Positions 1-64,000 of a stretch of DNA of 64,000 nucleotides are shown here, piece by piece. The notes beneath the pieces are model-generated. The model was not told where the DNA came from, ran no database searches, and saw only the letters and a list, made by a program, of their open reading frames with translations. The stretch is taken from NCBI GenBank assembly GCA_009773645.1, contig WSYB01000007.1:62001-126000 (forward strand). The letters run 5' to 3'. Both the position numbers and the translations under genes were made by a program. Every line of letters begins with the position of its first letter. Position 1 is the stretch's first letter. The DNA is from Geobacteraceae bacterium. Its GTDB lineage: Bacteria; Desulfobacterota; Desulfuromonadia; Geobacterales; Geobacteraceae.

Positions 1-1001
1 AAATATTCCATTCTGTTTACAAAATGAACAAAATCTTTGATAAAAATTGCAATTGCCATGCTAAATACGAATATTGGAAGAAGATAGAATAATCGCATAC
101 GCGCCAGATTGTTGGCACCTTCAGCATTTTTCTCTTCAACGGCCTTGACCATGTATGGTACAAATGAAAGCTTAAGGGCATTGTGTAAGGCTAGCACTAG
201 ATTTGTAAACTTGAGGCATATTGAGTATATTCCCAATACATTCAATGTAGCAAACTGTTGCAAAAGAAAACGATCCGTTATTGATGTCACACCAGCTATC
301 ATACTTGCTGGAATGTTATGCAAAGAAAATTTGATGGCGCTGTGCAAACCTTCAAGTTTAAAACATGGTACGGCAAACCTCAACATCACAATACTACCAA
401 TACCGCCGGTAATTGCTGCACCGATAATGTTGGAGATGAAATACCCTTGGACTCCCTTAGCAAGAAACAGAACAAAATAAATATTCAATGACAACTGTAT
501 AGCAAAACAGGCAATGCTATATACAAAATAAAGACGCGGCTGATGTGCTATCCTGATGGTTGCGTATGGTATCACGCTGAAGTTGTTCAGAATTGTGGCA
601 ATCAAACCCAACAGAATATATGGGTAAAAATCAACTGCTGGAAACAGATAGTTACTTACTAGAGAAAGAACAAGAATTGCTAACATACCAATTAAAACAG
701 AGCTGGTCAAACTTAACATCCATAACGAGCCTACACGCTGCTTGCGTAGTTCCTCAGGCCATTCGTAATAGAATCTTGTAATTGCAAGATCTAAAGACAG
801 CCCAACGAAGAACGCTAAAAAAGAAGCAATAATTTCAGAGACAGAAAGAATGCCATAATCTGATACCGAAAGTTTCTTCCAGAAAAGTGGCACAATCAGA
901 AAGCTGCCCAATTGCGTTATAAACGTTGACAGAGTATAAATATAGGCCGATTTGGCTTCTTTAAGAAGATGAAACTTGAATTTTATGGACCTACCATTCA
1001 T
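1..1001 (-). CDS. wzx: Wzx-type polysaccharide flippase, C-terminus missing (runs off window)
   Basis: The minus strand is open from an ATG at 999-1001 to the window edge (333 codons, no stop). The translation is hydrophobic and has the layout of MOP-superfamily O-antigen/teichoic-acid flippases: a short basic N-terminus, several long hydrophobic stretches and the early phrase SYxxxxxxFxxQLGSFLIVPLFWKKLS-like region typical of the family (seen here as TQLGSFLIVPLFW). It would flip lipid-linked repeat units across the inner membrane. It is the last visible gene of the legionaminic acid operon, about 150 bp after hisH2, and is clearly AT-richer than the genes after 14 kb. Its exact substrate cannot be read from sequence. 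Confidence 0.8.
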   Translation of the reverse strand, partial: MNGRSIKFKFHLLKEAKSAYIYTLSTFITQLGSFLIVPLFWKKLSVSDYGILSVSEIIASFLAFFVGLSLDLAITRFYYEWPEELRKQRVGSLWMLSLTSSVLIGMLAILVLSLVSNYLFPAVDFYPYILLGLIATILNNFSVIPYATIRIAHQPRLYFVYSIACFAIQLSLNIYFVLFLAKGVQGYFISNIIGAAITGGIGSIVMLRFAVPCFKLEGLHSAIKFSLHNIPASMIAGVTSITDRFLLQQFATLNVLGIYSICLKFTNLVLALHNALKLSFVPYMVKAVEEKNAEGANNLARMRLFYLLPIFVFSMAIAIFIKDFVHFVNRMEY

Positions 1002-1153
1002 AAGTACATCTTCTATAAAATTTTCTATAATTTTTACATAGATTTATCAAACAAAGTACAAAATAGGGCAAATTGCGGGCCATCGGAGTTGATAGGTATG
1101 CTGCCCTTTAGGCCGCTTTATTCACATCTCAGCGGAAGCCCCCGAATCCATAG

Positions 1154-1795
1154 CTACACTTTAGAAAGAAAGCTCTGGATGATCTGTAATCCTGCCTTGC
1201 CACTTTTCTCCGGGTGAAATTGGCAACCATACATATTGTTGTTTCTAATAGCTGCAGAAATCAGAGCTCCATTGTACAAACAGTCTGCCAGACGATGGTG
1301 CTGGTATTCTGGAACGGCTGAGAATGAATGCACGAAATAAAAAGGAGTCCTATCGAGAGTGTCATGCAGGATTGTGTTACCCCAGGAAGTACATTCAGGC
1401 GCAGTGATTTCATTCCAACCGATGTGAGGAATCTTGTGCGGAGTCCCGTCGCTACCAGTTGAAGGAATCGCAACAACCTTACCAGGAATAAGTCCTAATC
1501 CATCGTTTGCACCGAATTCCTCACTTTCGTCCAACATCATCTGCATTCCAAGACAAATGCCGAGAAACGGGCGCTCTTTATCTGCAAAGGCTTTTATCGA
1601 ATCAATAAGCCCACGTTCCGCGAGCCCGGCCATTCCGTCAGCAAATGCTCCAACTCCAGGTAATACAAGATAATCAGCTTCCTCGACCTTCCTGGGATCA
1701 TCAGTCAGTTCAATACTTGCGCCGCAATGCTCAAAGGCACGGGCAACGCTCATGAGGTTTCCGATACCGTAATCAATGACAGTTACTGTTGGCAT
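1154..1795 (-). CDS. hisH2: HisH-type glutamine amidotransferase for sugar amidation
   Basis: A 213-residue class I glutamine amidotransferase. The nucleophile elbow GICLGMQ puts the catalytic Cys at residue 81, and FHPEKS near the end supplies the His194/Glu196 pair. ATG at 1793-1795 is preferred over an upstream start because MPTVTVIDYGIGN is the normal HisH N-terminus. It overlaps hisF2 by 13 bp. Known families: HisH releases ammonia from glutamine into the HisF barrel. Here the neighbours are a WbpG-type N-acetyl sugar amidotransferase and legionaminic acid genes, not a histidine operon, so the ammonia is inferred to go to sugar amidination. Confidence 0.88.
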   Translation of the reverse strand: MPTVTVIDYGIGNLMSVARAFEHCGASIELTDDPRKVEEADYLVLPGVGAFADGMAGLAERGLIDSIKAFADKERPFLGICLGMQMMLDESEEFGANDGLGLIPGKVVAIPSTGSDGTPHKIPHIGWNEITAPECTSWGNTILHDTLDRTPFYFVHSFSAVPEYQHHRLADCLYNGALISAAIRNNNMYGCQFHPEKSGKAGLQIIQSFLSKV

Positions 1796-2562
1796 GGGAC
1801 CTCTTTTCTGACATGTATCCCACGTCGAAGGGCTTCGTTGCGAATATCCCACACGTTAAGTTTCTTGTAGTGTAGCGCTCCCGCAACCGCCACAGCATCG
1901 GCCTGACCGACTTTCACAACCTGCTCGAAATCATCAACTGTGCCAAGACCACCGCTGGCGATGACTGGAATCGGGACTAACCGCGAGACTGCCGACGTCA
2001 GTTCACAGTCAAAACCTCTGCCGGTCCCTTCCATGTCGACAGAGGTAAGGAGTATCTCCCCTGCACCGAGTTCGCACCCCCGCTGTGCCCATTCCAGCAC
2101 ATCGACCCCGGTCTTTTCCCTGCCGTTGTCATAATACACTTCCCACTTACCGGGTGCGGTCCGCTTAGCTTCAATTGAGAGAACCATGCACTGCGCTCCA
2201 AACTTCTGCGAAATTTCATGGACCAATTCGGGGCGCTTCACAGCCGCGGTATTCACCGCAACTTTATCAGCACCAACCCGTAAAATCTCTCGGGCATCAT
2301 CTACAGATCGAATACCACCACCGACCGTAATCGGAATGAATACATCCTGGGTCGTGCGTCGCACGATGCTCAGCAAACTGCTCCGCTCGTACAAGCTGGC
2401 GACGATGTCCAGGTAGATGATTTCGTCGATTCCCTGTTCGTAGTACTCTTTTGCAAACTGGTTCGGGTCACCGAGCTTGCGTAAACCTTCAAGATGGATG
2501 CCCTTGATCAGGTTCGGTCCTTTGATATCCAGTCTTGATATTATTCTGATATTGCTGGCCAT
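1783..2562 (-). CDS. hisF2: HisF-like ammonia-channel barrel partner of the sugar amidotransferase
   Basis: A 259-residue TIM barrel of the HisF family (ITVGGGI, GAGEILLTSVD and PVIASGGLG phosphate-site segments). The first catalytic Asp of HisF is kept (Asp12, in SRLDIKG), but the position of the second (Asp130 in Thermotoga HisF, in VAIDAKR) reads Glu131 in LSIEAKR. This fits the HisF variants paired with WbpG, which do not need to cyclise an imidazole. ATG at 2560-2562 is chosen over an upstream TTG because it aligns with family starts and avoids overlapping the amidotransferase gene. It sits between hisH2 and the amidotransferase, giving the trio known from Pseudomonas B-band O-antigen loci. 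Confidence 0.87.
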   Translation of the reverse strand: MASNIRIISRLDIKGPNLIKGIHLEGLRKLGDPNQFAKEYYEQGIDEIIYLDIVASLYERSSLLSIVRRTTQDVFIPITVGGGIRSVDDAREILRVGADKVAVNTAAVKRPELVHEISQKFGAQCMVLSIEAKRTAPGKWEVYYDNGREKTGVDVLEWAQRGCELGAGEILLTSVDMEGTGRGFDCELTSAVSRLVPIPVIASGGLGTVDDFEQVVKVGQADAVAVAGALHYKKLNVWDIRNEALRRGIHVRKEVPCQQ

Positions 2563-2569
2563 TTGCGAA

Positions 2570-3886
2570 TTATTCCCCAAAAACGGTATGTCTTAATTTC
2601 CAGGTACCATTCTCCTGTTTCCAAAGGTGCGGCGAACGGAACTGGTCTGCAAGGCTCATATAGTAATCTTTGTTCATTATCGGTTGCTCGAACATCTTGG
2701 ATGCAATCGGGAACTCTTTTTCAGGGATGCTCAGATATTTAAAAATTTCATCAGCAAACCGTTCAGGAAACTCGCCGTCGAATTTCTTGACCAGTGCAAC
2801 GCCCTCATCCCTGGTAATTTCATCGTTGCGGATTTCCTGGGAAGCGTCGTAGGTCGCACGGCCAATACCGAATTTAATGAACGTCGTGTGATAGTGAAAA
2901 TCGTCAATGCGATCGTCAATACTGTTGTATTTGCTGTAGGTGCCTGGCGTCCTTTCGGGCGATGCTTGGAACCCACCATTTTCGACCGCGTAGTAATAGC
3001 ACTCCTGCGGATGCCATTTCAGGTAATATCCAAGATAATGCACCTCAATCTTATTTTTTTCGATCATTTCAGGATCTGCAGGATAATATGGCTGAAGGTC
3101 ATTGTCATCTAGTCCGAAGTGATTCTTAAGATCGCTGACCGATGTACCCCCGAGGAATACCTTGCTTTTATCCTCTGCAGTGAAATATGACCAATCACGT
3201 TTTGCAGTGGAGGTATCAGCAATAGGATTACCGTATTCTGCCTCGTTTTCACCGTAGAAGATGAGCGGAGTCTTGTGCAGGATCGCCATCTTGGGAGCCA
3301 GGGACTTCTGCCCGAACATAAACGGTTGAAACGGATGGAACAGATTTTCGACCGCCAGTCGCGTCACCAGTCGATGGACTCTCCCATTGGGGGTGCAGAG
3401 AAAGTTGTCAAATCCCGCATGGATCCAGGCCTGAAAATTTTTCCAGCCCCATTCTGTATAGACATGCGGCGCCCACGTAACGGTCAGGGGATGCATTCCG
3501 TACTTGTACTTAAGTACATGAGCTTGGAAAAAACTGTCCTTCCCGCCGGAACCGGGCACTAGACAATCATATGAACCGTCCTTGCTGCGATGACGGTCAC
3601 ACAGTTCCTTTAATTCCCGTTCCCGTTCTTTCCAGTCAATGGTATTTTTTTTCTGTTCCGTTACCCTGCAAGCATCGCAAACGCCATGTTCATCAAGATT
3701 GATAGTCTGTTTTTTACTTGTCTTGGTATGCTCGTACTCAATCGCAGAATTCGGACGCTGGTTTGAAATAACACATTTTGTACAGAATTTAACCGCATTG
3801 GGAAGTCCGTACTTGGCTTCCAAAGAATCTTCCGCAACATTAAAATGGGCAATATCAACAGGAGGGGGAACCGGGTGCTTTTTCAC
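2570..3886 (-). CDS. WbpG/PseA-type N-acetyl sugar amidotransferase
   Basis: 438 residues with an N-terminal pair of CxxC motifs (C35/C38 and C70/C73, a probable zinc or cluster site) followed by a PP-loop ATP-pyrophosphatase signature GSGGKDS at 112-118. This is the layout of the N-acetyl sugar amidotransferase family (WbpG, PseA, LPS biosynthesis protein). The family activates an acetamido oxygen with ATP and replaces it with ammonia, giving an acetamidino group. The GTG start at 3884-3886 has a GGAGG six bases upstream and overlaps legF by 4 bp. In this operon the substrate is inferred to be a legionaminic acid intermediate, as in Campylobacter PtmG or Legionella O-antigen chemistry. Confidence 0.88.
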   Translation of the reverse strand: MKKHPVPPPVDIAHFNVAEDSLEAKYGLPNAVKFCTKCVISNQRPNSAIEYEHTKTSKKQTINLDEHGVCDACRVTEQKKNTIDWKERERELKELCDRHRSKDGSYDCLVPGSGGKDSFFQAHVLKYKYGMHPLTVTWAPHVYTEWGWKNFQAWIHAGFDNFLCTPNGRVHRLVTRLAVENLFHPFQPFMFGQKSLAPKMAILHKTPLIFYGENEAEYGNPIADTSTAKRDWSYFTAEDKSKVFLGGTSVSDLKNHFGLDDNDLQPYYPADPEMIEKNKIEVHYLGYYLKWHPQECYYYAVENGGFQASPERTPGTYSKYNSIDDRIDDFHYHTTFIKFGIGRATYDASQEIRNDEITRDEGVALVKKFDGEFPERFADEIFKYLSIPEKEFPIASKMFEQPIMNKDYYMSLADQFRSPHLWKQENGTWKLRHTVFGE

Positions 3887-4572
3887 TTCAAACCTCCATT
3901 TAAAATAAACGTTGAAATAGTTAAATCTGTTTCCGTATCGATATCGAGAGAGCGCGACTTGGGCATGATATAGGCGGTAGTCTCAAGGGTCATAAAGGTT
4001 TGTTCATTTCCCAGCCAATTACTTTCTGCAACATATATTGCGCCATTAAGGGCATACACAATTGGAATGTCTTGTCGGCAAGCGAAGTTTCCGTCAAGTA
4101 ACGGCACCAAATGCCCTGATCTATCCAATGAGTACATCCAGTAAGGACTTTTATCTGGCTCCACAACCGAGACGCATGCCTTGGCATTTCGTTGAATCAG
4201 GCTTGCGATAGCTCCATCAATGTCTTCAACAGTCCGCAAAGGTGAAGTCGGCTGTAATAAAACGACTAAATCATACGTAGGACTAAGTGCTGTCAGCATA
4301 TGGAGCACAGGCGCAATTCCTGGTGTATGATCCTGTGCCAGTTCGGGTGGACGTAGAAAAGGAACTTCACCTCCCCACTGCACAGCTATATCAGCAATTT
4401 CTTGATCATCCGTTGAAACAACCAGCCTGTCAATATATTGAGATTTTCTAGCTTCCTCGATTGTCCATGCGATTAAGGGCTTCCCAGCTACAATCCGAAT
4501 ATTCTTTCTGGGAACCCCTTTGGAACCTCCACGTGCAGGGATGATGGCAAGAATGGTTTTGTTTTCAATCAC
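3883..4572 (-). CDS. legF: CMP-N,N'-diacetyllegionaminic acid synthase (acylneuraminate cytidylyltransferase family)
   Basis: 229 residues opening with IIPARGGSKGVPRKN, the nucleotide-binding signature of NeuA/LegF cytidylyltransferases, and containing LQPTSPLRT and the LDIDTETDL end motif. It would activate the nine-carbon acid as CMP-sugar in the cytoplasm. Start is GTG at 4570-4572; both ends overlap neighbours by 4 bp, so translation is probably coupled. Legionaminic rather than neuraminic specificity is inferred from legB and legC in the same operon, not from residues in this protein. Confidence 0.87.
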   Translation of the reverse strand: MIENKTILAIIPARGGSKGVPRKNIRIVAGKPLIAWTIEEARKSQYIDRLVVSTDDQEIADIAVQWGGEVPFLRPPELAQDHTPGIAPVLHMLTALSPTYDLVVLLQPTSPLRTVEDIDGAIASLIQRNAKACVSVVEPDKSPYWMYSLDRSGHLVPLLDGNFACRQDIPIVYALNGAIYVAESNWLGNEQTFMTLETTAYIMPKSRSLDIDTETDLTISTFILNGGLK

Positions 4573-5618
4573 GAGAATACCTCTTCATAATCGCCGTTCG
4601 CGCGCTCAAAATCATCCAATTTACCAATATCAAGCCAATATTCATGGATTGGGAATACCGTGATTTCCATTTTTTGCTCGAGCATCTTCTCAAACAATGA
4701 AGGCATATCGAAGTATTCATTTCGTGGAACAAGTCGCAAAACGTCATGAGTGAATACATAAATTCCTGCACTGACAAAAAAACTATGAATAGGCTTTTCT
4801 TCTATCTCTATTAATTTTTCTCTGTCAATTTTTACTACACCATACGGAACCTGAAAATCATACTCACGTACACACATAGTTGCTGCAGATTTCTGGTCGC
4901 TGTGGAAATCCAGCAAGTGTTGGAAATTAACTTTTGTCAGCAGATCAGCATTCATTACAAGAATTGGGTGATCAGACGTTTCCTGTAGCAATCCAAGTGC
5001 TCCTGCGGTTCCTAATCGCTTATTCTCATGAACATAGCTTATTTCAACCCCCCAACGACTTCCATCTCCACAATGGTTCTGAACCATTTCTGCTTTATAG
5101 TTTATTGAAATGGCAAATCTGTGAAAGCCATATTCCTTGCAATTATCAATGATTGTTTCTAGAACCGCTTTGTTTCCAATCTTTAGAAGTGGCTTTGGGC
5201 ACTCTTTGGTAAGGGGGCCAAGCCGCGTCCCAAGGCCACCAGCCATAAGTACGACTAAATTGTCTCGTTTTGTTGTTTTAATAAGATCATCCCAGACTTC
5301 AAGGCCAATAACGCATCGGTCCTCGTCAAGTACGGGAATTTGACGTAATTGCCTATCCTTCATCAAGGCCAGTATACTGTCACGGCTCTCAACGATGCTG
5401 ACAACGGTAGGTTCTCGGAACATTATTGACTGCACGGGATCATTAAGTGATATCCCTTTTAAAATTGCTCTACGAACATCTCCATCGGTCAACGTACCCA
5501 TCAGTCGGTTATTCTCGTCTACCACTAATGCAATCTGCAGCGAGCTTGCATCTATGATTTCGATGGCTTTGAGAACAGGAATAGTTGGGTTGATCAGGAC
5601 TTCTTTCCAGCGATTCAC
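4569..5618 (-). CDS. CBS-domain sugar-1-phosphate guanylyltransferase, PtmE-like
   Basis: 349 residues: two CBS modules (about 1-60 and 65-118) fused to a nucleotidyltransferase domain beginning LMAGGLGTRLGPLT with CPKPLL at 126-144. The CBS-NTP_transferase order matches Campylobacter PtmE, which makes GDP-glucosamine from GlcN-1-P for the legionaminic acid pathway. The GTG start at 5616-5618 overlaps the acetyltransferase stop by 4 bp. GDP preference is inferred from context; alternatives are other sugar nucleotidyltransferases with CBS regulatory domains. Confidence 0.82.
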   Translation of the reverse strand: MNRWKEVLINPTIPVLKAIEIIDASSLQIALVVDENNRLMGTLTDGDVRRAILKGISLNDPVQSIMFREPTVVSIVESRDSILALMKDRQLRQIPVLDEDRCVIGLEVWDDLIKTTKRDNLVVLMAGGLGTRLGPLTKECPKPLLKIGNKAVLETIIDNCKEYGFHRFAISINYKAEMVQNHCGDGSRWGVEISYVHENKRLGTAGALGLLQETSDHPILVMNADLLTKVNFQHLLDFHSDQKSAATMCVREYDFQVPYGVVKIDREKLIEIEEKPIHSFFVSAGIYVFTHDVLRLVPRNEYFDMPSLFEKMLEQKMEITVFPIHEYWLDIGKLDDFERANGDYEEVFS

Positions 5619-6253
5619 TTTAACACCACCCTTGCTGGTATACCTTTTACAGTGGCCTTTCCCGCAACATCGAATACAACCACTGCACCCGCAGCAACAA
5701 GACTTTGCTCTCCAATTACGATCCCCTGGATCACCGTAGCACCGGTACCAATATGGCTACCTGTTCCGACCTTCACCCCTCCGGAAAGGGTCACGCCGGG
5801 AGCGATGTGGGTATGATCGCCGATGATGCAATCGTGATCCACCGAGGCACTGGTATTGATAATGGCATTGCAGCCGATGCGGCTTCCCGGCTGGATAACA
5901 ACGCCAGCCATGACCTGCGCTCCTTCACCCAACACCGTATCATCGGCAACAACCGACGAGGGATGGACAACCGTGGCAAAGTTATAGCCAATACCCTTGA
6001 ATTTTTCGAATATCAGCTGCCGTCTGACCGGAAGACCGACTGAGCCTAGGCCGTTGACGAGCATGATCTCTGAAGGCGGAAATTCGCCGACAACATCATC
6101 TCCGCCAAGCACCGGAACACCAAGGACCGTCGTTCCAGTCAATGCCGGATCGGAATCAACGACCCCGGCAATAACTTCAGATGTTGTCAGAAGGGCATCA
6201 ATCAACACTTTCGCATGGCCTCCAGCTCCCAAAACAAGAATCGGCATGCTCAT
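5615..6253 (-). CDS. NeuD/PglD-type sugar acetyltransferase (probable LegH role)
   Basis: 212 residues: an N-terminal Rossmann-like sugar-binding part (VLGAGGHAKVLIDAL) and a C-terminal left-handed beta-helix of hexapeptide repeats, with the catalytic-type segment NTSASVDHDCIIGDHTHIAPG. The family includes sialic acid O-acetyltransferase NeuD and the 4-amino-sugar N-acetyltransferases PglD and LegH. Because the operon otherwise lacks the N-acetyltransferase step between LegC and LegG, this gene is the best candidate for it. It overlaps both neighbours by 4 bp. Confidence 0.82.
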   Translation of the reverse strand: MSMPILVLGAGGHAKVLIDALLTTSEVIAGVVDSDPALTGTTVLGVPVLGGDDVVGEFPPSEIMLVNGLGSVGLPVRRQLIFEKFKGIGYNFATVVHPSSVVADDTVLGEGAQVMAGVVIQPGSRIGCNAIINTSASVDHDCIIGDHTHIAPGVTLSGGVKVGTGSHIGTGATVIQGIVIGEQSLVAAGAVVVFDVAGKATVKGIPARVVLK

Positions 6254-7329
6254 AGTTCGATCACCTCATCTGCGGAGAAATCCCGGATGGCCTTCCTGCC
6301 GAGAAGTTCCCAGTAATGCAGCGGCGAGACGCCGCCTCCCGGACGTTTGACTACCAGATTATCAGCGGTGAATGGCTCGCCGGCTCTTATGCTCCGTGCA
6401 GACACGATGCTCTTGCGGGCTACGGTCATGTTTTTCTCCTCCGAGGACGCCGGCATTTTCAGAGGGGACCCAAGCGCCTGCTCCACTTGGCGGATCGATC
6501 TCACCATCGCCTGCAGTTCATTCGGTTCGAGAGATGCTTTATGGTCAGGGCCGGGCAGATTGCGGTCCAGAGTAAAATGCTTCTCAATTACTACCGCACC
6601 ACGAGCTGCAGCGGCAATGGGTACGACGATCCCTTCTGTGTGATCAGAATAGCCGACCGGCAAGCCAAAGGCACTTTTCAAGGTATCCATCACTCTCAGA
6701 TTCACGTCTTCAATCGGGGCCGGATATTCAGTGGTGCAGTGCAGCAACGTAACTTTTTTTTGTAAGGCAGCCAGACCTTCAGCGGAACAATAGGCTGCAC
6801 GGAAGGTCTCTGTTGATGGGTTGCCCTTGCCGAGATAGCCAAAGGCCAACACACCGAGGGCATCTTCAATCTCACCAAGGGTTGACATGCCAGTTGAAAG
6901 GATGACCGGTTTCTCGGTCTGGGCAATCTTGAGCAGTAAGGGAGCATTGGTGATATCACCGGAGGAAACCTTGATGCATGGCAGATCAAAACGCCCCGCA
7001 AGTAGATCTACACTCTCAAGGTCAAAAGGTGTTGAAAGAAACTGAATACTACAAACTTTACATTGTTCGATCAGGGCTTCATGGGCATGTTCGTCCAGTT
7101 CCAGCTTGCGGATCATCTCGTGCTGGGATTCGTCGGCATCCGTTGTCTTGGTTTGATATTCTGCTTTGGGCGCCGAGCGGCTCACCAGCTTGTACGCTTT
7201 GAAGGTTTGGAACTTAACGGCATCGGCACCGGCTTCAGCGGCAACCTCCACTAACTTTTTTGCCATATCGAGGGAACCGTTGTGATTTACCCCTGCCTCG
7301 GCGATTATGTAAGTGTAATGTGCGTGCAT
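6250..7329 (-). CDS. legI: N,N'-diacetyllegionaminic acid synthase (NeuB family)
   Basis: 359 residues. The N-terminal barrel carries AEAGVNHNG, VKFQTFK and GYSDHTEG signatures of NeuB enzymes, which condense phosphoenolpyruvate with a 6-deoxy-diacetamido hexose to a nonulosonic acid. A C-terminal SAF antifreeze-like domain (IVSARSIRAGEPF onward, last ~60 residues) completes the family layout. ATG at 7327-7329 is preferred over an upstream TTG because MHAHYTYIIAEAG fits family starts. Legionaminic rather than sialic acid is inferred from the operon; pseudaminic acid synthase is less likely because the cognate pseB/pseC genes are absent. Confidence 0.87.
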   Translation of the reverse strand: MHAHYTYIIAEAGVNHNGSLDMAKKLVEVAAEAGADAVKFQTFKAYKLVSRSAPKAEYQTKTTDADESQHEMIRKLELDEHAHEALIEQCKVCSIQFLSTPFDLESVDLLAGRFDLPCIKVSSGDITNAPLLLKIAQTEKPVILSTGMSTLGEIEDALGVLAFGYLGKGNPSTETFRAAYCSAEGLAALQKKVTLLHCTTEYPAPIEDVNLRVMDTLKSAFGLPVGYSDHTEGIVVPIAAAARGAVVIEKHFTLDRNLPGPDHKASLEPNELQAMVRSIRQVEQALGSPLKMPASSEEKNMTVARKSIVSARSIRAGEPFTADNLVVKRPGGGVSPLHYWELLGRKAIRDFSADEVIEL

Positions 7330-7337
7330 CGCATTTC

Positions 7338-8492
7338 TCAAAGGTCGTAAAAACGTTTAATACTGCTAAGGTTTGCTTGCTTCAGGTGGCCCTTCATGTG
7401 TAAGGCAGACTCACCGTAACCATAGAGTGAAACATCCTGCTTGATTCCCTCCCGGAACGACTGAGAAAGAGCTTTATTGATTGCTGCTACAATGGATTCT
7501 GTTGTTTCCAGACAGTCAATGATCGAATTGGACTTAAGACGCCCCGACTGGCGGTCACCGATATTGACGGTTGGTGTATTGCAGACAGGCGCCTCAATGA
7601 TGCCGCTGGAGGAGTTTCCGATAACAGCATCAGCAAACTGTAGCGCGCTCAAGTAACGTAGCTGCCCCATGGAGGTAAATACGGCGACACGCCCTTTATT
7701 GTGATGCGCGTATTCATCGATCATCTGTCCTAGTATCCTGCCATCGGTGTCTGAGTTGGGCTTGGTAAAAACAATCTTTGCGTCAGGGAAATGACCCAGC
7801 GCATCTAGAAGGGCCTGCATGGCAACCTGAGGCGCTGTTGTGCCAAGAGTTGCGGGGTGATAAGTGACCAGAAAACAGGTAGTACCCAGTTCAAAGTTTA
7901 TGCTCTGTTCAAGCTGGGATTTATCCAGCAACTGCAAGCGTTTGATATTTTCAATGCCAAGCGCTCCAACATTAAAAACCGTATCCGGATGTTCACCCAG
8001 TTGAATGACTCGGGTGCGATACGGTTCGGCAGCCACAAAATGAAGATGGGACATTTTAGTAATGGCGTGGCGGATGCTTTCGTCAACAGCGCCTTCTGTT
8101 GTTTCTCCGCCATGGATATGGGCCACGGGAATCTTGGCAACTAGCGCAGCCTGGGCTGCTGCCAGAATCTCGTAACGGTCTCCCAAAACAACTAATATAT
8201 CCGGATTCAAATGTTCCAGTGCGTCGGCAAAGCCTATGACCCCGAGGCCGATTGATTTGGCAATCCCAACCGGGGTGTCGCTGGAAAGCAGCATCTCAAC
8301 CTTGGCATCAATGGTAAATCCATCTTCCTCAATAGTTCTGTAGGTGAGCCCGAACTCCGGTGAAAGATGCATACCGGTAGCGATTATCTGAAGCTGAAGA
8401 TCTGCATCAACCTGAATCTCCTTCATCAGCCAGTAGAGTAGCCCATATTCGGCCCTGGTGCCGGTGACAACGCAGATCTTACGCATTGGCAT
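7338..8492 (-). CDS. legG: Hydrolysing nucleotide-sugar 2-epimerase (NeuC/LegG family)
   Basis: 384 residues with the family N-terminus KICVVTGTRAEYGLL and the middle motifs HIHGGETTEGAVDES and IGNSSSGIIEAP of UDP-GlcNAc 2-epimerase enzymes that also release the nucleotide (NeuC, LegG). It should convert the GDP-linked diacetamido sugar to the free 2-epimer used by LegI. ATG at 8490-8492 is chosen because GGAAGG lies 8 bp upstream; ATG at 8486 is an alternative. It overlaps the end of legC by about 14 bp. Confidence 0.87.
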   Translation of the reverse strand: MPMRKICVVTGTRAEYGLLYWLMKEIQVDADLQLQIIATGMHLSPEFGLTYRTIEEDGFTIDAKVEMLLSSDTPVGIAKSIGLGVIGFADALEHLNPDILVVLGDRYEILAAAQAALVAKIPVAHIHGGETTEGAVDESIRHAITKMSHLHFVAAEPYRTRVIQLGEHPDTVFNVGALGIENIKRLQLLDKSQLEQSINFELGTTCFLVTYHPATLGTTAPQVAMQALLDALGHFPDAKIVFTKPNSDTDGRILGQMIDEYAHHNKGRVAVFTSMGQLRYLSALQFADAVIGNSSSGIIEAPVCNTPTVNIGDRQSGRLKSNSIIDCLETTESIVAAINKALSQSFREGIKQDVSLYGYGESALHMKGHLKQANLSSIKRFYDL

Positions 8493-9669
8493 GTGCTTCA
8501 CCTTCCAGGAAGGCGCTACTGGGGAGATTAATCAACCGTCTTTCCAGCGACTCGGCTATTCTCAGGTCCATGCGAGGAAATTCGGCAAACATCTGCAGCC
8601 TGTTCATAAGGGTCCAGGCCGGACGAGTCATGATGCCGGCATCATTGGTCACTGCCAGCAGGGCATCTCTTTGCCCCGCATGAGCCTGGTCGAGCAGGAT
8701 CGTGTTGAGCCAGTAGTTGCTGTGAGCGTCATCGGGCTCGGTAACAAAACGAACACCAGGCACGTCAGCAAAGGCCTTGCGATAGCGCTCCGCCAAGGCA
8801 CGCTTTGCCACCAGAAAAGCGGGGAGTTGTTCCAGTTGAGCACAGCCGAGGGCGGCATTCACGTTAGGCAAACGGTAGTTATAGCCGACCATGTCGTGAT
8901 TGAACTCCCAACGGTGGGGAACCTTGGCGGTAGTGGTAAGGTGTTTTGCCAGGCGGCCCAGATCCTCATCATTGGTCAGGATGGCGCCGCCACCTCCGGT
9001 GGTGATGGTCTTGTTACCATTGAAGCTCAACGCGGAAAGCAGTCCCCACTGACCAGTATGCCGTCCCTTGTAGAACGAACCAAGCGATTCAGCCGCATCC
9101 TCTATCATCTCAATACCAAAACGACAGCACATCTCGCCCAGAGGGTCAAGGTCCACCGGGTGGCCGAAGGCATGCATCGGCACCGCCGCCTTGATGCGCC
9201 GGCCGGTATTACGATTGAAGCAGCCATCGTCACGTCGTTCCGTAATCTTGTGAAGATAGGCGGCAAGTTTGTGGGGGTCTATCCCCAGCGTCCGTTCTTC
9301 GCTGTCAACAAAATGCGGAACAGCTCCGCAATATGAAACCGCGTTGGCAGTGGCGATAAAGGTCAGCGCCGGCATCAGGACTTCATCGCCAGCCCTGACC
9401 CCTGCCAGCATTAGACATACATGCAGCGCGGCCGTGCCGTTGACAACAGCAATGGCCCTTTTAACTCCGGTATATGCGGCCAGCTCTTCCTCAAAACGAT
9501 CGACATATTTACCTACGGAAGATACCCAGCCGGTATCGAGACACTCCTTGACATATGTCCACTCGTTACCGATGAAGCATGGTTCATGGAGCGGTACGAA
9601 GGCGTTTCCGGGCGGGAATACGGAACGCAGTGCCGTGAATATCGCCTCAATGCTGAATTCATCTGTCAT
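8479..9669 (-). CDS. legC: LegC-type PLP aminotransferase
   Basis: 396 residues of the DegT/DnrJ/EryC1 family, with the PLP lysine in SFNGNKTITTGGGG (Lys220) and the IEDAAESLGS motif upstream. LegC enzymes aminate C4 of the 4-keto-6-deoxy sugar made by LegB. Length and the extended N-terminus (about 25 residues before the fold begins) fit the LegC subgroup rather than PseC. It overlaps legB by 4 bp and legG by about 14 bp. Confidence 0.88.
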   Translation of the reverse strand: MTDEFSIEAIFTALRSVFPPGNAFVPLHEPCFIGNEWTYVKECLDTGWVSSVGKYVDRFEEELAAYTGVKRAIAVVNGTAALHVCLMLAGVRAGDEVLMPALTFIATANAVSYCGAVPHFVDSEERTLGIDPHKLAAYLHKITERRDDGCFNRNTGRRIKAAVPMHAFGHPVDLDPLGEMCCRFGIEMIEDAAESLGSFYKGRHTGQWGLLSALSFNGNKTITTGGGGAILTNDEDLGRLAKHLTTTAKVPHRWEFNHDMVGYNYRLPNVNAALGCAQLEQLPAFLVAKRALAERYRKAFADVPGVRFVTEPDDAHSNYWLNTILLDQAHAGQRDALLAVTNDAGIMTRPAWTLMNRLQMFAEFPRMDLRIAESLERRLINLPSSAFLEGEAHANA

Positions 9670-10676
9670 ATATTGTAACGATCTGCCTTGTATAAACTGA
9701 GGTTAGCCGGATTGCTGAACCATTCTATCGTTTCAGTCAGCCCCCGTTGCAAACCATCCATGCCCCCATAGTGGGGCTGCCATCCCGCGATCTCAAACGC
9801 CTTGCGGTTGTCCGCCCAGAGGCGCTCGACTTCGCTCTTGTCAGGGCGCAGGCGGATGTCGTCGGTTTCTATCTCGATGTTAGCACCCATTATATCGGCA
9901 ATAGCATGGACCGTTTCACCGATGGAAACCTCAAAATTGCTGCCGATATTGATGACTTCACCCACAGATTGATCCGATTGAGCAACGGCGATAAAACCCT
10001 GGACAGTATCTTTGACAAAATTGAAGTCACGCGTCGGGTGAAGAGAGCCAAGTTTGAGATTCCTGGAGCCATTCGCGATCTGGGTGATGATGGTGGGGAT
10101 AACTGCACGGGCCGACTGACGTGGGCCATAGGTGTTGAAGGGGCGTATGATGGCAACCGGTGTATTGAAGGATGTGTAGAACGACATGGCAATTTGGTCT
10201 GCACCTATTTTGGATGCGGAGTACGGCGATTGGCCCTGTAAAGGATGATCTTCGGTGATAGGCACAAATCTGGCAGTTCCATAAACTTCGCTGGTGGATG
10301 TATGTACAACCTTTTCCACACCCAGTTCACGGGCAGCCTGAACAATGTTTAGAGTCCCCTTAATATTTGTATCAACATATGTATCCGGGGAATGGTAGGA
10401 ATACGGAATAGCAATTAAGGCAGCCAGGTGTAAGACCATGTCACACCCTTTCATAGCCTCTTTAACGCCATGAGAGTCACGAATATCGCCGGCAAAAATC
10501 TCAATCGAATTTTTAATCTCAGGATCAGAATGGTCCAGCCAACCCCATGAATTAAAAGAGTTGTAAAACACGAAAGCTCGGATATTAAATCCCCGCCTTA
10601 CCAATTCTTCGGTGAGATGGGAACCGATAAATCCATCGGCCCCAGTTATCAAAATCTTTTTATTTGTCAAATTCAT
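9666..10676 (-). CDS. legB: NAD-dependent 4,6-dehydratase LegB
   Basis: 336 residues, short-chain dehydrogenase of the extended type: TGADGFIGSH dinucleotide motif at 11-20 and the YxxxK pair Tyr152/Lys156 in PYSASK. Overall wording (PDTYVDTNIKGTLNIVQAARE, SEVYGTARFVPITEDHP) resembles LegB of GDP-legionaminic acid pathways. It catalyses the first committed step, 4,6-dehydration of the nucleotide-GlcNAc. The ATG at 10674-10676 follows AGGTAAGTG; a GTG one codon upstream is possible. It is the first gene of the operon, with about 200 bp of non-coding DNA upstream. Confidence 0.88.
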   Translation of the reverse strand: MNLTNKKILITGADGFIGSHLTEELVRRGFNIRAFVFYNSFNSWGWLDHSDPEIKNSIEIFAGDIRDSHGVKEAMKGCDMVLHLAALIAIPYSYHSPDTYVDTNIKGTLNIVQAARELGVEKVVHTSTSEVYGTARFVPITEDHPLQGQSPYSASKIGADQIAMSFYTSFNTPVAIIRPFNTYGPRQSARAVIPTIITQIANGSRNLKLGSLHPTRDFNFVKDTVQGFIAVAQSDQSVGEVINIGSNFEVSIGETVHAIADIMGANIEIETDDIRLRPDKSEVERLWADNRKAFEIAGWQPHYGGMDGLQRGLTETIEWFSNPANLSLYKADRYNI

Positions 10677-10879
10677 CACTTACCTACTATTTAAGATTAG
10701 ATCAGCTTTATTAACTTTTTGGGGGACCTCAGGAAGGACAGTTTCTTTTTTTCTCATTCCACAAATGCGCGGAATCATGGGACAGCGGCAGTTTTTCGAA
10801 AACAGGCACTAGAATAAATTTTGATTTTTTGGACATCCATCGGGAGTCCTCCGCTTGGGGGCAGGCAAGGAGCCGCAGC
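10677..10879. other. Non-coding leader of the legionaminic operon plus mntA debris
   Basis: No intact gene. The left 100 bp is an AT-rich stretch upstream of legB that probably holds its promoter, although no convincing -35/-10 pair was found. The right part contains the mntA fragment described separately. Confidence 0.5.
10790..10840 (-). pseudogene. Truncated 5' fragment of an mntA gene (duplicated copy)
   Basis: The minus strand from ATG at 10838-10840 reads MDVQKIKI like the intact mntA at 14346. A single extra A in the following A/T run then shifts the frame, and the ILxPVFEKL stretch continues in another frame. Similarity to the intact copy stops near 10790. The upstream GGAG/CTCC region (CATCCATC.GGAGTCCTCCGC) matches too. 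This marks one end of the segmental duplication. Confidence 0.75.
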
Positions 10880-11581
10880 CTACCCTTCCTCCCGCACTCT
10901 TTGTTCAAGTTCTGCAGCAAGCCCGGCAAAGGCATCCTTGTAAGCATCCAGTCTGTTAAGGATCCCCGCCACTTCGTCCTGGTTGTAAACATGGATGGAG
11001 AGGTTTCGTTGTTCGATCATATCCAGCCAGACGTCCTGATTGCGGATCAACCCCTGGGCAAATGCCTCCTTGAAGCAGGCCCGGGGATAAAGCGCTTCTA
11101 TTCCCACATAGTCCAGGTAGCGTCTTATGGCCTTCCAGGCCATCTCGTAGGTAAATTCGAAGCGCTTTACGGCAAGGTCGAGGTAGATGTCGCTAAACCC
11201 CTGCTGAACTAGCTCTTCCCGACGATCGACGGCTTCGGCAAACCGTTCGAAAGCCCTCCGGAAATTGTAGAGCCCGTCTTCGAAACGAAGCTTCTTCGTC
11301 GCGCTGTAGAGCACCCTGCCGGTTGCCGTGACCCTGTTTCTGAAGCGCTCTTCGCCATGGGCGATGTTTTTCACGTCAATTTTCAGCAAGGTGGGAAGAC
11401 ATTGCACCTCTTCTTCTATCAGGAATTGGTCTTTAAACGCCTTGTCATCATAGGCAATGTCGATGTCGCTTGTCTCCGAAGCCTCGCCTGTCGCGCGCGA
11501 GCCGTACAGATAGATGCGCTCCGGCTTTGCGTGCTTAAGTATGATCTTTCTCACCTCATCGATGAGTGCCTTGTACTCCAT
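10880..11581 (-). CDS. Fused MNT nucleotidyltransferase and HI0074-type HEPN-like protein
   Basis: 233 residues. The N-terminal half (about 1-95) is a minimal nucleotidyltransferase with YGSRATG at 26-32 and the DID pair at 39-41. The C-terminal half (about 100-225) is helical and matches the nucleotidyltransferase substrate-binding (HI0074, KNTase_C/HEPN-like) family, with RFEFTYEMAWKAIRRYL typical. In Haemophilus these are two separate genes (HI0073/HI0074); here they form one chain. A damaged second copy lies at 14384-14547. The family is classed with HEPN/MNT toxin-antitoxin modules, but a toxic role for this fusion is not shown by sequence. Confidence 0.8.
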   Translation of the reverse strand: MEYKALIDEVRKIILKHAKPERIYLYGSRATGEASETSDIDIAYDDKAFKDQFLIEEEVQCLPTLLKIDVKNIAHGEERFRNRVTATGRVLYSATKKLRFEDGLYNFRRAFERFAEAVDRREELVQQGFSDIYLDLAVKRFEFTYEMAWKAIRRYLDYVGIEALYPRACFKEAFAQGLIRNQDVWLDMIEQRNLSIHVYNQDEVAGILNRLDAYKDAFAGLAAELEQRVREEG

Positions 11582-11599
11582 GAATCTGCCTTTTACCCA

Positions 11600-11749
11600 T
11601 CAGATGCGCAGGCTTTCCAGATACCAATCATACGTCGTTCTAAGCCCTTCCGTCAACCCTATCCTGTGTCGTCAGCCGATGGCGTGCAGCCGGGAGACAT
11701 CCGTAAGCTTGCGCGGGGTGCCGTCGGGCTTGCCGGCGTCGAACGCCAG
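11600..11749 (-). pseudogene. Duplicated 3' fragment of fcl (GDP-fucose synthase)
   Basis: About 150 bp closely matching the last ~50 codons of fcl at 14565-14714, including the stop codon and the bases between it and the MNT-fusion gene. No start or catalytic region is present. It shows that the neighbouring fusion gene was once copied together with the fcl 3' end. Confidence 0.82.
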
Positions 11750-11855
11750 GGAGCAGTCCTTAGGGGACATTCTATTTGTTGACTAACTCCCCCAAACCGC
11801 CTCTCCACCCTTCACCGCTCCTTCACCCGATACACCCCATTATGCGCCTCGGTGT
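11750..11855. repeat. Direct repeat, copy 1 (second copy at 12888-12978)
   Basis: About 100 bp starting around GTCCTTAGGG and running through TTGTTGACTAACTCCCCCAA to CATTATGCG. A near-identical copy lies about 1.1 kb to the right, in the same orientation, differing by a few small indels. Both contain the decayed 3' end of the small coiled-coil protein gene. Confidence 0.8.
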
Positions 11856-12089
11856 CGGCCCGGTGGGCGGAGAGTTCAGCGGCAACGGCATCAATCTTTT
11901 CTCAAGTCGGGCCTGAACCATGGTCAGCCGCTGATCGACCTTCCGGATATCATCTTTCAGGTGAACTCCAGCTTCTCTGCCACCATCTGCTGCCCTTCGA
12001 CAACGATATCCAGCTTATGTTGAAAATCCGCGGACATGATGCCGATGTGGGAACATCTCTTCAATTTTATTGAAATCTTTCTCATCCAT
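11812..12089 (-). pseudogene. Broken copy of the small coiled-coil protein gene
   Basis: Begins MDEKDFNKIEEMF from ATG at 12087-12089, like the 107-residue ORF at 13093-13416. It then loses frame; DFQHKLDIVVEGQQM and the C-terminal HRADTEAHNGVYRVKER can be read in the other frames, the last ending at a TGA at 11812-11814. At least two frameshifts or deletions are needed. Most of the 600 bp between 11582 and 12188 is such debris. Confidence 0.72.
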
Positions 12090-12122
12090 AGAGACCACCT
12101 CCCTTGGGTGCTCCCCCCACAC

Positions 12123-12180
12123 TCACATATCCTTCACCCTGTATACCGTCCCGTACGCCTCGGTGTCAACACGCTGGGCA
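12123..12180 (-). pseudogene. C-terminal remnant of a coiled-coil protein gene
   Basis: Reads QRVDTEAYGTVYRVKDM and a TGA at 12123-12125, matching the C-terminal signature DTEAHxGVYRVKE of the family decayed at 11812-12089. Nothing upstream of it is recognisable as the rest of the gene. Confidence 0.6.
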
Positions 12181-12188
12181 GTTCCGAC

Positions 12189-12536
12189 TCAAGCAGTTAA
12201 ACTCGCCTCGATTGCCTTTATAACCTCAAACAATTTCGGTAGATCGTTCTCAACAACATTCCAAACAATTTCCAGATCAACCCCGAAATACTCATGAATC
12301 AGCAGATTACGGAAATCCTTGATATCCTGCCAAGGGACAAGCGGATACTCATCTTTGAGGTTCTCCGGCAATTTCCCGATAGCTTCACCTATGATCTCAA
12401 ATTCACGAATAACTGCGGAATATCGCATGCGTTCGGTGGAGAAAGCCTCGTATGTGATGCTGCGAGTATAGTCTAAAATGGCCTCAATCGATTCGATAAT
12501 ATCGCGTACATAGAGGATATCTGTGCGGTTAGACAT
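12189..12536 (-). CDS. HepT-like HEPN toxin (DUF86)
   Basis: 115 residues, almost all helical, with the HEPN RNase-type motif RX4HXY seen as R76-NLLI-H81-E-Y83. It overlaps the MNT gene by 8 bp, the usual HepT/MntA pairing (antitoxin first). In characterised pairs MntA inactivates HepT by adding AMP to the motif tyrosine. Intact and normal length, so probably functional. Confidence 0.86.
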   Translation of the reverse strand: MSNRTDILYVRDIIESIEAILDYTRSITYEAFSTERMRYSAVIREFEIIGEAIGKLPENLKDEYPLVPWQDIKDFRNLLIHEYFGVDLEIVWNVVENDLPKLFEVIKAIEASLTA

Positions 12537-12840
12537 ACATGATCTCTCTATTTATCATTTCCCTTACCAAAGGTTTCAGGGTACTTTCGATACCAAGATC
12601 GACGGGTCTGCCGAATTCATTTTCCAGATACCGCTTGAACGCCAGGAAATTATGGATATTTTTCTTGCCGGGCTCCATTTCAATGGCAATGTCGATGTCA
12701 CTAGACTCTGTCAGCTCATCTCTGACTATGCTGCCGAATAGCCCGATCCTTCTGACTCCATACTTGAGCAGAAACTCTTCCCTGTGGTTCCTGATGAACT
12801 CTGCAATCTGCTCTTTTGTGGTCACACCCGTCGTGCTCAT
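12529..12840 (-). CDS. MntA-like minimal nucleotidyltransferase antitoxin
   Basis: 103 residues with GLFGSIVRDE (Gly36-Ser37, Arg40) and the metal-binding pair D48/D50 in SSDIDIAIE, the GSxxR and DxD signatures of MNT proteins. ATG at 12838-12840 is used; an upstream GTG at 12855 is possible. It directly precedes and overlaps the HepT-like gene, forming module 1 of the island. Confidence 0.85.
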   Translation of the reverse strand: MSTTGVTTKEQIAEFIRNHREEFLLKYGVRRIGLFGSIVRDELTESSDIDIAIEMEPGKKNIHNFLAFKRYLENEFGRPVDLGIESTLKPLVREMINREIMYV

Positions 12841-12887
12841 AACTCCACCACTCACCCGCCGATTTCTTTACTCCAGGGAGTCCTTAG

Positions 12888-12978
12888 GGAACGTTGTTGA
12901 TTTGTTGACTAACTCCCCCAAACCGCCTCTCCACCCTTCACCGCTCCTTCACCCGATACACCCATTATGCGTCCTCGG
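12888..12978. repeat. Direct repeat, copy 2 (first copy at 11750-11855)
   Basis: Same orientation as copy 1 and nearly identical over the stretch TTGTTGACTAACTCCCCCAA to CATTATGCG. The two copies bracket the module 1 HepT/MntA pair, as expected for recombination or duplication around it. Confidence 0.8.
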
Positions 12979-13039
12979 AAAGGGCTCCAATATGGTGCTT
13001 GAACAGCACTTCAATCTTCCAGATCGATTCATCGTCCAT
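12965..13039 (-). pseudogene. Collapsed coiled-coil protein gene (24 codons)
   Basis: ATG at 13037-13039 starts MDDESIWKIEVLFKHH, resembling the N-terminus of the 13416 ORF. After about 17 codons it joins directly to the C-terminal tail region and stops. The central coiled coil is deleted. Confidence 0.6.
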
Positions 13040-13092
13040 AGATGAAGCTCCTTTATAGTCTCTTCCCCCTGCCTCCTAATTTCCGTCTTCCT

Positions 13093-13416
13093 TCACCCGG
13101 TACACCGTCCCGTGCGTTCCGTGTCCGCCCGATGTGCGGTAAGGTCCAAGGCAACCTTGTCCACCTTTTCCTCAACGCGCTCAATACGTGTTTCCATCCG
13201 TTCCATTCTCTCCGCCAGCATCTGTTGCCCTTCGACCACAAGATCCAGTTTGTGCTGGAAATCGTCACCCTGAGCCCCAATCCAGCTATAAAAATCTTGT
13301 GACTGCCTATCCAGTTTCTGCTGGAACAGCTCTGACTGTTTTTCAAGTTTATTATCAAATTCTCCGGAAAAATTCAAAAAGAGCTTTTCAATCCGTTCGA
13401 GATCCTTTTCATCCAT
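13093..13416 (-). CDS. Small coiled-coil protein of unknown function
   Basis: 107 residues, rich in Glu, Lys, Gln and Arg with heptad-like spacing, predicted to be one long helix or coiled coil: MDEKDLERIEKLF at the start, DFQHKLDLVVEGQQML in the middle, MERMETRIERVEEKVDKV later. No membrane segment. Relative to the decayed copies its C-terminus is frameshifted: one base is missing after RADTE, so the VYRVKE ending is read in another frame and the protein stops early as TGRCTG. I do not recognise a named family. Fragments of at least four relatives lie within 1.7 kb, always beside HEPN/MNT genes. Confidence 0.6.
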   Translation of the reverse strand: MDEKDLERIEKLFLNFSGEFDNKLEKQSELFQQKLDRQSQDFYSWIGAQGDDFQHKLDLVVEGQQMLAERMERMETRIERVEEKVDKVALDLTAHRADTERTGRCTG

Positions 13417-13469
13417 ATAAAGCTCCTTTCAAAGAGAGAATCTATCCCCTCAAGTCTCTTTCTCCCGGC

Positions 13470-13519
13470 ACCTGCTGTCCTTCAACCGCCAGATCCAGTT
13501 TGCGCTGAAAATTCCCCGC
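13470..13519 (-). pseudogene. Internal fragment of a coiled-coil protein gene
   Basis: Reads NFQRKLDLAVEGQQV, matching the central DFQHKLDLVVEGQQM segment of the neighbouring ORF, with no usable start or end. Confidence 0.55.
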
Positions 13520-13534
13520 CAATACAATCAACTA

Positions 13535-13951
13535 TCAAAGCCGCAAATCCAACGACTTGATTATCTGTTCGAGAAAGATGTCAACTTCATTAAGCTTTGC
13601 CAGTATATTTCCGCAAACAAATGCGCTGTCTATTTTTTCATAATCATGCGCCAGGAAGTTTCTAAATCCAGCAATAGCGGCAAATTCATATGAAAAACCC
13701 GGCTCCAGTATATTATTTTCCCCAAGGATGTCAAAGGATTCGGCATATGACTGGGGAATTCTCAGCCGTTTATGCTTGATGACCAGCTCTGCGAGGACAA
13801 TGCAACTGTCAGACAACAGATATAGGTAATGAAGCAGTGCGCCTCGATATATCGGGTCGGATACAAAGCGCTCTCCACATTCATCCTTAATAGATCTGAT
13901 CAGGGCAAGGTGTTCCCTGATTCTTCCAATCTTATGGTAAATTCTTTCCAT
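13535..13951 (-). CDS. HepT-like HEPN toxin (DUF86), module 2
   Basis: 138 residues, helical, with the RX4HXY motif R97-NFLA-H102-D-Y104. Start ATG at 13949-13951 shares one base with the mntA stop (TGATG). It is longer than, and only distantly similar to, the module 1 HepT, so the two modules are not recent duplicates of each other. Confidence 0.86.
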   Translation of the reverse strand: MERIYHKIGRIREHLALIRSIKDECGERFVSDPIYRGALLHYLYLLSDSCIVLAELVIKHKRLRIPQSYAESFDILGENNILEPGFSYEFAAIAGFRNFLAHDYEKIDSAFVCGNILAKLNEVDIFLEQIIKSLDLRL

Positions 13952-14346
13952 CAGAAACCCATAACTTTCAACCTGTGCTGTTTAAATTCAATAGAATCGT
14001 GCAGCGTCCTGCTTTCAAACTCTTCCCGCAGTCCGGCATTACCTTCAAAGACAACAACACCGTTCCGCACGATTTCATCCAGCAGGAAAAGGTTTTTTGC
14101 CTTATTGAGCAGCACAATATCCACGTCGTTCCTTTTCAATACCCGGCAACAATCAGCATAGAGCGCAAACCTGACATCGTCGCCGGGATCCGGGTATTTG
14201 CCGTAAAGAAGCACCGCAATGTCAATATCGCTGGCTGGGTTCGTCTCATCTCTTGAAACAGACCCAAATAGATATGCTGCCGCTATTTTGTCACGCAGTT
14301 TTTCAAAAACAGGCGCTAGTATAATTTTGATTTTTTGGACATCCAT
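13951..14346 (-). CDS. MntA-like nucleotidyltransferase antitoxin, module 2
   Basis: 131 residues with LFGSVSRDE (Gly28-Ser29, Arg32) and D40/D42 in ASDIDIAVL. ATG at 14344-14346 follows GGAGG with a 7-bp gap, so the longer frame reaching 14592 is not used. Its first ~20 codons and leader are duplicated as a broken fragment at 10790-10840. Overlaps hepT by one base. Confidence 0.86.
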   Translation of the reverse strand: MDVQKIKIILAPVFEKLRDKIAAAYLFGSVSRDETNPASDIDIAVLLYGKYPDPGDDVRFALYADCCRVLKRNDVDIVLLNKAKNLFLLDEIVRNGVVVFEGNAGLREEFESRTLHDSIEFKQHRLKVMGF

Positions 14347-14383
14347 CAGGAGTCCTCCGCTTGGGGGCAGGGTAAGGGGCCGC

Positions 14384-14547
14384 CTACCCTTCCTCCCGCG
14401 CTCTTTGTTCAAGTTCTGCAGCAAGCCCGGCAAAGGCATCCGTGTAAGCATCCAGCATGTTAAGGATCCCCGCCGCTTCGTCTTGTCTGTAAACATGGCT
14501 GGAGAGGTTAAGCTGCTCACCTCATCGATGAGTGCCTTGTACTCCGT
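14384..14547 (-). pseudogene. Internally deleted MNT-HI0074 fusion gene
   Basis: Nearly identical to the two ends of the intact gene at 10880-11581: the first 10 codons (EYKALIDEV, with the start changed from ATG to ACG) are joined directly to the last ~40 codons (AGILNMLDAYTDAFAGLAAELEQR in another frame). About 540 bp are missing between them. The junction sits near 14510. Confidence 0.85.
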
Positions 14548-14564
14548 GAATCCGCCTTTACCCG

Positions 14565-15596
14565 TCAGATGCGCAGGCTTTCCAGATACCAATCATACGT
14601 CATCCTAAGCCCTTCCTTCAACCCTACCCTGTGCCGCCAGCCGAGGGTGTGAAGCCGGGAGACGTCCGTAAGCTTGCGCGGGGTGCCGTCGGGCTTGCCG
14701 GTGTCGAATGCCAGTTCCCCCTCGAAACCCGTGACCTCCTTTATGAGCAGGGCCAGTTCCCCGATGGTCAGCTCCTCGCCGGTGCCGATGTTTATTAAGG
14801 CGGGTGAGGAGTGAAGGGTGAGGAGTGAGGAGTAAACTTCGTCCGGCAAATTCATCAGGAACAGGGAGGCGTCGGCAAGGTCGTCCACATGGAGGAACTC
14901 GCGTTTCGGAGTCCCCGTTCCCCAGATGACGACCGCTTCGCGGTCGGGTGAGGGGTGAGGGGTGAGGGGTGAGGGGTCACTCCTAACTCCTAACTCCTTA
15001 CTCCTCACTTGGCGCAGCCGCGCCTCATGGAACTTCCTGATAAGTGCCGGGAGGGCATGGGAGGTTTCCAGGTCGAAGTTATCTAATGGGCCGTAGAGGT
15101 TGGTGGGCATGGCGGCAAGAAATTGCGTGCCGTACTGGCGGTTGTATGACCGGCACATGGTAATGCCGGCAATCTTGGCGATGGCGTAAGGCTCGTTGGT
15201 CGGCTCCAGGGGGCCGGAGAGAAGACACTCCTCCTTCATGGGCTGCGGGGCCAGCTTCGGGTAGATGCAGGTGCTCCCCAGGAACAGGAGCCTTCTCACC
15301 CCGGTCAGGTAGGCCTGGTGGATCACGTTGGCCTGGATCATCAGATTGTCGTAGACAAACTCCGCCGGATAGGTGCTGTTGGCGATGATCCCCCCCACCT
15401 TGGCGGCGGCCAGGAAGACGTACTCGGGCCGCTCCGACCGGAAGAACTCGGCCACGGCGGCCTGATCACGCAGGTCGAGCTCGTTACGCGAACGGAGCAG
15501 GAGGTTGGTATACCCTTCCGCCTGGAGACGCCTCACGATTGCAGACCCAACCAGTCCCCGATGTCCGGCAACGTAGATGCGCGCTTCGCGCTGCAT
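14565..15596 (-). CDS. fcl: GDP-L-fucose synthase carrying two in-frame repeat insertions
   Basis: 343 residues; family proteins are usually about 310-320. [11 protein letters not shown] is the dinucleotide motif and the YxxxK catalytic pair lies in [10 protein letters not shown]. It performs the 3,5-epimerisation and 4-reduction of GDP-4-keto-6-deoxymannose made by Gmd. ATG at 15594-15596 is used; the longer frame to 15638 only reads through a GTGAGGG repeat array. Two stretches unlike the family, around [20 protein letters not shown] and [10 protein letters not shown], are encoded by GTGAGGA-type heptamer arrays (14946-15009 and 14802-14834) inserted in frame. Whether the enzyme still works cannot be told; both inserts fall in likely surface loops. 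Confidence 0.88.
14802..14834. repeat. GTGAGGA heptamer array inside fcl
   Basis: Plus strand reads four to five units of GTGAGGA/GTGAAGG. It encodes about 10 extra residues of Fcl on the minus strand ([10 protein letters not shown]). Confidence 0.8.
14946..15009. repeat. Inverted GTGAGGG/AACTCCT heptamer hairpin inside fcl
   Basis: Four GTGAGGG units are followed at once by units CACTCCT, AACTCCT, AACTCCT, TACTCCT, CACTTGG, which are near reverse complements. The pair could form a long hairpin in the fcl mRNA. The length keeps the fcl frame open. Confidence 0.85.
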
Positions 15597-15598
15597 CG

Positions 15599-15631
15599 GT
15601 GAGGGGTGAGGGGTGAGGAGTGAGGGGATAA
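15599..15631. repeat. GTGAGGG heptamer array upstream of fcl
   Basis: Four GTGAGGG/GTGAGGA units between the S23-like gene and the fcl start. On the minus strand it lies just before the fcl ATG. Confidence 0.8.
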
Positions 15632-15634
15632 GAG

Positions 15635-15997
15635 TCATTTATTGCTTCTCTCCTGAATGCTCTTTATAAGTCCACCAATCAGCCCAAAGACTTTTTCTAT
15701 CCGTTCTTCTACAGAGGAAGAATTGCTTATATAACCAAGATCACGAGCAATAAACATTTGAGTCTCCAACTCACTTAGAGAGCCTCTGGCAATAGACAGA
15801 AACTGTAAAAACTCTTTTTCACCGCTTCTGGCGGCCCCTTCAGCAATGTTGCTAGGGATAGAAACAGCGGCACGCCGCACTTGGCTCGTAAGGGCGTAGA
15901 TTTCATCTCTGGGGAAATCCGCCGTAGCACGGTATACCTCATTTACAAGGGCCATCGCCTCTTGCCAGACCTGCAAGTCGTGATGTTTGCGCCTCAC
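15635..15997 (-). CDS. Four-helix bundle protein (23S rRNA intervening-sequence family)
   Basis: 120 residues, helical, with the family signatures DLQVWQEAM near the start, [21 protein letters not shown] in the middle and the [14 protein letters not shown] stretch. These proteins (TIGR02436-type) are encoded within rRNA intervening sequences or as stand-alone genes; their function is not established. The only reasonable start is a GTG at 15995-15997 that is part of a GTGAGGA repeat, with GAGGA just upstream. It is inserted between gmd and fcl, and heptamer arrays flank it on both sides. Confidence 0.85.
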
Positions 15998-16006
15998 TCC
16001 TCACGG
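15991..16006. repeat. Short GTGAGGA array giving the S23-like gene its start codon
   Basis: Two units on the minus strand (GTGAGGAGTGAGG); the second GTG is the start codon of the gene ending at 15635, and GAGGA of the first can act as its ribosome-binding site. Confidence 0.7.
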
Positions 16007-16008
16007 AT

Positions 16009-17061
16009 TCACCCGCCGTCGGCCCGCTTCTCCCGTTCGGCCATGGCCAGGTCCGCATCCACCATCATGTTGACCAGCCCCTCGAAGTCCACCCGCGGTT
16101 CCCATGTGAGCTGCCGTTTCGCCTTTGCCGGGTCTCCCAGGAGTAGGTCCACCTCGGCCGGACGGAAGTACTTGGGGTCGATCTCGATGACTATCCTGCC
16201 GCTCTTCGTATCTATACCCTTCTCATGAATGCCGCTCCCTTGCCACTCCAGCGGCATGTCAAGCCGGGCAAAGACCTTTTCCGCGAATTCCCGGACCGAA
16301 TGGGTCTGGCCGGTGGCTACGACATAATCGTCCGGCTCCGGCTGCTGGAGCATGAGCCACATGGCCTCCACGTAATCGCCGGCAAATCCCCAGTCGCGCT
16401 TGGCATCCAGGTTTCCCAGGTAGAGGCACGACTGCATCCCGAGCCTGATGCGGGCGGCGGCCCTGGTGATCTTGCGGGTGACGAAGGTCTCGCCGCGGCG
16501 CGGGGACTCGTGGTTGAAGAGGATGCCGTTGCAGGCGAACAGGTTGTAACTCTCGCGGTAGTTGACGGTGATGTAGTAGGCGTACGCCTTGGCACAGGCG
16601 TAAGGGGAACGGGGATAGAAGGGGGTGGTCTCTTTCTGGGGAATCTCCACGACCTTGCCGTACAATTCCGATGAGGAGGCCTGGTAGAATTTGGTGTTCA
16701 GCTCGGTCTCGCGGATCGCCTCCAGTATCCTGACCGCCCCCAGGGCGTCCACCTCTCCGGTGTACTCCGGCACGTCGAAGGAGACCCGCACGTGGCTCTG
16801 GGCGCCCAGATTGTAGATTTCAGCGGGGCGCACATCCCGCAGCACCTTGTTGATGGAGCTGGCGTCGTTCAGGTCGCCGTAGTGGAGGAGAAGGCGAACC
16901 CCCGTCTCATGGGGGTCCCGGTAGATATGGTTGATCCTGCCGGTATTAAAAGAGGACGAACGGCGGATGATGCCGTGCACCTCATATCCCTTATTCAGCA
17001 GGAGCTCGGTCAGATATGAACCGTCCTGGCCGGTAATCCCGGTGATTAAAGCCTTTTTCAT
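16009..17061 (-). CDS. gmd: GDP-mannose 4,6-dehydratase
   Basis: 350 residues, close to full family length. [15 protein letters not shown] is the hallmark N-terminus, and the YxxxK motif lies in [21 protein letters not shown], a highly conserved Gmd stretch; [16 protein letters not shown] follows. It makes GDP-4-keto-6-deoxymannose, the substrate of Fcl encoded two genes downstream. GDP-fucose is presumably used in the O-antigen. No mannose-1-phosphate guanylyltransferase gene is present in the window. Confidence 0.95.
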
Positions 17062-17150
17062 TCCGCCTCCCTGGATAGCACGTCTTCAGAATACCGCAGT
17101 ATACATAAACTGCCGGCCGATGACAATTAAATTCCTTCTCATGAACCGGG

Positions 17151-17181
17151 TTTCCCGCTTCCCGCTTCCCGCTTCCCAGTC
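17151..17181. repeat. GGGAAGC heptamer array
   Basis: Three to four units of CGCTTCC (minus strand GGGAAGC) in the 124-bp gap between hldE and gmd, just after the hldE stop. Confidence 0.75.
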
Positions 17182-17185
17182 TGTT

Positions 17186-18652
17186 TCATCTGTATCTTTC
17201 CAGGATCTTCTCGATGATATTCGTGGTCGACTTGCCGTCCACGAATTCCACCAGTTCCACACGGCCCCCGTACGTCTCCACCACATCCTTCCCAACCACT
17301 CCTTCCGGGGTGTAATCCCCCCCCTTCACCAGCACCGCCGGCTTCAAGGTCTCGATCAGCCTGAGCGGCGTATCCTCGTCGAATATGACCAGGTAATCGA
17401 CACAGTCCAGGGCGGCCAGAAGGTGCGCCCTCTCCGCCTCTCCAATGAGCGGCCGGTTCTCCCCTTTTAGTCTTCTGACGGACGCGTCGCTGTTGAGCCC
17501 CAGCACCAGAACGTCGCCGAACGACCTCGCCTTCTGCAGGTATTTTACGTGCCCCACATGGAGGAGGTCGAAGCAGCCGTTGGTGAAAACCACCCGAGTC
17601 CCCCGCTCCCTTTCCGTGTCGATGATTTTTACGAGCACATCGAGGTTTTTTATCTTGGTGTCGCTGTCCCGGTGGCCGTGTCCGATCTCATCGATGATCT
17701 CGGCCGGAGAAACAGCCGACGTACCGATCTTGCCGACCGCTATCCCGGCGGCCACATTTGCCAGCCGTGCCGCCTCATCAAACCCTTGACCGCATGCCAG
17801 AGAAAGTCCCATGACCGCTAGCACTGTGTCTCCGGCGCCGGTCACGTCGTAAACCTCGCGGGCCACCGTCGGGATATGGATGAACCGGCCATTGGCCTCA
17901 AAGAGCGACATCCCCTCTTCGCTCCTCGTGATGAGGAGCGCCGTCAGATCCACCTCGCGGAGCAGGACCTCGGCCGCCCGGTGAAGCCCCTCTTCGCCGG
18001 TGATGGGGATGCGGGCGGCGATCTCCGTCTCTTTCCGGTTTGGGGTAAGGATGGTGGCGCCCCGGTACTTGCCGTAATCACTCCCCTTCGGGTCGACCAC
18101 TACCGGAATGCCGTGTCTTTTTCCCGCTTCCGCGACCGTATTGAGCACCCGCGGCGTCAGGACCCCCTTCAGGTAATCGGAGACAAGGATCACCTGGAAA
18201 TCCTGGGCGCGCTCCCTCACAAAAGCAACGACCTTTTCCTCCACCTCGGCGCGAAGCGGCTCCCGCGTTTCCCGGTCGATGCGGACGATCTGCTGATTGG
18301 CCGCCACCACCCGCGTCTTCCTGCTCGTCATGCGGAGCGGGTCCTCGAAGACCCCGGCCACATCGACACCCCTGCCGGTAAAGGCGTGGCTGAGGATGGT
18401 GCCGTTCTCGTCGGCGCCGATGACGCTGCAGATCGCAACGCGGCAGCCGAGCGCCACCAAGTTGTGGGCCACATTGCCCGCCCCCCCCAGCCGGAGGTCT
18501 TCCCTCGTGACATCCACTACCTGGACAGGCGCCTCCGGCGAAATTCGCTCGGCCTTCCCCCACAAATACTCGTCGAGCATCAGGTCGCCGACAACCAGGG
18601 CGTTGATCTCCCTGGCACGGGTAAAGAGCGATTCGATGTCTTTGCGTTCCAT
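17186..18652 (-). CDS. hldE: Bifunctional heptose 7-phosphate kinase / heptose 1-phosphate adenylyltransferase
   Basis: 488 residues, two domains. Residues ~1-315 form a PfkB-type kinase ([25 protein letters not shown]). Residues ~340-488 form a cytidylyltransferase-like adenylyltransferase with [17 protein letters not shown] (HxGH type) and [17 protein letters not shown]. It makes ADP-D-glycero-D-manno-heptose precursors for the LPS core, matching the heptosyltransferases downstream. Same strand as the whole core cluster. Confidence 0.95.
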
Positions 18653-18670
18653 AGTGCTTTCTCCGAAAGC

Positions 18671-18736
18671 AGGCTAAAGGCATTAGGCTAAAGGCTAAAG
18701 GAATAAACCCTTTGCTTAGCCCCTCGCCTTTAGCCT
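18671..18736. repeat. GGCTAAA heptamer hairpin
   Basis: Units GGCTAAA, GGCATTA, GGCTAAA, GGCTAAA, then a loop, then the complementary CCTTTAGCC arm. The right arm encodes the last residues (RLKARG) and TAA stop of the gene ending at 18716. Confidence 0.75.
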
Positions 18737-19672
18737 GTCAAGTATTCCCGCCGCCAATAGCGGCAGCATGATCTCATGGTGCCCGGTTATGGTGTATCCC
18801 CGGCTTTTCCCGGCAGTCGGGCGCTTCACCACATTCTGCAGCGGTCGGTAGTGCTGCTGCATGTCGAAGTTTGCCGTCGTGAAATGATCCACGTGGCGCC
18901 CCAGGTTCTGGGCAATGGAGAGCGCCTTGAGAAACACCTCCGGCAGGATGACCGCGCTCCCGACGTTCAGGTACACCCCCCCATCTCCCAGCTCGGAAAC
19001 CACCGAGGTGAGGAGTTTGAAATCGGTATAGGAAGCGGCCCCTATTACGGCACCGTCGGCTGAGGGATGCTGGTGGATGATGTCGGTGCCGAGCGCCACA
19101 TGGACCGTCACCGGGATGTCCCGTTCCACGCAGGCCGCCAGCAGGCTATACTCCCTACAGGGATTTCGGTTGTCCACGATAAATCGCCCCACCGCCTCAC
19201 CATAACCCATTCCTTCGGCAACCCCGGCTTTGAGAGCCCGGCTGATGTCGCGTCCAGTTTCTTCCGCCATGCCGAATTGTCCTGCGTGGAGCACCGCCCC
19301 CACATCCTCGCTGGTCTCGCCGATCAGGGAGATTTCGTAATCATGAACGGAGCCGGCCCCGTTCATGGCGAATGCGGTGACGGCGCCGGCATCGATCAGG
19401 CTCAAGAGCACCGGTTGCAGGCCGCACTTGATGACATGGGCGCCCATCGCCATTATCACCGGTTTTCCCCTGTCCCGTGCACGGACCACCGCATCGATCA
19501 CGTCGAGCAGCGCCCGGGAAGCGAGTTGATCGGGAAGAGCGGCCAGGAGGTCGGCAACCGTCATCCCCGCACGGATTGCACCGGCTTTGTGTTTTTTCAT
19601 GATCACCTTGTTCTTCCGCTCAGCCAGCGGATAGGTGGTCACGTCTGAAAAATCGGTTGGTTCATATTTCAT
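18716..19672 (-). CDS. Conserved protein in the LPS core cluster, possibly deoxyhypusine-synthase-like
   Basis: 318 residues, no signal peptide or membrane segment. Segments KPVIMAMGAHVIKCGLQPVL, FAMNGAGSVHDYEISLIGET and DGGVYLNVGSAVILPEVFL suggest a Rossmann-type fold with a nucleotide or NAD site. The spacing reminds me of the deoxyhypusine synthase family, but I cannot see its catalytic lysine motif with confidence. It lies between waaC and hldE with a heptamer array at each end, so a role tied to heptose/LPS synthesis is possible. Function unknown. Confidence 0.6.
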   Translation of the reverse strand: MKYEPTDFSDVTTYPLAERKNKVIMKKHKAGAIRAGMTVADLLAALPDQLASRALLDVIDAVVRARDRGKPVIMAMGAHVIKCGLQPVLLSLIDAGAVTAFAMNGAGSVHDYEISLIGETSEDVGAVLHAGQFGMAEETGRDISRALKAGVAEGMGYGEAVGRFIVDNRNPCREYSLLAACVERDIPVTVHVALGTDIIHQHPSADGAVIGAASYTDFKLLTSVVSELGDGGVYLNVGSAVILPEVFLKALSIAQNLGRHVDHFTTANFDMQQHYRPLQNVVKRPTAGKSRGYTITGHHEIMLPLLAAGILDRLKARG

Positions 19673-19688
19673 AGGTCCCCTCGAATCA

Positions 19689-19766
19689 GTTCTACGTTCT
19701 ATGTTCTACGTTAAAACATAACTCCTCATTCCTTAAACTTAGAACTTAGAACTTAGAACTTTTTTT
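19689..19766. repeat. GTTCTAC heptamer hairpin
   Basis: Left arm of three units (GTTCTAC, GTTCTAT, GTTCTAC), a loop of about 25 bp, and a right arm of TTAGAAC units followed by seven T on the plus strand. It occupies most of the gap between waaC and the 18716 gene. Confidence 0.82.
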
Positions 19767-19785
19767 CTCTGTGCCCTGTGAAAGC

Positions 19786-20826
19786 CTACCCGAATAACTT
19801 CCCGATTCCCTGCAGTACCTTCTCGACGGTGATGCTTTCCCGGCATGCCGCATCCTGGTCGCACCGGGTACGGAAACACCCCGCACAGGGGAGCGGCGAC
19901 TGGATAATGATTTGTCTCTTGCCGCGCGGCCCGCTCCTCTTGCCGTCGCTGGCCCGGTACAGGGATACGGTTGGAGTGCCGACCGCGGCGGCCATATGCA
20001 CCGGTCCCGTATCTCCCCCCACCACCAGGTCCACCTTTTTCAGGAGGGCGGCAAGCCCCTTGAGGGGATAGCGGTCAATCACCCGCGCTCCGGTTCCGAT
20101 GGCCGCAGCCATGGCGGTTACGGTCTTCCGTTCCTCTTCATTCCCCCACGAAAGGAGTATGGACGATTCCGGAAACCTGCCGAGCAGAGACTTGCCGAGT
20201 TCTATCCACCCCGCCTCAAACCAGAATTTGGTCTGCCAGGTCGTTCCAAAGTGGAAAAGAAAGACCAGCCCGTCCGCCAGTGTGCTTAGCAAGGTTTCAG
20301 CGGCGGCGTCATCCTCGGGCGAAGTATGAATGTCGGAGCAAAGCTCTATTTCCTTGAAATCCCGGCCGAAGGGGACGCTGACAAGCCTCAGATACTGGTC
20401 GGTGATGTGGTAATCCTGGGAGCGCGGCGGGATCTGCCGCGTGGTGAAAATAAGGTTGATGCTCTCCTGCAGGTAATCCCTGGTGAAACCGATCCTGTTC
20501 CCTGCGCCGGACAGCCAAGAGACGAGGCCGCTCTTCAGGTTTCCCTGGATATCGAAGACCAGGTCGTAAGCGCGCTCCCGCAGGGCCGTTTTCAACTCCC
20601 CGATCTCCCGTCTTGTAGCGGCGGCAAATGGCCTTTTCCGCCATACCCTTGTTCGGACGACGTGAAGCCGGCTGATCAGCGGATTTCCCTCCAGGACATC
20701 GCGAAAAGGCTCCTCAACCACCCAGTCTATCTCGATGCCGGGCATGACCCGATGGAGATAATCGAGAACGGGGAGCGCGTGGATTACGTCTCCCAGGGCG
20801 GAAACCTTGACGATCAGGACCCTCAC
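19786..20826 (-). CDS. waaC: LPS heptosyltransferase I (GT9)
   Basis: 346 residues. VLIVKVSALGDVIHALPVL at the N-terminus and VGGDTGPVHMAAAVGTPTVSLY near residue 270 are the GT9 heptosyltransferase signatures, and the KVSALGDVIHA form is typical of heptosyltransferase I. It adds the first heptose to Kdo on the inner-membrane cytoplasmic face. GTG start at 20824-20826 overlaps waaF by 4 bp. A Cys-rich tail (CAGCFRTRCDQDAACRE) is present, as in other GT9 proteins here. Confidence 0.88.
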   Translation of the reverse strand: MRVLIVKVSALGDVIHALPVLDYLHRVMPGIEIDWVVEEPFRDVLEGNPLISRLHVVRTRVWRKRPFAAATRREIGELKTALRERAYDLVFDIQGNLKSGLVSWLSGAGNRIGFTRDYLQESINLIFTTRQIPPRSQDYHITDQYLRLVSVPFGRDFKEIELCSDIHTSPEDDAAAETLLSTLADGLVFLFHFGTTWQTKFWFEAGWIELGKSLLGRFPESSILLSWGNEEERKTVTAMAAAIGTGARVIDRYPLKGLAALLKKVDLVVGGDTGPVHMAAAVGTPTVSLYRASDGKRSGPRGKRQIIIQSPLPCAGCFRTRCDQDAACRESITVEKVLQGIGKLFG

Positions 20827-21851
20827 GGCGTCCCCCCATCCTTTTCGAGCATTTCAGCAAGCGCGTGAAACACTTCGTCCGCGGTTATCTTTTCCATGCA
20901 CTCCAGATAGCGGGAGTTCGCGCAACTTTTGGCGTTACAGGGTACGCATTCTATTTCCTTATGCTGAATCACCCGGTGGCCATTCCCCACCGGTCCGGTC
21001 CGGCGGGGGTCGATGGCCCCGAACAGCGCCACTACCGGCGTGCCGACGGCAGTCGCCATGTGCATGGGTCCGGTATCGCCGCTCACCACCACATTACATC
21101 GCCGCAGAATCGCCCCTAACTGCGGCAGAGTGGTCTTGCCAAGCAGGTCCAGTGGGGGGACACGCATGCCGGCACGGATGGCATCAGCCAGATCACGCTC
21201 CTCCTTGCCCCCCACGATCATCACAGCGGCGCCCAGTTCCTCGGTGACGCGGTCGCCAAGCTCCGCAAACCGGCGCGGACTCCAGCACTTGATCCGGTTG
21301 CTGGCGCCCGGGTTGATGGCAACGACCACTTTTCCATCCAGTCCATGGCGGGTGAAGTACTCATCGGCAAACGCTATAGCTGCCGGGGAGGGGTAAAAAT
21401 CGAGGTGCATATCGGTCGGCCTGATTCCCAGGGGGGCTATGGTTTCCCAGTGGTTGATCACGGCATGCACCATCCTTTTCCTGGTTTTGTGGTAAATCAG
21501 GACACGACTGGGAAATGCAGCAGAAACGAGCAGCCATGCTTTCAGGTTGCTGCGCTGGAAATTGAGCACCAAGTCATAACGGGCACTCCTGAGACGGCGC
21601 CAGAGCTTGGCCAGCGCCGGCAAAGAACGATGTTCGCCGCGCTTGTCAAAAACGATGGTCTCGTAAACGTGCGGATGATTGTCGAACAGAGCCGCCGTGG
21701 CCCTGGAGCCGACAATCAGCGTAATACGGGATTCCGGACAGCTACGTTTCACTTCGCGGATGACCGGGGTTATGTGCAGAAGATCCCCTATGGCCCCGGG
21801 TTTGATTATGAGAATGTTCGAATATCCGGCCATTGATTCGTCGTTATCCAT
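20823..21851 (-). CDS. waaF: LPS heptosyltransferase II (GT9)
   Basis: 342 residues. ILIIKPGAIGDLLHITPVI and VVSGDTGPMHMATAVGTPVVALFG are GT9 signatures and the C-terminus carries IECVPCNAKSCANSRYLECM. The order hldE-waaC-waaF-core glycosyltransferases supports heptosyltransferase II, although the assignment among the four GT9 copies is by position and similarity only. Confidence 0.8.
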   Translation of the reverse strand: MDNDESMAGYSNILIIKPGAIGDLLHITPVIREVKRSCPESRITLIVGSRATAALFDNHPHVYETIVFDKRGEHRSLPALAKLWRRLRSARYDLVLNFQRSNLKAWLLVSAAFPSRVLIYHKTRKRMVHAVINHWETIAPLGIRPTDMHLDFYPSPAAIAFADEYFTRHGLDGKVVVAINPGASNRIKCWSPRRFAELGDRVTEELGAAVMIVGGKEERDLADAIRAGMRVPPLDLLGKTTLPQLGAILRRCNVVVSGDTGPMHMATAVGTPVVALFGAIDPRRTGPVGNGHRVIQHKEIECVPCNAKSCANSRYLECMEKITADEVFHALAEMLEKDGGTP

Positions 21852-21876
21852 CTGCCTGACGGAAGCGTCTGAAGGT

Positions 21877-22584
21877 TTAAAATATGCCGATTACCAGCCC
21901 GTTTGCGGCGCGAAACGGATAGTTGTGCTGTGCCCCCTGGATATCCTGCCACTCCGCTTCAATCCAGACATTATCTGCAGAAATACGTTTGAGACAGTAC
22001 TGCTGGACGAAGGGGATTTTGTCCTCTTCGAGGAGTCTGTCCATTTCCGGATTCTGCCCCAAGGGAAGCGTGACGATGAAAGTGCCTCCGGGGGCAAGGC
22101 ATTTTTTCAAATTGTCAATGGCGCGTAAAATTTTCGCAGGGTCCTTCGGCTCCTCGTCCCACCCCACATGCTCCAGCGTTGAGATGGAGACGATCAGATC
22201 GTATCGTTTGTCGGGTTGAAAATCCACAACGTCCTGATTGAGCACACCGGGCGCTTTCTCATACTTGTCCAGAATATCGTGATTGACCGGAAAATAATGA
22301 GAGAGGACATTCCCCACTTCAAGAATTTTTTTCCCCTCGTGACCCTTGACAATATCCCAGAAGAGAGATATCTCAACTGCCCGTTCAGTCCGCCAGGTCG
22401 TATTGTATTTGTGCTGGAAATATCTGTACGATTTCCCATTGAACTTGAAAGTTCTTGAGGACTTGAAAAGTTTGTAATACTGCAGTCGGCAGAAAAGAAT
22501 GATGCTCGTCGTCGTCTTTTTTGTCCAGGCGTAGGTGTTTGTCTGTTTATAACGTGCAACAAGCGAAAGCGGCGAATTTCCCAC
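21877..22584 (-). CDS. Class I SAM-dependent methyltransferase
   Basis: 235 residues from a GTG at 22582-22584 that has TTGGAG six bases upstream; a TTG at 22596 is the alternative. Motif I is ILEVGNVLSHY, the acidic post-I region DVVDFQPDKRYDLIVS, then STLEHVGWDEEP and LAPGGTFIVTLPLG, as in Methyltransf_11-type enzymes. It is AT-richer than the flanking core genes, hinting at separate acquisition. It may methylate a core or O-antigen sugar; the substrate is unknown. Confidence 0.75.
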   Translation of the reverse strand: MGNSPLSLVARYKQTNTYAWTKKTTTSIILFCRLQYYKLFKSSRTFKFNGKSYRYFQHKYNTTWRTERAVEISLFWDIVKGHEGKKILEVGNVLSHYFPVNHDILDKYEKAPGVLNQDVVDFQPDKRYDLIVSISTLEHVGWDEEPKDPAKILRAIDNLKKCLAPGGTFIVTLPLGQNPEMDRLLEEDKIPFVQQYCLKRISADNVWIEAEWQDIQGAQHNYPFRAANGLVIGIF

Positions 22585-22669
22585 TGGAATCTCCAATCAA
22601 TACTGTTTTTCCTGATTAAGGTACTTCTCCCTTGCACCGGCTCATACCATGTACCTTGTACCTGGTGAT

Positions 22670-23761
22670 TTACGTGCCGCCCCCGACAACCTTCCGATAG
22701 ACCGCAAGGTGCTTTCTCCCCATTGCATCGATGGAAAAGTTTTCTTCCACGACCCGCCGCCCTTCCGCGCCCAGAGCCCAGCGGCGCTCGTCATCGGCCA
22801 GGAGGCTGTTGACCGCATCGGCAAACTCCTTCGTCTCTCCCTCCACCAGCACCCCTCCCCCCTTGCGGATGATTTCCACAAGGCCGCCGCTGTTGTAGGC
22901 AACGACAGGGGTGTAAGCTGCAAGCGATTCGATGTGAACAATGCCGAATCCCTCGTTGCGGTGGGTCGATACCGAGAGATCGAGGTCATAGAAGATGTCG
23001 GGGATCAGTTCCCGGGGCACCCTTCCGGTCAGAATGAAATGCTCTTCCAGGCCGGCGGCGGCAATCCTTTTCTGCAAGGGCTCCAACCCCTCATAGCCGC
23101 CGATAAAGGCGATGGTGATGTCTGGAAACCGCTCCACCAGATATCTGCCAGCGTCCACCAGCTCCTCCTGGTTCTTCCAGAGCTCCCCCACCATGCCGAT
23201 AATGGGGAATTTCCTGCCATGGAAATACTTCCGCGGCCGTTCCCTGGTGAGCTTGCTCGCGGCATCCGCCTGCGGCACCTTGATGCCGTAGTGAATGACC
23301 GTAGTTTTCTCTTTTATCCCGGGATTTACCCTGATGAACGATTCGGCCGTATAGTCCGACGTACCGATAATGCCGGCGAAACTCCCTAGCCCCGGATACC
23401 AGCGGCCGGTCGGCGTATGGAAAACCGCCACCATCTTCGGCTTCGTGCGCAGAAAGGGATACATCAGCATGGTTGCCGCAGTAACCGGCATGATGTTGTG
23501 CTCCCGATTGATGGAGATCACATCCGGCTGATCGTCAAGGATGGCCTTGGCAATCCTGTGCAGGAGCCCCGGTTTCCGGTCCGGGATGAACACCGGATGG
23601 ACCTTTATGCCTAGGGCTTCAAGGCGCTCCTGAAGGAGACTCGCTTCCCTGACGAGAAACACCGGCTCCACCCCGTGTTCCCTGAACCAGACCGCAATGT
23701 CGATAAGATGGTCCTCGCAGCCGCTGCAGACGCGGGCGTTATTTACAAAGAGTATCTTCAC
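22670..23761 (-). CDS. GT4-family glycosyltransferase of the LPS core
   Basis: 363 residues in a GT-B layout. The C-terminal half has VGELWKNQEELVDAGRYL, FILTGRVPRELIPDIFYDLD and the E-x7-E type motif THRNEGFGIVHIESLAAYTPVVA, all typical of GT4 retaining transferases. The GTG at 23759-23761 is 4 bp after GGAGG and is preferred to the TTG before it. Donor and acceptor sugars cannot be assigned. Confidence 0.83.
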   Translation of the reverse strand: MKILFVNNARVCSGCEDHLIDIAVWFREHGVEPVFLVREASLLQERLEALGIKVHPVFIPDRKPGLLHRIAKAILDDQPDVISINREHNIMPVTAATMLMYPFLRTKPKMVAVFHTPTGRWYPGLGSFAGIIGTSDYTAESFIRVNPGIKEKTTVIHYGIKVPQADAASKLTRERPRKYFHGRKFPIIGMVGELWKNQEELVDAGRYLVERFPDITIAFIGGYEGLEPLQKRIAAAGLEEHFILTGRVPRELIPDIFYDLDLSVSTHRNEGFGIVHIESLAAYTPVVAYNSGGLVEIIRKGGGVLVEGETKEFADAVNSLLADDERRWALGAEGRRVVEENFSIDAMGRKHLAVYRKVVGGGT

Positions 23762-23827
23762 CAAACCTCCGAGACCAACAAGAACCTAAAGCCGGTACAT
23801 TGTATTATCAGTCAGGCTTCCCGGCCC

Positions 23828-24883
23828 TCACGCCAGTATTTCCGTAAGGGTCCGTACCACCTCATCCGCCTTGATCGACGAAAAACATACTGGGGCGGCG
23901 CCGCTGTTTCCCACACATTTCTGGACATTGCAGCCGTTGCAGCCCGTATCCTTGATGATGGTTGTCACTGTGGGCGCGATAGGATACCAGACCCTGGTCA
24001 CCTCGTACCCCAGGACGAGGGCCTTCGCACCAACGGCCCCGGCAATATGGCCAAGACCGCTGTCGTTGCCGAGAAACACTGCACTGTACCGGATGGCCGC
24101 CGCTGTTTCCAGGATCGTCAACCTGCCGATGAGGTCAACGATTTCCGGGGCATTCGGCACCGGATTGCTCTCTATCTTCTCCCGGTCATGGGAAGCACCG
24201 AGGATAAGAACCTTATAACCCTGCCCGGCAAAGTGACGCGCAACCTCCCAGAAGTTATCAATCCCCCAGGTCCTGCGCATATCCGCGGCAAAGGGTGCCA
24301 GCGCAACCACCACATCATCCGCGGAGACCCCATGCTCTTGGAGAATGCGGTGAGCGCCGGCAATCTCCCGATCCGACAGGAACACCTCACCGTGATTGTC
24401 GAAGATGGGTTTGCCGTCCAATCCCAGGAGGTCAAGGAACCGCTCCGCCACGTTTTTTTCAAGCGGTTCCCGCCCAGTTTTCGTCAGCAGGAAGCCCCGG
24501 TGATAATTCGCATACCCAATCCGTTCCCTGGCACCGGTCAAAAAGGCGAACAAGGCATGGCGCAATTTGGTGCTCAGGACATAACAGCCGTCATACCTGA
24601 CCCTTCTGAACGGCCTCAGATACCCGAGCTTTTCCCGCCAGGAGTATCTGCCACCCATACGCAGGTAGTCCATGTCCAGCAGATACGTGTTTCTCACATA
24701 CGGATTTTGCCGCAGGAGTTCGACACCAACCGGACTGAATACCACAAAATCTATGACACTATCGGGTTCGTTGCGGGCCAGGTTGCGGATGAATGCCGTG
24801 CATGCCACAACATCTCCGACCCCTTTCCCTCCGAAACCGATGACAAGGTATGCCGTTGCCGAGGCACTGTTCCCGCTATTCAT
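23828..24883 (-). CDS. GT9 heptosyltransferase-like protein
   Basis: 351 residues from ATG 24881-24883 (AGAGAG upstream; the longer frame to 24928 has no ribosome site). GFGGKGVGDVVACTAFIRNL is the N-terminal GT9 loop and FLGNDSGLGHIAGAVGAKALVLGY the C-terminal one. The usual GDTGPxHMAAA motif reads NDSGLGHIAGA, so donor preference may differ from WaaC/WaaF. A CNGCNVQKCVG cysteine cluster sits near the end. Confidence 0.8.
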   Translation of the reverse strand: MNSGNSASATAYLVIGFGGKGVGDVVACTAFIRNLARNEPDSVIDFVVFSPVGVELLRQNPYVRNTYLLDMDYLRMGGRYSWREKLGYLRPFRRVRYDGCYVLSTKLRHALFAFLTGARERIGYANYHRGFLLTKTGREPLEKNVAERFLDLLGLDGKPIFDNHGEVFLSDREIAGAHRILQEHGVSADDVVVALAPFAADMRRTWGIDNFWEVARHFAGQGYKVLILGASHDREKIESNPVPNAPEIVDLIGRLTILETAAAIRYSAVFLGNDSGLGHIAGAVGAKALVLGYEVTRVWYPIAPTVTTIIKDTGCNGCNVQKCVGNSGAAPVCFSSIKADEVVRTLTEILA

Positions 24884-24917
24884 GAAGCTCTCTTCAACCG
24901 GACCCCTGCAGTGATGG

Positions 24918-25709
24918 TCATTCCACATCCATGTGCGTAGGCACCATGTCGTGCTGCAATTCGTAGATTTTCATATATTTCACGAATGTCCCAAGCGCTC
25001 CCATGACGGCAATGACCAGACCGTGGGGACCCTCCAGAAAACCAAGACGGATCAGGTAACGGTAGAAGAAGGTGTAGAGGGGCCGGATGGTGAAATCGCT
25101 CAGTTTCGCCCTTCTCCCTCCCTTATAGTACTCTCCTGCCGAAATGGTGGAATAGAGGATGGTTCGGGAGGCATACGCAGAGAGATCCCAGTTCTGAAAA
25201 TGGAAGATGTCGCCGGCCAGCTTTTTCGTAAGGCCCGTGGGATAGAATTTGTCGTGGGGATTGACCCCGCGCCAGGCGCCCTGATGTTTATGAAACAGGC
25301 GGGGATTGTAATCGGGATAGAACGAGCCATGCCTTATCCACTTCCCCCAGAAACAGGTAAGTCTCTTGAATTCGAAGCAGGAGTATGTGGCGAAATCCTT
25401 TTCGGTAAGGGCGAGGATACCATTGCGCATCTCCGCGGAAACCCGTTCATCGGCATCTATTTTCAGCACCCAGTCGTTGGCGGTCAGCGACATGGCATAC
25501 AGTTTCTGTTCCTGGAACCCGGCAAACTTATTCTGGACAAATTTCACATTGGCATGGCTGCGGCAGATAGCAGGCGTCGTGTCCTCACTGAAATCATCGA
25601 CAACAATAATCTCATCGGCCCATTCGAGGGACTTCAGGCAATCGCCGATCTTGTCGCCGTTGTTTTTCGTGATGACGAAGGCGGAAATTTTAGTGCTCTG
25701 TGCGGGCAT
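24918..25709 (-). CDS. GT2 glycosyltransferase, WaaE/KdtX-like
   Basis: 263 residues. FVITKNNGDKIGDCLKSLEWADEIIVVDDFSEDTT and WVLKIDADERV are the GT-A fold nucleotide-binding and DxD motifs of the WaaE (LOS core beta-1,4-glucosyltransferase) group. A hydrophobic C-terminal stretch (FFYRYLIRLGFLEGPHGLVI) suggests membrane association. ATG at 25707-25709 overlaps the upstream GT9 gene by 20 bp. Confidence 0.84.
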   Translation of the reverse strand: MPAQSTKISAFVITKNNGDKIGDCLKSLEWADEIIVVDDFSEDTTPAICRSHANVKFVQNKFAGFQEQKLYAMSLTANDWVLKIDADERVSAEMRNGILALTEKDFATYSCFEFKRLTCFWGKWIRHGSFYPDYNPRLFHKHQGAWRGVNPHDKFYPTGLTKKLAGDIFHFQNWDLSAYASRTILYSTISAGEYYKGGRRAKLSDFTIRPLYTFFYRYLIRLGFLEGPHGLVIAVMGALGTFVKYMKIYELQHDMVPTHMDVE

Positions 25710-26781
25710 GGCTCGATTGCTCCCCAAAGTTCCAGATGGTGTCCAGCACTTCCCGGACGGTGATCGCCTCCATGCACGCCGGCGTCAGGCGAGGCGACGG
25801 CTCGCATTCCCGGAAGAATTTCTGCCGGCAGGGGGAACAGGAAAACGCCCCATAAATGACGCGGCAGCTTTCCCCCCAGGGCCCGAACTTGACTGGCGAT
25901 TGCGGCCCGAACAGCGCGACCATGGGAATCTTCAACGCCGCCGCCAGGTGCATGATGCCGCTGTCGTTGCAGACAACAAGGGAGCATCTGGCGAGGAGGG
26001 CCATCGATTCGCGCAGGCTTGTAGTCCCAACCGCCATCACCGGCGCCGGGGAAACTCGCGCGATGATTTCCCGGGCAGCCTCCTTGTCCCTGCCGCCGCC
26101 GAAAATGAGGACGCGGTAGCGACCGGTTGTCTGGAGGAGGTTCACCAGTTCGATGAAATTGTCCAGATGCCAGGCACGCGGCGTATTGGCAGTGAACGGG
26201 TGAATTCCGACTACGCTTTCGCCCGGCGCAACGCCCGCTTCCGCCAGGAACCTGCCGGCAAATGCCTCCTCCGCCGGCGAAAGCCATGCTTCGAGGCAGT
26301 CGTCGGTCACGCCGATGCCATCGGCCCGCAGAACGTCGAGGAAATTCTCGACTTCGTGCTGATCGTGCCGGTACGGCACCGTTCTGGTCAAGAGGAAGCT
26401 GCGCCCTTCGGTGGCAAAACCGATCCGTTTCGGGGCGCCGCTCAGCCAGGCAATTATGGCGCTCGATAACGAGCGTTTCAGCACGTACACCTTGTCGAAG
26501 CGCCTCGCCCGCAACTCCTTGATAAAGGCGAGCTTGGCGGACCATGTCCGGTGCGTCCCCCGACTGTCGGCATGGGTGGTAACCGGATCCCAGAACAACA
26601 ACTCATCGACATACGGTATCCCCCTGACCACATCGGCGGAACCGGGGGCCACCACCCATGCGATATGGGCATCGGGCTCGGCCCGGCGCAGGTTCCTGAG
26701 AAACGGCACGGTCAGGATCGTGTCTCCGATAAAGCGATACCGGAGGACTAGAATCCGTTTTTTTGCCGCCTCACTCCTCAC
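25690..26781 (-). CDS. GT9 heptosyltransferase-like protein starting inside a heptamer array
   Basis: 363 residues. ILVLRYRFIGDTILTVPFLRNL and VVCNDSGIMHLAAALKIPMVALFG are the two GT9 motifs, with a CSPCRQKFFRECEPSP tail. The start is a GTG at 26779-26781 belonging to the GTGAGGA repeat array 26771-26803; the first codons (MRSEAA) are repeat-derived and the preceding GAGGAG units can serve as ribosome-binding site. No better start exists downstream before the GT9 core. Confidence 0.82.
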   Translation of the reverse strand: MRSEAAKKRILVLRYRFIGDTILTVPFLRNLRRAEPDAHIAWVVAPGSADVVRGIPYVDELLFWDPVTTHADSRGTHRTWSAKLAFIKELRARRFDKVYVLKRSLSSAIIAWLSGAPKRIGFATEGRSFLLTRTVPYRHDQHEVENFLDVLRADGIGVTDDCLEAWLSPAEEAFAGRFLAEAGVAPGESVVGIHPFTANTPRAWHLDNFIELVNLLQTTGRYRVLIFGGGRDKEAAREIIARVSPAPVMAVGTTSLRESMALLARCSLVVCNDSGIMHLAAALKIPMVALFGPQSPVKFGPWGESCRVIYGAFSCSPCRQKFFRECEPSPRLTPACMEAITVREVLDTIWNFGEQSSHARTEH

Positions 26782-26803
26782 TCCTCACTCCTCACTCCTC
26801 ACC
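26771..26803. repeat. GTGAGGA heptamer array shared by two genes
   Basis: About five TCACTCC units on the plus strand (GTGAGGA on minus). It holds the stop codon of the Trm112-like gene and, 11 bp on, the GTG start of the GT9 gene, so both are tied to the repeat. Confidence 0.88.
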
Positions 26804-26968
26804 GATTTTCTCCGCCTCATCCACCAGCATGACCGGGATATCTTCTCGCACCGAATACCGCAGCCGGCAGGGGGCACAGATCAAGGCCTGACGCTCCGGC
26901 TCGTAGCGCAACGTCCCCTTGCACTGCGGGCAGACGAGGATATCCAACAACTCTTGTGATAATGCCAT
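26792..26968 (-). CDS. Trm112/YcaR-like small zinc-ribbon protein
   Basis: 58 residues starting MALSQELLDILVCPQCKG and containing CAPCRLRYSVREDIPVML. The CPxC...CxxC pair and the LL-D-IL-CP-x-C-KG opening are the hallmark of the Trm112 family (E. coli YcaR), often found next to lpxK, as here. Proteins of this family are small zinc-binding partners or scaffolds. The last two codons and stop lie in the heptamer array. Confidence 0.85.
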   Translation of the reverse strand: MALSQELLDILVCPQCKGTLRYEPERQALICAPCRLRYSVREDIPVMLVDEAEKIGEE

Positions 26969-26971
26969 AAG

Positions 26972-28051
26972 TTACCTCTGTTTTAAAAGCAGTTTCTCCA
27001 ATTCCATTTCAAGTGAGTTACAATTACGGATCTCCATTTCGAGGGCTGCGATGTAGACAACGCCGAGTCTTTCCAGATAAGGCGCAAGCTTGACCGCGTC
27101 TTTGCCGGTGGTGATCAGAGAGGCGGAGCGGGAAGCGTCTCTGAGCCGGCAGATTGCGGCAATCTCTTCTTCCCCGTAAGGGGTATGATCCGGAAACGCC
27201 AGCGTGGCAACCAGAAGTACCCCTTCCCTTTCCAAGGCATCGAAAAAAGAGGCCGGATCGGCAATGCCGGCAAAGGCCGTCACCCGTTCCCTCCCGAAAC
27301 CGGCAAAGGAATGTGGCGCTCCTCCGGCCGCGGGAATTGCCACGGTCAACCGGTGGGAGGCCGCGTAAAAAGGCTTGTCCGTCCGGTCAACCGGCTCCCT
27401 GCCGTCGCATCTGGTGTATATCACCAGGTCGGCCCGGTCAACCGCCGACTTCGGCTCGCGCAATATTCCCGCCGGGAGCGTCCGCCCGCTGCCAAACGGC
27501 TTCGCACAGTCGAGCAGGAGCAGGTTCAGGTCGCGCGCAAGGCGCAGGTGCTGAAAGCCGTCGTCGAGGATGAAAATGTCGGGGTCCAGTTGCTCCAGCG
27601 CCAAAAGCCCCGCCCCATAGCGATCGGCGCCGATTACGACCATGAGGCCGGGGATTGAAGAAGCCAGAAGGTACGGTTCGTCCCCCGCCTCTTCGGGGGA
27701 AAGGAGAACGTTTTTACCGTCGGCGACAATCCTTGACTCCCCGCCGGAAGAGCCGCCATAACCGCGGGAAAGAACCGCTACCCGCTTTCCCCGCGACTGG
27801 AACCAGCGGGAAATAAAGGCGACTGCAGGGGTCTTGCCGGTCCCGCCGACCGTCAGGTTTCCCACCGATACAACCGGCCGCGCCAGCCGGTGTGAACGGA
27901 GTGCGCCGGCCCCGTAAGCCAGTGCGCGCAGTCGCATGATGATCGCGTAGGGGAAGGAAAGGACCGTTAGAAGGGCCAGCAGGAGGCGGTCGGTGGTTTT
28001 CCGCCGTTTATCATCCACGAGTTCCCGGAAATATTGTTCCAAGGTAACCAT
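26972..28051 (-). CDS. lpxK: Tetraacyldisaccharide 4'-kinase
   Basis: 359 residues. An N-terminal hydrophobic segment ([17 protein letters not shown]) is followed by the Walker A loop [13 protein letters not shown] at about 63-75 and [16 protein letters not shown], all LpxK hallmarks. It phosphorylates the 4' position of lipid A disaccharide at the inner membrane. Separated by 3 bp from the Trm112-like gene. Confidence 0.94.
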
Positions 28052-28060
28052 CTGGTCATC

Positions 28061-28135
28061 AGGTGAAATGTGAAATGTGAAGTGTGAATAAACAAAAGGC
28101 TCTACTATTCACCGTTCACCGTTCACCATTCACCG
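28061..28135. repeat. GTGAAAT/GTTCACC heptamer hairpin
   Basis: Three GTGAAAT-like units, a loop, then TTCACCG, TTCACCG, TTCACCA, TTCACCG units, the near-complement. It lies just upstream of lpxK and downstream of waaA. Confidence 0.8.
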
Positions 28136-28165
28136 CCTTTCCTCCGCTCCATAGTTGGCGGAAAT

Positions 28166-28196
28166 ACTCCTCACTCTTCACTCCTCACTCCTCACC
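28166..28196. repeat. GTGAGGA array at the waaA 3' end
   Basis: Four units read CTCCTCA on the plus strand; the waaA stop region (28178) lies inside it. Confidence 0.75.
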
Positions 28197-29473
28197 AGTT
28201 TCCTGATGACTTCAATATGCCGCGCGGTGGAGCCGCTGTTGTCGAGCAGAAGCCGCGCCCCGTTCTTCCCCATGGCAGCGCGCCTTTCATCGTCGGCAAG
28301 AAGGGCTTGCAGGTAAACCTCCAGTTCCTCACCGTTTTTCACCTGCACACCGCCGCCCCATTTGAGGAAAAGGGCGGCGATCTCGCGAAAGTTGCCCATG
28401 TGCGGGCCGAAAATGACCGGAACGCCGCAGGCAGCAGGTTCCAGGACATTGTGTCCCCCGGTCGGCACGAGGCTTCCCCCGACAAACACCACATCGGAAA
28501 AGGAATAGAGGCGCGTCAGCTCCCCCACGGTATCCACCAGGAGGACTTCTCCCGGTGCAAATTCTTCCGATCGCGCGTCAAGCCCTGAGCGGATGGTAAA
28601 GGAAACTCCGGCCTTTTTCAATATTTCGGCAACCTGACCGGCACGCTCCGGGTGCCGGGGCGCCAGAATCATGAAACAGTCCCTTCCTTGGGACAAAAGG
28701 GACTTATAGGCCGCAACAACGATTTCTTCCTCTCCCGCATGGGTGCTGCCGGCGGTAAAGACCAGAGCACCCCCGGGTATTCTATAGCTCTTCCGCAACT
28801 CCCCTCTCTGCTCAGGGGAAGAGGAAGCCATAGGGAGGTCATACTTGAGATTTTTTGTCACGTGAACACGGTCCGGTTCCGCCCCGATGGCCGCGATCCG
28901 GCGGGCGTCTTCCCCGGTTTGCATACAGAACGCCGTAAAGTTGGCAAGGACCGGGCGGAAAAACCGTTTAAATTTAAGGTAACGGCCAAATGAGCGGTCG
29001 GAGATGCGGCCGTTCACCATTACCGCAGGTATCCCCATCCGCCGGGCAATTCGGAGAAAATTGGGCCATATCTCGGTCTCCATAACGATCAAGATGGAAG
29101 GGTTGACCTTCTCCAGCAACCCCTTGACGGCAAACGGGTAGTCAAAGGGGAAATAGATGCAGAGGTCCGCCTCTGCCAGCTTTTCTCCGATACTTCGCCC
29201 CGTCTCGGTAACGTTGGACAAGACAATCTTCCAGTCGGGAAAGGTTTCCTTAAGGGCCTTGAGCAGGGGCTTCACCGCTATGGTCTCCCCCACCGACACC
29301 GCATGGACCCAGATGGTCTCTTTGCCGACGACGGCAGAGAGCCTGTCGGTAGCCAGCAGGCCGAAACGCTCCGCAAACGCCGACCGCCGCCCCCGGCTCA
29401 CGGAACGGTAGAGGTGGTAGCCGATCACGAAAGGGAGCGCCAGCCAGAGGATGATGTTGTAAAGAATATACAT
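28178..29473 (-). CDS. waaA: 3-deoxy-D-manno-octulosonic acid (Kdo) transferase
   Basis: 431 residues, GT30. An N-terminal membrane anchor (ILYNIILWLALPFVIGYHLYR) is followed by WVHAVSVGETIAV, PSILIVMETEIWPNFL and the C-terminal VFVGGSLVPTGGHNVLEPAA, the WaaA signatures. It adds Kdo to lipid IVA. The C-terminal codons run into a GTGAGGA array. Whether it is mono- or bifunctional cannot be told. Confidence 0.94.
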   Translation of the reverse strand: MYILYNIILWLALPFVIGYHLYRSVSRGRRSAFAERFGLLATDRLSAVVGKETIWVHAVSVGETIAVKPLLKALKETFPDWKIVLSNVTETGRSIGEKLAEADLCIYFPFDYPFAVKGLLEKVNPSILIVMETEIWPNFLRIARRMGIPAVMVNGRISDRSFGRYLKFKRFFRPVLANFTAFCMQTGEDARRIAAIGAEPDRVHVTKNLKYDLPMASSSPEQRGELRKSYRIPGGALVFTAGSTHAGEEEIVVAAYKSLLSQGRDCFMILAPRHPERAGQVAEILKKAGVSFTIRSGLDARSEEFAPGEVLLVDTVGELTRLYSFSDVVFVGGSLVPTGGHNVLEPAACGVPVIFGPHMGNFREIAALFLKWGGGVQVKNGEELEVYLQALLADDERRAAMGKNGARLLLDNSGSTARHIEVIRKLVRSEE

Positions 29474-29480
29474 TCGTGAC

Positions 29481-29555
29481 CGTTCTACGTTCTACGTTCT
29501 ACGTTCTACGTTCAATGGCAAAAAACCTAGAACATAGAACTTAGAACTTAGAACC
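29481..29555. repeat. GTTCTAC heptamer hairpin
   Basis: Four GTTCTAC units, a short loop, then TAGAACA, TAGAACT, TAGAACT, TAGAACC units. The right arm codes the last residues (GSKF) and TAA stop of the acyltransferase gene. Confidence 0.85.
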
Positions 29556-30209
29556 GATGTATTCGTCGGCCCTTTGAGTGGTCGCCCGCAAAGCCTCTTC
29601 TATGCGAAGGCGAAAAGTCTCCATCTCCTCACCTTTCCGGTAATGGAGCGGCTCCCCCCAGACGAAGACGCCGCGGGAAAAGGGATAGGGGACGAGAAAC
29701 CGGTCCCAGCTGCTGAATCGCTTTCCCCTTGAAGAGGAAAATGCCAAGGTTATGACCGGCCGGCCGGTAATCCGGGCCAGTTGAGCCACCCCCGGTTTTA
29801 CCACTTCGGCGGGACCCCGGGGGCCGTCGGGGGTAATGGCCAGGTCCCGGTTCTCCCGGGCGAGCCTCATCAGTTCATGGAGTGCTTCTTTCCCTCCTTT
29901 CGACGAGGAGCCGCGCACGGGGTGGAAACCGAAAAGCCTCATGACGTTGGCGATGATCTCGCCGTCGCCGTGGCTGCTGATGAGGACATGCAGTCCCTTC
30001 CCTTTATAGAAAAATGGGAGCATGAGTAGCCGTCCGTGCCAGAAAACGTTGATGGTCCCTTCACCCCGGTCGTGGAATGACTGGGGGATCTCCCCCCCGA
30101 CCACCCTGGTCCGCATGGTGGCATAGAGGAGCCTGACGACGGCAAAGATGAGCTTTGGCAGTAAACCGCCGGCCAGCCGGTTTTTTATTTTTCTCAGCAG
30201 GTTCTTCAT
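29541..30209 (-). CDS. DUF374 lysophospholipid-acyltransferase-like protein
   Basis: 222 residues. FWHGRLLMLPF, ISSHGDGEIIANVM and ITPDGPRGPAEVVKPGV are DUF374 motifs of the PlsC/LpxL-related acyltransferase superfamily. Placed between waaA and msbA it could supply the secondary acyl transfer to lipid A or Kdo-lipid IVA; no other LpxL-like gene is seen in the window. ATG at 30207-30209 shares one base with the msbA stop. The C-terminus GSKF comes from the heptamer repeat. Confidence 0.82.
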   Translation of the reverse strand: MKNLLRKIKNRLAGGLLPKLIFAVVRLLYATMRTRVVGGEIPQSFHDRGEGTINVFWHGRLLMLPFFYKGKGLHVLISSHGDGEIIANVMRLFGFHPVRGSSSKGGKEALHELMRLARENRDLAITPDGPRGPAEVVKPGVAQLARITGRPVITLAFSSSRGKRFSSWDRFLVPYPFSRGVFVWGEPLHYRKGEEMETFRLRIEEALRATTQRADEYIGSKF

Positions 30210-31927
30210 CAACCCTGGAACTGCATATGGTAAAGTTTTTTGTAGAGTCCGCCCTTGGCCAGGAGCTGATCATGGCTCCCCTCTTCCACGATGCCGCCGT
30301 TTTCCAGAGCCACGATCCTGTCCGCATGGAGGATGGTGGAGAGGCGATGGGCGATGACAAAGGTTGTGCGATTGGCCATCAGGTTGTTCAAGGCGTTTTG
30401 CACCATCTGCTCGCTTTCCGTGTCAAGGGCGCTCGTCGCCTCATCAAGAATGAGGATCGGCGCATCCTTGAGAATCGCCCGTGCTATGCAGATCCGCTGC
30501 CGCTGCCCCCCCGACAGCCTTACGCCGCGGTCGCCGATATTTGTCCCATAACCATCCGGCATGTCCATGATGAACTCGTGGGCGAACGCAGCCTGTGCTG
30601 CGGCCGTTACCTCGGCATCGGCAGCGGCGGGCTTGCCGTACCTGATGTTGTTGGCAATGGTGTCGTTGAAGAGGATGGTCTCCTGGTCGACCAGGGCGAT
30701 CTGCCGCATGAGGTCGTCAAGCCTGACGCGCCTCACATCGATACCGTCAATGAACACGGTCCCTTCCGTCACGTCATAAAACCTCGGTATCAGCGAAACC
30801 AGGGTGGTTTTCCCTCCGCCGGAAGGTCCGACCAGCGCGATGATTTCCCCCTTTTTCGCACGCAGGTTGACGTTGTCCAGGACATTATCATCCTGATAGC
30901 GGAACGATACCCCGTTGAATTCCACATCCCCCTGCGCCTTCGCCAAAGTCATTGCATCCGGGGCATCGACTATCTCGCGCTTCTCGTCGATTATCTCAAA
31001 CACCCGTTCACCAGCACCTATGGAACGCTGTGCGACGTTATAGGAATTAATCAGCTTCCTGACCGGGTTATAGGCCAGCACCATGGCGGTGACAAAGGAG
31101 AAAAATTCGGAGGCGGTCATTTTCCCGCTCATGACGTAACTGCCGCCGACCCAGATAACCGCCGCTACGCCGAAGGAGGTGATAAACTCCATGACCGGCG
31201 TGGAAAGTGCCTCGTATTTGATCGATTTCCGCATGAAAAAGTAATATTCACGGTTCCTCGTGAAAAACTTTTCAATCTCGCGCCCCTCCAGGCCAAACGC
31301 CTTGATCACCTTCACTCCGGAAAAAGTCTCCTGGAGTATGCTGGCAATATCCCCCATCTTCCCCTGGCTCTCCTTGGAGAGGTTTTTGATCCTCCTGCCG
31401 ATCTTCTGAGCCGGATAGATCGTGAGCGGAAGGACGGTAAAGGATATGAGCGCCAGTTGCCAGTTGCGATAAAAAATAACCCCCAAAAGGGATGCGGCGG
31501 AAAAACCGTCGCGGAAAACCCCGGTTATGATGCTGGCGACACCCTCCTGCATGATATTTACATCGTTCAAAACCCTGGACATGAGAACACCCGTGGGGTG
31601 CCTGTTGAAAAAGCGGAGCCCGAGGTACATGTTCTTATGGTAAATTTCGTTTCTGACATCCTGGACGGCCAACTGCCCGGCAGTCCGGATAAAGTAGTCG
31701 TTGACGAAGCGGCATACGCCCCGCACCACAAACAACAGGATCACGCCAAAGGGGAGGAGAATAAAAACCGCTGTATCTTTTTCTGAAAATATCTTTTTCA
31801 GAACGGGCTCGACCAGATAGGCAAATGCGCCGTCCATGCTCCCCACACCGATGGAGGCAATTGCTGCAATGAGAATGCGCCACCAGTAGGGACGGCTGTA
31901 TTGTAGTAATCGTTTGAAGGTATCCAT
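30209..31927 (-). CDS. msbA: Lipid A export ABC transporter MsbA
   Basis: 572 residues, half-size ABC exporter. Six transmembrane segments in the first ~310 residues precede the nucleotide-binding domain with Walker A GPSGGGKTTLVSL, signature LSGGQRQRICIARAIL, Walker B ILILDEATSALD and the H-loop in VIAHRLSTI. Position between lpxB and lipid A genes supports MsbA rather than a drug exporter. Start shares one base with the lpxB stop. Confidence 0.92.
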   Translation of the reverse strand: MDTFKRLLQYSRPYWWRILIAAIASIGVGSMDGAFAYLVEPVLKKIFSEKDTAVFILLPFGVILLFVVRGVCRFVNDYFIRTAGQLAVQDVRNEIYHKNMYLGLRFFNRHPTGVLMSRVLNDVNIMQEGVASIITGVFRDGFSAASLLGVIFYRNWQLALISFTVLPLTIYPAQKIGRRIKNLSKESQGKMGDIASILQETFSGVKVIKAFGLEGREIEKFFTRNREYYFFMRKSIKYEALSTPVMEFITSFGVAAVIWVGGSYVMSGKMTASEFFSFVTAMVLAYNPVRKLINSYNVAQRSIGAGERVFEIIDEKREIVDAPDAMTLAKAQGDVEFNGVSFRYQDDNVLDNVNLRAKKGEIIALVGPSGGGKTTLVSLIPRFYDVTEGTVFIDGIDVRRVRLDDLMRQIALVDQETILFNDTIANNIRYGKPAAADAEVTAAAQAAFAHEFIMDMPDGYGTNIGDRGVRLSGGQRQRICIARAILKDAPILILDEATSALDTESEQMVQNALNNLMANRTTFVIAHRLSTILHADRIVALENGGIVEEGSHDQLLAKGGLYKKLYHMQFQG

Positions 31928-33063
31928 TAAGCCTTAAGCATCTCCAGGGCAAGCTGTGCAACCTTTTCCGAACAGCCGCCGTGGCCTAACCGTTCTTTCA
32001 CCATGCCAAGTTTCTTTTTCATGGCTGCGGCATAATCGGCATCGTTCAGAATCCTCGCAATTTCCTCAGCAATTTTGCCCGGCTCTGCATCATGCTGAAT
32101 CAGCTCCTTCACCACTCGTTCGCCTGCCACAATATTGCAGAGGCCGGCATGCTCCACCTTTACCAGACGTTTCCCCACTGCGTAGGTCAAGGGGGAAACC
32201 CGGTAGATGATCACCATGGGCGCCTGCATCAGGGCGATCTCCAGGGTCACGGTGCCGGAAACGGTAATGATGGCGTCGCAGACCTGCATGACATCGTAGG
32301 GCTCCCCTTCCACTACCTTGACATGGAGCCCGGAAGCTTCGATATATGGCACTATGTCCGACATTTTCAGACTTGAGGCAAGAGGCAGGATGAACTGCAG
32401 GTCCCGAAAGCGCTCTTTGAGCAGGCCTGCCGCATCCAGGATGGTCGTTAAGAGGTTTCTTATCTCACTTTTCCGGCTGCCGGGGAAGAGGCCGACAGTT
32501 TTTACGGCCGGGTCGAGGCCGAAACCTGCCAGAGCTTCGGCACGGGTCATGGTCGGCCGCACTGTATCGACCAGCGGATGGCCGACAAAGGTGACCGACA
32601 CCCCCTTTCCTTCATAAAAGGGGACTTCAAAGGGGAAGACCACCGCCATCCGGTCAACCACCCTGCCGATCTTCTTCACCCTCCCCACCCGCCAGGCCCA
32701 GACCTGCGGGCTGATGTAATAAAGGACCTTGATCCCCGCACTCTTGGCCAGTTTTGCCAGCCGCAGATTGAAGTCCGGGTAGTCGATCAGGATGAGGAGG
32801 TCCGGCGGGTCATTCCTGATGATCCTTTTCAGCGTAGTGTAGGCGTGAAAAATAACATCAAAGTGGGCGACAACCTCAACCAGGCCGACCACCGCCATTT
32901 CTGAGGCATCCACCAGGGTTTCGACCCCTGCCTCACGCATCCGCGGCCCGCCGATGCCGAAGAAAGAAAGGTGGGGCGCGGCCTTCAAGGCTTCCTTCAC
33001 CAGGTTTGCGCCGTGCAGGTCACCGGAAGCCTCACCGGCAACGATCATTATGCGTCTGTTCAA
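31927..33063 (-). CDS. lpxB: Lipid-A-disaccharide synthase
   Basis: 378 residues, GT19. IVAGEASGDLHGANLV and FFGIGGPRMREAGVE at the start and YYISPQVWAWRVGRVKKI in the middle are LpxB signatures. It joins lipid X and UDP-diacyl-GlcN at the membrane. The start used is TTG at 33061-33063 with AAGGTG upstream; ATG at 33048 would remove five residues. Confidence 0.93.
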   Translation of the reverse strand: MNRRIMIVAGEASGDLHGANLVKEALKAAPHLSFFGIGGPRMREAGVETLVDASEMAVVGLVEVVAHFDVIFHAYTTLKRIIRNDPPDLLILIDYPDFNLRLAKLAKSAGIKVLYYISPQVWAWRVGRVKKIGRVVDRMAVVFPFEVPFYEGKGVSVTFVGHPLVDTVRPTMTRAEALAGFGLDPAVKTVGLFPGSRKSEIRNLLTTILDAAGLLKERFRDLQFILPLASSLKMSDIVPYIEASGLHVKVVEGEPYDVMQVCDAIITVSGTVTLEIALMQAPMVIIYRVSPLTYAVGKRLVKVEHAGLCNIVAGERVVKELIQHDAEPGKIAEEIARILNDADYAAAMKKKLGMVKERLGHGGCSEKVAQLALEMLKA

Positions 33064-33073
33064 CTAAGCACCT

Positions 33074-33165
33074 TAAAAGCCGGGACTCGGGAACCGGGAA
33101 CCGGGAAGCGTAATTCATAGAGTCATAATCCGATCCCAGATCCCCGGTCCCTAGTCCCCGGTCAC
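33074..33165. repeat. GGGAACC heptamer hairpin between gnnB and lpxB
   Basis: Units CGGGACT, CGGGAAC, CGGGAAC, CGGGAAG, a loop of about 40 bp, then CCGGTCC, CTAGTCC, CCGGTCA. The right arm overlaps the gnnB 3' end. Confidence 0.75.
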
Positions 33166-34248
33166 TCCCTTTATCACGCGCACGACTTCACGAACCTGTT
33201 CTTCCGTCATTTCCGGGAATACGGGTAGCGACATGCAACGGGCCGCCGTTTCCTCCGAAACGGGAAGCGACACGTCCTTGTAATCCGCTGCAAATACCTC
33301 CTGCCGGTGGAGGGGGATCGGATAATAGATGGCAGAAGCTATCCGGGCAGAGCTCAAGGCCTCCATTATCCGGTCGCGGCGGGCGGTCAAAACGGTATAC
33401 TGGTGGTAGACATGGACCCCCTTGCCGTCTTCGACAGGAGGCGTTACCGCAGAACCTCTCAAAAGCTCGGTATAGAGATGGGCTACTCGTCTGCGCCCCT
33501 CGTTATAAGCCCGGATGCGTTTCAGCTTGGCGCGCAGGATTACCGCCTGGATCTCGTCCAGGCGGCTGTTGAAGCCGATAACCGAGTGGTGGTAGCGCAC
33601 TTGGCTGCCGTGGTTGCGCAACACCTTGACCGTTTCCGCCAGGTCCGGAGAATTGGTGGTTATCATCCCCCCGTCTCCATAACAGCCGAGGTTCTTGCTG
33701 GGGAAAAAGCTGAAACACCCCAGTGCCCCGATGGAACCGGTCATGCGCCCTCCCACGGCCGCGCCGAACGACTGGGCGCAGTCCTCAACCAGGAGGAGCC
33801 CGTGTTTGTTGCAGATCGCCTCAATGACCGTCATATCCGCAGGCTGGCCGAAGAGATGGACGGGAAGCACGGCTCTGGTCTTCGTGGTTATGGCTGCCTC
33901 GATCCTGGCCGGGTCGATGTTGAAGGTCAGGGGGTCGATATCGACAAAGACCGGCGTGGCACCCACATAGCGGATCGCCTCGGCAGTGGCGATAAAGGTA
34001 AATGGGGAGGTGATCACCTCATCCCCTTCTTTTATACCGGCGGAGGCCAAGGCAAGATGGAGCGCATCCGTGCCGGAAGCCACGGCAACGGCATGCTTCA
34101 CCCCCAGGTAAGCGGCTGCCTCCGTTTCAAAGGCGGCCACATTGGGGCCGAGAATGAACTGGGTGTTTTCCAGGGCATCCAGGATGCCGCTGGTAATCTC
34201 TTCCTTAATGCTCTGGTACTGGGTCTTCAGGTCCACCATGGGAATCAT
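33151..34248 (-). CDS. gnnB: UDP-3-keto-GlcNAc aminotransferase GnnB
   Basis: 365 residues, DegT/DnrJ/EryC1 PLP family: VEDCAQSFGA and the lysine motif SFFPSKNLGCYGDGGMI. ATG at 34246-34248 has a perfect AAAGGAG six bases before it; the longer frame to 34323 is repeat-derived. With gnnA next door and lpxA/lpxB on either side this matches the Acidithiobacillus gnnA-gnnB arrangement, which makes UDP-GlcNAc3N for an all-amide lipid A. Confidence 0.85.
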   Translation of the reverse strand: MIPMVDLKTQYQSIKEEITSGILDALENTQFILGPNVAAFETEAAAYLGVKHAVAVASGTDALHLALASAGIKEGDEVITSPFTFIATAEAIRYVGATPVFVDIDPLTFNIDPARIEAAITTKTRAVLPVHLFGQPADMTVIEAICNKHGLLLVEDCAQSFGAAVGGRMTGSIGALGCFSFFPSKNLGCYGDGGMITTNSPDLAETVKVLRNHGSQVRYHHSVIGFNSRLDEIQAVILRAKLKRIRAYNEGRRRVAHLYTELLRGSAVTPPVEDGKGVHVYHQYTVLTARRDRIMEALSSARIASAIYYPIPLHRQEVFAADYKDVSLPVSEETAARCMSLPVFPEMTEEQVREVVRVIKGVTGD

Positions 34249-34263
34249 TGTCAGCTCCTTTGG

Positions 34264-34345
34264 AGCGTGAGGGGTAAGGGGTAAGGGGTGAGGGGAAAAG
34301 ACTCTCTCGTCTCCACTCCTCACTCTTCACTCTTCACTCCTCACA
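34264..34345. repeat. GTGAGGG/CACTCTT heptamer hairpin between gnnA and gnnB
   Basis: Units GTGAGGG, GTAAGGG, GTAAGGG, GTGAGGG, a short loop, then CACTCCT, CACTCTT, CACTCTT, CACTCCT, CAC. The gnnA stop TGA is the first base triplet of the last unit. Confidence 0.85.
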
Positions 34346-35270
34346 GCTTTTTATTGATCATCAGCGCTGTTTCCAGCGCTTTTTTGCCGTCTTCGCCGGA
34401 GACCTCCGGCGGTTTGCCGGTGACAATCGAGTCCAGAAACGCTTCGATCTCGCTCTTCAGGGCATCCCCCTGCTCAAAGGTCTTCTCTTCTATTTTAATA
34501 TTGGGAATACCGGGCATCATCTCCCCTTCCCCCTTGCGGAATACGGCCACCTTCTTGTTCTGAAAATCTACGGTGATATAGGCGTCGGACTGGAAAATCC
34601 GCATCCGCCGCTCGCTCTTCATACTGATCCGGCTTGCCGTAACGTTTGCCACACAGCCGTTTTCAAAATGAATCCGGGCATTGGCGATATCCTCCTCCTC
34701 GGTAAAAACCGGTGCGCCGATGGAGTTGATCTGTTTGACCTTTGCCCCGACAATATGCTGGATGATGTCGATGTCGTGGATCATGAGATCGAGCACGACA
34801 TTGACATCGGTGCCTCGGGGCTTGAACGGGGCAATCCTTACCGACTCAATGAATCGCGGAGAGTTCAACACGCCGTCCAGAGCCACGACAACCGGATTGA
34901 AACGCTCCAGATGTCCGACCTGCAACACCACGTTTTTTGTTGCGGCAATTCCGATCAGATCGTCGGCCTCGGCCAGGGTGGTGGTAATCGGTTTCTCCAG
35001 CAGGACATGCACCCCCTGCTCGAGAAAGGCCTTTGCCACTTCATGGTGGTACTGGGTGGGAACCACGATGCTTACCGCATCCACCTTATCCAGGATTTCC
35101 CGGTAATCGTTGAAAGCCAAGGCGCCGACTTTTGCGGCCACCTCTTCACCCCGCTGCCGGTCCACATCGACCACGGCCACCAGTTCGGAGGCAGGCAGCA
35201 CCGCATACTTTTCCGCGTGGAATTGACCGAGGTACCCTACCCCGATAACGGCCGTTCTGATCTTTTTCAT
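34341..35270 (-). CDS. gnnA: UDP-GlcNAc 3-dehydrogenase GnnA
   Basis: 309 residues, Gfo/Idh/MocA oxidoreductase: NAD motif VIGVGYLGQFHAEKY and the catalytic-region LLEKPITTTLAEAD, then HLERFNP and MIHDIDIIQHIVG. It would oxidise C3 of UDP-GlcNAc for GnnB. It overlaps lpxA by 4 bp and its stop is supplied by the heptamer array. Confidence 0.85.
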   Translation of the reverse strand: MKKIRTAVIGVGYLGQFHAEKYAVLPASELVAVVDVDRQRGEEVAAKVGALAFNDYREILDKVDAVSIVVPTQYHHEVAKAFLEQGVHVLLEKPITTTLAEADDLIGIAATKNVVLQVGHLERFNPVVVALDGVLNSPRFIESVRIAPFKPRGTDVNVVLDLMIHDIDIIQHIVGAKVKQINSIGAPVFTEEEDIANARIHFENGCVANVTASRISMKSERRMRIFQSDAYITVDFQNKKVAVFRKGEGEMMPGIPNIKIEEKTFEQGDALKSEIEAFLDSIVTGKPPEVSGEDGKKALETALMINKKL

Positions 35271-36049
35271 CGTCGACAGATGCCTCTCTTTGAATGTTCC
35301 ATAAATTCCACAAAATGATTGATCTCAGGCAAAGGGGAGATTTCACGCTTGATCCGCTCAATCGCCTCGGGCAGTTTGAGCCCTGAAAGGACAAGGATCT
35401 TATAGGCCCTCTTCAGGCAGGAAATGGTTTCGTCTGAAAAGCCGCGCCGTTTCAGGCCGATCAGATTGAGTCCCCGTAACTGTGCATCCCTTCTAAGACC
35501 GCCGGTTGCAATGGTATAAGGGGGGATATCCGTCCCGATCAGGGTCCCCCCCCCAACCATGACGTGGGCGCCGACCCGGGCAAACTGGTGCACCGCCGTA
35601 AGCCCGCCGAAAATGACGTAATCCTCGACGGTTACATGCCCGGCAAGGGCAGCGCTGTTGGCCATGATCACGTTGCTTCCGATCCGGCAGTCGTGGGCCA
35701 CGTGGGAATAGGCCATGAACATGTTGTCGTCCCCCACGACGGTCACCCCTGTATCGGCAGTCGTCGCCCGGTGGAGAGTGGCAAACTCACGGATTATGTT
35801 TTTGTTCCCGATCTTCAGCCAGGTCTCTTCACCTTTATATTTCAAATCCTGGGGTGCAGCACCCACCGACGCCATGTGGAAAATCTGGTTATCTTCTCCT
35901 ATTTCGGTCCAGCGATCAATTACTGCATGGGCGCCGATCGTTGTACCCCGTCCGATCCGCACATGCTCGCCGATTACGGCATAAGGTCCCACTTCCACGT
36001 TGTCGGCAAGCTCTGCGCCGGGGTGAATCAAGGCTGTTGGATGTATCAT
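35267..36049 (-). CDS. lpxA: UDP-GlcNAc (or UDP-GlcNAc3N) acyltransferase
   Basis: 260 residues, left-handed beta-helix of hexapeptide repeats with the catalytic His in YSHVAHDCRIG and the GLKRRGF C-terminal segment. ATG at 36047-36049 follows GGAGACAGAA and is preferred over a TTG at 36061. Coupling to gnnA suggests the acceptor may be the 3-amino sugar, giving amide-linked chains. Confidence 0.93.
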   Translation of the reverse strand: MIHPTALIHPGAELADNVEVGPYAVIGEHVRIGRGTTIGAHAVIDRWTEIGEDNQIFHMASVGAAPQDLKYKGEETWLKIGNKNIIREFATLHRATTADTGVTVVGDDNMFMAYSHVAHDCRIGSNVIMANSAALAGHVTVEDYVIFGGLTAVHQFARVGAHVMVGGGTLIGTDIPPYTIATGGLRRDAQLRGLNLIGLKRRGFSDETISCLKRAYKILVLSGLKLPEAIERIKREISPLPEINHFVEFMEHSKRGICRR

Positions 36050-36067
36050 TTCTGTCTCCAAGGATAA

Positions 36068-36502
36068 TTATTTGTCGGCAAAGGTCGCCTTCAGTTCCGC
36101 CTCGGTAACCAGCACGCTATCCACGTAAGCCTTGCCGCTCACACTCCAGATGCCGCGGCGGTTGAAGATGGTCTCCACCTCAATACGAAGCTGGTCGCCC
36201 GGTTTCACCGGCTTCCTGAACTTGGCGCTGTCAATGGCCATAAAGTAGGTCACCTTTTTGCGGGTTTCTTCATCGGAAGCCAGGTAAGCCATAATGCCGG
36301 CCACCTGCGCCATCGCCTCAACGATCAGCACCCCCGGCATCACCGGGTGGCCGGGAAAATGTCCCTGAAAAAACTGTTCGTTCATGGAAACGTTTTTGAT
36401 AGCGACGATCTTTTTACCCGGATCCGCTTCGAGAACCCTGTCCACCATCAGAAACGGATAACGGTGCGGCAGAATTTTCATGATTTCGATGACATCAAGC
36501 AT
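36068..36502 (-). CDS. fabZ: 3-hydroxyacyl-ACP dehydratase
   Basis: 144 residues, hot-dog fold: [13 protein letters not shown] and the catalytic [23 protein letters not shown] motif. Makes unsaturated fatty acids from 3-hydroxyacyl-ACP and competes with LpxA for the same acyl donor, which explains its conserved place between lpxA and lpxD. Confidence 0.95.
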
Positions 36503-36529
36503 TGATTCCCTCCTTTATTTCATTCAATT

Positions 36530-36568
36530 GTAACGTAGGGGGCGAGGCACGCGTCGCCCCTACAATTT
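36530..36568. repeat. GTAGGGGCGA palindromic element at the lpxD stop
   Basis: A near-palindrome, GTAGGGGGCGAGGC / GCGTCGCCCCTAC, in the gap between fabZ and lpxD. The lpxD stop TAG is the TAG of GTAGGGGCGA. A related element lies at 58446-58500. Confidence 0.7.
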
Positions 36569-37597
36569 ACTTGCGAGCCTAGCCTCCAGTTCCTCCACCC
36601 TCTTCTCCAGGTGACCCACGGTCTTGCGCAGTTCCGGCAACCTCGGAAATAGGGTGGACGCCTTGAGCCACTCCCGGTGGGGAATGGCCGGTATGCCGCT
36701 GACGAGCTCGTTGGCCGGTATATTGCCCGGCACCCCCGACTTCGCCCCCACCATGACGTTGTCCCCGATCGTAAGATGCCCAGCGACCCCCACCTGGCCG
36801 GTAAGGGTCACATGCTCTCCAACCTTGGTGCTGCCGGAAATGCCGACCTGGGACATGATCATGCAGTTTTCGCCGATGACGCAGTTGTGGGCGATCTGCA
36901 CCAGATTGTCGATCTTGGTCCCCCGCCGGATCAGGGTCACATCGAGAGCGGCGCGGTCAATGGCTGCATTGGCACCAATCTCCACATCGTCCTCAATCAC
37001 CACGATGCCGACCTGTGGGATCTTGTAATATCCCCTCCCGTCCGGCGCATAGCCGAAACCGTCGCTTCCTATGACCGTGCCGTTGTGAATCGTAACCCGG
37101 TTGCCGATCCGGCACCTCTCCCGTACAGACACATGGGCATGAAGGGTAACGTCATCCCCGACGTCCACCCCTTCGTACAGAACCACGCCGGGGAAAAGAG
37201 TCACCCGGTCCCCCAGCCTGACGCCGCCCGCCACAAACGCCCCTGGGTAAATCGTCACGTCTTTCCCCATGATCACATTTTCTGCGATGAAAGCGCCGTC
37301 CACCACCCCTTGCGGCTCCATGGGTCTCACATGGAACAGTGTGAGAAGTTTGGCGAAAGCAAGATAGGGGTTGGCAACTTCGATGGCGTTTCTGCCGCGG
37401 GCTTCGGCTTTGGGAGGAAGGATTATCGCCGTTGCCCCGGTGGTGGCAACCTTGGAAGCGTATTTTGGATTGGCCAGGAAGGTGATATCCCCCTCCTTGG
37501 CGTCGTCAAGACCGGCAATCCCGGTAATGACAACATTCCCATCGCCGGTTACCCTGCCGTCCAGATAGGCGGCCAGCTCTTTTAACGTTTTTTCCAC
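36560..37597 (-). CDS. lpxD: UDP-3-O-(3-hydroxyacyl)glucosamine N-acyltransferase
   Basis: 345 residues. N-terminal uridine-binding region (about 1-100), then left-handed beta-helix with the His motif [14 protein letters not shown] and a C-terminal helix. Third step of lipid A synthesis. GTG start at 37595-37597 has AAGGTGA upstream. The stop codon belongs to a GTAGGGGCGA repeat. Confidence 0.94.
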
Positions 37598-37615
37598 AGT
37601 ATCACCTTGGAAAAC

Positions 37616-37699
37616 CGTGAAACGTGAATGGTGAAAGGTGAATAAAAATCAATATACGCTTTTTTCACTTTTCACTTTTTTACCCTTCACTCTTCACTG
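37616..37699. repeat. GTGAAAG/CTTTTCA heptamer hairpin
   Basis: Units GTGAAAC, GTGAATG, GTGAAAG, GTGAATA, a loop, then TTCACTT, TTCACTT, CTTCACT, CTTCACT. It fills the gap between lpxD and skp. Confidence 0.8.
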
Positions 37700-37703
37700 T
37701 TTT

Positions 37704-38225
37704 TTATTTCTTCTTGGATGCGTTATACAGCTTCAGCACCTCATCAGTCATATCGGCCTTGTCATCGATGTAGATCATCCCCTCATTTTTCACGAAGATA
37801 AAGGTATAATCGTTTTTCTTGCCGTATTCCTGGATGACCTTCACGATCTCATCGACGAGACGGCTGGTCAGCTCGTCGTTCTTTGCCTGCAGGTCATCCT
37901 GGGCATCCTTGAGAAACCGTTGATACTCCTTCAGCTTCTGTTGATAGTCCTTTTCCTTGGAACTCCTTGCCGATTCCGAGAGGAGAACGCTTTGCTTCTC
38001 CAGTTCCGCCTTCAGCTTTTTCAGTTCCTCCTCCCTGGTGTTTTTCTCACTCTCGTATTTGTTCGCCTTGAGGGCAAGCTGTTCCTTGGCGCTTTTCCCG
38101 GGTTCGGAAAGAAGCAGAACCTTTTGGATATCCACCGAGCCGAGTTTCATCCCGTTGGCGCCAAAAGCGGCCGGTGCAAGGGAGAGGGAGAGCAGAAGGG
38201 CGAGAGCGGTAACAATCCTTTTCAT
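37704..38225 (-). CDS. skp: Periplasmic chaperone Skp/OmpH
   Basis: 173 residues with a signal peptide (MKRIVTALALLLSLSLAPAAFGAN) and a Lys/Glu/Gln-rich coiled-coil body, the Skp tentacle layout. LGSVDIQKVLLLSEPGKSA matches the family N-terminal strand. It escorts outer-membrane proteins to the Bam complex encoded just upstream. Confidence 0.92.
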   Translation of the reverse strand: MKRIVTALALLLSLSLAPAAFGANGMKLGSVDIQKVLLLSEPGKSAKEQLALKANKYESEKNTREEELKKLKAELEKQSVLLSESARSSKEKDYQQKLKEYQRFLKDAQDDLQAKNDELTSRLVDEIVKVIQEYGKKNDYTFIFVKNEGMIYIDDKADMTDEVLKLYNASKKK

Positions 38226-38246
38226 GTAATTCTCCTTTTATATAGA

Positions 38247-40562
38247 TTAAAAAAAGCTTCCTATCGAGAATTCCAGCTTTCCGCTGGCGTTGTCTATGCC
38301 GTCACGGGGGTTAAGGGGTATTCCGTATTCAAGGCGCAGAGGACCGATCGGCGAGAACCATCGGATACCGGCGCCGTAGCTCATCTGAAGCGAGGAAAAA
38401 AGCTTCGAAGCGCCGTCATAGGCATTACCGGCATCGAAGAACAGCACTCCCTTGAGCCCCGCTTCCTTGATGAGCGGGAACTGATATTCGGCATTAAACA
38501 CCGCCTCCGTGTCCCCACCAACGAAGACACGATTGACGGAGGTGGTGGCTATGCCGCTGATATCCGTAGTGGTGACGGTATTGGCATTGAAGGGGCTGAC
38601 GGTCCTGCCGCCATAGCCGCGGACGGTGTTGATCCCCCCCAGATAGAACTTCTCGTCGATCGGCACGTCCTTGCCGATCCCTTGAATGTGACCGAGTTCG
38701 CCGCGCAGGGAAAAGACCGTTCCCCAGATGGCAGGGAAAAATACCGTGGTGTTGCCGATGTAGCGGGCAAACCGGTTGCTTCCGCCGAGGCCGGCGAACT
38801 CCACCGAAAGGCTGTTCACCATGCCGGTTGTGGGATCAAGACGGTAGTCCGTCGTATTCCTGGAGATGCTGGCCGTTATTGAACTGGTGGTCGCCGTCGT
38901 CTCAGGCTGAACGACCAGCCCTCTGGCTATGTTATCCAGCAAAGCGAGCGATTCGTTAAATATTTTCTTATCTTCAAACTTATACATCCAGAAGGTGCTC
39001 ATAGTGTCGGACAGGGGGTACCCAGCCTTTATGTCGCCGCCGGTGACCCGGCGAGTGAAATCGAGATAATCGCGTTGCGAGCGGTAAACGTCCGCGCCAA
39101 GAGTCCATTTGGTGTCCATGAAGTAGGGATCGGTAAGCCCCAGATTGTAGGTCTGGGACTTGCCGCCAATCGAGGCAGCAGCATTGAGCTTGAGCCCAAG
39201 ACCCAAAAAGTTTGCCTGCTGGATCGATCCCTGACCGATGAGACCGTCGAGGGAACTGTACCCCCCGCCGATACTGAAGGTGCCGGTCGGCTTCTCCTTT
39301 ACATCCACGTTCAGGTTGAGCTTGTTGTCCGCGCTTCCTTTGGCGGTGGCGAGATTCGCCTCTTCAAAAAACCCCAGGTTCATCAGGTTTTGCTTGCTCC
39401 TTTTCAGGGCAGTCGCGCCGTAGAGGTCTCCTTCGGCCAGCTTCAGTTCCCGGCGGATCACCTTGTCGCGCGTCTTGGTGTTGCCACCGATATCTATCCG
39501 GTCAATGTAGACCTTTTCTCCCTTTTCAAAGTCGAAGGTGACATCGATGTTTTTTTGTTCCTGATTCAGCTTGGAAAGAGGAGTTATATTGGCAAAAGCA
39601 TACCCCTTGTCCGCGTAAAGATCGGTCAGGGCAAAGACGTCGCCGCGGAGCGTCGCCCGGCTGAACACCTCCCCCGATTTCAGCTTCAGTTTTTTGGCAA
39701 GTTCCCCCTCACTCTCCAGGAGGTCTCCCTTGAAACCGAGGAAGCCGACCTTGAACTGGTCACCCTCCGTGATGCCGATGGCGACCAGCAGGCCGCTTTT
39801 GTCCGGCAAGAGCTCTATCCTGGGCTCCCCCACCTTCACGTTGACATAACCGTTATTATAATAGAGGTCCGCAATAAGATTGGCATCGTTTTTCAGGACA
39901 TCTTCCTTGTACGTCCCGGCGCCGGTAAGCCATGAAAGAAACCATTTTTCCGTGGTCTCCATGACTTTCTTCAGCTGTCTCGCCGTAAACACCCGGTTCC
40001 CTTCAAACCGGATGGCCTTGATAAGGACTTTTTCCCCTTCTGTTATTTTAAAGACAACCTTTACTTCGCTGTCGGACCGTTTCTCGCTGTTCGCCTCCAC
40101 CTCCGCAAGGTAATATCCCTCATCGGCATAGAGTTTCTTGACTTTTTTCACACTCTTGGTGAGTTCCCGGGGAGAAAAGATGGCGTTGACCTTTATCTCG
40201 ACCGCTTCCTTGATCTTATCGACAGCGATCTCCTTATTCCCTTCGATCCTGATTTCACGGACGATGGGCTTTTCCACGACTGTGTAGGTGAGAATAACCC
40301 CCTTGTCGCTCTTAGCCGTCTCGGCCTTGACATCCTGGAACTGTCCCAGCTTATGGATGGAGCGAATATCGGCGTCTACCTTGTCTGCAAAAAGATAATC
40401 GCCCGTCTTCAGCTTCACCACATTCATAATCGCCGCGGTTTCAATTCTCCGGTTTCCTTTGATGAAAAGATCGGTGATCTTCTCCCCTTCGGCAAAGGCG
40501 GTACCGCAAAAAAGGAGCATGACGACCGCCGTTATCGATATTCCATATACTATACGGAGCAA
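38247..40562 (-). CDS. bamA: Outer-membrane protein assembly factor BamA
   Basis: 771 residues. Signal peptide (ITAVVMLLFCGTAFAEG), five POTRA repeats to about residue 420, then a 16-strand barrel with the conserved VRGYGG of loop 6 and the C-terminal aromatic end SIGSFF. Inserts outer-membrane proteins. The start is a TTG at 40560-40562 with GGGGGAT just upstream; no ATG is available before the signal peptide. Confidence 0.95.
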   Translation of the reverse strand: MLRIVYGISITAVVMLLFCGTAFAEGEKITDLFIKGNRRIETAAIMNVVKLKTGDYLFADKVDADIRSIHKLGQFQDVKAETAKSDKGVILTYTVVEKPIVREIRIEGNKEIAVDKIKEAVEIKVNAIFSPRELTKSVKKVKKLYADEGYYLAEVEANSEKRSDSEVKVVFKITEGEKVLIKAIRFEGNRVFTARQLKKVMETTEKWFLSWLTGAGTYKEDVLKNDANLIADLYYNNGYVNVKVGEPRIELLPDKSGLLVAIGITEGDQFKVGFLGFKGDLLESEGELAKKLKLKSGEVFSRATLRGDVFALTDLYADKGYAFANITPLSKLNQEQKNIDVTFDFEKGEKVYIDRIDIGGNTKTRDKVIRRELKLAEGDLYGATALKRSKQNLMNLGFFEEANLATAKGSADNKLNLNVDVKEKPTGTFSIGGGYSSLDGLIGQGSIQQANFLGLGLKLNAAASIGGKSQTYNLGLTDPYFMDTKWTLGADVYRSQRDYLDFTRRVTGGDIKAGYPLSDTMSTFWMYKFEDKKIFNESLALLDNIARGLVVQPETTATTSSITASISRNTTDYRLDPTTGMVNSLSVEFAGLGGSNRFARYIGNTTVFFPAIWGTVFSLRGELGHIQGIGKDVPIDEKFYLGGINTVRGYGGRTVSPFNANTVTTTDISGIATTSVNRVFVGGDTEAVFNAEYQFPLIKEAGLKGVLFFDAGNAYDGASKLFSSLQMSYGAGIRWFSPIGPLRLEYGIPLNPRDGIDNASGKLEFSIGSFF

Positions 40563-40580
40563 ATATCCCCCAATAAAAAC

Positions 40581-40651
40581 AGTGATCAGGGATCAGGGGA
40601 AAACCTTTCCCCCGCTTCCCGCTTCCCAGTTCCCTAGTCCCAGTTCCCTGT
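40581..40651. repeat. GGGATCA/GGGAAGC heptamer hairpin
   Basis: Units GATCAGG, GATCAGG then, after a loop, CGCTTCC, CGCTTCC, CAGTTCC, CTAGTCC, CAGTTCC. It lies between bamA and lolD, next to the lolD stop. Confidence 0.75.
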
Positions 40652-41323
40652 TTACTCAATCCGGCCGTCAACCAGCCGGATGGTCGTTCCCATTCTGGCG
40701 GCCAGTCTTTCGTTATGAGTGACGATGACCAGCGATATACCCCTTATGCGGTGAAGCTCTGCCAGAAGTCCATGGACCTCTTCACTGGTTTTCATATCCA
40801 GGTTGCCGGTCGGCTCGTCGGCCAACAGGATCTGCGGAGACTGAACCAAAGAACGGGCAATGGCTACCCTCTGCTGCTCACCTCCGGAAAGCTCCCCCGG
40901 CTTGTGTGTCAGGCGGTGAGAAAGCCCGACATCCCGCAAAAGCCCCTCGGCCGCCACTGTCGCCACTTCTCTTTTCTGGCCTGCGATCAAGAGAGGCATC
41001 ATGACATTCTCCAGCGCAGAAAACTCCGGCAGGAGGTGATGAAACTGAAAAACGAAACCGATGGTGCGGTTTCTGAACGCGGCCAGCGCGTTGTCGCTCA
41101 GCTTGAAGACATTCTCGCCTTTGAATAAAACCTCTCCCGATGAAGGTCCGTCCAGGGTGCCCATGATGTGCAGGAGGGTGCTTTTCCCTGCCCCGGAAGC
41201 CCCGACCAGGGCAATGGTTTCACCGGCGGCCACCTTGAGACTTATCCCCTTCAGCACCTCGACCTTCGCAACCCCGGAACCGTAAGACTTATAGAGGTCG
41301 ACAATATCCAGAAGGCTATTCAT
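40652..41323 (-). CDS. lolD: Lipoprotein-releasing ABC transporter ATPase LolD
   Basis: 223 residues from ATG 41321-41323. Walker [13 protein letters not shown], signature [15 protein letters not shown], Walker [13 protein letters not shown]. The longer frame to 41488 is antisense-free read-through of lolC/E and is not the start. It overlaps the permease gene by 8 bp. Powers release of lipoproteins to LolA. Confidence 0.94.
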
Positions 41324-42590
41324 AGCGGATCGCCTCCGCCGGCGGCAGTCGTGACGCCTGCCATGAGGGGTAGAGGGTCGCCACAAATGAAATGAGCACC
41401 GCGGTAACGGAGATGAGAACCACATCGGCCGGCACGACCTGCGAAGGAAACCGGTCCAGGTAATAGACATCTTTGCTGAACAGCTCAAAGCCGGTCACCC
41501 GTTGGACAAAACCGACAATCGGCTCAAGATTCAATGCCACTAAAAGGCCGCCCAGCACCCCGATTGCTGTGCCCAAAATGCCGATGACCAGCCCCTCGAC
41601 GATAAATATCTTCATGATGCTTCGGCTGGTGGCGCCCATGGATTTCAGGATCGCGATATCCTTTGTCTTTTCCATCACCACCATGAAGAGGGTGGAGGCA
41701 ATGCCGAAGGCGGCCACCAGCACGATCAGGGTCAGGATGATAAACATCACCATTTTTTCCGTCTTGAGGGCGAACAGGATGTTCTTGTTCATCTGCATCC
41801 AGTCCCTGGCATAAAAGGGAAACCCGAGCTGCCGGTTGATGTACCGGGCAATTTCGCCGGTCTTGTACACATCCGTAACCTTTAGCTGAATGCCGGTGAC
41901 CACGTTCCCGAGACCCAGAAAACCCTGCGCCTCATGGAGGGACACATAGGCAAGGGTGGAGTCATACTCGTACATGCCGGTGTTGAATATTCCGGTCACC
42001 CGGAATTGCTTCATCTTCGGGATCATCCCGAAGGGGGTAATATTCCCGAGGGGCGATACCACATTAATCGTATCTCCCACAAACAGGTTGAGGTTTTTCG
42101 CCAGTTCCTTCCCGATGATAATCCCCGGTTTGGAAAGTTCACCCTTGGCAAAGGGAGCGGGAACCGCGTTGTCCAGATCGGTCAGTTTCCCCTCGATCAG
42201 GGATTTGCTCATGTTGGTGACCTGGGGATCGGTTTTGGTATCTATCCCGCGCAACACAACGCCGGAAACATTCTTGCCGGTGGAGAGCATGACCTGGCTG
42301 TAAATAAAGGGTGTTGCCGCTACAACCCCTTTAATTTTCTTCAATTTTTCAATTGTGCCGGGATAATCTTCGATCCCCTCGTTGGATTTCAGGACTACAA
42401 TATGGGCGTTTGTGCCGAGTATCTTCTCCGTCAGACTTTCTTCAAACCCGGTCATCACCGCCAGAACGATGATCAGGGCCATCACCCCCAGAGCGACACC
42501 GGCAGTGGAAATTACGGTAATTATGGAAATGAAGGCCGATTTACGCTTGGCCTTCAGATAGCGCAGGCCGATAAAGAGCTCGTAGGGCAT
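41316..42590 (-). CDS. lolC: Lipoprotein-releasing permease LolC/LolE
   Basis: 424 residues, MacB/FtsX-like: one N-terminal transmembrane helix ([29 protein letters not shown] region), a large periplasmic domain, and three C-terminal helices. The family end [16 protein letters not shown] is present. Only one permease gene occurs, so it probably works as a homodimer with LolD. Confidence 0.92.
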
Positions 42591-42597
42591 AATAACC

Positions 42598-42680
42598 TGG
42601 GATCAGGGATTGGGAATTGAGGATTGGGGATCAGGAAATCCGTTTTTGCCGGTCACTGGTCCCCAATTCCCGGTCCCCGT
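42598..42680. repeat. GGGATTG/CCCAATT repeat hairpin
   Basis: Loose units GGGATCA, GGGATTG, GGAATTG, GGATTGG, GGATCAG, a loop, then GGTCACT, GGTCCCC, AATTCCC, GGTCCCC. It fills the gap between lysS and lolC/E. Confidence 0.7.
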
Positions 42681-44155
42681 TATTGTTCTTTCCTGAGCTG
42701 CGGAAACAGGATCACGTCACGGATGGAAGGTGAATCGGTCAGGAGCATCACCAGCCGATCAATGCCGATTCCCTCTCCGGCAGTGGGAGGCATGCCGTAT
42801 TCCAACGCCCGGATATAGTCCTCATCCATGAAGTGGGCCTCTTCATCGCCCTTAGCCTTTGCCGCCACCTGAGCAAGAAAACGTTCCTTCTGGTCCCGCG
42901 GATCATTCAGCTCGGAAAAGGCGTTGGCCATCTCGCGGCCGGCACAGTAAAATTCAAACCGGTCAACTATCTCCGGATCGTGATCGTTCTTCCGGGAGAG
43001 TGGAGAAACTTCCGTAGGATAGGCGGTTATAAAGGTCGGCTGGATCAGCTTGAGTTCCGCAACCTCCTCAAAGATCTCGATGATCAGCTTGCCGTAACCG
43101 ATATCCGCAGGGAGATCGAGGCCGAGCCGCTGGGCGTAGGCATAGGCAAGGTCACGGTCTGCCAGTGATTTCGCATCTATATCACCGTATTCCAGGATGG
43201 CCTCGGTCACGGTCAGCCGTCTCCAGGGGCGTTTGAAACTGATGTCGGTCCCCTGGTATACAAAGTCGAGGGTGCCGAGCAACTCCTGCGCCACATGGCA
43301 GAGGAGCTGCTCGGTGAAATCCATCAGGTCTTCGAATGTGGCATAGGCCTGGTAGAACTCCATCATGGTGAATTCGGGGTTGTGGCGGATCGAAATCCCT
43401 TCGTTCCGGAAGTTACGGTTGATTTCGAAAACCTTTTCAAACCCGCCGACCACAAGCCTTTTCAGATAGAGTTCAGGGGCGATGCGTAAAAAAAGCTCCA
43501 TATCGAGCGCGTTGTGATGGGTGACAAAAGGGCGCGCCGTCGCCCCGCCCGGAATCGGCTGCATCATCGGCGTCTCGACTTCGAGGAAATCATGGCCGGT
43601 CATGAATTCGCGGATGAGATTGACAACGCGGGAACGCTTGATAAAGACTTCCCGCACCTCGGGGTGGACGATGAGGTCCACATAACGCTGCCGGTATCGG
43701 GTTTCCACATCGGTCAAGCCGTGGAATTTCTCCGGCAGCGGCAAAAGGGATTTGGTCAGAAGTCTTATCTCGGTGACATGGAGGGAAAGCTCGCCCGTTT
43801 TGGTGCGAAAAGGGCATCCGACGGCACCTACGATATCTCCGATGTCAAAGGTCTCAAACCCCGCAAAAGACTCATCGCCGATTGCATCCTTCTTCACATA
43901 AAGCTGCATCCGTCCCTTGCGGTCCTGCACCTGGACAAAAGCGGCCTTGCCGAATGAGCGCCGGGCAATGATCCGTCCGGCGACGACAAAGGTCTGCGGA
44001 TCGTCTTCGATCGTCTGGATATGGCCATAGGCGGCCTGCAGATCGGCCGATGTCTGCTTCGGTCTGAAATCGTTCGGATAGGGATTGATCCCCGCCTCCC
44101 ACAGCGCATCCACCTTGCGTCGTCTCTGCAACAGCAGCTCGCTCAACTCTTCCAT
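42680..44155 (-). CDS. lysS: Lysyl-tRNA synthetase, class II
   Basis: 491 residues: an OB-fold anticodon domain (about 50-150) and class II catalytic domain with FRNEGISIRHNPEFTMMEFY (motif 2) and GIGIDRLVMLLTDSPSIRDVILFP (motif 3). ATG at 44153-44155 lies 6 bp after AAGG and is preferred over a TTG at 44161. First gene of the lysS-lol-bamA-lpx operon; a strong promoter sits just upstream. Confidence 0.95.
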   Translation of the reverse strand: MEELSELLLQRRRKVDALWEAGINPYPNDFRPKQTSADLQAAYGHIQTIEDDPQTFVVAGRIIARRSFGKAAFVQVQDRKGRMQLYVKKDAIGDESFAGFETFDIGDIVGAVGCPFRTKTGELSLHVTEIRLLTKSLLPLPEKFHGLTDVETRYRQRYVDLIVHPEVREVFIKRSRVVNLIREFMTGHDFLEVETPMMQPIPGGATARPFVTHHNALDMELFLRIAPELYLKRLVVGGFEKVFEINRNFRNEGISIRHNPEFTMMEFYQAYATFEDLMDFTEQLLCHVAQELLGTLDFVYQGTDISFKRPWRRLTVTEAILEYGDIDAKSLADRDLAYAYAQRLGLDLPADIGYGKLIIEIFEEVAELKLIQPTFITAYPTEVSPLSRKNDHDPEIVDRFEFYCAGREMANAFSELNDPRDQKERFLAQVAAKAKGDEEAHFMDEDYIRALEYGMPPTAGEGIGIDRLVMLLTDSPSIRDVILFPQLRKEQ

Positions 44156-44210
44156 CGGCAACCTTCACCCTTTCTCAAGAACACGCAACCGGCCGGTTTC
44201 ACAAACCGAC

Positions 44211-44239
44211 AAATTAGCCGTTTCATCGTCCTAAGTCAA
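44211..44239 (-). promoter_or_regulatory. Sigma-70-type promoter of the lysS operon
   Basis: On the minus strand TTGACT (44239-44234) and TAATTT (44216-44211) are spaced by exactly 17 bp, about 50 bp before the lysS start. Confidence 0.75.
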
Positions 44240-44348
44240 GCAAAAAGGGGGAAGGAACGGCTCCGGCGATATCACGTGAACGCATTTTCTTCAGGGGTTT
44301 TGTAACGAGGAAGGTTCAAACGGGCAAAATATCTCCGCCCATCAGCAA

Positions 44349-44377
44349 CAAAGCCTACCGCAACGAGGTAGGCTTTG
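44349..44377. terminator. Hairpin downstream of the HD-GYP gene
   Basis: CAAAGCCTACC and GGTAGGCTTTG form an 11-bp stem with a 7-base loop. It lies about 25 bp past the HD-GYP stop; the T-tract on either side is weak. Confidence 0.65.
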
Positions 44378-44403
44378 TCATTTCAGCAATTGTAATCGGG
44401 ATT

Positions 44404-45300
44404 TCAGCAGTTCCCCACCGTGCTGTACAACCTGGCGCCGAAATGCTTTTCCGTCAGGTTCACCACATCGGGCTCCTGGGTGATGTCGTCGAGCACATTC
44501 AAAAACGCCTCAACAACCCGCGGGTCGAACTGCCCCCCCGCATTGGAATAAAGCTCTTCCAGCGCCTCCCGCATGAGCATGGCGCTGCGGTACGGGCGTT
44601 CGGATGTCATGGCGTCAAAGGCATCGGCTACCGCCATTATTCTGGCCTCAAGGGGGATCGTCAGCCCTTTCAGACCGTAAGGGTACCCGGTGCCGTCAAA
44701 TCTTTCGTGATGATGGAGTACGGCCGGTGTGAAATTACGCAGGGACTTTACCGAATCAAGCATTTCCGCACCCATAACCGGGTGTTTCCTGATTATCGCC
44801 TGCTCTTCCGCGGTCAGGGGACCTTCCTTGAGGGAGATATAATCGGGCACCCATATATTCCCGATATCATGGAACAATGCCGCTTGTTCCAGAGAGTGCA
44901 ATTCTTCGCTGGCAAGCCCCATTGCCTTGCCTATTTTCACCGCAAAACCGGCAACCCTTGCAGAATGGCCGCTGGCATATGCATCATTGGCGTCAACGGC
45001 AATCGCTATGGACTGCAAGGTTGATGTATACGTCTCTTCAAGTCTCGCCAGGGATTCGGTCAGTTCGACTTTTTCCCCGGCCAATTCCCAGTTCCTTCCT
45101 ACCATGCGAAGCGCCAACGTGCGCTCTATATGCCTCAACGCAAAGTACAACAAACACATGACCGCTGCTATATATACGGCGCCGTATAATCGGGCTCCAC
45201 TCAGATAGCCGGCCAGACACCACCAGAGCAGGCCACCTGCCAGAGTAAGCACCACCATACAACATTTCGCATAACTGCCGGTCAGACCCTTCCCACCCAT
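44404..45300 (-). CDS. Membrane-anchored HD-GYP phosphodiesterase
   Basis: 298 residues. Two transmembrane segments at about 12-32 and 39-56, a short coiled linker, then an HD-GYP domain: HSARVAGFAVKIGKAMG, ALFHDIGNIWVPD (HD), KHPVMGAEML, HHHERFDGTGYPYGLKG (GYP). All metal and GYP residues look intact, so it probably hydrolyses cyclic di-GMP. No periplasmic sensor domain. SD AAAGGAGA precedes the ATG. Confidence 0.88.
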   Translation of the reverse strand: MGGKGLTGSYAKCCMVVLTLAGGLLWWCLAGYLSGARLYGAVYIAAVMCLLYFALRHIERTLALRMVGRNWELAGEKVELTESLARLEETYTSTLQSIAIAVDANDAYASGHSARVAGFAVKIGKAMGLASEELHSLEQAALFHDIGNIWVPDYISLKEGPLTAEEQAIIRKHPVMGAEMLDSVKSLRNFTPAVLHHHERFDGTGYPYGLKGLTIPLEARIMAVADAFDAMTSERPYRSAMLMREALEELYSNAGGQFDPRVVEAFLNVLDDITQEPDVVNLTEKHFGARLYSTVGNC

Positions 45301-45455
45301 TACACTCTCCTTTGAAACGCCTTTTAACTCCTTATCGTCAGGGTATGCATAAACTTGAATCGAAATCTACGGCTTTGTAAAAAGCCGTTCACGGCCCTTT
45401 ATACTTTACATACCACTCACTGCTGATAAACTTGATGAAAAAAGGAGGGTTCACC

Positions 45456-45908
45456 ATGCTAAAGCTCTTCCAGACGGATGATACGTGGTCCGGTTTGATC
45501 CTGCGGGTAATGCTGGGGGTCGTCATGTTCCCGCACGGCGCCCAGAAGCTGTTGGGGTGGTTCGGCGGTCACGGCTTCGCCGCTTCCATGAGCGCCTTTA
45601 CCGACAAGATGCACATCCCCGCAGCACTCGCCTTCCTGGTAATAATCGCCGAATCCGTGGGCTCCCTGGGGCTCATCTGCGGCTTCCTCACACGGGTGGC
45701 GGCATTCGGCATCCTGTGCAACATGATCGGCGCCATCATCCTGGTCCACTGGCCGAACGGCTTTTTCATGAACTGGTTCGGCAAACAAGCGGGGGAGGGT
45801 TTCGAGTATCACCTCCTTGCCATCGCCATGGCCCTTGCCCTTTTTATCTCGGGTGGGGGCAAGGGGTCTCTTGACCGTGCAATTGCAGCACAGCTGAAAG
45901 AAAAATGA
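45456..45908 (+). CDS. DoxX-family membrane protein
   Basis: 150 residues, four hydrophobic segments ([70 protein letters not shown]). The [12 protein letters not shown] opening is typical of DoxX. AAAGGAGGG lies 6 bp before ATG 45456, so the TTG 24 bp upstream is not the start. Function in the family is not settled (often linked to thiol/redox stress). Confidence 0.87.
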
Positions 45909-45984
45909 CGGCTTCGGGAGAACCGATGACTCGGACTAAACGGCTGAAAAAAGGATAAAGCGCACATTCGTCCGATTCAACTGC

Positions 45985-46012
45985 TTGACATTGCACATGC
46001 ATTTGTTACGGT
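45985..46012 (+). promoter_or_regulatory. Promoter of the cold-shock gene
   Basis: TTGACA at 45985-45990, 16 bp, then TACGGT at 46007-46012, about 58 bp before the start codon. The -35 is perfect; the -10 is weak. Confidence 0.55.
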
Positions 46013-46069
46013 TACTCATGTCCGCGGATGCTCCCGGAAAAAATTAAAGGTAACAGGAGAATGAACGAA

Positions 46070-46270
46070 ATGGAAAAAGGGACGGTAAAATGGTTTAATG
46101 ACAGCAAGGGGTTTGGTTTTATCGAGCGGGAGAATGGAGAGGATGTATTCGTGCATTTCTCCGCCATCACCGGCGAAGGGTTTAAATCCCTTGCCGAAGG
46201 TGATAAGGTGACGTTCGATGTGGTCAAGGGGCCGAAGGGGCTGCAAGCGGCCAACGTAAAGAGAGCTTAA
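46070..46270 (+). CDS. Cold-shock domain protein (CspA family)
   Basis: 66 residues, normal Csp length: [19 protein letters not shown] (RNP1) and DVFVHFSAI (RNP2). RNA/DNA-binding OB fold. ATG 46070 has AGGAG ten bases upstream; ATG 46061 (three codons longer) is equally possible with AAAGG. Followed by a strong terminator. Confidence 0.94.
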
Positions 46271-46290
46271 GCGCAGTTCGCTATTCGGCA

Positions 46291-46320
46291 AAAAAGCCCC
46301 GGGGAAACCCGGGGCTTTTT
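46291..46320. terminator. Rho-independent terminator after the cold-shock gene
   Basis: A perfect GC stem (GCCCCGGG/CCCGGGGC) flanked by A5 on the left and T5 on the right, so it can work in both directions, ending the cold-shock gene and the convergent epimerase transcript. Confidence 0.9.
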
Positions 46321-46403
46321 CGACGGGAGAGGAACAAAAACGTCAATGTCCTGTCGTTGTAACGTGGGGAGTGCATGGTTTTGGATTCTGCATCGTGAGC
46401 ATC

Positions 46404-47375
46404 CTACCGTTCTTTGTACCACCTGACAAATTCCCCGACCCCATCTTCAATGGAGGTCGTCGGGCGGTAGCCTAAGATGGAGCCTGATTTGGCGATGTCG
46501 GCAAAGGTCCGCTGCACGTCCCCGGGCTGGAGCGGCAGCCTCTCGATCACCGCCATTTTCCCCGTCTCGGCCTCGATGACTTCCACCAACCGGCGGAGTT
46601 CAACGGGCCGCGATTCCCCCAGATTGAAGATGTCGTAACGGTGCTCGTCGGCGCAAACCCAGGCAAACGCCCGCATGACACCGTCGATGATGTCGCTGAT
46701 GAAGGTGTAATCGCGGCTGGTGGTCCCGTCGCCGTAAAAGGGGATCGGCTTCCCCCCGGAGATCATTCTGGTGAACTTGTTGATGGCGAGATCGGGGCGC
46801 TGGCGCGGGCCGTAGACCGTGAAAAACCGGAGGCAGGCGATGTTCATGGCGTAGAGATGGTGATAAGTGTAACAGATGAGCTCGCCGGCCTTCTTGGTAG
46901 CGGCGTAGGGGGAGATGGGGCGGTCGACCGGGTCGCTTTCTGCGAAGGGGACCTTCGGATTGTCGCCGTAAACGGAAGAGCTGGAGGCAAAGAGAAAGGG
47001 GCGTATCCCGGCGCCCCTGGCCGCCTCCAGGAGGTTCATGGTCCCCCGGATATTGACCTCCTCGTAGAAGAGCGGTTTTTCGATGGATGGACGCACGCCG
47101 GCGGCGGCGGCAAGATGGATGACCGCCTGCGGGGCTTCCTGAGCAAAAATCGCCGTTACCCATTCCCCATCCCGGATATCCCCTTCGCACAGGAGAACCT
47201 CCCGCCCGCAATCATGGGCGGTTCCCATCACTTCCTCAATATTTCGCCGCTTTATTGCCGGGTCGTAGAAATCGTTGAAATTGTCAATGATGGCCACGTC
47301 ATGGCCACCCCGGACCAGCCGTTCGCACAGGTGAGAACCGATAAAACCGGCGCCGCCGGTCACAAGTATTCGCAT
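46404..47375 (-). CDS. NAD-dependent nucleotide-sugar epimerase, UDP-glucuronate 4-epimerase-like
   Basis: 323 residues from ATG 47373-47375 (AAGGAG 5 bp upstream). [23 protein letters not shown] (YxxxK) and FFTVYGPRQRPDLAI match the UDP-glucuronate 4-epimerase (GAE/CapI) group. With ugd and uxs 4-6 kb away it would extend the UDP-glucuronate branch to UDP-galacturonate. UDP-GlcNAc 4-epimerase is an alternative. Confidence 0.82.
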   Translation of the reverse strand: MRILVTGGAGFIGSHLCERLVRGGHDVAIIDNFNDFYDPAIKRRNIEEVMGTAHDCGREVLLCEGDIRDGEWVTAIFAQEAPQAVIHLAAAAGVRPSIEKPLFYEEVNIRGTMNLLEAARGAGIRPFLFASSSSVYGDNPKVPFAESDPVDRPISPYAATKKAGELICYTYHHLYAMNIACLRFFTVYGPRQRPDLAINKFTRMISGGKPIPFYGDGTTSRDYTFISDIIDGVMRAFAWVCADEHRYDIFNLGESRPVELRRLVEVIEAETGKMAVIERLPLQPGDVQRTFADIAKSGSILGYRPTTSIEDGVGEFVRWYKER

Positions 47376-47614
47376 GTTGACTCCTTCATCGTACGCCGGA
47401 CAACAAAAAAGACAGACTGCACGCATTGCACAGCACGATTTATCCCAGAAAAAGCACTTTGAACACGGATCAAATCTGATTTATACGGATTTTCACGGAT
47501 TTAAACCACTGAGAGCATTAACCCAAAAGGTTATGGTAGTAACCCGATCTCCTTGAATCATCACTTTAATCCGCTTTTTCCGTGTTAATCCGTGTCCAAT
47601 TGCCGTTTTTAGGT
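47376..47614. repeat. Gap with ACGGATT-type inverted repeats
   Basis: No gene. Contains ACACGGAT, ATACGGAT and TCACGGAT units near 47464-47502 and the complementary AATCCG, CCGTGTT, AATCCGTG near 47569-47597, a candidate long hairpin of the same style as the heptamer arrays. Confidence 0.6.
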
Positions 47615-48370
47615 TTATTCAGGGACAACTAGCGCCCCTTTCCCGGCCTTCTTCGCCAGTTCGGTCGCAGACTCCTGGTCCAGACGCCTCCCGACCCGTA
47701 CCCTGTACCAGAGCCCCTTCCCCGGGAGGTTAGACTCAACGATATACGCAGCCAGCCCTCTGGCTGCCACCCTCGCTTTGACCTCCTCGGCTTCCTTCCT
47801 CTCACGATAAGAGGCAATCTGCACGGAAAAATTACCGTTGTCCTGTTCGGGCTTCTTCCCAGGGCTCTCCTTTTCCGGTTTATTCATTGCTGCTTTTCCC
47901 GTATCACCGGACTCTTCAACGCTCTTCTCCTGCCTGTCCGGTGGCGGGAGAACCGCCGGCTTTACGGTTTTCTGCGGCTGAGGCTGCTTGACATCCGGAG
48001 AAGGAGGAGCCGCCGGTATTACAGTTCCCGGATCGCCGGGCCTTTTCGGATTGAGGCCGCTGCCGATTACCGCCTTATTCCCTTTCGAAAGGGTCTCGTA
48101 AAAGGTCAGGGGAGGCTCCTGCGTCCTGACGGCGTAGCCGGCAGGGCGCTGTAGAGGTACCGGGTCCGTGGGGGCTCCCTTGACACTCCGGGGGCTCGTG
48201 TCTGCAATGCTTTGTCGTGCAGGCTTGAACATGAGCCAGCCGGCCAGGACGCCAAGCCCAAAGGCCGTAACAACGGCGCCTGCAATGAGAAAAATAAAAA
48301 TCCCGACCGGCTGCTTCCGTGGCCGGTTTTTACTGACCTGCTTACGTTCGCTGTAATCAAGTACCATCAT
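47615..48370 (-). CDS. SPOR-domain membrane protein
   Basis: 251 residues. Short cytoplasmic N-terminus, one transmembrane helix (GIFIFLIAGAVVTAFGLGVLAGWLMF), a Pro/Lys-rich linker of ~110 residues, then a C-terminal SPOR domain (about 175-250: FSVQIASYRERKEAEEVKARV, GLWYRVRVGR). SPOR domains bind denuded septal peptidoglycan, so a cell-division role is likely. Directly downstream of argS. Confidence 0.87.
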   Translation of the reverse strand: MMVLDYSERKQVSKNRPRKQPVGIFIFLIAGAVVTAFGLGVLAGWLMFKPARQSIADTSPRSVKGAPTDPVPLQRPAGYAVRTQEPPLTFYETLSKGNKAVIGSGLNPKRPGDPGTVIPAAPPSPDVKQPQPQKTVKPAVLPPPDRQEKSVEESGDTGKAAMNKPEKESPGKKPEQDNGNFSVQIASYRERKEAEEVKARVAARGLAAYIVESNLPGKGLWYRVRVGRRLDQESATELAKKAGKGALVVPE

Positions 48371-48398
48371 CAACGATCCCAACTCTTACCAAGGGGCG

Positions 48399-50084
48399 TC
48401 ACATCTTTTCCGGGGCAGAAATGCCGAGCATGGCGAGCGCGTTTTTCAAGGTCCGGGCGACGCATTTCAACAGAAAAAGGCGGGCAGCAGTCAGCTCGAC
48501 ATCCTCGGTAATCACCCGGTTCTTGTTGTAAAAGCTGTGGAACTGACCGGCCAGTTCCTGCAGGTAATAGGTAATCCGGTGGGGTTCGAAGTTAAGGGCG
48601 CTCCCCTCCACCACCTCCGGGAAAGCGGCGAGTGTCTTGATGATCGTCATCTCCTCCTGCGTCGCAAGACGCCCAAGGGGGGCGCTTCCGGTTTCCGGCG
48701 GGACAAACCCCTTCTCCGCGGCATTCTCGAATATGCTGCGGATCCGCGCATGGGCATACTGTACATAATAGACCGGGTTATCGAGGGTCTGCTGCTTCGC
48801 CAGGTCAATGTCAAAGACAAGCTGGGAATCGGGCTTGCGCATGACAAAAAAGAAACGGGTGGCGTCGCGCCCCACCTCGTCGATCAGGTCCCGCAGGGTA
48901 ACGTAGGAGCCTGCACGCTTGGAGATCTTTACCTCCTGGCCGCCGCGCATTACCGTCACCATCTGGTGCAGCACGTACTCCGGCCATCCTTTCGGAACCC
49001 CCACGTTCAGCGCCTGCAAACCGGCTCGCACACGCGTGATGGTGCTGTGGTGGTCGGCACCCTGCTCGTTAATGACGCGGGTGAAACCCCGCTCCCATTT
49101 GTCCAGATGGTAGGCGACGTCAGGGACGAAGTACGTGTAGCTGCCGTCGGCCTTGCGCATAACCCGGTCCTTGTCGTCGCCGAAGTCCGTAGTGCGCAGC
49201 CAGAGCGCACCGTCCTGTTCATAAGTGTGGCCACTTTCAATGAGACGCCGGACCACCGCTTCGACGCGGCCGTCGGCATAGAGACTCGACTCGAGGGAGT
49301 AAACGTCGAAGTGGACATCGAAGGCCGTAAGGTCCTGGTCCTGCTCCCGGCGTAAGTATGCGACGGCGAAGCGGCGGATGGCGTCCAGGTCGTGTGGGTC
49401 GCCGGCGGCAGTGACGTGCTGGTCGTCGGCGTCAACCTTCTCGCGCGCCAGATAGGATCGGGCCACGTCCATGATGTAGTCGCCCTGGTAGCCGTCGGCC
49501 GGCCAGCGAGGGTCGCCCGGCTCCAGCCCAAGGCAGCGCGCCTGTACCGAGAGCGCCAGGTTGACGATCTGTTGACCGGCATCATTGTAATAAAACTCGC
49601 GGGTTACATCCCACCCGGTAACAGCCAGCAGGCGGCAGATGGTATCACCGATGGCGGCGCCCCGGCCGTGCCCGATATGGAGGGGTCCGGTGGGATTGGC
49701 GCTGACGAATTCCACCTGGACCCTTTCCCCCCCGCCGATCCGGCTTTGGCCGTAATCTGCCCCTGCCCGGTCGATGGCCAGGAGGGTCGTGCGCCATGCG
49801 TCATCCTTGACATGGAAATTGATAAAGCCGGGGCCTGCCACTTCCACCCTGTCGCAGATATCGGCGCTCCCTTCGAGATGTTTGATCAATGTTTCGGCTA
49901 CTGCACGGGGGGCCTTCTTCTCCGCTTTCGCCAGCAGCATGGCGGCATTGGTGGCGAAATCCCCATGATCCGCATGGGCAGGTTTTTCTATGATTATTGT
50001 CGGAAGAAGGCCGGAACTGAGGGTCCCATCGGCGAAACAACGCTCAAGCCCTTTCCTGACAAGTTCAATCAACAGCTCTTTCAT
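48399..50084 (-). CDS. argS: Arginyl-tRNA synthetase
   Basis: 561 residues, class I. N-terminal Add1 domain, HIGH-like [20 protein letters not shown]-like [15 protein letters not shown] and the C-terminal DALR anticodon domain ending [20 protein letters not shown] 50082-50084 follows GGGAGGATTG; a TTG just before is less likely. Confidence 0.95.
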
Positions 50085-50131
50085 CAATCCTCCCGGCTTT
50101 TCTGGTCACCCGGTTTTTCACCTTTTTCCTG

Positions 50132-50269
50132 CTAATCGTCGCTCTTAAGGGACACATCCCTCGTAAAATCCGGGCAGTGAGCCCCGCCGTCAGGGACGCA
50201 GAATTTCTTGGCGCAGTTCTCCCGCCAGGCGCATACCGCACAGAATTGTCGTTGGTTTTTGCAACTCAC
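50132..50269 (-). CDS. Six-cysteine 45-residue small protein
   Basis: A short ORF between argS and ftsB. From GTG 50267-50269 (AAGGA ten bases upstream) it reads MSCKNQRQFC, then CAWRENCAKKFC, then HCPDFTRDVSLKSDD and TAG at 50132-50134. Cysteines at 3, 10, 13, 19, 24 and 32 suggest a zinc or metal-binding knuckle, and CPDFTRDV looks like a conserved ending. I do not know a name for the family. Coding status rests on Cys spacing and the reading frame alone. Confidence 0.6.
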   Translation of the reverse strand: MSCKNQRQFCAVCAWRENCAKKFCVPDGGAHCPDFTRDVSLKSDD

Positions 50270-50274
50270 GATAA

Positions 50275-50477
50275 AAACATCCTTTTTGCCACAGAGACAC
50301 AGCGTCACAGAGAAAATTTGAAATCACAGATAAAGCGGTTCCAGCTTCACGATTACTTCAAGATTACCCCGATTCCAAAAGAATTCAGGTTTAAGATCCT
50401 GAAAATCGTGAGGTAATCGTGAGGCTGACAAATGCTTTTCACAATTTTTTCCGAAAGATCCAAACATTCAGTACACG
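50275..50477. other. Intergenic region with CACAGAG-type repeats
   Basis: Holds CCACAGAGACACAG.GTCACAGAG units near 50289-50311 and CACGATTAC/GTAATCGTG inverted repeats (50348-50422). Matching CACAGAG units on the other side form the ftsB 3' end, so a long hairpin across the gap is possible. No gene seen. Confidence 0.55.
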
Positions 50478-50819
50478 TTATCGCTTCTCTCCGTGCCTCT
50501 GCGGCTCTGTGGCGGAATTGCCCGTTTTTGCCGGTTCGGATTTTTCCGGAGCGGGAAACTGATAGATGATCTCGTTCGGTCTTACCAGCCCGAAATCCTT
50601 GCGCGCTATGCTTTCGAGATAGCGCCGGTCGGATTTCAACGCCTCTATCTCCCTTTTCAGCTTGTCATTTTCGGCCTTCAGCGCCTCGGCCTGCTTCTGA
50701 ATCTCCTGTTTTTCCCGATTCAGGCTGTGGATGTGCAACAGGCCACGGTCGCCAAAGATGGTAAAAAAAAGGATGAACAGTATGAACCCGGCAGGGATGA
50801 GATACATCCGCTTGCGCAC
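50478..50819 (-). CDS. ftsB: Septum formation initiator FtsB/DivIC-like
   Basis: 113 residues: one transmembrane helix (LIPAGFILFILFFTIFG) then a coiled coil (NREKQEIQKQAEALKAENDK) and the family motif YLESIARKDFGLVRPNEIIYQF. Part of the FtsQLB divisome complex. The last ~12 residues (SATEPQRHGEKR) are coded by a CACAGAG/CGCAGAGGCACGGAG repeat rather than family sequence. Confidence 0.86.
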   Translation of the reverse strand: MRKRMYLIPAGFILFILFFTIFGDRGLLHIHSLNREKQEIQKQAEALKAENDKLKREIEALKSDRRYLESIARKDFGLVRPNEIIYQFPAPEKSEPAKTGNSATEPQRHGEKR

Positions 50820-50967
50820 GTTTCCTCCCTAGTTTCCATCCGGAAACGGTCTTTTTTCGCCCTGGCGGTGTCAATCTGCGGGCTTGCTTGTGCGGCGTAC
50901 CGATGTACGCCTCCGCGCAATCCCTTGACCAATAGTTTCTCATTCGGACTTTCCGGATGGAAACTCC

Positions 50968-51903
50968 CTATCCTTCAGCGAGCAGGGCGGCAAAATAGTC
51001 GATGGTTTTTTTCAGGCCGGTTTCCACATCGACCTGCGGGCTCCAGCCGAGCCGTTCCCTGGCGATTGCTATATCCGGCTGCCGCTGCCTGGGGTCATCC
51101 GCCGGGAGCGGCTTGAACACGATCTGCGATCTGGAACCGGTCAGCGCAATAATGCGCCGGGCAAACTCCAGAATGGTTGTCTCGGCGGGATTCCCCAGAT
51201 TCACCGGCCCGGTGAACCCTGCACACTCCATCATCCTGATCATCCCCTCCACCAGGTCGTCCACATAGCAGAAGGAACGGGTCTGGTCCCCTTCCCCGTA
51301 GACCGTGATATCCTCGCCCCGCAAGGCCTGGACGATGAAGTTGGAAACCACGCGGCCGTCATTTATGGCCATCCGCGGTCCGTAGGTATTGAAGATACGT
51401 ATAATACGGATATCCACGCCGTTCTGCCTGTGATAGTCCATCATCAGCGTCTCGGCCACCCTTTTTCCCTCATCGTAGCAACTCCTTATCCCGATAGGGT
51501 TTACGTTGCCCCAGTATTCCTCGGTCTGCGGATGCACCTGGGGGTCGCCGTAAACCTCCGACGTGGATGCTTGCAGGATCCTTGCCCGTACCCGTTTGGC
51601 CAGCCCTAGCATATGGATGGTCCCCATGACGCTGGTTTTGATGGTCTTCACCGGGTTGTACTGATAATGGATGGGAGACGCCGGACATGCCAGGTTGTAC
51701 ACGCGGTCCACTTCCAGCAGGATCGGCTCGGTGATGTCGTGGCGGATCAGCTCAAAACCGGAATTACCGAGGAGGCGGGCAATATTCCTCTTGCTACCGG
51801 TAAAGAAGTTGTCGAGGCAGAGCACCTCATGCCCCTCATGCAACAGCCTTTCACAGAGATGGGAGCCGATAAATCCGGCCCCGCCGGTAACGAGTATGCG
51901 CAT
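50968..51903 (-). CDS. UDP-glucuronate decarboxylase
   Basis: 311 residues. [50 protein letters not shown] (YxxxK) and [21 protein letters not shown] are near-diagnostic for UXS enzymes that make UDP-xylose from UDP-glucuronate. ugd lies just upstream on the same strand and supplies the substrate. Confidence 0.93.
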
Positions 51904-51908
51904 GTCAC

Positions 51909-51996
51909 AACCTCATGTTCAAGGTTCGAGGTTCGAGGTTCAAGGTTCGAGGTTGGAATTTTACCGTAGAACGTTGAACATAGAACGTAGAACCGT
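51909..51996. repeat. GTTCGAG and GTAGAAC heptamer arrays
   Basis: Left part: GTTCAAG, GTTCGAG, GTTCGAG, GTTCAAG, GTTCGAG. Right part: GTAGAAC, GTTGAAC, ATAGAAC, GTAGAAC. The two unit types are near complements, so this is a hairpin with mixed unit sequence. It fills the ugd-uxs gap. Confidence 0.82.
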
Positions 51997-52001
51997 CTTT
52001 G

Positions 52002-53354
52002 TTATCCTTCACAGATGGAATTGCCGTTGCGTCCGATGGGGAAATATTCGAAGCCGGCATCCCTCATCCGCTGCGGCTCATAGAGGTTTCTGCCGTCGAA
52101 GACGAGCGGCTGATTCAAGAGCGATCTGATCCTGTCGAAATCGGGATTGCGGTATTCGTTCCACTCGGTGACGATGGCCAGGGCGTCGGCCCCCTTGAGG
52201 ATTTCATACTGATTGTTGCTGTAAGCAATGCGTTCGCCGAAGATCTTTTTCGCCTCTTTGATCGCCTCCGGGTCATGGGCGCGGATAGCAGCCCCCATCT
52301 CCAGGAGCCGGTTGATTATGACCACCGACGGTGCCTCGCGCATGTCGTCGGTGCGGGGCTTGAACGAAAGCCCCCAGAGTGCCACGGTCTTCCCGGCAAG
52401 GGGGAGGCTGTTGGCGCCGTCACCGAGACGGGCGCCTATCTTGTGGGTCAGCACCAGCTTCTGGCGCTCGTTTACCTCCTCCACGGCCTTCAGGAGAAGA
52501 AAATCGTAACTGCATTCCTCGGCGGTCATGACCAGGGCCTTGACATCCTTGGGGAAGCAGGAACCGCCGTACCCCACACCGGGAAAGAGAAAATCGTAGC
52601 CGATCCGGGAGTCGGAGCCGATCCCCTCGCGGACCGCGGCCACGTCGGCCCCCATCCGCTCGCAGAGGTTGGCGATCTGGTTCATGAAGGTTATCTTGGT
52701 GGCCAGCATGGCATTGGCGGCGTACTTGGTCATCTCCGCGCTTTTCACGTCCATGACTATCAGCCGGTTTGTCCTGCGCATGAAGGGGGAGTAAAGCTCC
52801 TTCATGATCTCGGCGGTGCGGACGTTGTCGGTGCCGATCACCACCCGGTCGGGCTTCATGAAGTCGTCGATGGCGGCCCCCTCCTTCAGGAACTCCGGGT
52901 TGGAGACCACATCAAACACGAGATTAACCCCCCTTTTGTCCAGTTCTTCCTTAACCGCGGCGCGTACCTTGTCGGCGGTCCCCACCGGCACCGTGGATTT
53001 GTCCACGATGATCTTGTAGCTATCCATGTGCCGGCCGATGTTGCGGGCAACATCCAGGACGTATTTAAGATCGGCCGAGCCGTCTTCCCCCGGAGGAGTG
53101 CCGACGGCGATGAAATTGATCAGCGATGCCTTTATGGCGGTGGCCAGGTCGGTGGTAAACGAGAGTCTCCCTTCCTCGGTATTCCGGAGCACCATCTCCT
53201 TCAGTCCCGGCTCATAAATGGGGATGACCCCTTTTTTCAGCCCCTCTATCTTTGCTTCAACCACGTCGACACAGATGACGTCATTACCGCTTTCGGCAAA
53301 ACAGGTTCCTGCCACCAGACCCACATAGCCGGTGCCGATTACACAGATTTTCAT
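52002..53354 (-). CDS. ugd: UDP-glucose 6-dehydrogenase
   Basis: 450 residues. [21 protein letters not shown] Rossmann start, catalytic-Cys region [18 protein letters not shown], and [22 protein letters not shown] 53352-53354 has GGGAGA upstream; the longer frame to 53462 is not used. Makes UDP-glucuronate for uxs and the epimerase gene. Confidence 0.95.
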
Positions 53355-53566
53355 AAATATTGTCTCCCATGAATATGAACAACGTTTGTATATAGCACAA
53401 AAAGCCGCCGTTATTCCAGCCTTTTCCCGGCAAATCCCGGCATGGTACACACCCGCCTTCATAGAGGGTATCCGAATTATTCCTTTCGGAACTATACCAA
53501 AACAAAGGCGTAATCCTTAAAGCAAAGATTTAACGCTAAGACGCAAGGGCTCAGAGAATAAAGGAT
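53355..53566. repeat. Gap with CGCTAAGACGCAAGG-type repeat near ksgA
   Basis: No gene. TAACGCTAAGACGCAAGGG and AAAGGATTT units (53522-53572) pair loosely with TTTGCGATTTGG/TTTGCAACTTGGCG in the ksgA 3' end. Confidence 0.5.
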
Positions 53567-54415
53567 TTATAAAGTTTTCTCCTTTGCGATTTGGCTCCTT
53601 TGCAACTTGGCGTTGATTGCCCTGGCAAGTGCTGCAAACTCTTCCAGGGAAAGGGTTTCCCCTCGCCTCCCCGGCTCGATACCGCTAGATGCCAGAGCCT
53701 GCAAAAGAGCGTGCTCGTCCGGCCCGAGTTCCGCGGACTTGAGACAGTTCCACAGGGTTTTACGCCGCTGACTAAAGGCTGCCTTGACCACCCGGCGAAA
53801 GAAGGGCTCATCACCCACGTCAGCCCGGGGGGTGGGAAGGGGATCAAACTGCAGCACGATCGAATCTACCTTGGGGACCGGATAGAATGAGCCGGGCTTC
53901 ACGATAAACGCCCTGGTCATGTTGAAATGGAGACCGCAAAAGACCGACAGTACCCCGTATGCCTTGGTGGCGGGGGGTGCGACCAGCCGCTCACCCACCT
54001 CCTTTTGCAGCATCAGCACCAGGCGGGAAAAAAGCTCCCGGTTATCAAGGAACCTGAACAGCACCTGGGAGGAGATGTTGTAGGGGAGGTTCGCCGCTAC
54101 CTTCCATTTCCCATCCCAGCGCGACTGGAGGAGCACGGGGAGGTCCGCCGCAAGAATGTCGGCCTGAACGACCTCCACATTTCCCTTGACGGCAAATTCA
54201 TGTCTGAGCAAGGGGACGAGCTCCCGGTCAAGCTCCACCGCCAGGACCTGCGCGCCTTTTTCCGCAAGGAGAGCGGTGAGCGCCCCCCTCCCCGGTCCCA
54301 CCTCCAGAATTCTGTCGTGCGGGGTGATCCCGACCAGTTCCACAATGCGGGCGAGCACGTTCCGGTCCGTAAGGAAGTTCTGCCCCAGTGCCTTTTTCGG
54401 GCGTGGCTTCTCCAT
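53567..54415 (-). CDS. ksgA: 16S rRNA dimethyladenosine methyltransferase
   Basis: 282 residues, somewhat longer than the usual 265-270. KALGQNFLTDRNVLARIV, ILEVGPGRGALT and VAANLPYNISSQVLFRF (NLPY motif) are diagnostic. Dimethylates two adenines in the 16S 3' hairpin. The C-terminal tail NAKLQRSQIAKEKTL looks repeat-derived. Confidence 0.94.
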   Translation of the reverse strand: MEKPRPKKALGQNFLTDRNVLARIVELVGITPHDRILEVGPGRGALTALLAEKGAQVLAVELDRELVPLLRHEFAVKGNVEVVQADILAADLPVLLQSRWDGKWKVAANLPYNISSQVLFRFLDNRELFSRLVLMLQKEVGERLVAPPATKAYGVLSVFCGLHFNMTRAFIVKPGSFYPVPKVDSIVLQFDPLPTPRADVGDEPFFRRVVKAAFSQRRKTLWNCLKSAELGPDEHALLQALASSGIEPGRRGETLSLEEFAALARAINAKLQRSQIAKEKTL

Positions 54416-54427
54416 AAGATGAATACC

Positions 54428-54510
54428 GTTCTACGTTCTATGTTCTACGTTCAAAGTTACACACCCCAAAAACCTAGAACCTCGAACGTAGAACTTAGAA
54501 CTTCTTTCTG
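54428..54510. repeat. GTTCTAC heptamer hairpin between ksgA and tsaD
   Basis: Units GTTCTAC, GTTCTAT, GTTCTAC, a loop, then TAGAACC, TCGAACG, TAGAACT, TAGAACT. The tsaD stop TAA is inside the right arm (TTCTAA). Confidence 0.85.
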
Positions 54511-55526
54511 AGTCTCTCCGCTATGCTGTCAAGGGGCCACACCGGCAGGGCATCAATCGTCAGCCCGCTTGTCAAGCCGTTTGTCAGGTAATGGTCACCC
54601 GGCACGGCCAGCATGGCGGCATTGTCCGCACACAAAAGCGGCGAGGGGATATGGAGTTCCAGATTTTCCTCACCGGCAAGCCGGCCCATCTCCCTGCGCA
54701 GCGCACTGTTGCACGCCACCCCGCCGGCAACGACCACCCTCTTTATCCCCGTGGTCTTCACGGCGGCAGCGGTCTTGCCTACCAGGACCTCACATGCGGC
54801 TGCCTGAAAAGAAGCGCAGAGGTCGTTCAAGGAAGCCCCTTCCCGTGCCGTGGGATTTTTCTGCACGTGGTTGAGCACCGCCGTTTTCAATCCGCTGAAA
54901 CTGAAGTTGAAGCTTCCGTCATGGAGAAGGGGCCGGGGGAATTTCATCCCTGCCGGGTCGCCCGTTGCGGCCAGCCGGTCTATGACGGCCCCCCCAGGGT
55001 AGGGAAGCCCCAGGAGTTTTGCCACCTTGTCAAACGCCTCGCCGGCCGCGTCGTCAAGGGTCTGGCCGAGGGTTGTGTAACGGCCGATACCATCCACCCG
55101 GTAAAGATGGGTGTGGCCGCCGGAAACCGCCAGGGCAATGAACGGGAACTCCACCGGATGCTCCAGAAAAACCGCCAGCAGATGCCCCTCTATGTGGTTT
55201 ACGCCGACCAGCGGGAGATTACGCGCGTACGCCATCGCCTTGGCGGTGGAGATGCCCACCAGAAGAGCGCCGGCCAGCCCCGGCCCCTGAGTGACGGCAA
55301 CCCCCTCGATGTCGTCGAGGCCAACCGCCCCCTTCTGCAACGCCTCTTCGATTACAGATACGATCACTTCCAGGTGCTTGCGCGAGGCAATCTCCGGCAC
55401 CACCCCGCCAAACTCGGCATGGACGGCTATCTGGGAGAAAATGACATTGGACAGGACCGAACGGCCGTCCTGTACAACGGCGGCTGCGGTCTCGTCACAG
55501 GAAGATTCTATGGCTAAAACAAGCAT
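54495..55526 (-). CDS. tsaD: tRNA threonylcarbamoyladenosine synthase subunit TsaD
   Basis: 343 residues, ASKHA fold. AIESSCDETAAAVV opening, the metal-binding GVNHIEGHLLA (HxxxH) and VSGGHTHLY motifs, then VVAGGVACNSALR. Universal t6A tRNA modification enzyme. C-terminal LRKKF and stop fall in the heptamer array. Confidence 0.95.
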   Translation of the reverse strand: MLVLAIESSCDETAAAVVQDGRSVLSNVIFSQIAVHAEFGGVVPEIASRKHLEVIVSVIEEALQKGAVGLDDIEGVAVTQGPGLAGALLVGISTAKAMAYARNLPLVGVNHIEGHLLAVFLEHPVEFPFIALAVSGGHTHLYRVDGIGRYTTLGQTLDDAAGEAFDKVAKLLGLPYPGGAVIDRLAATGDPAGMKFPRPLLHDGSFNFSFSGLKTAVLNHVQKNPTAREGASLNDLCASFQAAACEVLVGKTAAAVKTTGIKRVVVAGGVACNSALRREMGRLAGEENLELHIPSPLLCADNAAMLAVPGDHYLTNGLTSGLTIDALPVWPLDSIAERLRKKF

Positions 55527-55527
55527 G

Positions 55528-55572
55528 AAATCCGTTCTACGTTGTACGTTCTATGTTCTACGTTCTATGTTG
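55528..55572. repeat. GTTCTAC array upstream of tsaD
   Basis: GTTCTAC, GTTGTAC, GTTCTAT, GTTCTAC, GTTCTAT units in one direction only, next to the phoH terminator and just before the tsaD start. Confidence 0.8.
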
Positions 55573-55599
55573 AAAAAAACGGGGCGTGTACCACGCCCC
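55573..55599 (-). terminator. Rho-independent terminator of the PIN-PhoH gene
   Basis: On the minus strand GGGGCGTG-GTA-CACGCCCC forms an 8-bp GC stem followed by G and seven T. It lies about 30 bp past the phoH stop. Confidence 0.88.
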
Positions 55600-55601
55600 A
55601 T

Positions 55602-55627
55602 TCCGCTTCCCGCTTCCCGCTTCCCGG
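55602..55627. repeat. GGGAAGC heptamer array at the phoH stop
   Basis: Three CGCTTCC units between the terminator and the phoH stop codon. Confidence 0.75.
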
Positions 55628-55628
55628 C

Positions 55629-56945
55629 CTACAACAGGTTGGCCGCCAGTTCGGCCAGCTCTGACCTCTCCCCCTTCATCATGGTGACATGCCCGGAGAT
55701 TGCCTGTCCCTTGAATTTCTCCACCACGTAGGTCAGTCCGTTGCTGGAGGAATCCACATAGGGGTTGTCGATCTGGTACGGGTCGCCGGTCAACACAATT
55801 TTGGTCCCCTCCCCCGCCCTGGTGACGATGGTCTTGATCTCATGGGGGGTAAGGTTTTGCGCCTCATCCACAATCATATACTGGTTCGGGATGGATCGCC
55901 CCCTGATGTAGGTCAGCGGCTCGATGTCCATGATCCCCATGGCCATCAGTTCCTTGTACCCCTTGCTGTGCCGTTTCTCCCCTTCATGCCCGGAAAGGAG
56001 GAGTTCCACGTTGTCAAAAATCGGCTGCATCCAGGGGGTCAGCTTCTCCTCGATATCGCCGGGAAGAAATCCCAGGTCTTTCCCCATGGGGAAAACCGGG
56101 CGGGAAACCAACAGACGGTTATAGACATTTTCCTCGGCAGTCTTGTGAAGGCCTGCCGCTATGGCCAGCAGGGTCTTCCCCGTGCCGGCCTTGCCCACCA
56201 GTGTCACAAGCTTGATATTATCATCCAGCAGGGCGTCCAGGGCAAAAGCCTGCTCGCGGTTTCTGGGGTGAATGCTCCAGATCCCCTCCTTTGCAACCTT
56301 TTTGATCATGGCCAGCCGCCGCTTTTCGGCGTCGTACTTGCCGATGGCGGTGTGTGACGGGTTCAGCCGGTCCCGGAGGGTGACAAACTGGTTTGCATAA
56401 AAATCCCCGGAGAGCTCCGCCCACCCTTGCCCATGAAAGCGGTCGATCAGCTCCGGTTCCGCATCCAGTTCGCTAAAGCCGGCGTAAACCTCTTCAATGG
56501 CCACCTTGTCCGACTCGTAGTCCTGCGCCACCAGGCCGATGGCGTCCGCCTTGATACGGAGATTGGTGTCCTTGGTAACGAATATAATCGGGGTCTGGGC
56601 ATCCTTTTCCCTCACATCGACGGCCACCGCCAGTATCCGGTTATCGCCGCGCTCCTCGCGAAGCTCGGGGGGGAGGCGCTTCATGACCTGCTCTTCATAG
56701 ATCTCCACGCGGAGAGTCCCGCCGCTCTCCAGCCCGACCCCCGAAGAGAGCGACCCCTTTTTCCTTAACTCATCGAGAAAGCGCGAAATCTGCCGGGCGT
56801 TGCGACCGGTCTCGTTCATATCCTTCTTGAAACGGTCTATCTCTTCGATGACGGTGATGGGGATGATCAGGTTGTTTTCCTGGAATTTGAAAATCGCCTG
56901 CGGATCATAGAGTAAAACATTGGTGTCCAGAACAAAATTTTTCAT
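55629..56945 (-). CDS. PIN-PhoH fusion protein (PhoH2 type)
   Basis: 438 residues. PIN nuclease domain at ~1-140 (FVLDTNVLLYDP, later VTKDTNLRIKAD) fused to a PhoH ATPase: Walker A LVGKAGTGKTLLA at ~235 and Walker B QYMIVDEAQNLTPHE. Such proteins are RNA helicase/RNases in some bacteria. ATG 56943-56945 has AAAGGGAA upstream. No partner antitoxin gene is visible, so a TA role is not suggested. Confidence 0.9.
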   Translation of the reverse strand: MKNFVLDTNVLLYDPQAIFKFQENNLIIPITVIEEIDRFKKDMNETGRNARQISRFLDELRKKGSLSSGVGLESGGTLRVEIYEEQVMKRLPPELREERGDNRILAVAVDVREKDAQTPIIFVTKDTNLRIKADAIGLVAQDYESDKVAIEEVYAGFSELDAEPELIDRFHGQGWAELSGDFYANQFVTLRDRLNPSHTAIGKYDAEKRRLAMIKKVAKEGIWSIHPRNREQAFALDALLDDNIKLVTLVGKAGTGKTLLAIAAGLHKTAEENVYNRLLVSRPVFPMGKDLGFLPGDIEEKLTPWMQPIFDNVELLLSGHEGEKRHSKGYKELMAMGIMDIEPLTYIRGRSIPNQYMIVDEAQNLTPHEIKTIVTRAGEGTKIVLTGDPYQIDNPYVDSSSNGLTYVVEKFKGQAISGHVTMMKGERSELAELAANLL

Positions 56946-56968
56946 GTTTCCCTTTCGTGACATGGAGT

Positions 56969-57238
56969 CTATCTGTCATAAACCATTACCTGCAAACCTT
57001 TCGTGGTAGCCAGGATTTTTATATAGACCGGTTTATCCTTAGCCTGCGCCTCGAGCACCACTTCCCCCTGCCGGTTAATGGCGGCAAGTACGCTCTCGGG
57101 GGACTCCTTTATGGTGAAAGCGTTGTAGATACCGGTCTTGTACAATTCTTGCTTGGAAACCGGTTTCTCGGGAGGCAAGGAACAACCGGCGGCAGCCAGC
57201 ACAATGAGAAAGAGCACCGCAAACACCGATCTTTTCAT
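56969..57238 (-). CDS. Small predicted lipoprotein
   Basis: 89 residues. Lipoprotein signal MKRSVFAVLFLIVLAAAGC with the lipobox LAAAGC, so lipidation at Cys19 is expected. The rest (SKQELYKTGIYNAFTIKESP, VYIKILATTKGLQVMVYDR) has no family I recognise. Overlaps the desulfurase gene by 4 bp, so the two are probably co-translated. Confidence 0.75.
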   Translation of the reverse strand: MKRSVFAVLFLIVLAAAGCSLPPEKPVSKQELYKTGIYNAFTIKESPESVLAAINRQGEVVLEAQAKDKPVYIKILATTKGLQVMVYDR

Positions 57239-58386
57239 AGTTGTCTCCTCTCCACTATTGCCCGCAAAGATTTCAAAAAGAACTCGATCTCTTCGTCGGT
57301 GTTGAAATAGGCCGGGCTCACCCTGACGGTGCCGCCGGGGTACGTACCGATGGTTTTATGGGCGGCGGGGGAACAATGGAGTCCGACCCGCACACCGATG
57401 TCATAGTCCCGGTCCAGGAGAAAGCCGATCTGCGCCGGATCGAACCCTTCCACCGTGAAAGAGACAACCCCGCCGACCCGCGCCAGATCCTGCGGGGCGT
57501 AGAGGGTAACACCGGGGATAGCCCTCAAGCCTTCCATAGTCCGGGAAACAAGGCCGCTCTCTCTCCGACCGATGGTATCCAGACCGGTTTCCAGGATAAA
57601 TTCCACGCCGGCTTTCAATCCCGCAAGGCCGGGAGTGTTCAACGTGCCGCTCTCAAAGCGTTCGGGGAGGTCTTGCGGCTGTTCAAAGCTCGCGGAGTGT
57701 CCGCCGGTTCCTCCCACAAGAAGAGGGGTAAGCTCGATCCCCTCGCCAATGTACAGAAAGCCGGTCCCCTGCGGGCCGAAAAGCCCCTTGTGCCCCGGTG
57801 CCGCAAGGAGGTCGATATTCAGCCGATTGACATCGATCTGGATCGTGCCCGCACTCTGCGCGGCGTCGATCAGAAGCCGTGCCCCGCACTTCCTTGTAAC
57901 GTCGCCGATTTCTTCCACCGGTTGGATGGAGCCGGTGACGTTCGAACAATGGGAAAGGGCCACCAGCCTGGTGGCGCAGCGCACAGCAGCGGATATCTGC
58001 CGGCTGGTGACAAACCCCTGGCGGTCGCCTTCCACCCAGGTCACCTCCACCCCCCGTTGCGCGGCCAGATGGAGGGGGCGAGCCAGGGAATTATGCTCCA
58101 TGGTAGTGGTGACCACATGGTCCCCCGGCCGGAGAAACCCTTGAACGGCGAGATTGAGCGCCTCGGTGGCGCTGTGGGTGAAGATTATCCGTGATGAATC
58201 CCGGACATGAAATAAAGCCGCCAAGCTCTCCCGCGCCTCAAAAACGAGCCGGGTAGCCTCCACCCCCCTGTTGTACCCCCCCCTTCCGGGTCCGACCCCG
58301 ATTTCACGGAGGGCGTATTCGATTGCCTTGTAGACCGACTCGGGCTTCGGAAACGTGGTTGCGGCGTTGTCAAGATAGACGGACAT
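57235..58386 (-). CDS. Class V aminotransferase, cysteine desulfurase-like
   Basis: 383 residues. YLDNAATTFPKPESVY opening and PLP-lysine motif AAPGHKGLFGPQGTG (HK, not the IscS SxHK), with a Cys in RVGLHCSPAAHKTIGTYP. This fits the 'cysteine desulfurase family protein' subgroup (TIGR01977 type) rather than IscS or SufS. It likely mobilises sulfur or selenium; substrate not known. Confidence 0.85.
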   Translation of the reverse strand: MSVYLDNAATTFPKPESVYKAIEYALREIGVGPGRGGYNRGVEATRLVFEARESLAALFHVRDSSRIIFTHSATEALNLAVQGFLRPGDHVVTTTMEHNSLARPLHLAAQRGVEVTWVEGDRQGFVTSRQISAAVRCATRLVALSHCSNVTGSIQPVEEIGDVTRKCGARLLIDAAQSAGTIQIDVNRLNIDLLAAPGHKGLFGPQGTGFLYIGEGIELTPLLVGGTGGHSASFEQPQDLPERFESGTLNTPGLAGLKAGVEFILETGLDTIGRRESGLVSRTMEGLRAIPGVTLYAPQDLARVGGVVSFTVEGFDPAQIGFLLDRDYDIGVRVGLHCSPAAHKTIGTYPGGTVRVSPAYFNTDEEIEFFLKSLRAIVERRQL

Positions 58387-58445
58387 AATTAATAACTACC
58401 ATTTTGCGGGGAAATTGGCAAACGCTTTCAAAAAACGGCTTGCAG

Positions 58446-58500
58446 GGGCGAACCCATGTGTTCGCCCAATGATGGGGAGACACGCGGGCCTCCCCCTACT
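58446..58500. repeat. GGGGCGAACAC palindromic element
   Basis: GGGCGAACCCATGTGTTCGCCC forms a hairpin, followed by GGGGAGACACGCGGGCCTCCCCCTA. It ends in the stop codon of the lipoprotein gene (TAG in TAGGGGGAGG). Similar in style to 36530-36568. Confidence 0.7.
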
Positions 58501-59815
58501 GAACCGTCGCAGGTCTCTCCTTCAGGACCGGCATATATAGCACCCTGCCGCGCCCGTTGTCCATGCGCTGATCGTAAATCCGCTTGCCGATATGGGCAAG
58601 GGTCCCTTCTCCCCACCAGTTGCCGATGGCCCTGAATTCTCCATTCCCTGCGTTGTAGAGGTCGTAGGTGCCGTTGGAAAAAAGGATGTTCCCCCAGGCC
58701 ACACTGTTCCCTTCCTCCACCTGCAACCCGATCTTGCCGTTCTGTGCTATCTCATTGCCATTGGCTTTCACCCTGGACCTGGCAAGCAACAGGCCGTAAT
58801 CGGTATTTTTCAAAATGCGATTGAGGGAAACGGCCCCTTCGCATCCCGTGAGGCTCGCGCCACTGCCGTTCAGGGTAAAGCTGTTCCCCACGATCTTCAC
58901 CCGGGAATTTTCAGCGGCCACGGCCTCGAAGTCGTTTCCGTACAGGGTGCTGCCGGCCAGATAAAGGGAGGTTCTCACGGCAGAGATACCCTTGCGGTTG
59001 CTGGAAAAACTGGCATCACGTATGTCGGCCTCGCAGTCGAAAAGGGAGAGGCCGATGGCGCAATTGCTGGCCCCGCAGCCGACCATGACCAGAAGGGAGT
59101 CCTGCAGCCTGGCACCGGTGCGGCATTTGACGAATAATGTGTTTTTCATGGTGATATGGGCAAAGGAGGCGTCAAGCCCCGTTTCGGCGCCTTCCACCCG
59201 GCAGTGCTCAAGGAGGTTCTTCTTCTCGCTGGCCAGGAGAACGATGCCCTGCCAGTCCCCCGCCTGGGGCTCTTCGAAGTTCGACGCGAAGAGCACCGGC
59301 TTCTCATTTGAGCCGTTTGCCTGGATCCGCCCCTGCACCAGAAGGACGCCGCCGGACCCGCTGTCCGCCGGGCCGGCTCGGAATCTGACCACGGTCCCTG
59401 CCTCAATGGTCAGGGTGGCCTGGGGTGCAACGGTAACGCTCCCCTCCACCAGCACCTCTCCATGCCAGGTGACATCCTCGGTCAGCGTTTCATCCCGGTA
59501 AGATATGTCCGGGGGCACGGTTGGGGCAATGACGTTCCTCGACTCCACTTCGTCACTCCGGGAGTCCTGCCTTGATTGGGGCGGCGCCGGTTTAGACGGC
59601 GCGGGAGGAAGAATGGGGGAATTATCCGCAGGCTTTTCGGGCGGGGCTTCCTTGATGGCCGGCTTGACCGTCTCCGTTGGTACCGTGACCTTTATGATCT
59701 CCGGGCTGAGGAGTTGCCCGCCCAGGAGCCCTTTGCCGCACCCGGACAGCGCAAGCACGGCGACAACCGGCACAAGCCTCAGAAACCGGACCTTTATGAG
59801 AGTGTTACGATGCAT
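58496..59815 (-). CDS. Lipoprotein with right-handed beta-helix domain
   Basis: 439 residues. Lipobox LALSGC (Cys26), a Pro-rich linker (~40-95), then from about residue 115 repeated short strands typical of a parallel beta-helix (VTVAPQATLTIEAGTVVRF, RVEGAETGLDASFAHITMKNT, ILKNTDYGLLLARSRVKANG). Such folds often bind or cut polysaccharides, but no catalytic residues can be assigned. Its start overlaps the GGDEF gene end by about 10 bp. Confidence 0.82.
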   Translation of the reverse strand: MHRNTLIKVRFLRLVPVVAVLALSGCGKGLLGGQLLSPEIIKVTVPTETVKPAIKEAPPEKPADNSPILPPAPSKPAPPQSRQDSRSDEVESRNVIAPTVPPDISYRDETLTEDVTWHGEVLVEGSVTVAPQATLTIEAGTVVRFRAGPADSGSGGVLLVQGRIQANGSNEKPVLFASNFEEPQAGDWQGIVLLASEKKNLLEHCRVEGAETGLDASFAHITMKNTLFVKCRTGARLQDSLLVMVGCGASNCAIGLSLFDCEADIRDASFSSNRKGISAVRTSLYLAGSTLYGNDFEAVAAENSRVKIVGNSFTLNGSGASLTGCEGAVSLNRILKNTDYGLLLARSRVKANGNEIAQNGKIGLQVEEGNSVAWGNILFSNGTYDLYNAGNGEFRAIGNWWGEGTLAHIGKRIYDQRMDNGRGRVLYMPVLKERPATVQ

Positions 59816-60890
59816 AACCGTCGCGGCTCCCGGCCACTAAATCCTCCTTGACGAAATATACCCGGTTTTTCCCCGTCTCCTTGGCTTTATACAGGAGCTT
59901 GTCCACCACACGGAACAGGTCGTCCATACCGTCGCCGTTTGCGGGATAGCTGGCCACGCCGACGCTTACCGTAACCCCTTGGCCGGCTATCTCGCGCAGG
60001 ACTCCCGCGGTCTCGTTCGCCACGGTTTCACGAAGCCGCTCGGCCACCTGCAGGGCGCATTCCAGCCCGGTCTCGGGCAACAGCAAGATGAACTCCTCGC
60101 CGCCGTAACGGAAGGCAAAGTCAGCCCTGCGCAAAGTTCTGGTGATGATTTCACCTATAGCCACCAGCACCTGGTCGCCGTTGAAATGGCCGTGGGTATC
60201 ATTAAATTTCTTGAAGTCATCCACATCCATCATGATAATGGAGAGGGGCTTCAGGTAACGCTTTGCCCTCCCGATTTCCTGGCTGGAGATCTGCAGGAAA
60301 TAGCGTTGGTTATGAAGCCCCGTCAGGGAGTCGGTAATTGCCATGAGCCTGGTTTTGTTGTGCAGCTTGGCGTTATAGATGGCCATGGCCGCAAAGGAGG
60401 AGAGCACGGAAATCAGCTTCATCTTTTCCCGGTCGAACAGCCGCGGCACGAAATCATCCAGGTAGAGCACCCCCACTATCTGCTTGTGCACCGCGAGGGG
60501 GACGCAGATCAGGGACTTTATCCCCTCCCTGACGGCAATAGGATTATTGAAAAAGGAGGCCGCGCCGGTATCTTCGACGAAAAAAATCTCCCCCGCCGCA
60601 AGGACCTGTTCGGTCAAACCTCCCGACGTAAGCTCCCAGCGCTCTGTTTTGATGAAGTCGGCGGAGAGGCCGGCATGGGCATGGAGGGATAGTTCCTTTT
60701 TCCGGTCGTCATAGAGGGCCACGCTTCCCGCGGGGGTCTCGGCAAAATGCATGGCGCTCGTCAGGATGGCCTGAAGCAGGGTATCCAGGTCAAGGGTCGA
60801 GACCACCGTTCTAGCCACTTCAATGAGCTCTCTGAGCGCCTGCACCTGGCTATGGAGGGACTCCTTGTCACACGTTTCGCACCGATCCAT
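59805..60890 (-). CDS. GAF-GGDEF diguanylate cyclase
   Basis: 361 residues. GAF domain at ~20-180 (SLICVPLAVHKQIVGVLYLDDF) then GGDEF domain ~195-350 (DSLTGLHNQRYF, MMDVDDFKKFNDTHGH, RYGGEEFILLLPET). The active GGEEF motif and an inhibitory RxxD site (RRAD) five residues before it are intact, so it should make cyclic di-GMP with product feedback. No membrane segment. Confidence 0.92.
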   Translation of the reverse strand: MDRCETCDKESLHSQVQALRELIEVARTVVSTLDLDTLLQAILTSAMHFAETPAGSVALYDDRKKELSLHAHAGLSADFIKTERWELTSGGLTEQVLAAGEIFFVEDTGAASFFNNPIAVREGIKSLICVPLAVHKQIVGVLYLDDFVPRLFDREKMKLISVLSSFAAMAIYNAKLHNKTRLMAITDSLTGLHNQRYFLQISSQEIGRAKRYLKPLSIIMMDVDDFKKFNDTHGHFNGDQVLVAIGEIITRTLRRADFAFRYGGEEFILLLPETGLECALQVAERLRETVANETAGVLREIAGQGVTVSVGVASYPANGDGMDDLFRVVDKLLYKAKETGKNRVYFVKEDLVAGSRDGYAS

Positions 60891-61029
60891 AAAAACTCCG
60901 TCAATTGAGACAATCCGTTGCTTGTATCACAAATAGCGGGCTTTGTAAATTGTGTATGCTCCCCCGTTTCCCCACTGTAACATATTGTCAAATCTTATCA
61001 GAGGGTTACAATTCTCATCATAAATTTTC

Positions 61030-61058
61030 TTGACAGCCCATACATGTTGTGGTTTATT
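61030..61058 (+). promoter_or_regulatory. nrdJ promoter
   Basis: TTGACA at 61030-61035 and TTTATT at 61053-61058, spaced 17 bp. NrdR-like box 1 fills the spacer and box 2 lies around the predicted start of transcription. Confidence 0.65.
61037..61052 (+). promoter_or_regulatory. NrdR-like box 1
   Basis: CCCATACATGTTGTGG; about 10 of 16 positions fit the NrdR consensus ACACwATATmTwGTGT. Its spacing to box 2 (32 bp between starts) is the typical three-turn distance of NrdR box pairs. Confidence 0.5.
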
Positions 61059-61068
61059 TTCCCACGTG

Positions 61069-61084
61069 CCACAAAATATGGTGT
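61069..61084 (+). promoter_or_regulatory. NrdR-like box 2
   Basis: CCACAAAATATGGTGT; about 13 of 16 positions fit the NrdR consensus. With box 1 it suggests repression of nrdJ by ATP/dATP-sensing NrdR. Confidence 0.6.
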
Positions 61085-61122
61085 CGCACATATCAAATTC
61101 CATAGCGAACCAAGGAGAAACC

Positions 61123-63360
61123 GTGACAATGGAACAGGCCAAGAGTAAGGGAAGTATCCCCGGATTATCGAAAAACGCGGCTACCGTCCTCGAGAAGCGT
61201 TATCTGAGGAGGGACAAGGACGGAAACGTGCTTGAAACCCCTGCCGACATGTTCCGGCGCGTGGCCGTCACCATCGCCGCCGCCGATAAGAATTTCAACA
61301 GCAACGCCGACACGGCTCCCCTGGCCGACACCTTCTACAAATTGATGACCGGCTTCGAGTTCCTCCCCAACTCCCCCACCCTGATGAATGCCGGGCGCGA
61401 GCTGGGGCAGCTCTCCGCCTGTTTCGTCCTCCCCGTCGGGGACTCCATGGAGGAGATCTTCGAGTCGGTCAAGCATACGGCCCTCATCCACAAGTCCGGG
61501 GGAGGCACCGGCTTCTCCTTCTCGCGGCTGCGTCCGGCCAACGACGTGGTCATGTCCACCACCGGCATATCCAGCGGCCCCCTCTCCTTCATGCGGGTGT
61601 TCGACGTGGCCACCGAGACCATCAAGCAGGGGGGGACCCGGCGTGGCGCCAACATGGGGATCCTGCGGGTGGACCACCCGGACATCATGGATTTCATCAT
61701 GTGCAAGGCCGACCAGAAGCACCTGAACAACTTCAACATCTCCGTGGGGCTGACCGAGGCCTTCATGAAGGCGGTGGACGCCGACAAGGATTACGAGATC
61801 ATCAACCCGCGGAGCGGCGAAGTGGCCAGGACCATGAACGCCCGCAAGGTGTTCAGCAGGATCGTCAAGCAGGCGTGGGAGAACGGCGAGCCGGGGATCA
61901 TCTTCCTGGACCGCCTGAACCGGGACAACCCCACCCCGGCCATCGGGGAGATCGAGTCCACCAACCCCTGCGGCGAGCAGCCGCTCCTCCCCTACGAGTC
62001 ATGCAACCTGGGCTCCATCAACCTGGGAAAGATGGTGAAGGGAGGGGATGTCAACTGGCAGAAGCTAAAGGAGGTCGTCAGACTGGCGGTCCACTTCCTG
62101 GACAACGTGATAGAGGTGAACAACTACCCCCTGCCGCAGATTGCGGAGATGACCAAGGGAAACCGCAAGATCGGGTTGGGCGTCATGGGGTGGGCGGACA
62201 TGCTGATCCTCCTGGGGCTGCCTTACAACTCCGAACAGGCCATTGCCCTCGGCGAAAAGGTGATGCGGTTCATCAACGACGAGGGACACGCCGCCTCCCG
62301 GGAGCTGGCCAAGGTGCGGGGCCCCTTCCCCAACTTCAAGGGGTCCGTCTACGACAAGCCGGGAAAAGACCCCATGAGGAATGCCACGGTCACCACCATC
62401 GCGCCCACCGGCACCATCTCCATCATCGCCAACGCCTCATCAGGCGTGGAGCCGCTCTTCGCGGTCTCGTTCGTGCGTCAGGTCATGGACAAGAACATCC
62501 TCATCGAGGTTAACCCGATCTTTGAAAAGATCGCCACGGAGAAGGGGTTCTATTCCGAAGAGCTCATGCAGCGGATCGCCGAACACGGCACCGTCCAGGA
62601 CATCGCGGATATCCCCGAAGAAGTCCGCAGCGTCTTCGTCACCGCCCACGACATCACCCCCGAGACCCACATCGAGATGCAGGCATCCTTCCAGAAGCAT
62701 ACCGACAACGCTGTCTCCAAGACCGTCAACTTCCCCAACAGCGCTACCTTTGACGACGTGGAAAAGGTCTACCGCCTCGCCTACGAGCTGGACTGCAAAG
62801 GGGTCACCATCTACCGGGACGGCTCCCGTGACGAGCAGGTCCTCTCCACCGGCAAGAAGGAGGAAAAGTCAGCCCCTGCTCCCGCCTTCGAAGAGAAACA
62901 CGCTATCAAACGGGACCGCCCCAAGGCGTTGAAAGGGTGGACCTACCAGATGCAGACCGGCTGCGGCCCGCTCTACGTCACCATCAACGAAGACAAGAGC
63001 GGACTGTTCGAGCTCTTCACCACCATGGGGAAAGCCGGCGGGTGCGCCGCCTCCCAGTGCGAAGCGATCGGCCGCATGGTATCGCTCGCCTGGCGCAGCG
63101 GCGTCCAGGCGCGGCAGGTGATCAAGCAGCTCCTGGGGATATCGTGTCACGCCCCGTCCGGCTTCGGCGACAACAAGGTGCTCTCCTGCGCCGACGCGGT
63201 AGCCAAGGCGATCCAGTCGCACGTAATGGCAAGCGGCATTGACATCGACATGGAGAAGTCCGGCGTCGACCGGGGCGCCTGCCCCGAATGCGGCGGGGTG
63301 GTCGAGCACGAGGGTGGGTGCGCGGTCTGCCGGGTGTGCGGATACAGCGAATGCGCTTAA
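61123..63360 (+). CDS. nrdJ: Adenosylcobalamin-dependent ribonucleotide reductase (class II)
   Basis: 745 residues. LMTGFEFLPNSPTLMNAG, SACFVLPVGDSMEEIFESV, KSGGGTGFSFSRLRP and NPCGEQPLLPYESCNLGSINL are class II NrdJ motifs. A C-terminal TSCPD-type domain (GWTYQMQTGCGPLYVTIN) and a zinc ribbon CPECGG...CRVCGYSEC finish it. No N-terminal ATP-cone. GTG 61123 has AAGGAG five bases upstream; ATG 61129 is the alternative. Lets the cell make dNTPs without oxygen. Confidence 0.93.
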   Translation: MTMEQAKSKGSIPGLSKNAATVLEKRYLRRDKDGNVLETPADMFRRVAVTIAAADKNFNSNADTAPLADTFYKLMTGFEFLPNSPTLMNAGRELGQLSACFVLPVGDSMEEIFESVKHTALIHKSGGGTGFSFSRLRPANDVVMSTTGISSGPLSFMRVFDVATETIKQGGTRRGANMGILRVDHPDIMDFIMCKADQKHLNNFNISVGLTEAFMKAVDADKDYEIINPRSGEVARTMNARKVFSRIVKQAWENGEPGIIFLDRLNRDNPTPAIGEIESTNPCGEQPLLPYESCNLGSINLGKMVKGGDVNWQKLKEVVRLAVHFLDNVIEVNNYPLPQIAEMTKGNRKIGLGVMGWADMLILLGLPYNSEQAIALGEKVMRFINDEGHAASRELAKVRGPFPNFKGSVYDKPGKDPMRNATVTTIAPTGTISIIANASSGVEPLFAVSFVRQVMDKNILIEVNPIFEKIATEKGFYSEELMQRIAEHGTVQDIADIPEEVRSVFVTAHDITPETHIEMQASFQKHTDNAVSKTVNFPNSATFDDVEKVYRLAYELDCKGVTIYRDGSRDEQVLSTGKKEEKSAPAPAFEEKHAIKRDRPKALKGWTYQMQTGCGPLYVTINEDKSGLFELFTTMGKAGGCAASQCEAIGRMVSLAWRSGVQARQVIKQLLGISCHAPSGFGDNKVLSCADAVAKAIQSHVMASGIDIDMEKSGVDRGACPECGGVVEHEGGCAVCRVCGYSECA

Positions 63361-63382
63361 GGTTGTAATGCGAGGTCATGGA

Positions 63383-63408
63383 GGCCCGCTGCGAAGCGGG
63401 CCTTTTTT
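63383..63408 (+). terminator. Rho-independent terminator after nrdJ
   Basis: GGCCCGCT/AGCGGGCC stem with GCGA loop followed by six T, 23 bp past the stop. Confidence 0.92.
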
Positions 63409-63461
63409 CGGGCCGAATTCTGGATTAACACGAACCAATGCGCGTAAAATAAGAAGGCACT

Positions 63462-63962
63462 ATGGCAATGGAAAACGACCGGGAACCGTTCCGGCGCTTT
63501 GTGGAGATAATCGAGCAGAGCGGTGTCCAGTTCCTCCTTCACGAGCACCAGGCAACGCGGACAATGGAAGACGCGGCGCAGAACCTCTCGTTCGACGTGG
63601 CGCGGATCGTCAAGACCGTGGCCTTCCGCACCCGGAGCGGCGGGATCGTCCTGGCGGCGGTGCGGGGGATCAGAAGGGTGGACTACGCCCGGCTCGCAGC
63701 CCTTGTGGGAGTCAACCGGCGAGACCTGGCGGCACTGGCGCCGGATGAGGTGCAGGAGCACCTCGGAGTCGAGCCGGGAAGCGTCTCGCCGCTTCCACTG
63801 CGGGACGATGCCGTTGTCGTAATCGACGATGATGTGCTGACAATCCTGCCGACGCTGTACTGCGGCATCGGCCGTTCCGACCGGACCCTGGAGATAGCCC
63901 CTGCCGATCTCGTTCGGTTGACGAACGGGCGGGTCGGCGGGTTTTCGCGGGAGAGAACGTAA
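63462..63962 (+). CDS. YbaK/EbsC-type aminoacyl-tRNA deacylase domain protein
   Basis: 166 residues. The fold is recognised from FLLHEHQATRTMEDAAQNL, RIVKTVAFRTRSGGIVLAAV and VDYARLAALVGVNRRDL, as in YbaK/ProX proteins that hydrolyse mis-charged tRNA. The usual invariant lysine is present in IVKTVAF. AAGAAGG precedes ATG 63462. Confidence 0.82.
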   Translation: MAMENDREPFRRFVEIIEQSGVQFLLHEHQATRTMEDAAQNLSFDVARIVKTVAFRTRSGGIVLAAVRGIRRVDYARLAALVGVNRRDLAALAPDEVQEHLGVEPGSVSPLPLRDDAVVVIDDDVLTILPTLYCGIGRSDRTLEIAPADLVRLTNGRVGGFSRERT

Positions 63963-64000
63963 TAAATACGTGAGCAAGCCCCCCTTTCTTCTCTTGCCCG

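Follow-up and report, generated by a model that had tools for sequence, protein, structure and literature searches.

A GTGAGGA heptamer array carries the stop codon of a Trm112-like gene and the start codon of the following GT9 gene in a Geobacteraceae bacterium

In the window (the whole stretch of 64,000 nt of Geobacteraceae DNA analysed here), a short Trm112-like gene is followed on the minus strand by a gene of the GT9 (heptosyltransferase) family, and the two meet within a tandem array of the heptamer GTGAGGA. The features of this junction are the following:

26769-26802, minus strand: GTGAGGA heptamer array of 4.9 copies (Tandem Repeats Finder, period 7, 100% matches)
26968-26792, minus strand: Trm112-like gene, 58 aa, with its final GAG GAG and TGA derived from the array (translation; Pfam Trm112p, E 7e-14)
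26794-26792, minus strand: TGA stop codon of the Trm112-like gene, read in the sequence within the array
26792-26788, minus strand: AGGAG, Shine-Dalgarno-like, ending 6 nt 5' of the GTG and sharing the last base of the stop codon
26785-26787, minus strand: TGA from the array, in frame with GT9 and one codon 5' of the GTG, closing the upstream frame
26781-26779, minus strand: GTG start codon of the GT9 gene, within the array, the sole ATG, GTG or TTG in frame before +72
26781-25690, minus strand: GT9 gene, 363 aa, with residues MRSE encoded by the array (Pfam Glyco_transf_9, E 9.7e-46)

Both the Trm112 stop and the GT9 start are borne by the array. The first gene ends in AAA ATC GGT GAG GAG TGA (IGEE-stop), the second opens with GTG AGG AGT GAG GCG GCA and is immediately preceded, in its own frame, by TGA GGA, and the stop is separated from the GTG by 10 nt, GGAGTGAGGA. 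A preliminary description of this DNA had held that the final codons and TGA of the Trm112-like gene and the GTG of the GT9 gene come from the array, with Shine-Dalgarno-like purines contributed by neighbouring units; the reading of the two frames and the position of AGGAG bear this out. The array and the closeness of the two codons also stand as described, with the bounds corrected from 26771-26803 to 26769-26802 and the spacing from 11 bp to 10 nt. Because the array TGA lies one codon upstream and the next in-frame ATG, GTG or TTG lies 72 nt downstream (codon 25), beyond the segment common to the orthologs, KKRILVLRYRFIGD, the GT9 start is forced among ordinary start codons. The alignment of orthologs that had been proposed as a check on this start agrees with it: of 30 loci, 23, the window among them, have a start codon at -21 or -18 (nucleotides before residue 8), and the other 7 are without one there.

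The short stop-to-start distance and the Shine-Dalgarno-like sequence near the start, which together characterize a coupled pair, are both present (gap 10 nt, AGGAG 6 nt before the GTG). Pairing of AGGAG with the host anti-Shine-Dalgarno sequence is a candidate interaction; a 16S 3'-end motif had no match in the source genome at up to one mismatch. The RNA of this array is predicted to fold more weakly than shuffled sequences (z +2.04), and its unit contains no GGG, the G-tract of at least three per unit that would be expected of a G-quadruplex-type repeat. At up to one mismatch, GTGAGGAGTGAGGA occurs 14 times in the window, as against a mean of 0.01 in shuffled sequence.

Because 7 is not divisible by 3, units in tandem present TGA and GTG in all frames, and a GTGAGGA array offers one stop and one GTG per frame every 21 nt, in keeping with the earlier claim that the unit carries a GTG, a TGA and Shine-Dalgarno-like purines. 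Arrays of GTGAAGA, GTGAGGG and GTGAATA likewise have a stop and a GTG in every frame, arrays of TAACTGA and TAGAACG have stops only, and those of GCGGGAA, GGGACCG and GGGAATC have neither. When the number of full units at the window junction was varied in silico from 2 to 8, both proteins were unchanged and only the gap moved (-4, 3, 10, 17 ... 38), two units turning the junction into GTGA with an overlap of -4. A single unit preserves the stop, makes the start overlap by 11 and brings additional starts farther upstream into frame; with none, the Trm112 and GT9 frames fuse. Phase variation by frameshift is rejected for the reading frames on this ground, as 2-8 full units leave both proteins as they are.

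Geobacter metallireducens belongs to the same bacterial family as the source organism. Its genome contains GGGACCG and other multi-copy tandem heptamers between and within genes, described as putative global regulatory elements (PMC2700814); the unit GGGACCG, which makes up a four-heptamer element there, and the class-3 consensus MTYCTGA differ from GTGAGGA, no stop or start role was seen in that description, and GGGACCG arrays offer neither codon. Closer in some respects are the TAACTGA repeats of marine Beggiatoaceae, which occur in tandem at many gene junctions, mostly just 5' of the start, and for which a translational role was proposed (MacGregor 2015, PMC4679880). Like GTGAGGA arrays, they hold stops in three frames, and 13 sets overlap the stop of the upstream gene; unlike them, TAACTGA contains no start codon and little Shine-Dalgarno character and the start lies outside the array, whereas GTGAGGA supplies both GTG and AGGAG as well as the codons for the N-terminal residues of the following protein. 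The GGGAATC and GGGGA(C/T)T heptamers of Xanthomonas and Nostoc are mostly intergenic, lie nearer the upstream gene, form convergent (inverted) pairs and vary in length at the same gene pairs (Rehm 2015, PMC4692102), and the unit GGGAATC is G-quadruplex-forming with no stop or start, while GTGAGGA has both. Repeats of longer sizes, 20-21 and 52 nt, are reported in PMC8161180. Coupled junctions of the NTGA type (PMC12548453) share with the present one a close stop and start and a Shine-Dalgarno sequence, and GTGA is found at three of the four Geotalea-genus yraN junctions considered below; the window junction differs in being expanded into tandem repeats with a gap that can vary, and that review uses the word 'repeat' 0 times. 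The published record therefore already includes junctional heptamers, their overlap with stops, their inverted pairing and their presence in a Geobacter, and what appears to be new here relative to known heptamer repeats is a start codon within the array as well as a stop. No start codon inside a heptamer array was seen in searches of open-access full texts, which take in few subscription papers. The papers cited, on several bacteria, leave the function of heptamers open.

Period 7 dominates the tandem repeats of the source genome (labelled G000; other G numbers are relatives and L numbers are loci). Our own detector found 15 period-7 arrays in the window and none for every other period from 5 to 21; over 464 kb of G000 there were 35, with at most 3 for any other period, and over 864 kb, window included, 69, with at most 8 for any other period from 5 to 24. 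The window makes up 14% of the 464 kb and holds 15 of those 35 arrays. Genes were called with a small gene finder of our own, compared with no annotation, which missed the Trm112-like gene (added by hand), and by these calls the arrays prefer intergenic sequence: 61 of 75 at least partly cover non-coding sequence, the other 14 falling within called genes, at a called coding fraction of 0.79. With a looser score, period-7 arrays occupied 51 of 483 called co-directional junctions in G000 (period 8, 8; five other periods, 1-3). By comparison, eight relatives pooled, their genes called with the G000 tables, had a period-7 array at 1 of 379 junctions, not above other periods, and their 100-kb samples held 0 or 1 such array each, except in G030, where five CAATTGA / ATTGTCA arrays in both orientations crowd about 500 bp (L152, 418-921). 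GTGA-type heptamer units matched G000 73 times forward and 90 times in reverse, the matches overlapping, and other units there include TAGAACG, CGGGAAG, AACCTCG and more. Several gaps in this genome hold inverted heptamer pairs, in which one arm lies close to the stop of the upstream gene and its partner close to the start of the downstream gene. Three consecutive units of the exact pattern GTGARGR were found in 36 of 97 related genomes. GTGARGR arrays number 15 on the plus and 4 on the minus strand in G009 and are all minus (4/4) in G020, counts that pool gene directions; repeat orientation was similarly remarked on for a cyanobacterium (PMC4679880).

We surveyed 45 GTGARRR array segments in G000, counting the paired arrays of L047 as one locus. 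Several proteins named from here on (MutL, PurM, MtaB, LpxK, KdtA, LPLAT, MsbA, RNase HII and YraN) are ones we take to be such from sequence or gene order, mostly without a family search. At 28 loci the array was in sense orientation between co-directional genes, and it held both a stop and a start at 6 (one weak), a stop only at 10, a start only at 1 and neither at 11; as the 24 stretches beyond the initial ones were picked among 100 listed of 163 matches, 6/28 is not a genome-wide rate. The remaining segments lay before a convergent gene (3, of which 2 with a stop), antisense (8), inside called frames (4) or between divergent genes (1). The loci with a start inside the array are:

Window, stop and start: Trm112-like gene to GT9
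L176, stop and start: TrmB family to TruD (Pfam TruD downstream)
L177, stop and start: MutL-like to MiaA (Pfam IPPT (MiaA) downstream)
L193, stop and start: VTT-domain protein to SpoU-type methylase (Pfam SpoU_methylase downstream)
L209, stop and start: MnmA to MtaB-like (Pfam UPF0004 and radical SAM downstream)
L047, stop and start, weak: unresolved base, and the downstream frame opens with more repeat-like sequence
L207, start only: PurM-like to PurN (Pfam Formyl_trans_N downstream)

In all 7, an in-frame TGA precedes the GTG by exactly 6 nt. Another start codon is present in frame nearby at L193 (TTG, +15) and at L222 (ATG, +21). The window junction is hence not unique, a possibility rejected by the five further loci with both codons in G000 (one weak) and by two in G009, where 16 sense arrays divide into 2 with both, 5 with a stop only, 1 with a start only and 8 with neither. 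At L047 (6634-6828), two adjacent GGTGAAA arrays of 79 and 114 bp are split by the unresolved base, with more heptamer arrays downstream. An apparent tRNA or RNA modification gene is involved at 5 of the 6 G000 loci with both codons (Trm112, TrmB-TruD, MiaA, SpoU methylase, MnmA-MtaB), which may be chance.

Start codons inside arrays were found only with the GTGA-type unit. Among 57 co-directional arrays in 864 kb, a start lay inside 4 of the 17 in GTGA sense, compared with 0 of the remaining 40 (38 without GTGA and 2 antisense; p = 0.006, Fisher), and a stop inside 8 of 17 versus 5 of 40 (p = 0.012). With the window excluded, the figures were 3/12 versus 0/29 for starts (p = 0.02) and 5/12 versus 4/29 for stops (p = 0.09), the latter not significant and weaker than the excess of starts. 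The idea that every heptamer array in this genome serves coupling is rejected by the 0/40, and a coding role is not required for arrays, since 11 of the 28 overlap neither codon. The preliminary description had spoken of a ready-made coupling cassette: for the GTGA type the arrangement of stop, Shine-Dalgarno-like purines and start does recur at other gene pairs, in the source genome and in Geotalea-genus genomes, and for heptamer families in general the idea fails. This recurrence strengthens the earlier reading of the array as a junction element, which is partly supported.

Orthologous junctions in relatives provide an evolutionary view. At L013, L022, L024 and L026 the GT9 start directly follows the Trm112 stop with no array, and the idea that the array created the close junction is rejected on this basis. 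Using a low threshold, heptamers of other units (GTGAAAA, GGGACTG, TGAAGRT etc.) were detected at this junction in 7 of 20 relatives; for period 8 the count was 1 of 20, and five further periods gave 0. The clearest series is the RNase HII-YraN junction of four genomes of one genus (Geotalea), at which the stop and a GTG start lie within heptamers throughout while the units differ: GTGAGGG with a gap of 3 in G009, GTGAAGA/GTGAAGG with a gap of -4 in G028, mixed units (not scored as an array) with a gap of -4 in G015, and GTGAGGA with a gap of -4 in G020. At MsbA-LPLAT, G009 and G028, which are 94% identical, differ by one heptamer (73 versus 80 nt) with the GTG unchanged and an ATG 21 nt downstream.

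MutL and MiaA are adjacent in 28 of 29 relatives and have arrays between them in 5, of the GTCGGTG type in G020 and G025 and of the GTGAAGA type, with the MiaA start inside, in G009, G028 and G015; in G020 (L228) about eight GTCGGTG heptamers stand between the called MutL stop and MiaA. For MnmA-MtaB, adjacent in 19 of 29, arrays occur in 6, and in G025 the GTGAATA array contains the stop and perhaps also a start, this start being uncertain, with a TTG in G025 MtaB where most adjacent relatives have ATG. In most adjacent relatives the MtaB ATG lies 18 nt further downstream, and the G000 start has therefore moved into the array rather than being kept there. Together, arrays occupy 11 of 47 of these junctions (5/28 and 6/19; PurM-PurN, with an array in 0 of 29 relatives, is excluded) versus the baseline of 1 in 379, a comparison that pools several genomes and is limited to junctions selected for their arrays in G000.

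We consider it reasonably probable (about 0.6) that the array is a close stop/Shine-Dalgarno/start junction expanded in whole heptamers, with the number of units tolerated and GT9 translated by reinitiation after Trm112. An ancestral, closely spaced set of these three elements would have grown by whole heptamers, most simply through replication slippage, the unit joining GTGA, an overlapping start and stop, to purines that would make AGGAG with the next unit. The upstream gene would then stop near the 5' edge of the array and the downstream gene start near its 3' edge, gain or loss of units would alter only the gap, in 7-nt steps (-4, 3, 10, 17...), and ribosomes finishing Trm112 would be expected to reinitiate at the GT9 GTG. 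Tolerance of such expansion would follow from the unit's having both a stop and a start in every frame. The anatomy, the forced start, the recurrence, the differing units at the same junction in relatives, the 7-nt difference between orthologous gaps and the in silico tolerance are seen directly; from them we infer slippage as the mode of growth and a dependence of GT9 translation on that of Trm112. Counting against this model is the gap at the window junction, which is 10 nt and not the -4 overlap given in a review as the commonest spacing (PMC12548453). The 11 of 28 arrays that overlap neither codon, the moved MtaB start, the lack of arrays at PurM-PurN in 29 relatives and a stop excess that loses significance once the window is excluded also weigh against it. 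The cause of the abundance of period 7, including units without a start, lies outside the model.

The same junction could instead have arisen as a neutral heptamer repeat that grew beside the stop and happens to hold the GT9 start, GT9 initiating independently of Trm112. Many heptamer families without a start or Shine-Dalgarno sequence occupy the same junctions in the source genome, the 11 of 28 GTGARRR arrays free of either codon fit this account, and a heptamer excess through slippage was proposed earlier (a 2007 survey of the excess is cited in PMC4692102). However, starts occur only in the unit type that has GTG and Shine-Dalgarno-like purines, and all four Geotalea-genus orthologs retain the stop/start pair with differences elsewhere in the unit; both observations are also compatible with neutral growth around a retained start, and we regard independent initiation as unlikely, though a serious competitor. 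If the repeat served as a target for a trans-acting factor that binds RNA or DNA, its many copies (the 73 forward and 90 reverse matches) and repeated unit spacing would be expected, and S1, Csp or Csr proteins were proposed for TAACTGA repeats (PMC4679880) and factor binding for the heptamers of G. metallireducens (PMC2700814). The unit sequence nevertheless differs at orthologous junctions, which is unexpected for one binding specificity and makes this account improbable. Least probable is a GT9 start outside the array, at an unusual codon further downstream: L005 has an ATG 3 nt after residue 8, but no in-frame ATG, GTG or TTG exists from the array GTG to +72 and the 23 of 30 loci place a start codon at -21 or -18.

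Expansion of a reinitiation junction may also be extended to a broader proposal, which we offer tentatively and would not ourselves bet on: GTGARRR arrays might be self-preserving, frame-agnostic translation junctions, in which selection keeps GTGA and the Shine-Dalgarno-like purines, slippage rewrites and re-homogenises the rest, and the number of units tunes the reinitiation distance in 7-nt steps. The same Geobacteraceae junctions would on this proposal carry different heptamers because the unit is rewritten around its selected part. If true, unrelated housekeeping proteins would share array-encoded ends, RSEE at the C-terminus and MRSEE at the N-terminus. More generally, a single unit that supplies all the elements of a gene junction, whatever the frame, offers a simple reason for harmless growth of such repeats at operon junctions, and it predicts that unit number should alter the stop-start distance only. 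For annotation, the N- and C-termini of housekeeping proteins (TruD, MiaA, PurN and others) can be repeat-encoded in such genomes.

Other heptamer arrays of the window overlap stop codons and contain no start:

28166-28195, minus strand: GTGAGGA-type array ending the KdtA-like gene (..VRSEE-TGA, TGA at 28178-28180); no start inside
29481-29554, minus strand: GTTCTAA / TAGAACG heptamers as an inverted pair that occupies the LPLAT-KdtA gap and gives LPLAT its TAA; no start inside
34314-34344, minus strand: GTGAGGA/GTGAAGA array holding the TGA (34341-34343) of the upstream called gene; no start inside

The inverted pair between LPLAT and KdtA is predicted to form a hairpin of -38.4 kcal/mol (z -6.95, strong folding). 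The two genes are 67 nt apart in the window and overlap by 1 base in 6 of 6 relatives in which both were located, and an array pair was gained at this junction. More multi-unit heptamer arrays lie at 28063-28134, 34270-34344, 51917-51993, 54427-54501 and 55533-55626, several of which form inverted, or nearly inverted, pairs in the gaps that separate co-directional genes.
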